Origin: a virus
IMG/VR virus record: IMGVR_UViG_3300023284_001041
Span: 1 to 30,317 of that record
DNA length: 30,317 nucleotides
Reading direction: 5' to 3' (one strand)
Part shown: one piece after another, positions 1 to 30,317 of the stretch
Layout of the letters: each line of letters opens with the position of its first letter
How positions within the stretch are numbered: the first letter of the stretch is position 1
The notes under the pieces: model-generated
Seen by the model: the letters and a program-made list of their open reading frames with translations, nothing else
The model's database searches: none
What the model was told of the DNA's origin: nothing
Made by a program: the position numbers and the translations under genes

Positions 1-20
1 ACGCAAAAGGGCGAAGATAA

Positions 21-1223
21 ATGGCGAGCAATATCCTCTTAACACCTGATATAATCACGCGAGAAGCACTGCGTATTTTACATCAGAAAATGACTTTCAT
101 CGGCAGGATCAATCGTCAATATGACGACCGGTTTGCCAATGATGGCGCAAAAATCGGTGACAGCCTGAGAATCAGACTGCCCAATGAATATACCGTACGA
201 ACGGGCAGAGTTATTCAGGTACAAGATACCGTTGAAGCATCTGAAACCCTGACTATTGCCACCCAGAAGGGCGTCGATATGTCCTTTTCAAGCAATGAAC
301 TCACTCTTGATCTGGATGACTTCTCTCAGAGGATTCTGGAACCCGCGATGGCGGTTCTTGCCTCGAACATCGAAGCCGATGCTCTTCAGACCATGACGCT
401 GGATGTCCCGAATATTGTCGATAATGACGCTGCTGCGCTTTCCTTCCTGAATATTCTTCAGGGTGGTCAGGCACTGGATGACAATCTGGCACCGATGGAC
501 AATACCCGGACAGCATTGCTTTCGACTGGATCACAGGTAACGATTGTTGATTCCCTGAAGGGTTTGTTCCAGGATTCAACCCAGATTTCACAGCAATATC
601 TGGATGGCATGATGGGTCGTACTGCTGGATTTGATTTCTTTGCCAGCACCCATGTTGCCGATCATGTTACTGGAACTGCTGCCAAGACCACTGGCTATCT
701 TGTGGACGGAGTGAGCCAGTCTGGTTCATCGATCATCGTCGATACCGGAAGCACCACTTTCCTCAAGGGTGATATTGTCACCTTTGCCGGTGTCAATCAG
801 GTGCATCAGGAAACCAAGGTCGATCAGGGTTTCTTGAGGGAATTCGTGATTACAGCGGATTCAGGAGCGTCTGCAACGACTCTGGCGATTTCACCTGAAA
901 TGGTTGTTTCTGGTGCGAAGCAGAATGTCACCGGCTCTCCTGCCGATGATGCTGCAATTGTGAAAGTTGGTGCCGGGGCAGGTCAGTCCCTTAATGGTGA
1001 TCTGGTATTCCACCGCGATGCTTTTACCTTCGCCACTGCCGACCTGGTCATGCCTGATGGTGTCGATTTTGCAGCGAGGGAAGTCTTTGAAAACATTTCC
1101 ATGCGGATCGTCCGCGCCTTCGATATTAACAACGATCTTTTCCCGACACGTATCGATGTCCTTTATGGCTTCAAGACGCTTCGTGAAGGTCGTTTAGCAG
1201 CAAGGATTCACGCTGATGGCTAG
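21..1223 (+). CDS. Major capsid (coat) protein, P22 gp5-like
   Basis: This 400-residue protein is the likely shell protein of the head. The N-terminus (MASNILLTPDIITREALRIL), the following NRQYDDRF segment and the GDSLRIRLP stretch near residues 45-53 match the P22 coat protein family (PF11651), and the length is close to P22 gp5 (430). The central part around residues 215-320 is rich in Gly, Thr and Ser and probably corresponds to the inserted domain of the HK97 fold. An AAGGGCGAAG stretch just upstream serves as ribosome binding site. It overlaps the next gene by 8 bases, and gp4-like and gp10-like genes follow as in P22. Portal and scaffold genes, expected upstream, lie outside the window. 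Confidence 0.9.
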   Translation: MASNILLTPDIITREALRILHQKMTFIGRINRQYDDRFANDGAKIGDSLRIRLPNEYTVRTGRVIQVQDTVEASETLTIATQKGVDMSFSSNELTLDLDDFSQRILEPAMAVLASNIEADALQTMTLDVPNIVDNDAAALSFLNILQGGQALDDNLAPMDNTRTALLSTGSQVTIVDSLKGLFQDSTQISQQYLDGMMGRTAGFDFFASTHVADHVTGTAAKTTGYLVDGVSQSGSSIIVDTGSTTFLKGDIVTFAGVNQVHQETKVDQGFLREFVITADSGASATTLAISPEMVVSGAKQNVTGSPADDAAIVKVGAGAGQSLNGDLVFHRDAFTFATADLVMPDGVDFAAREVFENISMRIVRAFDINNDLFPTRIDVLYGFKTLREGRLAARIHADG

Positions 1224-1407
1224 GCATGTTTATAAAGAACTAGATGGTGAAGTGGTCTTCAAGTCTATCGAAGGACTTAATCCAAAAGGTTGGAAAAAAG
1301 AACCCTTCGCATTGCTTGAGGATCTTGAAAAACCCGATGGCTATGAAATCCGCGAGGAAGGACAGCTTTCTCAAAGACGTAATCCAGAAGTAGGAAGGAT
1401 CAGATAA
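1216..1407 (+). CDS. Small hypothetical protein downstream of coat
   Basis: A 63-residue, charged, soluble protein with no recognised family. It starts inside the last codons of the coat gene (8-base overlap) and its TAA shares a base with the ATG of the next gene, so it is translationally chained on both sides. That spacing, rather than homology, supports it being real. It has no signal peptide or membrane segment. Position suggests a capsid-associated or assembly role, but this is inference only. The ribosome binding site is weak, which fits coupling to the coat gene. Confidence 0.65.
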   Translation: MARHVYKELDGEVVFKSIEGLNPKGWKKEPFALLEDLEKPDGYEIREEGQLSQRRNPEVGRIR

Positions 1408-1877
1408 TGGCTGAACAAATTGGAACAAATTCTCCTGATGGAGCGCTGGTACAAGGCCAACGCAGGCAGGTCATTTCTGGTGAAGGTGCAACTCGTATCT
1501 TGTTAGCATCAGAGTCAGGTTCGCTTTGTCTCTTTGACAAGGCTGATGGCATTATCTACACGTTGCCCGCACCTGCGGTTGGTATGGAGTTTGAGTTTCT
1601 GATCACAGTTGCAGGTTCGAGTAATTCTTACTCCATTGATACGGATGCGGCTACCACCTTTATCGGTGGTGGTGTTGCTGCGGTTTCTACCGCGGTAGCT
1701 GAAGGCGGAGACAGTTTCGCCGCCGTTATTGCATCAACTGTGTCGTGTGACTTTGATAGTGCTGTCACAGGTCGTCTTATTGGCACCCAAGTAAAGTTCA
1801 CATGCCTCAGTTCAACTACATGGGGCTGCGAGGGTGTGACTCATGGTGTTGGCACTTTGGCCACCCCATTCGCATAA
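1407..1877 (+). CDS. Hypothetical structural protein, possible capsid decoration protein
   Basis: A 156-residue protein rich in Gly, Ala, Thr, Ser and Val with almost no long helices predicted by eye, which is the composition of a beta-rich virion protein. It sits between the coat gene and the gp4-like head-completion gene, where decoration or head-stabilising proteins are often encoded. The start ATG overlaps the upstream TAA by one base, with GGAAGG upstream as ribosome binding site. No family was recognised with certainty; decoration protein is an inference from place and composition. It could also be a minor head protein. Confidence 0.6.
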   Translation: MAEQIGTNSPDGALVQGQRRQVISGEGATRILLASESGSLCLFDKADGIIYTLPAPAVGMEFEFLITVAGSSNSYSIDTDAATTFIGGGVAAVSTAVAEGGDSFAAVIASTVSCDFDSAVTGRLIGTQVKFTCLSSTTWGCEGVTHGVGTLATPFA

Positions 1878-1884
1878 GAAATGT

Positions 1885-1920
1885 GGGGGGTCGAAAGGCC
1901 CCTCACTGCCAAAGTGAGAG
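1885..1920 (+). other. Tandem hairpins between head and tail genes
   Basis: The 51-base gap between the decoration-like gene and the gp4-like gene holds two adjacent inverted repeats: GGGG/CCCC at 1887-1890 and 1899-1902, and CTCACT/AGTGAG at 1902-1907 and 1913-1918. They share base 1902, so only one can be fully closed at a time. There is no U-tract, so they are not an ordinary terminator. They could be a processing or translation-modulating element that lowers tail-gene expression relative to coat; this is inference. Confidence 0.4.
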
Positions 1921-1928
1921 GGTGAGTA

Positions 1929-2321
1929 ATGGCAACCAATCTTGACATAATCACCACTGCGTTTCGCATCATAAATATCATTAATGAAAATGAGCCCCCC
2001 TCATCGGAACTCGCCGCTGAGGGTCTGGAGGCGATGAATGATCTTCTCGCCGACTGGGAAGCCGATGGAATCGAACTTGGTTATTTCCCACAAACAGTTT
2101 TAGCGGACACTTCGCCGATCGAAGACAAGGATTTACGTGGGGTGAAATTCAATCTGGCGGGAGAATTGGCGGGAAGAAAAGGTAGTCCGATTTCCGCCGC
2201 TTCAGTATTGATTGCCCAGACAAGTTTTGAGAGATTAAGCAAGGGAACATCGGAAATAATTGAAAATTCCTTTGATCATCTTCCCTCATCGCGTAGAGCA
2301 TTCGATATAAATAATGCCTAG
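1929..2321 (+). CDS. Tail accessory / head-completion protein, P22 gp4-like
   Basis: A 130-residue helical protein resembling P22 gp4, the factor that binds beneath the portal ring and starts tail assembly. The N-terminus (ATNLDIITTAFRIINII) followed by an acidic EGLEAMNDLLADWEADGI helix is typical of this family; the 'LxxWxxDGI' block at about residues 39-47 is the strongest match. The length is slightly below the usual 150-170. It is preceded by GAGAGGG as ribosome binding site and overlaps the gp10-like gene by 8 bases, the same order as P22 genes 4 and 10. Confidence 0.8.
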   Translation: MATNLDIITTAFRIINIINENEPPSSELAAEGLEAMNDLLADWEADGIELGYFPQTVLADTSPIEDKDLRGVKFNLAGELAGRKGSPISAASVLIAQTSFERLSKGTSEIIENSFDHLPSSRRAFDINNA

Positions 2322-3681
2322 ACTTCCTCTTCCTATTGGAACTTATCAATATTCCGATCCGAGCGTTTCATCGCGCAGGCTTCTTAATTGCACTGCGGAA
2401 GCAGTTCCTGGTGGCAAAAGCCCGATAACAGTCAAGAGGATGCCGGGAATAGACAATTTCGCTGTTGCGGGGACGGCCCATCGTGGTGGTCATGTTTTCA
2501 AGGGAGACTTATATACAGTTTCAGGAACTTCGTTCTTCAAGATAACCAAAGCCGGTGTTGTTACAACAATAGGCACTGTCCCCGGAAGCCAGAGAGTAAG
2601 TATCGCGGATAACGGTTTCGAAATGGTTATTGTTGCCGAGCCTGATGGCTTTGTGAGCGACGGCACATCTGTAACAAAGATAACGGGCACTTTTTTTAAT
2701 GCCGGTGGCGCGAGCGACGTTGATTTTATAGACAGTTTTTTTGTCTTTACGCGCCCGGATTCACAAGTTCTTTTTAACAGTGGATTAAATAACACAACCT
2801 TTAACGCTCTTGATTTTACCTCAATTGACGGCTCACCAGACAATCTTGTTGGATTAATTGTCGATCACAGGGAAATCTTTCTCGCTGGTGAGAAAAGTTG
2901 TGAGCTATGGTTCAATGCCGGAAACCCGGTGGGAAGCCCGTTTTCCCGTTCTCCAAGCGGTTATCTGGAAGTCGGTTGCGCTTCCGGACAGACGCTGGCA
3001 AAGATCGACAATACGGTATTCTGGCTAGCCGATGATGAAACGGTCCGAAGATTGGTAGGGAATAACCCTACAGTTATTTCAACACCCGGCATAGCCGATC
3101 TGATCCGCGATGAAGATAACAGTCAGGCATTTGCTTTTGCCTATACGTTTGAAGGCAAGTTCTATTATGTCCTCACATTTCCTTCGCTAACGCTGGAATA
3201 TGACATTGCAGCGGCGGAATGGCATGAAAGGGAAAGCCGCAACAAAAATATCTGGGTGCCTACAGACATTATCGAATTTAATGGGCTTACCGTACTGGAT
3301 AGCTCATCAGGTAATGTCGGAACGCTCAATTCTGAAACCAAGACAGAATTCGGTGATTCACAATTGCTTCAATGGACCTACAATCCTATTTATGCGGAAG
3401 GCAAAAGAGTTCTGCACGACAGGCTGGAAATCAACATGTCGGTGGGACGAGGCACAACTCTGGGACAGGGATCGGCCCCGGAAATCATATTGTTGATTTC
3501 GGATGATGGCGGCTCTTCCTTTAACGAATATCAAAGACGTTCCCTGGGAGCATTAGGAAAGCGAGAGACAAGGGTTTTCTGGACCGGGCTGGGAAGTTCT
3601 TATAATCGGGTTTACCAGTGCCAGATGTCTGATCCGGTGGATATGTTCATGTTCGACACAAATGTTGAAATCAGGATATGA
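2314..3681 (+). CDS. Packaged DNA stabilisation / tail hub protein, P22 gp10-like
   Basis: A 455-residue beta-rich protein matching P22 gp10 (472 residues), which plugs the portal-gp4 channel and keeps packaged DNA inside. Diagnostic features are the N-terminal LPIGTYQYSDPSVSSRRLLNC-type start, the RMPGIDNF segment near residues 42-49, and repeated blade-like strands containing GxxYxVSGTSFFKI and ILLISDDGGSSF motifs. It directly follows the gp4-like gene (8-base overlap) and overlaps the next gene by 4 bases. Family assignment rests on the N-terminal motif, length and gene order. Confidence 0.85.
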   Translation: MPRLPLPIGTYQYSDPSVSSRRLLNCTAEAVPGGKSPITVKRMPGIDNFAVAGTAHRGGHVFKGDLYTVSGTSFFKITKAGVVTTIGTVPGSQRVSIADNGFEMVIVAEPDGFVSDGTSVTKITGTFFNAGGASDVDFIDSFFVFTRPDSQVLFNSGLNNTTFNALDFTSIDGSPDNLVGLIVDHREIFLAGEKSCELWFNAGNPVGSPFSRSPSGYLEVGCASGQTLAKIDNTVFWLADDETVRRLVGNNPTVISTPGIADLIRDEDNSQAFAFAYTFEGKFYYVLTFPSLTLEYDIAAAEWHERESRNKNIWVPTDIIEFNGLTVLDSSSGNVGTLNSETKTEFGDSQLLQWTYNPIYAEGKRVLHDRLEINMSVGRGTTLGQGSAPEIILLISDDGGSSFNEYQRRSLGALGKRETRVFWTGLGSSYNRVYQCQMSDPVDMFMFDTNVEIRI

Positions 3682-4232
3682 CTGGAATCCAGGACTTACC
3701 CCACCAGAGAATCCCGGAGGAATGGGACGTCAAGTGGTTTCTCGAATTCATCAGGGATGTTCTTGCAAACGCCGATGTAAGAAATGCTGATGGTATAGGA
3801 ATCACTATTACTGGCGAAGCTGCCGAAACAGCGACACTTGCCAATGACAGTGTTGATAATGATTTTGTTATGGTTTCCGCGAGCGAGAATCAGGACAATG
3901 AACGTATTCTGGCGGCAGGAACCCTTACTGAGGTTGTTGATAACGGGGCAGGTAATACGATTCAGCTCGGTCTTGCCGATATCATAACACAGAGTTTTCT
4001 CGGAAGAACAACCGCTTCTACTGGTGATGTTGAAGTCTTGACCACGACACAAGCGACCGCCTTGCTTGATGATGCGACCACTTCATTGAAAGGCGTTGTA
4101 AACGAAGCGGCGGCAGTTGCTGATTTAAGCCAGACAATCTCCAGTCCACCAACGCAGGCAGAAGTTCAGGCAATCAGTGATAAGATTGATGAACTTCTGG
4201 GCGTGATGAGAACAGCAGGACTATTGGCATGA
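3678..4232 (+). CDS. Putative tail protein in the gp26 (tail needle) position
   Basis: A 184-residue acidic, Thr/Ala-rich protein. The middle contains a short segment (LGRTTASTGDVEVLTTTQA, about residues 109-127) of a kind common in tail fibres, and the C-terminus ends in a helix QAEVQAISDKIDELLGVMRTAG with heptad spacing that could trimerise. In P22 the gene following gp10 encodes the gp26 tail needle, so this is a positional candidate for the needle or tip. It lacks the long coiled coil of gp26, so function is uncertain. It is joined to both neighbours by ATGA overlaps. Confidence 0.6.
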   Translation: MTGIQDLPHQRIPEEWDVKWFLEFIRDVLANADVRNADGIGITITGEAAETATLANDSVDNDFVMVSASENQDNERILAAGTLTEVVDNGAGNTIQLGLADIITQSFLGRTTASTGDVEVLTTTQATALLDDATTSLKGVVNEAAAVADLSQTISSPPTQAEVQAISDKIDELLGVMRTAGLLA

Positions 4233-4657
4233 TCCGCGAAGCTACCACAGAAGATATTCCGGCTCTTGTCGCAATGGGCCGGGTGTTTTTCAAACTTACG
4301 GGGCTTCCTATTGAATATGATGGTAACTCAGTTGCGGAAATGATTACAAATCTTATAAAGAATGGAGATGCAGTTGTTTTCGTCGATGATGAAGTAAAAA
4401 GTGCTATTGCGGGTTTGGTTTATCCGTTTTATTTCAATACTGACATTCTTTCGGGAAATGAAATGTTCTGGTGGGTTTCTCCGGAAAAGCGCGGAACAGG
4501 ATTGAGATTAGTGGACAAATTGGAGGATTGGGCAAGAGACAAAGGGGCGGACCTTTTTCAGATGACCTGTCTCCATGAAGGGCATGAAAAAATAGGCCGT
4601 TATTATCAACGACGCGGATATATGCCGACAGAACATAATTATATGAGGGCTTTATAA
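4229..4657 (+). CDS. GNAT-family N-acetyltransferase
   Basis: A 142-residue protein with the GCN5-related acetyltransferase fold. The N-terminus (IREATTEDIPALVAMG) is the usual beta1-alpha1 of this family. Motif A is visible as WWVSPEKRGTGLRLVDKLEDWARDKGA near residues 76-102, with RGTGLRL as the acetyl-CoA pyrophosphate loop. The segment YYQRRGYMPTEHNYMRAL near the end is the usual beta6-beta7 region. It lies inside the virion module between tail and ejection genes with ATGA/TAATG junctions, a place where P22-like phages sometimes carry such an enzyme. The substrate is unknown. Confidence 0.85.
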   Translation: MIREATTEDIPALVAMGRVFFKLTGLPIEYDGNSVAEMITNLIKNGDAVVFVDDEVKSAIAGLVYPFYFNTDILSGNEMFWWVSPEKRGTGLRLVDKLEDWARDKGADLFQMTCLHEGHEKIGRYYQRRGYMPTEHNYMRAL

Positions 4658-5397
4658 TGGTTATCGGTACAACGGCAGCAATCATTGGTGGTTCTGTCAT
4701 TGCTGGCGGTCTTGGTCTTGCTGCATCTGGCAAGGTAGCAAGAGCGTCCAGACGCGCCGGAGAACTTGGTTTTGAAGCCTCAGAAGCTTCCATAGCCGAG
4801 CAACGCCGCCAGTTTGATATCGCACAGGAACTTACCGCCCCACGCCGCGCAGCAGAAGAAGAAGCAATAAATTCATTACGGGGCCTTCTCGGTCTTGGTG
4901 GTGCACCACCGGATTTTTCTGCTTTTGCTCAAACACCGGGATTCCAGTTCACCCGTGAGGAGGCCCTCAGGGCCACGGAGAGAGGTGCTGCCGCCAGAGG
5001 CGGGTTGGTGTCCGGAGGAACCCTTGCCGAGCTTCAGGGGCGTGCTGCGGGCCTTGCGGGACAGAATTTCTTGCAAAGCTTCCTTCAGCCAACCCTTGCT
5101 CTTGCCACGGGTGGCGCAGCGGGACAACAGGCACAGAACGCACTTAATCTCGGTGTTAATGTTGGCGGCACTCTTGAGCGAGGAGCCGCGGCACGCGCTT
5201 CCGGTATTACAGGTGCCGCACAAGCACAGGCCGGTGGTTTGGCTGCATTAAATCAGGCGATACAGGGCGGGTTTAGCAATTTCCTGCTTCAAGGTCAGCT
5301 TGGCGGTGGTGGTGGAGGTTTTAACCCTGGTTTTGGGCAGGTTAATCAGGGCTTCCCGACCACCGCTCCCGGTTTTCCCGTTAGTTTTGGAGGCTAA
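4657..5397 (+). CDS. DNA ejection protein, P22 gp7-like (by position and composition)
   Basis: A 246-residue protein starting with a hydrophobic glycine-rich segment (about residues 4-24), then a long Ala/Glu/Arg helix and an Ala/Gly/Gln-rich body ending in glycine runs. This matches small ejected internal virion proteins that help build the DNA channel across the envelope. It is the first of three consecutive genes in the place of P22 genes 7, 20 and 16. Segments such as PGFQFTREEALRATERGAAARG at about 94-115 recur in 'DNA transfer protein' families of P22-like phages. The assignment mixes motif recognition with context. Confidence 0.7.
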   Translation: MVIGTTAAIIGGSVIAGGLGLAASGKVARASRRAGELGFEASEASIAEQRRQFDIAQELTAPRRAAEEEAINSLRGLLGLGGAPPDFSAFAQTPGFQFTREEALRATERGAAARGGLVSGGTLAELQGRAAGLAGQNFLQSFLQPTLALATGGAAGQQAQNALNLGVNVGGTLERGAAARASGITGAAQAQAGGLAALNQAIQGGFSNFLLQGQLGGGGGGFNPGFGQVNQGFPTTAPGFPVSFGG

Positions 5398-5399
5398 TA

Positions 5400-6635
5400 A
5401 TGGTTGACTTTGCACCTTTCGATCTTGGCAATGTCTTGGGACGAGCGGAACAGATTCGTGGCTTTCGTAGTCAGAATGTCCTGCGTGAACAAGAGATTCA
5501 GGCCCAGAATGCCCTGACACAACAAGCCGCTCAGTTCAATCCGCTTTTGCAGAGGTTCCTTGCTGGTGAAACCGAACTTGCGCCTGAATTATTTGCCGTT
5601 GATCCTGCGCGAGCAACAGAGGCCGTGGGATTTACGGGTGCTCAAGCGGAAGAACAACGCGCAGAAGAACAACGAGAAGCCGATTTAATTGTAAGAACGA
5701 CACAACTTGTAGTGAATTCCGCAAGCCCATCTACTCTTCTCCCATTAGTCGCACCACAGTTTATCGAACAACTTGAAGAACAGGGCGTGGATATAAACCA
5801 GCTACAAGGGCCGGAAGGCGACAGGATGATTCGTGAAGTATTGGGGCCGGGTTTACTGGCTGAATTTGGGCCAAAATCAAGCTCGACTCTGGAGGAATTG
5901 GGTATTACAGCGCCAGAAGGTGCATTTATTCAATTCCAGAATCCGGAAACAGGTGAAATCAGAGACGTAAGAAGAGATTCCGATGAGGCCGATGTTTTAG
6001 CTGCTGATCCAAGTTTCCAACAGGTCTCTCGGGTGCAGAGAATTGAACAGGGTGGTGTGGGCGCATTTACCAGTTCCCAGATAGGAGAACGCGAACTGAA
6101 TTTCGAGAAGCAAACTCGATCAGTGGCAGAGGTTACAAGTTTGATAGATCGACTCACAGAACAGGTAACTGAAAGTGGCGCTCCCATTCTTGGTATTGTT
6201 GGTGCGGCCCAACGGTTTGCTGGTGAAGCAGGTGCAACTATTGAGGCAGCAGCAGATGTATTCGGCATTGATTTGTCGCCTGAAGGCTTTAATTTCGATG
6301 ACTTCGATGCTGATGCAGTTAAATCAGCTCAAACACGATCCAATATTGTTAAACTGTCATTCCTCATAGCACAGGCAAGAAATCCATCAGGTCGGATTAC
6401 TGAACCTGATGTTCAGGCCGCAATAAGAGAGATTGGCGCTTCTGCTGATCCAGCACAATTCGTTGGCACGTTACAAGAAGTCAGAGCGGGTATTGTATCC
6501 AGCTTCAATATTTTGGCTCGCCAACAACGCCAGTCACCGAATGGTTTTGAGGAATTCGTTCAACCTCTTTTGCCGCCTTCAGCAGATTTACCACGCACCA
6601 GAGATGGTCTTGAAATAATTGATCTGAGACAATAA
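5400..6635 (+). CDS. Putative DNA ejection protein, P22 gp20 position
   Basis: A 411-residue, Gln/Glu/Ala-rich, largely helical protein. The N-terminus is amphipathic with repeated Gln and Arg (LGRAEQIRGFRSQNVLREQE) like internal virion proteins. The centre contains an FIQFQNPETGEIRDVRRDS-like beta segment (near residues 175-195) seen in large phage structural proteins, and the C-terminal third (VKLSFLIAQARNPSGRITEPDVQAAI) is a helical segment common in ejection proteins. It starts three bases after the preceding stop with a GGAGG ribosome binding site and shares its final base with the next start. Confidence 0.6.
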   Translation: MVDFAPFDLGNVLGRAEQIRGFRSQNVLREQEIQAQNALTQQAAQFNPLLQRFLAGETELAPELFAVDPARATEAVGFTGAQAEEQRAEEQREADLIVRTTQLVVNSASPSTLLPLVAPQFIEQLEEQGVDINQLQGPEGDRMIREVLGPGLLAEFGPKSSSTLEELGITAPEGAFIQFQNPETGEIRDVRRDSDEADVLAADPSFQQVSRVQRIEQGGVGAFTSSQIGERELNFEKQTRSVAEVTSLIDRLTEQVTESGAPILGIVGAAQRFAGEAGATIEAAADVFGIDLSPEGFNFDDFDADAVKSAQTRSNIVKLSFLIAQARNPSGRITEPDVQAAIREIGASADPAQFVGTLQEVRAGIVSSFNILARQQRQSPNGFEEFVQPLLPPSADLPRTRDGLEIIDLRQ

Positions 6636-9325
6636 TGGCAGATGTGCAGGTAATCTTGCCCGATGGACGCGAGATCATAGCGCAGATTCCCGATGGAACA
6701 GAGAATCCGCGTGAATTTGTCATAAACGAACTGACTAATCGCGGGCTTCTCGGTTTTCCACCGTTAACGACAGAACAGCGGGCCGCTGTAGAAGCTGTGC
6801 CACCGACTCGACTTGATCCTCTTACAGCGGCTTTTGCTCGCACTTCCGGGCTTGAGCCAACCCTTCCTCCAACTGTCGGACAACTTGGCGTTGCCGCAGG
6901 CGTGGGAGTGGAAGGCGCTCCTGCTGGCGCAAGACTTGAGGCGGGATTCGCCGCTGACCCATCACAGGGAGCCTCAATCGCACTTCAGCAGCAATTTGGT
7001 CAGGAAGTTACTACTGGACGCCGTCCTGAATTTGGTGGCCGGGTTACATTCATCAATCCAGAAACCGGACAGGAAGAGTTTTTTAATCCTCCCGGTGGAG
7101 AATTTGGTGACATAGCCGCTGCTCCTGGAGGAGCAACGGTTGTTGTGCCGGAAGTTATTGGCGGCGTTACCGGTGCGGCCTTTGGCGGCGCTCCCGGTGG
7201 CATTGCGGGAGCAGGTTTTGGCGCAGGGCTTGGCGAGGCCATACGATTGGAAATCGGCAAAGCAATAGGTGTTAATCCAGAATTATCTGCAAGCGAACAG
7301 ACGATACGTGCGGCAACAGAAGCAGGAACAGCGGCTGCAATTGATACTTTGACCTTTGGACTGGGAACCGGTGCAAGACGGCTGGTTCGTGGCGCTCCCG
7401 CCCCCACTGCACCGGCAGGAGTATTGCAAGAATTTGGCGGACCTGTTCTTGAAGAGGGCTTGGCCAGAGGCCAAAGATTACAAGCTGAATTTGCAGAAAC
7501 ATTTGGCGCTGATCTTCCTCTAAGCACAGAACAGGTTTTGCGCGATGTTGCCGATGTTCAATCCAGAGAACTAGCCGGTGCAGCAGCAATAGTAAGAGGT
7601 CGTCCTGCCGGAGAGCAATTGCGTATTCAAAGGCGCGAGCAGGCTGCTGCAATGGAGCAAGCGGCAGAACAAGTGCTTGGTCCGGAAGGCGTTCCTACTG
7701 CTGCGGCTGGCAGACAATTACAACAGGTTGCACGGCAGGCTCCGGAAGCCGCAATAGCTGAACAGCGTCGCCTTTTGCAGGAATTTGATGTTTCACTATT
7801 AAGACAGGAACAAATTTCCACTGTTGCCGCGATAGATGCTGGTGCAGCTATTCGGGAAACCTTAGAGGGCGAGAGGGATGCTTTAGAAACCAGATTTGAT
7901 CTTCGGTATGATCAATTGCGCGAGGCAACAGGCGATGTAGAAGTAAGCCTTGCCCCGATTGCCCCAACAGCAAAAAGCGCGTTGAAACAACTGGATGAGG
8001 ATATTTTTGCTTCGCTCGCTCCGGAAAACAGAACAATTATCGAAGATGCTATTGGAGCAAGTAAGAAAACTGTTTCGTTTGATGTGATACAAAGAGCATT
8101 ATCTGATCTCCGTGCAGAACGGAGACTGATAAGGAAAAAACTTTCTCCAAGACGAAACATCGGACAGGTCGAACAGCTTATCAAAAGTCTCGAAGATGCT
8201 CGTTCTGCTGCATTGCGTGGAAGACCTGATATAGCCAAACAAATAGTTGATCTTGAAGCGGATTTTGCCGCTGCTAGAACGCGCGTTGATCGTGGTCTTG
8301 TCGGCAGATTGCTACGTCCCGCAGAAGGTGGCGGTTTCAAATTAGCCGATGATCAGGTTATCCCGACAATTCTAAGAAATCCCGATCTTGCCCGCAAGAT
8401 GGCCGATGTATTCAGCGATCCTAAATTCCAGTTCCAACCAGGAGCGAGACTGGAGATTCAACAAGGATTGCTGGCTGCGCTGAGAGAAGGTTCCATAGAC
8501 GATATCACAGGCAGGATGTCGTCAAAGAAGTTCAAGAATTTCAGGGCAAAGAATAAAACGACCTTCAATGCTTTTTTTGATGATGTTACCAACAAGCGCA
8601 TGAACACCTTGAATGGTGCTCTTGCTGAAGGTGAAAGATTGACGGCCCGAGTGGAGAAAATCACCACTGATCTCAATCGAACATTCGGGATGAACCTGCA
8701 AAAGCTCGATCCATCGCAGGTAATGAACCGAATCTTTAGCGGGCGGGCAAGAGACATACCTGAAAATCTCCGCAGAGCCAGAGTAATTGCAAAGCGTGAT
8801 CCGGTAGTTTTTGAGGAATTCCAAAAGGCTACGCTCGCCCAGTTACGTCGCGCCAGCACCCGTGCAACTTCGCAGGAACCCGGACGGCTAAGTTTTACCG
8901 GATTGAACCAGATTGCCCAGAACAAGGAAATAGTGGAAGAGCTTACTCGTATTATGGGTCCAAGATGGCGCAGGGGATTTGAGGTCTTTACTGAAGCGCT
9001 TGATACAACCAGAATGCGCCCGACCGACGCGGCGGCTATTCAGGCCATGCAAGCGGCTGGAGAGCCCGGAAGTGTTATACAGGGGATGTTGCGGGTTATC
9101 TGGCCACCCCTGACAAGAGAAGGCCGTGCTTTAACTGGCGCTCTAAGGGTCAACAAAGAATCAGTAATTCGTTCACTGGATAATATTCTTGCGAATCCCG
9201 AACAGATGATTGAGCTTGCACGATTGCAAGGCACTAAAAACAGGCGGGTGGTATTCCGCACCCTTGAGGCGATTGGCCTTGGCCATATTGCTCTCGCACT
9301 GCAAGAGGATGAAAATGGCAGGTAA
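6635..9325 (+). CDS. Large DNA ejection / internal virion protein, P22 gp16 position
   Basis: The largest protein here (896 residues). It begins with a short ubiquitin-like beta segment (VQVILPDGREIIAQIPDG), then has a hydrophobic Gly/Ala-rich stretch near residues 176-208 (VIGGVTGAAFGGAPGGIAGA) that could insert in the host membrane, followed by several hundred residues of Arg/Glu/Gln-rich helix. This layout fits the long ejected proteins of podoviruses. No lytic transglycosylase motif is obvious. It is the last of the three ejection candidates and overlaps the tailspike start by 11 bases. Confidence 0.65.
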   Translation: MADVQVILPDGREIIAQIPDGTENPREFVINELTNRGLLGFPPLTTEQRAAVEAVPPTRLDPLTAAFARTSGLEPTLPPTVGQLGVAAGVGVEGAPAGARLEAGFAADPSQGASIALQQQFGQEVTTGRRPEFGGRVTFINPETGQEEFFNPPGGEFGDIAAAPGGATVVVPEVIGGVTGAAFGGAPGGIAGAGFGAGLGEAIRLEIGKAIGVNPELSASEQTIRAATEAGTAAAIDTLTFGLGTGARRLVRGAPAPTAPAGVLQEFGGPVLEEGLARGQRLQAEFAETFGADLPLSTEQVLRDVADVQSRELAGAAAIVRGRPAGEQLRIQRREQAAAMEQAAEQVLGPEGVPTAAAGRQLQQVARQAPEAAIAEQRRLLQEFDVSLLRQEQISTVAAIDAGAAIRETLEGERDALETRFDLRYDQLREATGDVEVSLAPIAPTAKSALKQLDEDIFASLAPENRTIIEDAIGASKKTVSFDVIQRALSDLRAERRLIRKKLSPRRNIGQVEQLIKSLEDARSAALRGRPDIAKQIVDLEADFAAARTRVDRGLVGRLLRPAEGGGFKLADDQVIPTILRNPDLARKMADVFSDPKFQFQPGARLEIQQGLLAALREGSIDDITGRMSSKKFKNFRAKNKTTFNAFFDDVTNKRMNTLNGALAEGERLTARVEKITTDLNRTFGMNLQKLDPSQVMNRIFSGRARDIPENLRRARVIAKRDPVVFEEFQKATLAQLRRASTRATSQEPGRLSFTGLNQIAQNKEIVEELTRIMGPRWRRGFEVFTEALDTTRMRPTDAAAIQAMQAAGEPGSVIQGMLRVIWPPLTREGRALTGALRVNKESVIRSLDNILANPEQMIELARLQGTKNRRVVFRTLEAIGLGHIALALQEDENGR

Positions 9326-11354
9326 TTATCTCAGCAATCCCAGCCCACAATGGTTTGATGATAATGGCAATCCATTAAGCGGAGGGACAGTGGCATTTTT
9401 TGAGGCTGGCGGAACCTCAACTCCGCTGGACACCTTTACCGATAAGGATTTGACTCCGGGCAATGAAAATACCAATCCTCTTCCGCTGGACTCAGATGGC
9501 CGGTCAACAACAAATGTATTTCTTCAACAGCAGGAATACAATATCGTAGTCAAAGATTCCGGTGGTGTTACCATTCCGAATGCAACGCGAGACAATGTTT
9601 CCAATATTCTCCAGGTTGACCTGTCGGGTCTTGCAACAATTACAACATATGCTGCTGCCAGAGCCTTGGCTGGAGCAACATTAACAGATGGCAACAGGTT
9701 CTTTATTGAATCCAGAACTGTAGACGGAGACGGCGCAAGCGGGGTCTTTTTCTGGGATGCTTCTTCAACAGCAACAGATAATGACGGAACAATCCTCAAG
9801 CTTACAGACACGGCAACAGGGCGCTTGCTCCGGGACTTTTCCGGGCCGATAAATGTTAAGTGGTTCGGGGCGACCGGAGACGGCACCACTGACGATGCCA
9901 CAGAAATACAGGCAGCCGTAGATACGGGGTTAAGCGTTTATCTTCCGGAAGGTAACTATATCTGTGATTCTGTTATTCGACTTGTCAGCGGATCGCATAT
10001 TTTCGGTGACGGGATTGGTGCTACCAGGATAATTAAAAACGCCGCTACTGCTGCTTCGCAGGGGATTCTTTACGCCGAATCTGCTTCATCAGTTACCTTT
10101 ATCACCGATATTCAGATAAACGACATGGAGATTGACGGACTGGTCTCAGCAAATCTCTTTTCACAATTTCAGCATCTTGTGTCCCTGAATGGTGTAGACG
10201 GTGTTTTGATTGAGAATGTCAAATTCAGCGGATCGCAAGGTGACGGGATTTACTTTGGTTCCGGCATTGCCGGAGGTACCACGGAGCGACATAACCACAA
10301 TCTGATTGTAAGAAGTTGTTTATTTGATGGTGTAACTGGTGAAAATCGGAATTGTATTTCTGTCATTGATGGTGATGGGGTTATTTTCACCGGCAATCAT
10401 TGCTTCGACTGGACAAAATCCACCATGCCGGGAGCGTTTGACTTCGAACCCGACCTCAACGTATTCCACGTTATCAAGAATGTGACAGTGGCGAACAACA
10501 CTTTCGAAAATATTGGTGGCAACGTTGCTGTTGTTGCTTTTGCGTTACGGGGAGCCACCTTCACCACTCAGCCAGAAATGCTCAATGTTTCAGATAATGT
10601 TTTTGATGTTACCAGCAACGCTTTCGCGGTATTGAGCAACGCAACCGGGTATGCGCGGCCTCTCAATGTAGTTTTTTCCGGCAATACTGGCAAGTGTGCC
10701 CGAATGATGAATTTCGGAGATTTTGTGCAAGGAGCAACGCTCACTGGCAACACCTTAAATACAACAGATTCGGCATTGCTTGGGTTTGATGAGACAGATC
10801 AGGCTCTGGATATAGTTTTTACTGGTAATGTACTTACCGGCGATGATGTAGGAAAAGGTCTTGTTATCAGAAGCGGCAATAACATCACTGTATCAGGAAA
10901 TGTATTAACCGATATGGCTGATCATGCTTTTTTGGTTGGAGGGGCAGCAGCTACTTTGAATGAACTGATGATTGCCAACAACAGCGTTAACAGCAGCACC
11001 GCCGGGGTGGAGTTTGCCGGTGGCACGCTGACCAATATTTCTATCCTGGATAATGAATTTGTCGGGGCTATCGCGCCTATTGAGGGCAGCATTCCAGCAG
11101 ACACCAGAATCCGGGGGAACAAGGGGTATATTTCTGAAAACGGCGCTGTCACCGGAGCCATAGCCACAGGTGCAACTGTTACTCACGGCACAGCAGTAAC
11201 GCCTACGGTAATTAATGTAACTGCTTTGGACTCTGGACCCACGGATGTATTTGTGTCAGCTATAGGAGCAACAACTTTCGTAATTAATTATGGCGGCGGC
11301 GGAACGCATGTATTTGCATGGGAAGCCAAAATACCGGCTCATTTTGGAGCGTAG
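9315..11354 (+). CDS. Tailspike protein with right-handed beta-helix
   Basis: A 679-residue receptor-binding protein. The first ~110 residues (NPSPQWFDDNGNPLSGGTVAF, then DGRSTTNVFLQQ and YNIVVKDSGG) form a head-binding-like domain common to podovirus spikes. The block VKWFGATGDGTTDDATEIQAA at about residues 180-200 is the start of a pectate-lyase-3 type beta-helix, continued by rungs such as NVSDNVFDV, NVVFSGNTG, DIVFTGNVL and ITVSGNVLTD up to about residue 600. A small beta domain closes the protein. The start was set at 9315 because AGAGG at 9304-9308 gives good spacing. A depolymerase function is plausible but no catalytic residues were identified. Confidence 0.85.
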   Translation: MAGNYLSNPSPQWFDDNGNPLSGGTVAFFEAGGTSTPLDTFTDKDLTPGNENTNPLPLDSDGRSTTNVFLQQQEYNIVVKDSGGVTIPNATRDNVSNILQVDLSGLATITTYAAARALAGATLTDGNRFFIESRTVDGDGASGVFFWDASSTATDNDGTILKLTDTATGRLLRDFSGPINVKWFGATGDGTTDDATEIQAAVDTGLSVYLPEGNYICDSVIRLVSGSHIFGDGIGATRIIKNAATAASQGILYAESASSVTFITDIQINDMEIDGLVSANLFSQFQHLVSLNGVDGVLIENVKFSGSQGDGIYFGSGIAGGTTERHNHNLIVRSCLFDGVTGENRNCISVIDGDGVIFTGNHCFDWTKSTMPGAFDFEPDLNVFHVIKNVTVANNTFENIGGNVAVVAFALRGATFTTQPEMLNVSDNVFDVTSNAFAVLSNATGYARPLNVVFSGNTGKCARMMNFGDFVQGATLTGNTLNTTDSALLGFDETDQALDIVFTGNVLTGDDVGKGLVIRSGNNITVSGNVLTDMADHAFLVGGAAATLNELMIANNSVNSSTAGVEFAGGTLTNISILDNEFVGAIAPIEGSIPADTRIRGNKGYISENGAVTGAIATGATVTHGTAVTPTVINVTALDSGPTDVFVSAIGATTFVINYGGGGTHVFAWEAKIPAHFGA

Positions 11355-11356
11355 AA

Positions 11357-11821
11357 ATGAAGTTCGCAACTATATTTCGTGACAAAGTAATCCGGCCCAC
11401 TCTGTTGGACCTTGGCCTTCATTCGGCTGCGGCTGTAAATCTTCTTCTTGGAACCGCCTTACATGAATCGGGGGTTCTCCGGTATCACCACCAAGACGGT
11501 GGTCCGGCGATGGGACTGTTCCAGATGGAGCCGAACACCTTGCAGGATTTGTTTGATAATTATCTCTCATTCCACGACGGAAGACTGGCCCAACTCGAAA
11601 GATATTCCGAAAAAGGTCTTTCCGTAGATAACGCCCACAACCTTTACAACGCCCGCTACGCGACGGCAGCTTGCAGGCTCCAATACTACCGTCAACCCGC
11701 TGCTTTGCCCTCTGCGGACGATATGGAGGGCTTGGCGGCATACTACAAGAAATATTGGAACTCAAGCGCGGGAAAAGCCACGGCGCAGGACTTTATTGAC
11801 GTGATGGAGAAGTACGCATGA
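11357..11821 (+). CDS. Endolysin, lysozyme-like / transglycosylase fold
   Basis: A 154-residue protein that probably cleaves peptidoglycan. The segment GTALHESGVLRY at about residues 32-43 provides the expected catalytic Glu, and GPAMGLFQMEP at about 49-59 is the 'GxxQ' substrate-cleft motif of SLT-type lysozyme folds. The C-terminus contains an AAYYKKYWNS block found in phage lysozymes of this size. There is no signal peptide, so export would depend on a holin. The ATG at 11357 is chosen because the family normally starts a few residues before the VxRxTLxDL helix. It begins two bases after the tailspike stop. Confidence 0.75.
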   Translation: MKFATIFRDKVIRPTLLDLGLHSAAAVNLLLGTALHESGVLRYHHQDGGPAMGLFQMEPNTLQDLFDNYLSFHDGRLAQLERYSEKGLSVDNAHNLYNARYATAACRLQYYRQPAALPSADDMEGLAAYYKKYWNSSAGKATAQDFIDVMEKYA

Positions 11822-12147
11822 AGAAATTTTTAATCGGAGGCGGTGGCGCGCTTTTAATTGCTCTTGTCGGCTTAATGGCTACACAGGGCTGGTTGCCGCC
11901 CACTCAAAATGCTTTGGCCGAAGTCTCTATGGCCTCTGCTGACAAGCGCACTGAAGCTACGCGGTATCTGGTTGTTCTGAATGCTGAACTTGCCAGATAT
12001 AAAAATGATCTCAGCGATGCTGTATTCCGGCTTGGACAAAATCCCTCTGATCAATCGGCGATCAGTGATAAAATAGATGCTGAAAACGCAATAGCCGATA
12101 CTCGCGCCGAGATGACTATTGTTCGCGCTGAGGCAAATAAAAACTAG
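11818..12147 (+). CDS. Membrane-anchored small lysis-module protein
   Basis: A 109-residue protein with an N-terminal hydrophobic segment (residues 6-24, after MKKF) that acts as membrane anchor or uncleaved signal, followed by an Ala/Glu/Arg/Asp-rich helix (about 35-105) facing the periplasm. It overlaps the endolysin by an ATGA junction. It could be a lysis helper or an atypical holin-like or anti-holin protein; no family was recognised. No lipobox is present, so it is not an outer-membrane spanin. Confidence 0.65.
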   Translation: MKKFLIGGGGALLIALVGLMATQGWLPPTQNALAEVSMASADKRTEATRYLVVLNAELARYKNDLSDAVFRLGQNPSDQSAISDKIDAENAIADTRAEMTIVRAEANKN

Positions 12148-12158
12148 GAGAAAGACTG

Positions 12159-12287
12159 ATGCTTGGATTTCTGATAGACCCTAACTTTTATCTTGGTCTT
12201 GTTGTAGGCGGAGCAATTATCTGGCTGTTCCGCGCTGTTGTGGAAAAGTGGAAGGCCAAAGCAGAGACCAAACTGAAGGGAAAGTAG
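12159..12287 (+). CDS. 42-residue single-pass membrane protein
   Basis: A very small gene preceded by TAGGAGAAAG as a strong ribosome binding site. The protein has one transmembrane helix (about residues 10-28, FYLGLVVGGAIIWLF) followed by a positively charged tail (EKWKAKAETKLKGK), so the C-terminus should be cytoplasmic. It lies between the endolysin and the holin-like genes and its stop codon directly touches the next ATG. It could be a pinholin-like or regulatory lysis peptide. Function is inferred from topology and location only. Confidence 0.6.
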   Translation: MLGFLIDPNFYLGLVVGGAIIWLFRAVVEKWKAKAETKLKGK

Positions 12288-12344
12288 ATGCCCAAACATA
12301 CCGTGAAAGAACGTAAAAAGAAGAAGAAAAAGAAGAAGAAATGA
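12288..12344 (+). CDS. Lysine-run micro-ORF (18 residues)
   Basis: The reading frame MPKHTVKERKKKKKKKKK starts at the base after the previous stop and ends in an ATGA overlap with the next holin-like gene. Nine consecutive lysine codons mix AAA and AAG, so slippage is limited. No own ribosome binding site beyond GGGAAAG is seen, so translation would be by coupling. A lysine run can pause ribosomes, so it may be a translational regulator of the following gene, or a real basic peptide. It may also simply be a purine-rich spacer; the exact junctions favour translation. Confidence 0.45.
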   Translation: MPKHTVKERKKKKKKKKK

Positions 12345-12523
12345 CCTTCCAAAACTCACGCAAGCTGACTTACATTGCCTTGTTTATGGCATTTGGCCTG
12401 ATGGTTCTGATTGTTTTTATACCCTCTCCGGAAGCTGCTCAAGTCTTGATGCTCGGCGTTCCGTCCATGATAGCCCTTGTTAACATACAAAGCCATATCA
12501 CGAACAAGGCTCAAAAAGAATGA
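12341..12523 (+). CDS. Holin-like protein with two membrane segments
   Basis: A 60-residue protein with two hydrophobic helices (about residues 10-27 and 33-49) separated by a short SPEAA turn, with charged ends (MTFQNSRK at the start and HITNKAQKE at the end). This hairpin topology is typical of class II holins. It lies after the endolysin and before the spanins. It overlaps its neighbours by ATGA at both ends. Other candidate holins are encoded at 12159 and 14100, so which one forms the lethal hole is open. Confidence 0.6.
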   Translation: MTFQNSRKLTYIALFMAFGLMVLIVFIPSPEAAQVLMLGVPSMIALVNIQSHITNKAQKE

Positions 12524-12693
12524 TTGATTACAAAGCATGGGCGCTTGATCTTTGTTCCTTGCTGGATGAGATAGAAGCGAACGAAGACGATGTGGATAAG
12601 GTTGCAGAGCTTCTGGCTTACCGCTTCGAGATAGCACGGAACCAGGGCTTTGACGTTGTTATCGAAGGCCCGGCAGAGGTAGGCCACGCATGA
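12520..12693 (+). CDS. Small acidic hypothetical protein in lysis module
   Basis: A 57-residue acidic soluble protein (MIDYKAWALDLCSLLDEIEANEDD...) predicted to be helical in its first 40 residues. It has no recognised family. Both junctions are ATGA overlaps, to the holin-like gene upstream and the inner-membrane spanin downstream, so it is probably translated as part of the cassette. Its place suggests a modest regulatory role, but the sequence gives no direct support. Confidence 0.6.
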   Translation: MIDYKAWALDLCSLLDEIEANEDDVDKVAELLAYRFEIARNQGFDVVIEGPAEVGHA

Positions 12694-13175
12694 TCCCTCT
12701 TGGCCCCATACTCGGCGTTGCTCTTGTCGGCTCAATCGGCTGGGGCATGTGGTATATGGAAGACAGGGCGCATGACAAAACCATATCCGAGGCCGCAGAA
12801 AAAATTGCCATTGCCCAGACCAACGCCGCCAATCTTGAGCAGGCCCTGAGAGATAGTGAATCTTCCATAAACGAACTTCGTATATCTCAGGCGGTGGCGG
12901 CAGAGCGTCGCAAAGCTCTTGATGAGGATTATGCGAGGATACAGAAAAATCTAGCTGACGAGCAGGAAAAGCACAACAATTACAGAAGCAGGTGGATCAA
13001 TGCAGCAACTAAAAAGCCGGGTCTTGTTGGCCGTGTCATTAATCGCGCTTGGACTAACGGGATGCTCAAGCTCGAAGCTGCCACCTGTAGAGCGGATTGT
13101 GATGAAGACGGAGATACAGAAAATATACCCGGAGCCACCGAGACGCCCAAACCAGATTCAGAAACGCAGCTTTGA
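12690..13175 (+). CDS. Inner-membrane spanin (Rz-like)
   Basis: A 161-residue protein with an N-terminal transmembrane anchor (about residues 5-22, GPILGVALVGSIGWGMWYM), then a long Ala/Glu/Gln/Lys coiled coil to about residue 105 in the periplasm. This is the classic i-spanin layout that spans the periplasm and fuses inner and outer membranes with a lipoprotein partner. The gene for the partner starts inside it in another frame at 13000. The last ~25 residues are Asp/Glu/Pro-rich and lie in the shared region, so they may be constrained by the other frame. Confidence 0.8.
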   Translation: MIPLGPILGVALVGSIGWGMWYMEDRAHDKTISEAAEKIAIAQTNAANLEQALRDSESSINELRISQAVAAERRKALDEDYARIQKNLADEQEKHNNYRSRWINAATKKPGLVGRVINRAWTNGMLKLEAATCRADCDEDGDTENIPGATETPKPDSETQL

Positions 13176-13377
13176 GAGTTATTGGGTGCTTGTTCCATCA
13201 ACGATGGCAAGCGAAATGGAGAAGATAGAAAGCGGAGAACGGGGTCCATTTAACGAGATTTGTTTGCCGTATACGGATTATCTTGAATTCTCTCTGTGGC
13301 TGAAATCTGTTACAGAAGGATACGTGCCAGAAGCAGAGCGCTATATGGACGACGTTGAAAACCAAACCAAGGAGTAA
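13000..13377 (+). CDS. Outer-membrane lipoprotein spanin (Rz1-like)
   Basis: A 125-residue lipoprotein starting 176 bases before the end of the Rz-like gene in a different frame, the known overlapping-spanin architecture. The signal peptide is MQQLKSRVLLAVSLIALGLTGC, with lipobox LTGC and lipidated Cys at residue 22. A proline-rich stretch (KLPPVERIV, YPEPPRRPNQIQ) follows, as in o-spanins. AGGTGGA upstream acts as ribosome binding site. It is longer than lambda Rz1 (60 residues), with an extra C-terminal region extending about 200 bases beyond the Rz stop. It should bind the periplasmic end of the i-spanin. Confidence 0.85.
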   Translation: MQQLKSRVLLAVSLIALGLTGCSSSKLPPVERIVMKTEIQKIYPEPPRRPNQIQKRSFESYWVLVPSTMASEMEKIESGERGPFNEICLPYTDYLEFSLWLKSVTEGYVPEAERYMDDVENQTKE

Positions 13378-13381
13378 GGAG

Positions 13382-13543
13382 ATGGTAAGCCAACCAATGG
13401 AGAACGAACATGGGAGCGACAGGGAAGCCAGCGAAGCCGAAGAAGACAAAAAAGAAGACCCGCAGGAAGACCGGAACGAAGCGCCGCAGGTAAAACCTAA
13501 AGGCGCAACGGGGCCTCCAGCCAAGCCGCCGCCCGGTGACTGA
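13382..13543 (+). CDS. Disordered acidic/proline-rich small protein
   Basis: A 53-residue protein made almost wholly of Glu, Asp, Lys, Pro, Gln and Asn, hence likely disordered. The ATG at 13382 is preferred because AAGGAG at 13369-13374 lies seven bases upstream. An upstream TTG at 13355 is possible but has no good ribosome binding site. It shares its last base with the ATG of the next membrane gene (TGATGG). No family was recognised. Confidence 0.5.
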   Translation: MVSQPMENEHGSDREASEAEEDKKEDPQEDRNEAPQVKPKGATGPPAKPPPGD

Positions 13544-14103
13544 TGGAATATATGCCGCATATTCACCTTGTCATATTTGGCTTGGTGGCCTTTGTGCCGG
13601 AGTGGCGCAGGACGTGTCTTATAATTGCTCTGTTTGCTCTTCTTAATATTGCCTATCAGCCATTGGTGGATAATGCCGCCGATGAAGGTAACCAGATCAT
13701 TCATCTGATTTACGCACTCGTAGACTTCATAGCTATTCTCGCTTTACTTTGGTGGGGATCAAAGGGCGAATTTTCTGCTAAAGCCATATTCACCCAACCC
13801 GGTGCGGCAAGATTCTTGCAGGCCGGGATTCTCACATTTTTCATAGCAACAAATCTCGCGCTACTTCTTGACTACAAGGCTCCGCCGTATCCCATGTATT
13901 ATGCTTACGAGAAGGTAATATTTGCGCTCAACATAATTCAACTCTTTTTGATAAGTGGGGGCATCTATGCAGTGGTTGGAAATACAATTAAGTTCATTCT
14001 GGGCGGAACACCTCGGACCATTTTGGGCGGAATACGGAATAATTATAGCGGTAGCCACGGCACTGGTTCTCGCAGTATTCAGCATAGGGATAGGCATCTG
14101 TGA
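13543..14103 (+). CDS. Multi-pass membrane protein, C-terminus overlaps another gene
   Basis: A 186-residue integral membrane protein with about five hydrophobic helices (roughly residues 7-20, 25-38, 51-69, 92-110, 127-145). No family was recognised. The last ~35 residues (GGTPRTILGGIRNNYSGSHG...) look unlike a natural tail, and this stretch is read in another frame by the gene beginning at 13967. The stop overlaps the GTG start at 14100. It could be a holin-related or superinfection membrane protein; this is not shown by the sequence. Confidence 0.65.
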   Translation: MEYMPHIHLVIFGLVAFVPEWRRTCLIIALFALLNIAYQPLVDNAADEGNQIIHLIYALVDFIAILALLWWGSKGEFSAKAIFTQPGAARFLQAGILTFFIATNLALLLDYKAPPYPMYYAYEKVIFALNIIQLFLISGGIYAVVGNTIKFILGGTPRTILGGIRNNYSGSHGTGSRSIQHRDRHL

Positions 14104-14155
14104 ATATAAAGGACACATCCGTCGGCGCAAGCTTCGGGACCGCGATAACAAGTAG
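13967..14155 (+). CDS. Nested single-pass membrane protein
   Basis: A 62-residue protein starting within the 3' end of the preceding membrane gene in another frame, with 137 bases shared. It has an N-terminal amphipathic part with a doubled FWAE motif (SSFWAEHLGPFWAEYG), one transmembrane helix (about residues 29-47, IIIAVATALVLAVFSIGIGI) and a strongly basic C-terminus (HIRRRKLRDRDNK) that should stay cytoplasmic. GGGGG at 13957-13961 may act as ribosome binding site. The credible protein features suggest that it is genuine despite the overlap. Confidence 0.55.
   Translation: MQWLEIQLSSFWAEHLGPFWAEYGIIIAVATALVLAVFSIGIGICEYKGHIRRRKLRDRDNK
13995..14035 (+). repeat. 24-base-period tandem duplication inside overlapping genes
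   Basis: Two 17-base copies, CATTCTGGGCGGAACAC at 13995-14011 and CATTTTGGGCGGAATAC at 14019-14035, agree at 15 of 17 positions and are spaced 24 bases apart (eight codons). They encode the doubled FWAE motif in the 13967 frame and a doubled ILGG in the 13543 frame. The two mismatches (C/T at 13999 and 14009) are transitions. Confidence 0.7.
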
Positions 14156-14306
14156 TCTCGCAGGGGCTAATGGCTGGGTGAATGAAAACTACCAGATGCT
14201 AATGCTTGGCATTGCAGCAACATCTACCATAGCGGCTATAATCCTCGGGATACTGAATCATCGGGAGAACCGAAAGAGGACGGAGCATCTGGTGAATGGG
14301 GATTGA
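14100..14306 (+). CDS. Holin-like protein, HP1 holin-type layout
   Basis: A 68-residue protein from a GTG start that overlaps the TGA of the 13543 gene. It has a small-residue N-terminal segment (TSVGASFGTAITSSLAG), a strong hydrophobic helix (about residues 34-52, LMLGIAATSTIAAIILGIL) and a basic tail HRENRKRTEHL. This order resembles the HP1-type phage holin family (PF16080). It is the last rightward gene before the convergent boundary and overlaps the end of the leftward gene at 14236 by 71 bases. Confidence 0.6.
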   Translation: MNIKDTSVGASFGTAITSSLAGANGWVNENYQMLMLGIAATSTIAAIILGILNHRENRKRTEHLVNGD

Positions 14307-14583
14307 TTTCCTGGTAGTGGGTTGACGTTTCAATCCAAAGTTTTCCACCGCCAGAATTAAGCACCCACTCGCCATTGTTATGATCGTAAAGCGTCTCGCC
14401 ATCTTCCGGCGCGTTCTCAATATCATCCCACATGGCGGCTATGGCGGCTTGGGCTTGGCCACGAAACATTTCCTTTGTTTCTTCCGACAGATTCAAGCGG
14501 TCGGACATACAATCCCAGCCAACGCCAACATTGAATCCCGGTTTGGTTGCCTCGAATATCGCTCTGGCTACGCGCTCAAGCAT
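14236..14583 (-). CDS. Hypothetical protein at 3' end of leftward operon
   Basis: A 115-residue soluble acidic protein. The start (MLERVARAIFEATKPGF) and the AQAAIAAMWDDI helix near residues 44-55 are typical of small phage accessory proteins of unknown role. A strong GGGAGG ribosome binding site lies five bases upstream. It overlaps the upstream gene by 8 bases. The last 24 codons overlap, tail to tail, with the holin-like gene on the other strand. The low-complexity end (PDAPSSFGSPDDS) may therefore be a shadow of that gene. Confidence 0.6.
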   Translation of the reverse strand: MLERVARAIFEATKPGFNVGVGWDCMSDRLNLSEETKEMFRGQAQAAIAAMWDDIENAPEDGETLYDHNNGEWVLNSGGGKLWIETSTHYQEINPHSPDAPSSFGSPDDSVSRGL

Positions 14584-14893
14584 CTTTCACCTCCCTCTGT
14601 CCTTTGGCTAAGGCTTGATCGGCAATCAAATGAATATGGTTTGCCATGTGCATCCTGGCAGCGCTGCCCACGGGTCGAATCTTTTTCCTTACCGAAAGCT
14701 CCGCGCGCTGAGACTCCTTGGCAGTCTTTTCCTTGATTATTTCCAACACCCCGCGTAGCCCGGCGTTCTCGGCCTCTAGTTTCTCTATGTGGTCGGCTGC
14801 TTCCCAATAGGCCGTATCTTCCGCCGTGCCTTTCCCGAGCGATATCCTTTCGGCCAAGCTGCGCAATCGCGCCACAATCATGCCTCTGTTCAT
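14576..14893 (-). CDS. Hypothetical coiled-coil protein
   Basis: A 105-residue protein with a heptad-like helix (about residues 25-75, HIEKLEAENAGLRGVLEIIKE). Start is set at 14893 because AAGGAGG lies upstream with good spacing and the ATG overlaps the previous stop as ATGA. The 'AADxIEKLEAENAxLR' pattern is widespread in small phage proteins of unknown role. A longer version from 14965 would extend into the upstream gene and is not supported. No catalytic motif is seen. Confidence 0.65.
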   Translation of the reverse strand: MNRGMIVARLRSLAERISLGKGTAEDTAYWEAADHIEKLEAENAGLRGVLEIIKEKTAKESQRAELSVRKKIRPVGSAARMHMANHIHLIADQALAKGQREVKDA

Positions 14894-15204
14894 TTCCCCG
14901 CCTCCTTGCTCACCGCCTTGCTGATTGCTTCGGCCAGGGCTTCGGACGATTTCGGGGCATAGCACCAGTCAGTTACCGGCCAGCGCTTGGGGTCGCCCTT
15001 TTTGAAAAGCTGCGCGCCCGGCTGATCCCCAACTGTGTCAAGGAAATACCCATATTCGGGCGGTACGCAGTCTTCGGCGTCTTGCAGGTTGTCGTAGGGG
15101 CGGGGTAATGCTGGACCCGCAGGCTTTCCATCTGGCGTGGTCCAGCAGCAGGCGTTATTTACCCCCCAGCCCAGAGCCAACAGCAGTTCATCATTCCTGT
15201 CCAT
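14890..15204 (-). CDS. Hypothetical protein
   Basis: A 104-residue soluble protein with many Pro, Asp and Gly residues and two adjacent cysteines (NNACCWTTPDG) near its start. A C-terminal helix (SSEALAEAISKAVSKEAGK) is clear. No family was recognised. GAGGAG upstream has good spacing to the ATG at 15204, and a GTG three bases earlier is also possible. It is linked to the downstream gene by ATGA and to the upstream gene by a TGATG junction, fitting its place in the chained operon. Confidence 0.6.
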   Translation of the reverse strand: MDRNDELLLALGWGVNNACCWTTPDGKPAGPALPRPYDNLQDAEDCVPPEYGYFLDTVGDQPGAQLFKKGDPKRWPVTDWCYAPKSSEALAEAISKAVSKEAGK

Positions 15205-15599
15205 CACACAATCTCCTCATAAACCAAGTCATATTCATCACAAGCGGCTTTAATAGCCTTGTCAAAAATTGGCTGAAATTTGTCGTGATCCACATCGGCA
15301 TATGATATACTCCGAGCCTCGAAGTGCCATGTTCCATCCAGCAGGGCGACCTTTCGTTTCCATCCTGCGGCTATCAAAAGTGCGGAGCGAAATTCTTCGG
15401 TATTGGCAAAAACCTCTGAGGCGTCGGTAGCCTTATATATATCAGAAACCGTTGCAAAGAACTTGGAAAGCTGACGATAACTCCGCTCGGAAATCTTCTT
15501 GCATTCCCAATACCCATCCTTCGCATTAGCCATGAAGTCTTCCCCCATTGTATCGCAGGGCCAGAAAGCTTTACCGGTTTTCTTGAGGAAGAGTTTCAT
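15204..15599 (-). CDS. Hypothetical protein, DUF1367-like
   Basis: A 131-residue protein with MKLFLKKTGKAFWPCDTMGEDF followed by ECKKISERSYRQLSKFFATVSDIY. This resembles DUF1367 (lambda Nin-region style), in which an N-terminal strand precedes a conserved 'RxxxxHrkFFal' helix; here His is replaced by Gln. DUF1367 has no settled biochemical role. The gene overlaps both neighbours by ATGA/TGATG. Match is by eye to the N-terminal half only. Confidence 0.5.
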   Translation of the reverse strand: MKLFLKKTGKAFWPCDTMGEDFMANAKDGYWECKKISERSYRQLSKFFATVSDIYKATDASEVFANTEEFRSALLIAAGWKRKVALLDGTWHFEARSISYADVDHDKFQPIFDKAIKAACDEYDLVYEEIV

Positions 15600-15748
15600 G
15601 GCATTCTTTTTAAGATGTAAAAATTACTAAGCCCAACAGCAATTATGGACCCGAACCAAAGCACGCCATAGTCTGCGGCCAATCCAAACGTGTAAGCGCC
15701 AAATGCGAAGGCCAGAGTAGCCACCACTGATTTCATAGTTTCCATCAT
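15596..15748 (-). CDS. Small two-helix membrane protein
   Basis: A 50-residue protein (MMETMKSVVATLAFAFGAYTF...) with two hydrophobic segments, about residues 7-20 and 27-43, and a short charged tail (LKRMP). Start 15748 is preferred because GAGG lies six bases upstream; the longer version from 15781 has no ribosome binding site. It overlaps the upstream HNH-like gene by ATGATG. Function is unknown. It is a membrane protein expressed early, so it may affect host envelope or superinfection. Confidence 0.55.
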   Translation of the reverse strand: MMETMKSVVATLAFAFGAYTFGLAADYGVLWFGSIIAVGLSNFYILKRMP

Positions 15749-16062
15749 ACCAACCTCAATCTGCTTCTGCCCGATACCCATAACGCAAGGGAAACGGCAA
15801 CCTCTCCAACGTAATCGTTTTTATCGATGCCGTGGTCTTCACACCATTTGTTCTCGTCTGCTGCTTCGTGAAGTGCGTCAGCGCTATGTTGATGGTGCCT
15901 CCCACAAAGAGGCATACCAAACAAATGTTCGGTCGTAATTCGGCCCCCGTTCAGTCCGTGAATGAAGTGATGCCACGCGGCCTGCCCTCCACAGATACGA
16001 CAACCCGCACCGATCAGCCTGTCAGTGTGAAAACTTTCAAACCGATTCATCTTGCGGTTCAT
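15745..16062 (-). CDS. HNH-type zinc-binding protein, possible nuclease
   Basis: A 105-residue protein with CRICGGQAAWHHFIHG near residues 21-36 and MPLCGRHHQHS near 50-60. The paired CxxC, HH and CxxHH pattern is that of a zinc-stabilised HNH / beta-beta-alpha-metal fold as in DUF968- and Ref-type phage proteins, usually linked to recombination or DNA processing. It lies between recombination-related genes of the leftward operon and overlaps both neighbours by ATGA. The catalytic role is inferred from motif only. Confidence 0.65.
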   Translation of the reverse strand: MNRKMNRFESFHTDRLIGAGCRICGGQAAWHHFIHGLNGGRITTEHLFGMPLCGRHHQHSADALHEAADENKWCEDHGIDKNDYVGEVAVSLALWVSGRSRLRLV

Positions 16063-16469
16063 GGGGTCCAGTCCAGAAGTATGTCGCCGTCCTCAAATGG
16101 TTGAGTGACTTTCCACGAGTTTGTGTTTACAATGATGCGGCCATAACCATTGCTGCGCATATTGCTTCGGAGAATTTTTTCCTCTGGGTCGTTCCGTTTT
16201 TCGACTTCGCCACGGGTTTCAATCTTGCCGCCGAGATAATATGACTGGCTCCTTTTGAGAACCTTGCTGTTCAAGTCTTTCGCGGTGCGGCCACGGGTCA
16301 CAAACCTGAAAGCGAAAGGTGTAGCGCCATGCCTCTCAACAATGCCGTGGGCCATCTGCTGAGCTTCTTCTACATCCCACGAATCTATGGGTTTTTCTGT
16401 AACCTCTGACATAAAAGTGCCGGGGCTATAGAACTGAACGAAATGTCTCTTCACGCTATATTTTCCCAT
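16059..16469 (-). CDS. Hypothetical protein
   Basis: A 136-residue soluble protein (MGKYSVKRHFVQFYSPGTFMSEVTEKPID...). Mixed alpha/beta character, rich in Arg and Lys, with a WDVEEAQQMAHGIVERHG helix near residues 30-47. No family was recognised. An AGGAGAG ribosome binding site precedes it and it overlaps the downstream HNH-like gene by ATGA. It is likely an early accessory protein. An analogue of small recombination or transcription factors is possible but not shown. Confidence 0.6.
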   Translation of the reverse strand: MGKYSVKRHFVQFYSPGTFMSEVTEKPIDSWDVEEAQQMAHGIVERHGATPFAFRFVTRGRTAKDLNSKVLKRSQSYYLGGKIETRGEVEKRNDPEEKILRSNMRSNGYGRIIVNTNSWKVTQPFEDGDILLDWTP

Positions 16470-16479
16470 CTTCTCTCTC

Positions 16480-16680
16480 CTATAATGAGTAACGGGCGTA
16501 ACGTTTCCCGCGCTCTTCCACCATTTCAGTCCTCACCGGAATCCCGTCTCCGCGAAGTTCTTCCACACGCGAGGCAAGGCGAAAGCAATCAAATTTGTTG
16601 AGCGCTTCAAGTGGCGTAATTCGTTTCCCAGCTTCCAGGTATTTCCTGATACGGGTTACTTGTGAGTTGGGTTGTCTCAT
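16480..16680 (-). CDS. Small helix-turn-helix protein, HTH_39-like
   Basis: A 66-residue winged-helix-like protein. The segment QVTRIRKYLEAGKRITPLEALNKFDCFRLASRVEELRGDGIPVRT matches the phage HTH_39 family (PF14090), where the pattern 'I..YL..Gk.iTp.eAl..f...RLasRv.eLr..G' is conserved. It probably binds DNA. In related phages it is a short adapter-like regulator. GGAGAAACACA upstream provides the ribosome binding site. It sits between the Rad52-like gene cluster and the hypothetical gene at 16059. Confidence 0.75.
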   Translation of the reverse strand: MRQPNSQVTRIRKYLEAGKRITPLEALNKFDCFRLASRVEELRGDGIPVRTEMVEERGKRYARYSL

Positions 16681-16690
16681 TGTGTTTCTC

Positions 16691-16936
16691 CTATCCGAAG
16701 GGATTTGCTGTCGGTGGTTCGGGTCGCGGGTCGCCTTCTTCCTGGTGCTTCTCGTCCTTTGGAGTAAACGCCAGACTGAAGAATGCCTTCTTGCCTTCAG
16801 GGGCTTTCCACCACGCGCTCACCCAATATTCCACCCCGCCGACCAAAGCTGATCCCGTGGAATCCGGATGGTTGTCAGATTCCTTCTTGTCGTTCTTGAA
16901 GATTGATCCGCTGTTTTCTCTTTGCTCGTATGCCAC
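16691..16936 (-). CDS. Conserved phage protein of unknown function
   Basis: An 81-residue protein starting from GTG with AAGGAG eight bases upstream. The pattern 'MAYEQRxNSGxxFKNDxKxxxxHPDxTGxAxxxGVEYWVSAWxKxxxxxKxFFSLxF' is recurrent in phages of Proteobacteria, often beside single-strand annealing or ssDNA-binding genes. Here it follows the Rad52-like gene with a TAGTG overlap. The beta-rich core suggests an OB-like or small binding fold, but the role is unknown. Confidence 0.65.
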   Translation of the reverse strand: MAYEQRENSGSIFKNDKKESDNHPDSTGSALVGGVEYWVSAWWKAPEGKKAFFSLAFTPKDEKHQEEGDPRPEPPTANPFG

Positions 16937-17637
16937 TATTTCAGCTCCTTCTGTTTTTCAATAATTGTGGTTTCCAAACCCTTGCTCTCTCCAGCCCCGA
17001 AGAACCAGTTGGGTAAATCCCTTTCGCACTGTGCGATTACTTTCTTCTCTGACTCCAGAAACGCCTCCAGACTTCCAAGGTCTTCAATATCAAATATCTC
17101 TCCGGACATCGTGCGAAGTTTTTTCCCAAGGTCCGTCATTGTCAATGGGCCGTGCATGGTCGCCGGAGTTTTTCCAGGCTTGACGAAGTTCCAGGGGTTG
17201 TCTGTGAATTTCTTGAATTTTGGCTTACCTGGTGTCTGAAGCACCTCACACGGCACCCACGTTGCCCCGAGGTCATAGAGGTATCGACCGACCCCCCACA
17301 TAACCGCCGAGCGCTTGAAGGCATCCGAGAAAGCGCCCTTATCCCCTTCAATCTTGGTTGCTCCCGCCCCGTCTGATTTCCAGACCCACTGGCCGTACTG
17401 GCGCTCGCCAGCAGTTGCCATCTCATCCTGAATATAAATCCCTATCTTGCAGGCCATTCTTCCGCTTCCGCAATCGTAATGTTCCGACTGCCAACCTGAA
17501 GGCCCACACACGGCGTCCAGACGCTCCATGACATCCCGAGCGTCGATATAAGCTAGGGCTAACGCCTTGCCGTTAGAAACGCTCTGAGCGCGCCAGTGGA
17601 TAGCCTCACGGGGGAAGTTTGAATCAAGTTTTATCAT
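16936..17637 (-). CDS. Rad52-like single-strand annealing recombinase
   Basis: A 233-residue protein predicted to anneal complementary single strands during recombination and replication. Diagnostic segments are AYIDARDVMERLDAVCGPSGWQSEH near residues 30-54 and the KGAFSDAFKRSAVMWGVGRYLYDL block near 100-123, which are the conserved beta-beta-alpha core of the Rad52 family (PF04098). The rest is variable. It is linked to its HNH neighbour upstream by ATGA and to the conserved small protein downstream. No partner exonuclease is visible in the window. Confidence 0.85.
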   Translation of the reverse strand: MIKLDSNFPREAIHWRAQSVSNGKALALAYIDARDVMERLDAVCGPSGWQSEHYDCGSGRMACKIGIYIQDEMATAGERQYGQWVWKSDGAGATKIEGDKGAFSDAFKRSAVMWGVGRYLYDLGATWVPCEVLQTPGKPKFKKFTDNPWNFVKPGKTPATMHGPLTMTDLGKKLRTMSGEIFDIEDLGSLEAFLESEKKVIAQCERDLPNWFFGAGESKGLETTIIEKQKELK

Positions 17638-18173
17638 TCTCTTGCCTTCTTAATTGCTGCGGCTGCCAGCCCGTTGATTTCAGACGTTAGGGGAAGTTGC
17701 TTGCGATTTGTTAATTCCTCGATAGCCTCCAGAGCTTCTAACATGAAGGGGGATGCCCGCCTCATGCGGTCGTGGCCGCTTTTCCGTAAGCCTCGCTTGA
17801 TGGCCTCGCTATGGGACACTCCACGAGAGGTTCTCCCGTGTGCCTCTCTGTCTTGAGCATTCTCAGCGGAGGTGCCCCAGCAAAGATTGAGGGCGCTGTT
17901 GTCTTCTTTTGAGCCGTTGAGGTGGCGAATTTGGTGCATCTCACTTGGCCGGGATTGTAAATATGCGGATGCCATCAGTCTGTGAACCGTAACGGCTATG
18001 TACCTTCCATCCTTGACCAAACGAACCGTCTTGTATCCATACTTGTTAGTACCCTGAACCAGTTCGCGCTTTCCGCCACCGTGCCAATTACTTACTACGG
18101 AGAAAACCCGCCCGTCCGATGTGACGGTATATCCGGGCCATTTTTGTAATGTTCTTTCATTAATACAGGTCAT
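17634..18173 (-). CDS. HNH homing endonuclease fused to an accessory-protein C-terminus
   Basis: A 179-residue protein. Residues 9-35 (LQKWPGYTVTSDGRVFSVVSN) form a NUMOD4-like N-domain and residues 60-110 (VHRLMASAY, then HLNGSKEDNSALNLCWGT) the HNH_3 nuclease core. The last 36 residues (MLEALEAIEEL...AAAAIKKARE, 144-179) do not belong to such endonucleases. They resemble the C-terminus of the neighbouring 18283 gene (MLEALEKAYNF...AAIKKARS). The enzyme probably invaded a gene of that kind and captured its tail. The ATG overlaps the stop of the 38-residue gene upstream. Confidence 0.8.
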   Translation of the reverse strand: MTCINERTLQKWPGYTVTSDGRVFSVVSNWHGGGKRELVQGTNKYGYKTVRLVKDGRYIAVTVHRLMASAYLQSRPSEMHQIRHLNGSKEDNSALNLCWGTSAENAQDREAHGRTSRGVSHSEAIKRGLRKSGHDRMRRASPFMLEALEAIEELTNRKQLPLTSEINGLAAAAIKKARE

Positions 18174-18286
18174 TCGTCAGCCAACTCATAAGCTTCTTCT
18201 GCTGCGTAAACTTCAGCGTCTTCCTTGTCCTCTCCATCCGCCAGATATTCAGCGAGGAGGTAGTCGTAGGATTCTATGTAAGTCAT
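18170..18286 (-). CDS. 38-residue acidic small protein
   Basis: A tiny acidic protein (MTYIESYDYLLAEYLADGED...EAYELADE). ATGA overlaps join it to the gene upstream (start inside the stop of 18283) and to the HNH gene downstream, so translation is coupled and the frame is well supported. It is helical and Glu/Asp/Ala-rich. It has no known family. Acidic micro-proteins in such operons can mimic DNA or inhibit host proteins; that is speculation. Confidence 0.65.
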   Translation of the reverse strand: MTYIESYDYLLAEYLADGEDKEDAEVYAAEEAYELADE

Positions 18287-18594
18287 GATCTTGCCTTTTT
18301 GATTGCGGCACGGACCATTTTTATCGTGTCGGTTTCATCATCCGAGCCATCTGGAATGCCGAGCGATGCTTCATGATTGCGCATAAAGTTATACGCCTTC
18401 TCCAGCGCCTCCAGCATATCGGGGGCTGCTGCTATGAGCGGAGCATCATCTGGTCGAATATTCTGAGGACTATTAGCCGCCCCGTCGCAAGACAGTATTC
18501 CAAATCCACCTTCGCCCAACAGCGACCAAGTATCCGTTCCATCGCCAGCAGGATATTCATTTGTCCAGCGCCATGGTCCCGATGTATGCGTCAT
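18283..18594 (-). CDS. Conserved phage hypothetical protein ('AAPDMLEAL' family)
   Basis: A 103-residue protein with an N-terminal HTSGPWRW motif, a beta region and the conserved APLIAAAPDMLEALEKAYNF helix (residues 52-70) followed by AAIKKARS. This family occurs very widely in phages and prophages of Proteobacteria, without an assigned function. GAGGGG upstream is a good ribosome binding site. The C-terminal part is shared with the tail of the HNH gene at 17634. Confidence 0.75.
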   Translation of the reverse strand: MTHTSGPWRWTNEYPAGDGTDTWSLLGEGGFGILSCDGAANSPQNIRPDDAPLIAAAPDMLEALEKAYNFMRNHEASLGIPDGSDDETDTIKMVRAAIKKARS

Positions 18595-18610
18595 CTCGTT
18601 ATCCCCTCAG

Positions 18611-18763
18611 TTAATTTCTCTTCGCCAACATTTCTAACCTGATACAGGTATTTTCCATTTCTTCCGGAACTTCTCTGGGGTCATGATCCTGCGCCTCCAC
18701 AATATAATTCTCGATACTGCGGATAAGCTCGAAGCTCCATTGCTCGAATTCTTTCGGGGTCAT
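18611..18763 (-). CDS. 50-residue hypothetical protein
   Basis: A small acidic helical protein (MTPKEFEQWSFELIRSIENYIVEAQ...). Start 18763 is preferred to an upstream codon because it gives an ATGA overlap with the preceding gene and a natural N-terminus. It has no recognised family. Its position in a tightly chained set of small genes suggests that it is real. Confidence 0.6.
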   Translation of the reverse strand: MTPKEFEQWSFELIRSIENYIVEAQDHDPREVPEEMENTCIRLEMLAKRN

Positions 18764-19029
18764 GGCTTGCCTGCCAATCCGCAGTAGCCGGTGCGCATGT
18801 CTTCTGGGATTTCTCGCCACCAAACTTCACGGCCAGCAATGCGTTTCCTTTCCCATCCCTTTTCTCCAAGTTCGGCGTCCGTGTTTGTGTATATTTCGAA
18901 GGCTTTCCCGCGCCACGCCGCGCACTCAGAGGCGATGCAGGCAGAACCCGAGGGCAACTTGGGATTATCATGGCTACCGATGCCCCCCATTGGACACCAT
19001 TTCTTCCGGGCTTCTTCTTCGGTAATCAT
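18760..19029 (-). CDS. Conserved phage hypothetical protein with cysteine motifs
   Basis: An 89-residue protein (MITEEEARKKWCP, then SGSACIASECAAWRG, ending YCGLAGKP). The pattern 'EEEAxxkWCP...CIgseCmaWR....GyCGLaG' is recurrent in phages and prophages of Proteobacteria. Four conserved Cys could bind a metal. The role is unknown. Both ends are ATGA overlaps. Confidence 0.7.
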   Translation of the reverse strand: MITEEEARKKWCPMGGIGSHDNPKLPSGSACIASECAAWRGKAFEIYTNTDAELGEKGWERKRIAGREVWWREIPEDMRTGYCGLAGKP

Positions 19030-19442
19030 GCCAATTCCAGTTCCCGCACCACTTTCTCATCGTGATGCTCGACAAACAGCCGAATGCGAATGGCTACTTC
19101 TGAGGGGTGTACGGGGCGGGTGACGTAGGAATCTTCGCAAAAAAGAAAATGGGCCTCAGGGTACTGAAAAGCGTCGGCGCTAGGCGGTAGGTCAAAAAAC
19201 TTAGATACCGCCTCCCACCCACTACACCCGGCATAGGTCGGATTCCAGCGGTCAGATAAACCTTGGCTTTGAAACCACGCATCTTCGGCGGCCCAGCCGA
19301 CAGCACAGCTAACCGTGCCGCATTCTAGGTAATCACCCTGCTTTCTCAATTCTCTGTAACCACCCCACGTTCTCAAATCAAACTTCTCCGGCGCGATGGT
19401 TTCCACCAGATCAGCGAGTCTTAAAAGTCTTTCGCGATTCAT
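19026..19442 (-). CDS. Hypothetical protein
   Basis: A 138-residue protein with an N-terminal helix LLRLADLVETIAPEKFDLRTWG and a conserved-looking CGTVSCAVGWAAED motif near residues 41-54; this pairing is seen in many phage and bacterial proteins of unknown role. The rest is rich in aromatic residues (AGCSGWEAVSKFFDLP, HFLFCEDSY). It has an AAGGA ribosome binding site and joins the downstream gene by ATGA. The upstream gene (19456) is a homing endonuclease separated by 13 bases. Confidence 0.65.
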   Translation of the reverse strand: MNRERLLRLADLVETIAPEKFDLRTWGGYRELRKQGDYLECGTVSCAVGWAAEDAWFQSQGLSDRWNPTYAGCSGWEAVSKFFDLPPSADAFQYPEAHFLFCEDSYVTRPVHPSEVAIRIRLFVEHHDEKVVRELELA

Positions 19443-19455
19443 GTCATTTCCTTTC

Positions 19456-19953
19456 CTAGATATGTTTCCATATTTTGTAGTTAATTATTAAGGATATTAG
19501 CATTTGCGCTACGCCATGCTTGCTAGCTAATTCACGTTGCGACAGTCCCCGCCGATATTCTTTACGTATGGATATCACCTCGTTGTTTTTTAATTTTGCT
19601 CTCGGGTTTTTCTCTCCAATCATGGCGGTATCGTGCAACTTTCTGTGGCTCTGATTTTCTTTCGGCGTAACCCATTTTAAATTATTAGGTCTGTTGTTTT
19701 TTGGATTTCCATCCAGGTGAGCGCACTGCATGCCGTCTGGACATGAGCCGTGGAATGCCTCACAAATTAGCCGGTGTACCAGAACATGTTTGTTTTTTAT
19801 TTTATTGCAGACCCACATAGCAGTGTAGCCAAGTGGCTGTTTATTACCCTTCAGGATACGCTCCTTATTGAACCACAGGCTTTTTATCCGGCCATGACTG
19901 CTAACCACGTAGAACTCTTCGTAGCCCACCACTGGTATCCAAACCTCTTTCAT
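19456..19953 (-). CDS. NUMOD4/HNH homing endonuclease
   Basis: A 165-residue free-standing endonuclease. Residues 1-35 (EVWIPVVGYEEFYVVSSHGRIKSL) are the NUMOD4 DNA-binding motif, residues 58-100 (VHRLICEAFHG, CAHLDGNPKNNRPNNLKWVTPKEN) the HNH_3 core, and residues 118-165 (KLKNNEVISIRKEYRRGLSQRELASKHGV) a helix-turn-helix like those that end these enzymes. It is expected to cut phage DNA at a related locus and spread by repair. It overlaps the YopX-like gene by ATGA and is a diverged relative of the gene at 26377. Confidence 0.85.
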   Translation of the reverse strand: MKEVWIPVVGYEEFYVVSSHGRIKSLWFNKERILKGNKQPLGYTAMWVCNKIKNKHVLVHRLICEAFHGSCPDGMQCAHLDGNPKNNRPNNLKWVTPKENQSHRKLHDTAMIGEKNPRAKLKNNEVISIRKEYRRGLSQRELASKHGVAQMLISLIINYKIWKHI

Positions 19954-20345
19954 TTCAAAAGCTCCGGTGATTCGTGAATATTGCCTATTACTTCCTCAAA
20001 TTGTTTTTCGATGGGGGCCAGAATGAAAGCGAACCATGTTTTGTGGTGAGGCTTTTTCTTCATGACAAATGCTGGTGCCTGATAGACGACTTGGCAAACC
20101 ATTCTCTGGTGCTTGACAATATCCCCCTCATAAATCTCTGTACGGTTCTTATCGAGAAGGCCGGTGAATTCGCGCAGTACTACATCGCAATCATGCTCGA
20201 AACCATTAGCTTCTGTTGCCCATCCATTGCCAATGTGAACACATGTGCCTTCGACCTTAATGCCGCCCTGTAAAAACTCGATAGACCCGATGTCGTACAT
20301 CTGTTTTTCGGGAACGCACCAAGCCTTATATTTAATCTCTCTCAT
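19950..20345 (-). CDS. YopX-family protein
   Basis: A 131-residue protein. MREIKYKAWCVPEKQMYDIG at the start, EFTGLLDKNRTEIYEGDIVK near residues 59-78 and EVIGNIHESPELL at the end are the three conserved blocks of the YopX family (PF09643), which is widespread in phages. Its role is unknown; the fold is a small beta barrel. Start is set at ATG 20345 because AAGGAG lies six bases upstream. It is separated by a few bases from the membrane gene upstream and overlaps the HNH gene downstream. Confidence 0.85.
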   Translation of the reverse strand: MREIKYKAWCVPEKQMYDIGSIEFLQGGIKVEGTCVHIGNGWATEANGFEHDCDVVLREFTGLLDKNRTEIYEGDIVKHQRMVCQVVYQAPAFVMKKKPHHKTWFAFILAPIEKQFEEVIGNIHESPELLK

Positions 20346-20355
20346 CACAATCTCC

Positions 20356-20736
20356 TTAGAATGCCGTAAAGGAGGGCCACTCGTTATCTTTGTCCCGCCG
20401 CTCCATTTGTTCGAGGATTAGTCCTGCCCTGTCTTCGTCGCGGTCAAGTTCATCCTGCTCGGCCTTTGAAATCCAGCCTCCACGAGAGGCACACTCGTAG
20501 CAACGACTTGTGTTGCCACATTCGGGGCAGTGGGTTTCTTCATTCGCGGTGACTTTCTTGGCCAGCAAATGAACGGCAACAGCTGTCAGCACTATGGCGA
20601 CGTAGGCGACCAGCATTATTGTTAGCTCGGAGCCTCCGGCAAACCATGTGATGGCCGCGAAAATTCCACCAGCAGGAAAGGTAAGCACTGCAAATATGGC
20701 AAGGCTTGTCAGTGTAAATTTGATTTCTTTCATCAT
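20356..20736 (-). CDS. Membrane protein with C-terminal zinc-ribbon-like motif
   Basis: A 126-residue protein with two transmembrane segments (about residues 9-33 and 38-59) and a cytoplasmic tail containing HCPECGNTSRCYECASRGG, a CxxC-CxxC cluster that probably binds zinc. A helix rich in Glu, Asp and Arg (AEQDELDRDEDRAGLILEQMERRD) follows. GAGGAG six bases upstream of the ATG at 20736 decides the start. The stop of the small upstream gene overlaps this ATG (TGATG). No family was recognised. Confidence 0.65.
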   Translation of the reverse strand: MMKEIKFTLTSLAIFAVLTFPAGGIFAAITWFAGGSELTIMLVAYVAIVLTAVAVHLLAKKVTANEETHCPECGNTSRCYECASRGGWISKAEQDELDRDEDRAGLILEQMERRDKDNEWPSFTAF

Positions 20737-20867
20737 CACAATCTCCTCAATATAATCTCAAGGACAGCCCCAGCTGCATGATAGGTCGCTTTGGGGGGTA
20801 AGCCGGAACTGCCCATGACATTACACTGCAACCCAATGAAACAGCACCAAGTGGTGAGGATTTTCAT
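20736..20867 (-). CDS. 43-residue small protein with cysteines
   Basis: A 43-residue reading frame (MKILTTWCCFIGLQCNVMGSSG...) supported by coupling at both ends: ATGA at 20864-20867 from the gene upstream and TGATG to the gene downstream. The N-terminal half is hydrophobic with three Cys and could be a membrane or signal segment. The ribosome binding site of the next gene lies inside its last codons. No family was recognised. It would be missed by an ordinary length cut-off. Confidence 0.5.
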   Translation of the reverse strand: MKILTTWCCFIGLQCNVMGSSGLPPKATYHAAGAVLEIILRRL

Positions 20868-21004
20868 TTCTCTAACTCCGCCACGCGGGCTTCCAGTTGT
20901 TCAATGCGGCTCAATAGCGCCGTCAGGTTTTGTGCTGTAACTAACATTTCTTCCAGCGCCATTTTCAGTTGAGAAGCTAATGCCTTTTCTTTGAAAAATC
21001 TCAT
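20864..21004 (-). CDS. 46-residue coiled-coil protein
   Basis: A short helical protein (MRFFKEKALASQLKMALEEMLVTA...IEQLEARVAELEK). The last 20 residues have a clear heptad pattern and should form a coiled coil. The ATG overlaps the preceding stop (ATGA), and its own stop overlaps the next ATG. AGAAGAAG upstream may assist initiation. Function is unknown. Confidence 0.6.
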   Translation of the reverse strand: MRFFKEKALASQLKMALEEMLVTAQNLTALLSRIEQLEARVAELEK

Positions 21005-21138
21005 TTCTTCTTCTCCGGATATTTCTTTTCCAGGGCTTCGTCTTTCTTCTCGTTCACGATACGGTCTGATTCGTCGAGCTTTTCCGGACGTTCCCGCTCG
21101 AAAGGCTCCTTGTCATAGATGGTTGATACGTCTGTCAT
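21001..21138 (-). CDS. 45-residue charged protein
   Basis: A highly charged, probably disordered protein (MTDVSTIYDKEPFERERPEK...KKDEALEKKYPEKKK). It starts within the stop of the DUF1737-like gene (ATGA) and ends within the start of the coiled-coil gene (ATGA). No family was recognised. The codons and the exact junctions support it being expressed. Confidence 0.6.
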   Translation of the reverse strand: MTDVSTIYDKEPFERERPEKLDESDRIVNEKKDEALEKKYPEKKK

Positions 21139-21302
21139 TGCTTTTCCTTCACAAGCGTCGCCGTATATTGATCATCGGTATATCCAATCAATCTCATAAA
21201 CTGCACGGGGCCAACCAACTCCCACCCATTTTTGAAAGATTTGTCGATTTCTTTGACCATCTCATACGACATCGCCGTGGTTACGATTTTGCATATCTTC
21301 AT
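21135..21302 (-). CDS. DUF1737-like small protein
   Basis: A 55-residue protein (MKICKIVTTAMSYEMVKEIDKSFKNGWELVGPVQF..., ending DDQYTATLVKEKQ). The layout 'strand - helix with VxxxI - GWxxxG - strand - Y.A.LVK' fits the small DUF1737 fold, which is common in bacteria and phages and has no assigned role. Both ends are ATGA overlaps. Confidence 0.6.
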   Translation of the reverse strand: MKICKIVTTAMSYEMVKEIDKSFKNGWELVGPVQFMRLIGYTDDQYTATLVKEKQ

Positions 21303-21541
21303 CCCAAACACTCCTTCGCTACTTCATTCAGATGTGCTATGCTCTTGGGGCTGTAATGATCGTAGAAGGCACAGGAAATCTGACTGTAATACCGCTTCAG
21401 ATTGTTCGCCATGGGTGGCTCCATATCCATCTCACTGCGCTCAATAAAATCCATGATATGCCAAGCCCCTCCGTCTGTAGGCTCTTCTACAAACCTTTCA
21501 TGCAAAGCCTTTATGGCTGATAAGATTTTGGTGTCGTTCAT
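21299..21541 (-). CDS. Hypothetical protein
   Basis: An 80-residue mainly helical acidic protein (MNDTKILSAIKALHERFVEEPTDGGAWHIM...). No family was recognised. It has ATGA overlaps with the genes on both sides. Codon use and composition are in line with its neighbours. Confidence 0.6.
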   Translation of the reverse strand: MNDTKILSAIKALHERFVEEPTDGGAWHIMDFIERSEMDMEPPMANNLKRYYSQISCAFYDHYSPKSIAHLNEVAKECLG

Positions 21542-21858
21542 AATCCGTCGCCTTCTATGAACTCGAAGCAGGCGCGCGCAGCCGTAAGGATAGCCTTAGA
21601 TGGTTTTTTAGGAGTGATGGCGCAGGTGCCGTCTTTCCATATAGTCGCCCATTTTGGCTTCTCTGGGATGTTGATGAGATCGTATGATGCAGAGCCATGA
21701 GGCCCAATCCCTTCCATGTTATAAACATAAACCCGTTCTTTCCCGTCTTTGTCCTGAACGGCAGTAACAACGCAGTTCACATTCTCCAAATCTGCACATA
21801 ACAGTCTCGCCTTACGGCCATCTCGTGTTTGGACTGGTTTTGAACTGTCAAAAGTCAT
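21538..21858 (-). CDS. Conserved phage hypothetical protein
   Basis: A 106-residue protein (MTFDSSKPVQTRDGRKARLLCADLEN...). The opening 'fDpsKPvqTRDGRkARil..d' is common to a widespread phage/prophage family of unknown role that has a small beta barrel. GGAGG upstream gives a strong ribosome binding site. The ATG overlaps the stop of the first gene of the leftward operon and its own stop overlaps the next start. Confidence 0.7.
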   Translation of the reverse strand: MTFDSSKPVQTRDGRKARLLCADLENVNCVVTAVQDKDGKERVYVYNMEGIGPHGSASYDLINIPEKPKWATIWKDGTCAITPKKPSKAILTAARACFEFIEGDGL

Positions 21859-22064
21859 TTAATCCTCCAGATGCGAACACCGCCTTCAACCTTACGACAC
21901 GCGAATTTCTTTTTGTTTCGTGACCCATATAGCGACGCCGCTCGGCGGGCCGTGGCCTCTCGCGTCGTTTTTCCGTCGATAAAAATGCTGTCGCCGACAT
22001 CCATCTTAGGGAATGGATATTTACAGCGCCTGCTGAGCAGCGGAATATTCTTTTCAATCTTCAT
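21855..22064 (-). CDS. First gene of leftward early operon, small basic protein
   Basis: A 69-residue basic protein (MKIEKNIPLLSRRCKYPFPKMDVGDSIFIDGKTTREATARRAAS...). The PFPKMDVGDSIFI block followed by an AxRRAASxYG helix and FACRKVEGGVRIWRI is a pattern found in small phage proteins, likely nucleic-acid binding. Start 22064 follows AGGA, and any upstream start would run across the operators. As the gene nearest to the leftward control region it would be made earliest; a role as an antiterminator or host-takeover protein is conceivable but not shown. Confidence 0.7.
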   Translation of the reverse strand: MKIEKNIPLLSRRCKYPFPKMDVGDSIFIDGKTTREATARRAASLYGSRNKKKFACRKVEGGVRIWRIK

Positions 22065-22070
22065 GCTTCC

Positions 22071-22099
22071 TATATTGCACGGTATGCAATGGGCGTCAA
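22071..22099 (-). promoter_or_regulatory. Candidate leftward early promoter
   Basis: Read on the minus strand, TTGACG (22099-22094) and AATATA (22076-22071) are separated by 17 bases, near the sigma70 consensus. The -10 element and spacer overlap O1. The predicted start would be only at about 22064, making the first message almost leaderless although an AGGA is present, so the real promoter may lie a little upstream. Confidence 0.4.
22074..22090. promoter_or_regulatory. Operator-like palindrome O1
   Basis: ATTGCACGGTATGCAAT is a 17-base inverted repeat with six perfect pairs each side (ATTGCA/TGCAAT). It overlaps the spacer and -10 region of the candidate leftward promoter, where bound repressor would block leftward transcription. 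Binding by the Cro-like protein is inference. Confidence 0.75.
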
Positions 22100-22106
22100 C
22101 ATAATA

Positions 22107-22123
22107 ATTGCATAATACGCAAT
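22107..22123. promoter_or_regulatory. Operator-like palindrome O2
   Basis: ATTGCATAATACGCAAT has the same ATTGC/GCAAT half-sites and 17-base length as O1, with central bases also largely symmetrical. Its centre is 33 bases from that of O1. It lies in the middle of the divergent region. Confidence 0.75.
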
Positions 22124-22140
22124 TTCTTTTATTGACTATC

Positions 22141-22157
22141 AATGCGGGGTGTGCAAC
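22141..22157. promoter_or_regulatory. Operator-like palindrome O3 (degenerate)
   Basis: AATGCGGGGTGTGCAAC keeps the TGC and GCA cores at identical spacing but differs from the O1/O2 half-sites at two outer bases (8 of 10 matches). Its centre is 34 bases from that of O2, and it lies just before the Cro-like start, where it could autoregulate that gene. Confidence 0.55.
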
Positions 22158-22165
22158 AAGACCCT

Positions 22166-22360
22166 ATGAATATTCAAACATACATGGACAAGAAGAAACT
22201 GCGCGACGGTGAAATGGCGGAGCTTCTTGGGTGCAACAAAACGACTGTCTGGCGGGTTCGGACAGGAGAAACAGACCCCTCGCCTGATTTGGTAAAAAAG
22301 ATATTCGATGTAACAGGCGGGAAGGTGTCTGCGAATGACTTCTTCCATCCGGTGGATTGA
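22166..22360 (+). CDS. Cro-like helix-turn-helix repressor
   Basis: A 64-residue DNA-binding protein. DGEMAELLGCNKTTVWRVRTGETDPSPDLVKKIFDVTGGKVSANDF shows the usual order: a helix-turn-helix (about residues 12-32) with GxTDPSP turn and a helix leading to 'TGGxVxxxDF', as in Cro/C1-type small repressors. It is expected to dimerise and bind the adjacent palindromes. The ATG at 22166 is preferred because an earlier in-frame ATG at 22142 would place operator O3 in the coding region. It is the first gene of the rightward early operon. Confidence 0.85.
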   Translation: MNIQTYMDKKKLRDGEMAELLGCNKTTVWRVRTGETDPSPDLVKKIFDVTGGKVSANDFFHPVD

Positions 22361-22363
22361 GGC

Positions 22364-22435
22364 GGCTACACTCTTGGCACCATGCCCCTTTCCGAAGGGG
22401 TGAGCCTACAGGTAACGAGGGCTAGGGGTGTAGCC
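22364..22435 (+). ncRNA. Structured RNA element after cro, nut-like
   Basis: The 99-base gap between the Cro-like gene and the next gene is highly foldable. GGCTACAC (22364-22371) pairs perfectly with GTGTAGCC (22428-22435). Inside is CCCCTT-TCCG-AAGGGG (22385-22400), a 6-bp stem closed by a UNCG-type loop, preceded by CACTCTTG (22369-22376), similar to the start of a boxA. A competing pairing, AGCC (22403-22406) with GGCT (22420-22423), allows two folds. The order cro - boxA-like - hairpin equals that of lambda nutR. An antitermination or riboregulator role is inference; no known RNA family was recognised. Confidence 0.55.
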
Positions 22436-22459
22436 TCCTGAATGCAACAGGAGAAGACG

Positions 22460-22579
22460 ATGACTCACGCAAAAATGCTCGCAGATTCATACAAAGAACA
22501 GTTAGCCAAAAAGGATGTTGAGATAGCTCGGCTGCGGCAAAGGCTACGGAAGTGGCCCACAAATGACGATAGAGACTGA
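22460..22579 (+). CDS. 39-residue basic small protein
   Basis: A short protein (MTHAKMLADSYKEQLAKKDVEI..., then ARLRQRLRKW) with CAGGAG six bases upstream. It is a single basic helix with an arginine-rich end, which could bind RNA. As the first gene after the nut-like element, it holds the position where an N-like antiterminator might be sought, but the sequence does not match N. Function unknown. Confidence 0.6.
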   Translation: MTHAKMLADSYKEQLAKKDVEIARLRQRLRKWPTNDDRD

Positions 22580-22613
22580 GGTGCACAAGAAGAGTGCAAA
22601 TAGGAGATAAGAG

Positions 22614-22784
22614 ATGCTTGGCAAGTTAACTCATGCTGCGACGGATTGGACCGACCAAACATTAGATCAGCGCATCGATAATGCTATACGCTTGCTGGTG
22701 GTTCATTCCCTGATTTCTTCTTCGGAACGCGATAATGTGAGGCAGAGATTTAATAAACGCAGACAGGCAGAGGCACACAAATAG
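22614..22784 (+). CDS. 56-residue helical protein
   Basis: A small protein (MLGKLTHAATDWTDQTLDQRIDNAIRLLVVHSLISSSERDNVRQRFNK...) with AGGAG seven bases upstream. The pattern of a hydrophobic helix, a short turn and a basic helix could be a small DNA- or protein-binding fold. No family was recognised. It precedes a 120-base gap. Confidence 0.6.
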   Translation: MLGKLTHAATDWTDQTLDQRIDNAIRLLVVHSLISSSERDNVRQRFNKRRQAEAHK

Positions 22785-22904
22785 AGATTGGCGTCACGCT
22801 TAGGGTTTGTCGCGCCAATACGGGGTCGCTCACGGCAAGGGCCGACGCCCAACACGCCCAGCCGATATCCGAAGGAGCGATAGGACCGGCACTAAGGAGA
22901 GAAA
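22785..22904 (+). other. Non-coding gap with inverted repeat
   Basis: No convincing gene was found in these 120 bases. ATTGGCG at 22787-22793 pairs perfectly with CGCCAAT at 22813-22819, leaving a 19-base loop, and the remainder is GC-rich. An alternate frame (from 22807) gives an Arg-rich product typical of chance translation. A leader or processed RNA for the gene at 22905 is possible. Confidence 0.4.
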
Positions 22905-23129
22905 ATGCTTAGCAAGAAGAAATATTATACGGACTATCCGTTTGAATTCCTCGGGGATATACCCGGTGAGAACGCCCCCATCCGTGAGATTGAGGTGATC
23001 TCCTATGATGGAAACAAGCATACCAGAATTTGGGTTGAGGGACAAGAAACCGAAATCAAATCTGGATATATTTATGTGCGCCCGGGACGGCTTGGCGAAG
23101 AAACCGCTGACCCTCACAACTATCAATGA
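22905..23129 (+). CDS. Hypothetical protein
   Basis: A 74-residue protein (MLSKKKYYTDYPFEFLGDIPGENAPIREIEVISYDGNKHTRIWVEGQE...). AAGGAG lies upstream with good spacing. It looks like a small beta barrel. The first ~25 residues resemble small phage proteins of unknown role, and the C-terminus (GYIYVRPGRLGEE) is Gly/Arg-rich. It overlaps the DUF1064 gene by ATGA. Confidence 0.65.
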   Translation: MLSKKKYYTDYPFEFLGDIPGENAPIREIEVISYDGNKHTRIWVEGQETEIKSGYIYVRPGRLGEETADPHNYQ

Positions 23130-23464
23130 ACAAGTACCGCAATATCCGCACCGAAGTTGACGGAATCAATTTCGCATCGAAAGCAGAGGCCTCCAGGTAT
23201 CAGGAACTGAAACTTCTGGAGCGCGCCGGAGAGATAAAAGATTTGGAACTACAGCCGAAATTCACCTTCGTTATCAACGGCAAGCCCCTCACTTACGACA
23301 CTGGCCACAAGATAACATATACCGCTGACTTTAGATATCAGGAACGTATTCTTGATACGTGGGAAACTGTGGTGGAGGATAAAAAAGGCTTCATGACACA
23401 GCCCACCAGAATCCGTCTGGCCCTTATGAAGGCGGTTAACGGGATAGAGGTTTTGATTACATGA
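23126..23464 (+). CDS. DUF1064-family phage protein, possible nuclease
   Basis: A 112-residue protein. MNKYRNIRTEVDGINFASKAEASRYQELKLLERAGEIKDLELQPKF matches DUF1064 (PF06356) almost from end to end; the family has an endonuclease-like fold with conserved Glu/Asp/Lys residues, seen here as SKAEA, TADF and VVEDKKG. It may act in recombination or replication. Both ends are ATGA overlaps with neighbours. Confidence 0.85.
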   Translation: MNKYRNIRTEVDGINFASKAEASRYQELKLLERAGEIKDLELQPKFTFVINGKPLTYDTGHKITYTADFRYQERILDTWETVVEDKKGFMTQPTRIRLALMKAVNGIEVLIT

Positions 23465-23613
23465 AAGACGACGACCACACCCGCGCCCTCTTCGACGCTG
23501 AAGAACGGAGAACATTAAGACTGATTATGGAAGAGTCTCACGAGCCGCTTCCAGAAGCCTACAAGAAACAGAAATGTGAGCGGAGGATGATTGATCGTGG
23601 GCAAGAGAAGTAG
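23461..23613 (+). CDS. 50-residue charged small protein
   Basis: A soluble acidic/basic protein (MKDDDHTRALFDAEERRTLRLIMEESHEPL...CERRMIDRGQEK). The ATG overlaps the DUF1064 stop as ATGA. Its C-terminus overlaps the start of the methyltransferase gene by 17 bases. No family was recognised. Confidence 0.6.
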   Translation: MKDDDHTRALFDAEERRTLRLIMEESHEPLPEAYKKQKCERRMIDRGQEK

Positions 23614-24142
23614 CTTCAAGCGCCGCAAGCAGGACCGGTACTTTACCCCTCCTGAAGCCGTGGTGCCTCTCCTGCCTCATCTGGAGGATGTACGGGCGTA
23701 TATTGAGCCTTGTGTGGGGCAGGGACACATACTTGACGCTCTTACTAACCTAACCCGTCAGATTGACGGCTCTTATTTAAGTTGTTTTTGGCAATCCGAT
23801 ATTGATACAGGACATGACGCCCGGTTTTTTGATTATGAATTTCGTGAATGTGATTCCATGATTTCACCAACTCATTTTATCACAAATGGGCCATGGACCC
23901 GAGAGCTTTTACACCCGATTATTGAAAACCTTTCCGATCAGCTTCCGACATGGCTACTTTTCGATGCGCCGTGGATGCACACCAAACAGGCTATTCCGTA
24001 TCTGAAAAAGTGCCGGAAGATCGTAAGCGTGGGCCGGGTATCCTGGATGCAGAACGGAACTTCAAGCTTGGATGATTGCTGCTGGTATCTGTTTGATAAA
24101 GATGAGTGCGAAACTGTGTTCTACGGTAAACAGGAGAGATGA
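23597..24142 (+). CDS. DNA adenine methyltransferase-like protein
   Basis: A 181-residue protein (start GTG 23597; TTG 23591 is possible). The start GKRSSFKRRKQDRYFTPPEAVVPLLPHL and AYIEPCVGQGHILDAL (about residues 36-51) resemble SAM-binding motif I of phage N6-adenine methylases. The usual catalytic NPPW/DPPY is replaced by NGPW (FITNGPWTREL, about residues 95-105). The C-terminal WLLFDAPWMHTK and RKIVSVGRVSWM blocks fit the same family. The Pro-to-Gly change makes activity uncertain. Role could be DNA protection or a scaffold; neighbours give no clear hint. Confidence 0.7.
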   Translation: MGKRSSFKRRKQDRYFTPPEAVVPLLPHLEDVRAYIEPCVGQGHILDALTNLTRQIDGSYLSCFWQSDIDTGHDARFFDYEFRECDSMISPTHFITNGPWTRELLHPIIENLSDQLPTWLLFDAPWMHTKQAIPYLKKCRKIVSVGRVSWMQNGTSSLDDCCWYLFDKDECETVFYGKQER

Positions 24143-24143
24143 G

Positions 24144-24347
24144 ATGGAACTACGGGATAGTATACCACTAAAGGCCTTGGTTAATAAAGAATCATTGATC
24201 GTGCCGACGCAGTTAAGCAAGGAGACAGCTTTTCGTCTTGTGAGAAGGGGCTTAGCTGCGTGGCTATCCAACGACAAAGCAAAGCGACGCGGAGTAATAG
24301 TGGCAACGGAAACGGGTTTGGCAGCATTAATAAAAGAAGGGAATTAA
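24144..24347 (+). CDS. 67-residue hypothetical protein
   Basis: A small alpha/beta protein (MELRDSIPLKALVNKESLIVPTQLSKETAFRLVRRGLAAWLS...). AGGAG lies seven bases upstream. The pattern 'TAFRLVRRGLAxWLxxxKAKRRGVxVATETGLAALIKEGN' hints at a winged-helix-like fold. No family was recognised. It starts one base after the methyltransferase-like gene. Confidence 0.6.
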   Translation: MELRDSIPLKALVNKESLIVPTQLSKETAFRLVRRGLAAWLSNDKAKRRGVIVATETGLAALIKEGN

Positions 24348-24349
24348 AA

Positions 24350-24502
24350 GTGTTTAAGGTAATTGATGAATTTGGGACCGTCCACCTGTTCGAAGAACCA
24401 TACATTGACGAAGGCGCAGACGGACGTCTGACACTTTCGGCGGAAGAAAACGGGGAAATTCTCGCTATTTTTCTCCGCTGGTCAGCGTGGAAACGCGAGT
24501 AA
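24350..24502 (+). CDS. 50-residue hypothetical protein
   Basis: A small acidic protein from a GTG start (MFKVIDEFGTVHLFEEPYIDEGADGRLTLSAEENGEILAIFLRWSAWKRE) with AGAAGG upstream. Beta-rich, no family recognised. The gap from the upstream gene is only two bases. A longer frame from 24260 would overlap the upstream gene and is less likely. Confidence 0.55.
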   Translation: MFKVIDEFGTVHLFEEPYIDEGADGRLTLSAEENGEILAIFLRWSAWKRE

Positions 24503-24619
24503 TTCCTGTGGCTGGCGGGGCCTTGCGAGCTTGCTCAATCCGTCGATCAGTCAAGTGGCCTCCCGTTAAGCTCACCGCTAACACCAACATACCCCCTTTG
24601 CAGACAGAGGTAAAGCGAA
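24503..24619 (+). other. Non-coding structured gap
   Basis: This 117-base gap has no gene. CGGGG near 24516-24520 can pair with TCCCG near 24561-24565, extended by a CC/GG pair beside a two-base bulge, and GAGCTTGCTC (24527-24536) forms an inner hairpin. The rest is C/A-rich, with AGAGG before the next start. It could be a small RNA or leader; no known family was recognised. Confidence 0.4.
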
Positions 24620-25108
24620 ATGAGGAAGAGGCTCGGCAAGAATAAAGGCCCCCGACCGGAGCCGAGAGCCTTTAAGAAACTGCTTGACCGTAGTGTGCCA
24701 AGAGGTCTAGCATACGTTTGGGATAACGTTAGATCATTTATATATCTTCATAACAAATCCCGCAAGCATAATCTGCCTATCCCGTCAGTCGGGTTGGGTC
24801 CGTGTGGGATAGCCAAGTCCAGTTACGGGATACCCAGAGCAACCAAGGAAGTAATTCCAGGAGCAGGCTCTGGCGCAAGATCAACCTGTAGGGATGTCTG
24901 GCTGGTATGTTGGTCAGACGATATATCCCGCGTAGTAAGCGAACGTAAAGGTGGATCGCCCAACCCCCGCCTGCCCATGTGGCGTTTTAACATACCAAAC
25001 CCTCAACTCACCTCATCTATCCGTAAGCCAAGGGTTATAGCTTTGGTTGATGTAGCCAATGCTATGCCTAACTACCTAGCCTTCCGAAGCCAATTAACAG
25101 GAGAATAG
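24620..25108 (+). CDS. Hypothetical protein, doubtful coding
   Basis: A 162-residue frame (MRKRLGKNKGPRPEPRAFKKLLDRSVPRGLAYVWDNVRS...). An AGAGG ribosome binding site is present and the frame is open from end to end. However, residue content (many Ser, Arg, Gly, Pro and single Cys) is unusual, no family is recognised and the DNA contains a perfect inverted repeat (TATCCCGT at 24778-24785 with ACGGGATA at 24825-24832). It may be a real basic protein that lacks relatives, or a partly structured non-coding stretch. Confidence 0.4.
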   Translation: MRKRLGKNKGPRPEPRAFKKLLDRSVPRGLAYVWDNVRSFIYLHNKSRKHNLPIPSVGLGPCGIAKSSYGIPRATKEVIPGAGSGARSTCRDVWLVCWSDDISRVVSERKGGSPNPRLPMWRFNIPNPQLTSSIRKPRVIALVDVANAMPNYLAFRSQLTGE

Positions 25109-25110
25109 AG

Positions 25111-25767
25111 ATGCTTAAAGAGTTGATTAACGAACGAAACTACAAGGCCGGTTATGTCATACGCACAGAACTTATTGATGGTGCCGAGTATGGTGGAAAA
25201 GATTTTGAGATGAAATCTGCTTACAATCCCGCTGGAGATTACATCGGCAATTCCAAAAGCGCTCACTTCCTTTGCAAGAAAAAGGGGATCAGGCCAGAAA
25301 TATCTGCCCCGGATCACAGCGTCTGCTCAATAGGATTCTGTGAGAAAGAGCAGAAGTGGTACGGCTGGTCGCATCGCGCCATATTCGGATTTGGCGTCGG
25401 CTCAATAGTGAAAAAAGGTAACTGTGCTTATACACCAAGGACAGTTGACGAGCTTTATGCCGAACGAGAAGAATGGTATTCTGATTTTAACGATCCCCAT
25501 AAACACATGGATTGCACGGAAAAAGATTATGAAAACAACCGCCTCATTATCAAGCATGAGATGGTGAACACAGATAGTGGGAAGATGTCTACAAATATAG
25601 CCGACGCTTGTGATGCGGTGGTAAATCTCGACGGATCAGAAGTAGAAATTGGCGAGCCTGCCGAGCCTCAGCTTCAGTATATCAATACAGGGCGCGGTGA
25701 ATGGACTGCCGAGACTCTTTCTGATGCCAAGCAAATGGCGGTGGATTTCGCGGAAAGTGTTTCATAG
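25111..25767 (+). CDS. Conserved phage hypothetical protein
   Basis: A 218-residue acidic protein (MLKELINERNYKAGYVIRTELIDGAEYGG...). The centre has SVCSIGFCEKEQKWYGWSHRAIFGFGVGSIVKKG near residues 70-103, which reads as a compact beta domain with Trp and Gly; the C-terminus ends in a helix (GEWTAETLSDAKQMAVDFAE). It follows CAGGAG and a two-base gap. The family seems confined to phages and its role is unknown. Confidence 0.7.
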   Translation: MLKELINERNYKAGYVIRTELIDGAEYGGKDFEMKSAYNPAGDYIGNSKSAHFLCKKKGIRPEISAPDHSVCSIGFCEKEQKWYGWSHRAIFGFGVGSIVKKGNCAYTPRTVDELYAEREEWYSDFNDPHKHMDCTEKDYENNRLIIKHEMVNTDSGKMSTNIADACDAVVNLDGSEVEIGEPAEPQLQYINTGRGEWTAETLSDAKQMAVDFAESVS

Positions 25768-25774
25768 CCCGGTA

Positions 25775-25789
25775 CTTGGTATCACCAAG
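25775..25789 (+). other. Hairpin in early-operon gap
   Basis: CTTGGT-ATC-ACCAAG forms a perfect 6-bp stem with a 3-base loop in the 60-base gap between two early genes. It is followed by GGGGG and no U-run, so it is not an intrinsic terminator. It may stabilise or process the early transcript. Confidence 0.45.
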
Positions 25790-25827
25790 GGGGAAAAGAG
25801 AGAGGTGTGACTTTTTAACAGGAGAAG

Positions 25828-26166
25828 ATGGTGCAAGACATTGATTTAGGCCCGGAGTTTGCGGAGATAAAAGACCGGCAGTGCCGCGTTTCTTTTGAAG
25901 CGCTACAGCATGTATTCGCTATAATGCCGTTCGGGACAGTTTTCCTTTTGACAGACGGGCGGTGGGCGAAGTTGAAGAAGTTTGTATCGCCGAGAATGAA
26001 GGAAGATGACGGGGTCGAAAGGCCTGAATTTGGGTTTGATATTTTGATTTATCCAACCAAAGAATTGGCGGAAGATTGCGACGCTTGCAGTAGCTCCCAC
26101 ATCGAATATTTTGCGAGGCAAACTGGCTGGGGTGGGATGCCAGATGCTATGGTGGAGACAGGATGA
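25828..26166 (+). CDS. Hypothetical protein
   Basis: A 112-residue soluble protein (MVQDIDLGPEFAEIKDRQCRVSFEALQHVFAIMPFGTVFLLTDGRWAKLKKF...). AGGAG lies upstream. The C-terminus contains the pair CDAC at about residues 92-95. No family was recognised. It overlaps the Rmf/CrpP-like gene by 4 bases. Confidence 0.65.
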   Translation: MVQDIDLGPEFAEIKDRQCRVSFEALQHVFAIMPFGTVFLLTDGRWAKLKKFVSPRMKEDDGVERPEFGFDILIYPTKELAEDCDACSSSHIEYFARQTGWGGMPDAMVETG

Positions 26167-26354
26167 TGGAAGAAATAGTTGATGGTATAAAAGAAACCAT
26201 CAGAAGCATAACGACAGATAATGCCGTTTGCAAAGGCCGCGCCGCTTATTTAGAGGGGCTATCTCGCACAGCCAATCCGTATAAAGAAGGCCCACATAGC
26301 TCAAAGGATTTTTGGGATATTGGCTGGGAATACCAAAAAGATAAAGACGCCTAA
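26163..26354 (+). CDS. Rmf/CrpP-fold micro-protein
   Basis: A 63-residue protein (MMEEIVDGIKETIRSITTDNAVCKGRAAYLEGLSRTANPYKEGPHSSKDFWDIGWEY...). The order 'AxxxGxxxxxNPYxxxxxxxxFWxxGW' is that of the ribosome modulation factor / CrpP-like fold, which in bacteria and phages includes ribosome-binding and small regulatory proteins. Conserved NPY and W..GW are visible. Its function in the phage is not known. It overlaps the upstream gene by ATGA. Confidence 0.6.
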   Translation: MMEEIVDGIKETIRSITTDNAVCKGRAAYLEGLSRTANPYKEGPHSSKDFWDIGWEYQKDKDA

Positions 26355-26376
26355 CCGAAGTCACAGAGGAAGAACA

Positions 26377-26886
26377 ATGGAAGAATGGCGAGACATCACA
26401 GAATATGAGGGTGTTTATCAGGTTAGTTCGCTTGGGCGGGTGCGGAGTCTTGATAGGATTGTGCGGGCGTCTGGCCCTGTGCCAGCGAGAAAACACCAAG
26501 GAAGGGTATTATCTGCGGCTGATAACGGCAAGGGATATCTCCACTTGAGTCTTGCTAAAAACGGAACAATCAAAACACACAGAGTATGTAGACTTGTAGC
26601 CGCCGCGTTTCATGGGTCTTGCCCGGAAGGCAAAGAATGCGCTCATCTTGACGGAACACGTAACAATGACATACCAGAAAATTTGCGCTGGGTTACGCCA
26701 AGTGAAAACATGCTTCACATGCACGAACACGGCACTCGTTTAACTAAGCTAAACGAGAGCGACGTGGTGGAGATCAAGAAAAGATATACCAACGGAGAAA
26801 CCAAAAGAAAAATCAGTCTCGATTATCCTGTAAGCGACGTCACAATAGGGGGGATTGTGAATGGGAAGGTATGGAGCCATGTCTGA
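26377..26886 (+). CDS. NUMOD4/HNH homing endonuclease
   Basis: A 169-residue free-standing endonuclease. Residues 1-35 (MEEWRDITEYEGVYQVSSLGRVRSLDR) are NUMOD4, residues 65-115 (HRVCRLVAAAFHG, CAHLDGTRNNDIPENLRWVTPSEN) the HNH_3 core and residues 120-169 a helix-turn-helix tail. AGAGGA lies upstream of the chosen start. It shares AFHGSCP, CAHLDG, NN and WVTP blocks with the gene at 19456 and overlaps the downstream gene by 8 bases. Its target is not visible. Confidence 0.85.
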   Translation: MEEWRDITEYEGVYQVSSLGRVRSLDRIVRASGPVPARKHQGRVLSAADNGKGYLHLSLAKNGTIKTHRVCRLVAAAFHGSCPEGKECAHLDGTRNNDIPENLRWVTPSENMLHMHEHGTRLTKLNESDVVEIKKRYTNGETKRKISLDYPVSDVTIGGIVNGKVWSHV

Positions 26887-27367
26887 TCTTTTCGAGAAAC
26901 ACTTCTGGCTTCCATTTCCCAGACGCAAAAGCACCCCTTCAATACGCGGTAACAAAGTTCTGCTGGCAAAGAAGCTCCAGGCTGCTGTAGATCGCGGGGA
27001 TATAACATGGGAAATCATCGAAGAGAAGGTGAAACTCTACGCAAAATCTGATACTGTAGCAGCAGGGTTTATAGTCCTTCCGGCGACGTGGTGCAGCGAG
27101 ACAAACGACAACGGGCCGGGATGGTCTTGGGAATACGAAATACAGCAAAGCGCGGAGGAGATACTTGCTGCCAAGCCCCTTGCTGAACGAACCGAAGATG
27201 AGTGGTGGAAGATCCTTGGTGTCGCAGACAGCCCCTTTTTGAAAGACTTTTTGCCGAGACACTGGAGATCATCGGATGGCCCGCCACCAGGAAGTCAGGG
27301 CTGCATGGTGCCTGACGAGATTATTGAGAAGTGCGGCTGGCGGAAATGGGAGAAGAGCTGTGGGTGA
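26879..27367 (+). CDS. Replication-protein-like C-terminal domain protein
   Basis: A 162-residue protein from ATG 26879 (MSDLFEKHFWLPFPRRKST...). The pattern 'FxxHFWxxFPRRxxxxxAxKxxxxAxxxGxxxxxIxxxxxxY....Y..xPxTW' is the C-terminal segment of many phage replication-initiator-like (O-type) proteins. No N-terminal winged helix is seen, so it is either a shortened form or an unrelated accessory protein. An earlier start (26861) would add six residues. It overlaps the HNH gene upstream. Confidence 0.6.
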   Translation: MSDLFEKHFWLPFPRRKSTPSIRGNKVLLAKKLQAAVDRGDITWEIIEEKVKLYAKSDTVAAGFIVLPATWCSETNDNGPGWSWEYEIQQSAEEILAAKPLAERTEDEWWKILGVADSPFLKDFLPRHWRSSDGPPPGSQGCMVPDEIIEKCGWRKWEKSCG

Positions 27368-27539
27368 GGTGCTTAATCTTCCAGAAACTCATAATTATTT
27401 TATGTGTCCCGAGTGCGATTTTAGCACGTGGTTTATTTTATGGCCTCAAGACGACGGGGAAGCATGGTATATTGAATGCGGTGGATGCGGCCAGCAATAC
27501 GCCAAGGGTATCATAACTGGCGACGCACCGCCCGACTAG
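27360..27539 (+). CDS. Zinc-ribbon small protein
   Basis: A 59-residue protein from a GTG start (MGEVLNLPETHNYFMCPECDFSTWFILWPQDDGEAWYIECGGCGQQYAKG). CPEC and CGGC pairs, 23 residues apart, form a zinc ribbon. A role in nucleic-acid or protein binding is likely. It overlaps the upstream gene by 8 bases. Confidence 0.65.
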   Translation: MGEVLNLPETHNYFMCPECDFSTWFILWPQDDGEAWYIECGGCGQQYAKGIITGDAPPD

Positions 27540-27548
27540 GAGACGAGC

Positions 27549-27821
27549 ATGAAAGACATTCTGGACGAAATTGAAAAATGGTTAAAGGAAGCACCAACAT
27601 CGCCTCATATCGAATACATGACTTCCTATTGCACGGAGGAGAAAGGAAAGGAAGTGGGGTTGGCCGATATTCATCCTCGCGCGATCGAGGTCTGGGACAA
27701 GTCCGCCATGATGGCTGAGTGGGACTGTTTTATCCGGCCAAGACTGGAGAAGAAACCTGACCTGAAAATAGTCAAGGCCACAGACCAGGGAGAGAGACAT
27801 GAATTTTTCGGCGTGGAGTAA
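27549..27821 (+). CDS. Hypothetical acidic protein
   Basis: A 90-residue protein (MKDILDEIEKWLKEAPTSPHIEYMTSYCTEEKGKEVGLADIHPRAIEVWDKSAMM...). AGGAGACGAGC provides a ribosome binding site. It has a helical start and a mixed end. No family recognised. The next gene overlaps its final 23 bases in another frame. Confidence 0.6.
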   Translation: MKDILDEIEKWLKEAPTSPHIEYMTSYCTEEKGKEVGLADIHPRAIEVWDKSAMMAEWDCFIRPRLEKKPDLKIVKATDQGERHEFFGVE

Positions 27822-27963
27822 AACCCGAGTATGTACACGCAAGGCAGCATTCCCAACACCAGCAAAGGCCAAAAAAATGGCACGGCGTTCGGAAGCTGGG
27901 TTAACCACATATCAATGCCCGATCTGTCATTGCTGGCATTTGGCGAAGAAAAACCCAATTTGA
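27799..27963 (+). CDS. Small zinc-finger-like protein
   Basis: A 54-residue basic protein (MNFSAWSKTRVCTRKAAFPTPAKAKKMARR..., then TYQCPICHCWHLAKKNP). The ending 'YqCPxCxxWHLxxxN' is a motif of a common small phage zinc-finger protein of unknown role. The gene starts inside the upstream gene in another frame, with AGGGAGAG upstream. Confidence 0.7.
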   Translation: MNFSAWSKTRVCTRKAAFPTPAKAKKMARRSEAGLTTYQCPICHCWHLAKKNPI

Positions 27964-27994
27964 CCCCTCCCACCCAATAGGCTACAAGGACCAC

Positions 27995-28393
27995 ATGGAT
28001 GTCGAGATTTGCGAGACACGGTTAATCGAGGCCACCCACACCTTACGCTGGTTGCCTGATCCCGACGCAAAGTACCGTCAAGGGCCACACAGCGCGCTTC
28101 CAGAACACGTCAGGGACGTCGCTGAATCTTATGGGTACAGTGACGAGGAAAATAAACACATCCCCTCTCCAGAGGCAATCTCACGCTACCAAGAGGCGTT
28201 GGACTGGCTTCAAACTATCCCCGTCGAAATAGAACGTGACTTCATGTATTGGGCTTTTTATTTCCAGGAGGGACAGAAAAACCCAATCCCGTGGCGGAAA
28301 GTAAGGTATCATTCCGGTTACAAGAGGTGTTCCAAACAATGGTGTCATCAGGTATATAGGTCATGGCTGAGAAAAATGGCGCGGTGCCGATAA
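27995..28393 (+). CDS. DUF6362-like HTH protein, candidate late regulator
   Basis: A 132-residue protein. RLIEATHTLRWLPDPDAKYRQGPHSALPEH at residues 9-38 and SPEAISRYQEALDWLQTIPVEIERDFMYWAFYF at 58-90 resemble DUF6362, whose C-terminal part is a sigma-like HTH; here PIPWRKVRYHSGYKRCSKQWCHQVYRSWLRKM (97-128) would be that HTH. It is near the end of the early operon, immediately before a promoter-terminator pair at 28776-28879, where lambda carries Q. Regulatory role is inference. AAGGA lies upstream of the ATG. Confidence 0.65.
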   Translation: MDVEICETRLIEATHTLRWLPDPDAKYRQGPHSALPEHVRDVAESYGYSDEENKHIPSPEAISRYQEALDWLQTIPVEIERDFMYWAFYFQEGQKNPIPWRKVRYHSGYKRCSKQWCHQVYRSWLRKMARCR

Positions 28394-28779
28394 CCTTCAA
28401 AGAATTTATTTGGAGTCGGGCGGCTAGGCATCTTGCATACTGCGGTGTTTACGCGGTTGGTCCGGACCCAGACGGACCTATTAAAATTGGAATAACAACC
28501 AATCCGGTGTCGAGGTTTTCAGCGCTAAACACAGATAATCCAGTCGAGATTTTTTGCTATCATTATTGCTGGTTTGCCGGGCTACCTCTGGCAAAAAGAG
28601 TAGAAGACGCCTGCCATAAACATTTAACGGGCAAGAACATCAAGGGGGAATGGTTTAACATATCTTATGGTGAGGCAAGCGAAGTTATACTAAGAATGGC
28701 GGAAGAAACCAAGTCTCCTTGGTTTGATGAGAAGGAAAGACTCCGCCGCGTGGAATATTTGAAAGAATTTTCTACTTGA
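28363..28779 (+). CDS. GIY-YIG nuclease family protein (T5orf172/MUG113-like)
   Basis: A 138-residue protein. CGVYAVGPDPDGPIKIGITTNPVSRFSALNTDNP near residues 27-60 carries the GIY-YIG core (GVY...KIGIT.. R), then VEDACHKHLTGKNIKGEWFNIS near 80-101 provides the Glu and 'GEWF' block typical of the T5orf172/MUG113 branch. Such proteins are often mobile or DNA-processing nucleases. It overlaps the DUF6362-like gene by 31 bases and is the last gene of the early operon. Confidence 0.8.
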   Translation: MAEKNGAVPITFKEFIWSRAARHLAYCGVYAVGPDPDGPIKIGITTNPVSRFSALNTDNPVEIFCYHYCWFAGLPLAKRVEDACHKHLTGKNIKGEWFNISYGEASEVILRMAEETKSPWFDEKERLRRVEYLKEFST

Positions 28780-28804
28780 CCGAAAGTCTCCGTAAAACTA
28801 AGAT
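28776..28804 (+). promoter_or_regulatory. Candidate late promoter
   Basis: TTGACC (28776-28781) and TAAGAT (28799-28804) are separated by exactly 17 bases, close to the sigma70 consensus. The -35 element overlaps the stop of the last early gene. The transcript would start near 28811 and run into the hairpin and terminator that follow, comparable to lambda pR'. Confidence 0.55.
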
Positions 28805-28812
28805 TGCTTCAC

Positions 28813-28843
28813 GGTGGCATTTTTAGCCTGAACAGCGGCCACC
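28813..28843 (+). other. Hairpin in late leader
   Basis: GGTGGC at 28813-28818 and GCCACC at 28838-28843 are perfectly complementary with a 19-base loop. It would be the first structure in the leader transcribed from the candidate late promoter and might be a pause or recognition element for an antiterminator. Confidence 0.5.
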
Positions 28844-28859
28844 AAGACGTCCCAAACTC

Positions 28860-28879
28860 GCGCCTTCGGGCGCTTTTTT
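28860..28879 (+). terminator. Intrinsic terminator upstream of late genes
   Basis: GCGCC-TTCG-GGCGC followed by TTTTTT: a 5-bp GC stem with the very stable UUCG loop and a run of six T. It ends the early operon and would also stop the short leader from the late promoter unless polymerase is modified. The next gene starts 15 bases later. Confidence 0.9.
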
Positions 28880-28893
28880 CTTTGGAAAACTCC

Positions 28894-29475
28894 ATGACCC
28901 AGGATGTCCTTATCACGGTTGGCGGGCAGTTTGTTTTTGCCGATCATGCCACCGATTATGTTGGTGGAACGGGAAACAACAGCCTTGAGATTGTAGGTTC
29001 CACGGATGTTCAGATTGATCTTACTTCGCTGGCGGCTCTTGCAGCAAGGCAATCCGATAAGGTAGACCTCGGAGCCGCAAGGGGCAGGCGTTTTGCGGTA
29101 ATGATGTCCGTTGAATTTGCGACCGCCCCAACAGCGGGAGAAACAGTAACACTTTATTGGGCTCCATCACCCGACACATCGGCAGCAGTTGGTAATCCTG
29201 GAGGTGTTAGCGGATCGGACGCGGCTTATGCCGGTTATTCTTCAAACCTTACCGAATCCAAGATTCAACTACAATATATCGGGCAACTTCCACTTACCGT
29301 TCAGGCCACGCCTACGGTACAGATAGGCGTGGCAAGCCCCAATTTCGGGCCGATGGATCGATTTGGAACTCTGGTCGTAGTAAATGATTCTGCCGCTGAC
29401 GCTTTCTTTACTGATGCCGTTGAGATTTCAATTTCCTTCCAGCCAGTTGTGGATCAAATTGCGGACACTGTTTGA
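28894..29475 (+). CDS. Late structural protein, unknown
   Basis: A 193-residue protein starting at 28894 (MTQDVLITVGGQFVFADHATDYVGG...), rich in Ala, Thr, Val, Ser and Gly, as in beta-sandwich virion proteins. Segments such as RFAVMMSVEFATAPTAGETVTLYWAPSPDTSAA (near 66-98) recur in capsid or tail proteins. A weak TTTGGAAAA lies upstream. It shares its stop with the start of the LamG-like gene (TGATG), so both are co-translated. It is the first gene behind the terminator and so the first late gene. The exact role is unknown. Confidence 0.7.
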   Translation: MTQDVLITVGGQFVFADHATDYVGGTGNNSLEIVGSTDVQIDLTSLAALAARQSDKVDLGAARGRRFAVMMSVEFATAPTAGETVTLYWAPSPDTSAAVGNPGGVSGSDAAYAGYSSNLTESKIQLQYIGQLPLTVQATPTVQIGVASPNFGPMDRFGTLVVVNDSAADAFFTDAVEISISFQPVVDQIADTV

Positions 29476-30317
29476 TGGCCATCGATTTTGATGGCACCCA
29501 AAGGCTGGAGTATACAAACTGGGCTTCCCTGCCCCCCCCTTATTCTGTTGGTTGCTGGTTTCAAACTGATAATGTAAGTGGCATTACCACGCCTTGGTCG
29601 CAGGGCCAGCCAGCAGGTACGAACTTTGATTCCATACTCATAAGAGGCAACGTAGGAGGCGATCCGTGGTCGTTTGGGCCGAACGGAGCCAACGAGGCGA
29701 GGGCCACCGGAATTGTGCAGGGTGATTGGCATTGGGGGCTTGCGGTCCATGCTTCCCTTACCGACCGAAGGGCTTTTGTTGACACCAATAAGGGAACCGA
29801 CACTGATTTACAGGCACAAGGCGGGGTTTATGATGCACTTTATTGGGCGGAAGTCGCACGTTCTGCTTCGGGCCTGAATCTTGACGGACGGCTGGCACAT
29901 GGTGCGATGTGGAACCGTGCATTGTCCGACCAGGAAAACGCTTTTCTTTCACAAGGTTATAGTCCCGAATTTATCCCGCAAGGACTGATCCATTACTGGC
30001 GGATGAACGATCCGACCGACATCAGGGACCGTATTGGAACCGCTCACCTGACAGCGATAGGCGCACCGCAACCTTTTGCTCCACCTGATGTGATAAGCCC
30101 TTCTGTTCCGATTGTAGTGGCACCAGCGGCAATTGTGGTTGGCGGGAGAATTATGTCAAGTCTTGTTGATGCAGGCGGTATAGTGACCATCCGCGTTAAA
30201 GCCCGTCGCCGCCGTCGCAGTGACTGTGATCATGTTGAAACCAACAACAGAATTCAGGCTAACGACCAATGTTTCACCCGTTATGATGGGGGTCGCAGTT
30301 GCATCTTCATAGATATC
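29475..30317 (+). CDS. LamG/concanavalin-like adhesin protein (3' end outside window)
   Basis: An open frame of 281 codons without a stop before the window ends. The start MAIDFDGTQRLEYTNWASL..., then PYSVGCWFQTDN, WHWGLAVHASLTDRRAFVDTNKG and LDGRLAHGAMWNRALSDQENAFLSQGYSP (about residues 130-165) follow the LamG/concanavalin-like order, in which GxLdxvaiwnrALSdqE is a hallmark. Such domains bind sugars or surfaces on tail or capsid proteins. A tract of eight C lies at 29532-29539 within codons 20-22. The C-terminal RRRRR and following residues look less protein-like, so a frame problem cannot be excluded. Confidence 0.7.
   Translation, partial: MAIDFDGTQRLEYTNWASLPPPYSVGCWFQTDNVSGITTPWSQGQPAGTNFDSILIRGNVGGDPWSFGPNGANEARATGIVQGDWHWGLAVHASLTDRRAFVDTNKGTDTDLQAQGGVYDALYWAEVARSASGLNLDGRLAHGAMWNRALSDQENAFLSQGYSPEFIPQGLIHYWRMNDPTDIRDRIGTAHLTAIGAPQPFAPPDVISPSVPIVVAPAAIVVGGRIMSSLVDAGGIVTIRVKARRRRRSDCDHVETNNRIQANDQCFTRYDGGRSCIFIDI

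Follow-up and report, generated by a model that had tools for sequence, protein, structure and literature searches.

DUF6362 proteins as candidate Q-type late regulators, from a promoter-terminator pair in a P22-like viral contig

Gene layout and the promoter-terminator pair

The window analyzed here is the whole of record IMGVR_UViG_3300023284_001041, a linear viral contig of 30,317 bases from a P22-like podovirus. Besides the coat-protein gene, it holds genes for tail and lysis, a block of leftward early genes, and a rightward early operon that runs from a Cro-like gene at 22142 and closes with genes for DUF6362 and GIY-YIG proteins; the record does not include the terminase end. The structural block also contains a GNAT acetyltransferase-like ORF (4229-4657, read from sequence), and the early operon carries an anti-defence gene at 25111-25767 that matches Pfam PF25188 Tad6, a type I Thoeris inhibitor, with E 2e-56. 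Three NUMOD/HNH homing-type endonuclease-like ORFs, recognized by eye in the translations, are scattered in the early regions (17634-18173, -; 19456-19953, -; 26320-26886, +). The main features are as follows.

21-1223: coat protein; closest annotated relative Pseudomonas phage PAE2, 44.8%
22142-22360, + strand: Cro-like repressor, first gene of the rightward early operon; HTH_3/HTH_31 below the Pfam cut-off, several PHROG repressor families
27995-28393, + strand: DUF6362 protein, 132 aa, proposed Q-type late regulator; Pfam PF19889
28363-28779, + strand: GIY-YIG (T5orf172/MUG113) protein, 138 aa, last early gene; Pfam E 3.6e-12
28776-28781, + strand: -35 element TTGACC, by sequence match
28782-28798, + strand: 17-bp spacer GAAAGTCTCCGTAAAAC; putative site of a Q-type binding element, by analogy with lambda Q, Q21, AlpA, and GafZ
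28799-28804, + strand: -10 element TAAGAT, by sequence match
28811, + strand: predicted transcription start (+1), inferred from the -10 position
28810-28815, + strand: weak -10-like hexamer CACGGT at -1 to +5, from sequence
28813-28843, + strand: leader hairpin with a 6-bp stem GGTGGC/GCCACC (28813-28818/28838-28843) and a 19-nt loop
28860-28879, + strand: tR'-like intrinsic terminator GCGCC-TTCG-GGCGC-TTTTTT
28894-29475, + strand: first gene past the terminator, 193 aa; without a Pfam family, 57% identical relative in another viral contig
29475-30317, + strand: LamG-like protein running off the record end; from the ORF list and a reading of the sequence only, without a domain search

The DUF6362 identity of the 27995-28393 product, first proposed from sequence alone, is borne out by a PF19889 match of E 1.6e-10 and 41.7 bits (curated cut-off 31). 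The protein also matches PHROG 6836, which is annotated as function unknown. Its gene lies just upstream of the promoter-terminator pair with one GIY-YIG gene between, as the preliminary description had it; the two genes overlap by 31 bases and are therefore probably co-translated. The AlphaFold model is all-helical (mean pLDDT 85.6, against 84.1 for the model of another family member), with a helical N-terminal part and a C-terminal helix-turn-helix. The protein is divergent, at ~27% identity to other members, and has a short insertion in the helix-turn-helix.

The preliminary description placed downstream of these genes a sigma70-like promoter, a leader hairpin, a strong intrinsic terminator about 50 bases from the predicted start, and late genes right after it. 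The promoter is present at 28776-28804, with TTGACC-17-TAAGAT making 9/12 consensus matches. Such sites number 7 in the wider region against 5.9 ± 2.7 in shuffles, so they are not commoner than chance, and the chance of a promoter-like site within this 99-nt gap is 2-6%; taken alone, the predicted promoter would be only weak evidence for a switch. The hexamer CACGGT occupies the register of a functional -10-like element, CACGAT at -1 to +5 of the AlpA-dependent alpB promoter (PMC9371919), from which it differs by one base; this comparison is post hoc, with a chance of ~2%. The leader hairpin fared less well: its 6-bp stem exists, but folding of the leader is at chance level (z -0.5 against shuffles), and an Rfam search matched no family, leaving a leader-RNA explanation unsupported.

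The terminator held up. Its hairpin begins at about +50 from 28811 and ends 75 nt from the -10 element, and under a criterion of at least five G-C pairs plus a good T tract it is the sole strong + strand terminator of the window; shuffled controls give 0.35 such terminators per 30,317-base stretch on both strands. Since no strong + strand terminator was found within the early operon, from 22142 up to 28860, the one at 28860-28879 would stop early transcripts too. Only 14 bases separate the end of the T tract from the ATG at 28894, so no promoter fits between them. A gene thus follows the terminator directly, as claimed, but its lateness is only inferred, because 28894-29475 is not early-operon-like and a LamG-like gene comes next; its product is probably a virion or accessory protein.

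Recurrence of the arrangement across the DUF6362 family

Scans with the DUF6362 protein of the record as the only query brought up no relatives from viral contigs, genomes, or phage records. Plasmid records yielded DUF6362 proteins from Shinella, Eleftheria, and Azospirillum; the Shinella protein, used as query, led to Agarilytica and Rhodobacter phages, and an alignment of these relatives retrieved 80 loci from bacterial genomes and another 80 from viral contigs. All 68 family members of set A6, the protein of the record included, match PF19889. Family searches detected DUF6362 in 44 of 398 Pseudomonadota genomes and in 47 of 289 genomes of one class; PF06530, searched as a positive control, was absent from 190 genomes of that class. 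The available contigs of phages with a related coat protein contained no DUF6362, and the literature searched held no paper naming it. The counts that follow come from 92 loci thinned by protein similarity, each with at least 300 bases of downstream DNA, from which the record's own locus was excluded.

Terminators were sought at -30 to +320 of the DUF6362 stop as hairpins of -14 kcal/mol or better followed by a T tract. This energy-based finder replaced one that barred mismatches and bulges and missed most terminators; it is itself blind to lambda tR', whose hairpin exceeds 46 nt. A strong terminator follows DUF6362 in 41/92 loci, where dinucleotide shuffles predict 4.0. The opposite strand gave 7, other ORF ends of the same loci 10/260, and RusA gene ends 1/12. 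In the remaining 51/92 loci no strong terminator was detected, and many alphaproteobacterial loci have the promoter motif described below without one. In two P22-like relatives without a DUF6362 gene, the DNA inspected was free of strong terminators, a result of little weight in either direction.

Many loci have a gene start only 18-31 nt past the terminator, an ATG with a Shine-Dalgarno-like sequence, often that of an endolysin, terminase, or HNH gene; a further promoter would not fit in so short a gap. Pfam families in the downstream ORFs include M15 endolysins (9), GTA-type holins (5), terminases (5), and HNH proteins (5), as well as ParB and DNA methylase genes (12 each). This placement of DUF6362, at the close of the early operon and beside late genes, is found in the Rhodobacter phages, in elements of Eleftheria, Agarilytica, and Shinella, and in the sampled genomes. 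The end of DUF6362 is a late-gene boundary. Two loci vary in gene content: in L249, DUF6362 and a terminator are followed by a GIY-YIG (T5orf172-like) gene, which in the record studied precedes the promoter, and in L035 (MT837927), a human-gut phage contig, DUF6362 and two terminators are followed by an S-adenosylmethionine synthetase-like gene.

The promoters show a second regularity. In 21/92 loci there are TANNNT pairs spaced by exactly 12 bp, where shuffles give 2.1 and control ORF ends 0/277; pairs at other distances stay at background level. With the terminators, this makes the synteny check suggested at the outset, of DUF6362 genes with promoter-terminator pairs, strongly positive. Lambda pR' shows the same 12-bp layout (TAAATT-TGACTC-AACGAT), and its second -10-like element holds sigma for the pause needed by Q (PMC6606751). 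An iterated matrix gave the family motif CA.tTTtc..c.gGACAaa...GaCagAATTtGcTA.aaTtct.gcTAtaaTCGgGggAG, present in 41/92 loci by an in-sample count and spanning the -35, the spacer, the -10, and the second -10. The spacer part falls where the binding sites of Q, AlpA, and GafZ lie in the promoters they control; a DUF6362 site there is putative. Of the 24 loci having both, 20 place the end of the terminator hairpin 74-110 nt past the -10. Motif-bearing loci may share DNA by descent, and the counts are not independent events.

Against this motif, the promoter of the record scores poorly and does not match. Its -34 to -12 part ranks 68 of 60,514 positions, as one of four sub-ranges tried, and its second hexamer is weak and one base off register. 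The record's own promoter is an atypical member, and the record alone would not carry the case. Given the divergence of its DUF6362 protein and the insertion in the helix-turn-helix, a different DNA site is unsurprising. Locus L259 presents a similar case: TTGACC-18-TATTAT-TGGCC-TATAGT, a terminator, and then a terminase-small-subunit-like gene.

Comparison with known antiterminators

Few late antiterminators are known (lambda Q, Q21, AlpA, and GafZ), and most of the work on them concerns enterics or single systems. The DUF6362 arrangement shares with lambda Q (PF03589) and its pR'-tR' region a regulator gene placed shortly before a constitutive promoter, a terminator, and then late genes; at the family level only, it also shares the -10-like pause element 12 bp past the -10. 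It differs in that the terminator lies far closer to the promoter than lambda tR' does, and in that the zinc-finger region is absent from the DUF6362 model. Sequence profiles of DUF6362 show no relation to lambda Q or to Q21. For lambda Q, hhalign gave E 0.26 over 18 columns, and no member matched PF03589; for Q21, hhalign gave E 0.48 with SfI Q, a stand-in that aligns end to end with PDB 6jnx/6p18. PHROG 79, 'anti-termination protein Q-like', is weakly matched by 2/68 members (E 0.003).

The phage 21 protein (PF06530, PDB 6jnx/6p18) resembles DUF6362 in being all-helical with a helix-turn-helix, at 162 aa against 132-140. Foldseek aligned the model of a family member to Q21 chain 6p18_Q over the full length, with TM 0.52/0.48 and a probability of 0.72, but the E-value of 1.9 is not significant; further Q21 chains (6jnx, 6p1a, 6p1b) aligned with E-values above 1, and the list consists mostly of sigma region 4. 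With the record's own model, only weak sigma-factor matches were obtained, and Q21 was not listed. The predicted structural match to Q21 is a lead and not a passed test. The DNA sites invite a similar comparison: Q21 recognizes short direct repeats of TGAGCA (PMC6606751), and DUF6362 loci bear repeats of the GAACA/GAGACA type.

AlpA of Pseudomonas aeruginosa binds between -35 and -10, at GGGACG-N5-GGTA (PMC7969949, PMC9371919). It is a prophage-derived lysis-gene regulator, and the register of its CACGAT is that of CACGGT in the record; it differs in governing a chromosomal death pathway. No PDB chain named AlpA appeared among the DUF6362 profile matches up to E 10. GafZ, from the Caulobacter gene transfer agent, is an anti-terminator with a sigma-like helix-turn-helix and a site between -35 and -10 (PMC11150451). 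The likeness lies in an alphaproteobacterial phage-like element with a helix-turn-helix protein and, for DUF6362 putatively, a promoter-spacer site; GafZ differs in working with GafY and IHF and in having its terminator after the first gene.

Proposed mechanism and rival explanations

The most likely reading is that DUF6362 proteins form a family of late regulators of the Q type and that the stretch 28776-28879 is the family's switch in this phage. We put the probability that this stretch is a lambda-type late switch worked by DUF6362 at roughly two in three. Under such a mechanism, host RNA polymerase would start constitutively at 28776-28804 and make a short leader RNA ending at 28860-28879, where early-operon transcription would also halt. 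DUF6362, produced late in the early operon, would bind the promoter through its helix-turn-helix, probably during a pause just past the start while sigma is held on the -10-like sequence; having joined the polymerase, it would let the terminator be passed and the late genes be transcribed. Binding, pausing, and terminator read-through are our inferences; the DUF6362 gene, the cis layout, and its recurrence across the family are established. The preliminary proposal of a late antiterminator or activator thus gains support as a candidate from the family terminators, the tandem hexamers, and the lysis, terminase, and HNH neighbors, while antitermination itself has not been demonstrated.

Antitermination is our preferred reading because the terminators sit between promoter and gene. 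Activation is possible, above all in the alphaproteobacterial loci without a visible terminator, many of which keep the motif. DUF6362 would then be a conventional late-promoter activator at GGACA/GAACA-type repeats around -35, and the terminator would only end early transcription or limit leakage. The repeated ACA-containing half-sites, an alphaproteobacterial palindrome (TGTCCG-CGGACA) upstream of -35, and the resemblance of the helix-turn-helix to sigma region 4 all suit an activator, but polymerase activated at the motif would still stop at a terminator lying before the first late gene, and simple activation needs no second -10-like hexamer at +12. We regard conventional activation as unlikely, though a serious contender.

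It is less probable still that the terminator merely closes the early operon, with the late genes under another, undetected regulator or promoter and DUF6362 an unrelated early DNA-binding protein. The near-chance promoter match in the record would allow this, as would the GIY-YIG gene that separates DUF6362 from the promoter; yet the enrichment of terminators and tandem -10 elements is specific to DUF6362 gene ends, and the 14 bases before the ATG hold no promoter. Least credible, and in our estimate very improbable, is that an N-like protein or a put-like leader RNA, and not DUF6362, lets polymerase from the early promoter through the terminator. The early operon does reach 28860 uninterrupted by strong terminators, and the leader does have a hairpin, but that hairpin is at chance level without an Rfam match, and the conserved features lie in the promoter rather than the leader.

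Returning to antitermination, we extend it to the family with slightly less assurance than to the single switch: the odds moderately favor the view that DUF6362 proteins are late antiterminators of the Q type, a large and so far unrecognized family in proteobacterial phages that combines a Q21-like fold with no sequence similarity, loads on sigma-paused polymerase at tandem -10 and GGACA/GAACA-type sites, and carries it past an intrinsic terminator. If true, this would assign a role to a Pfam DUF and a PHROG, account for the late control of many prophages without recognized Q proteins, and supply ready promoter-protein pairs with which to probe how unrelated proteins converge on sigma-paused polymerase.

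Two further features were seen in alphaproteobacterial loci. In L101, L294, and other Rhodobacterales loci, an inverted repeat CTCTCCCGGG/CTCGGGAGAG lies on either side of the -10 region in the promoter linked to DUF6362. In L037 and other alphaproteobacterial loci, GGTTCCTTCC...TATGC(T/G)GGCGGG is strongly conserved ~150-250 bases past the DUF6362 stop. An RNA-leader match of this conserved downstream DNA was set aside: because the RcKemmy record (MW677517) ends inside the conserved sequence, it is probably a cos site between the late promoter and the terminase side.
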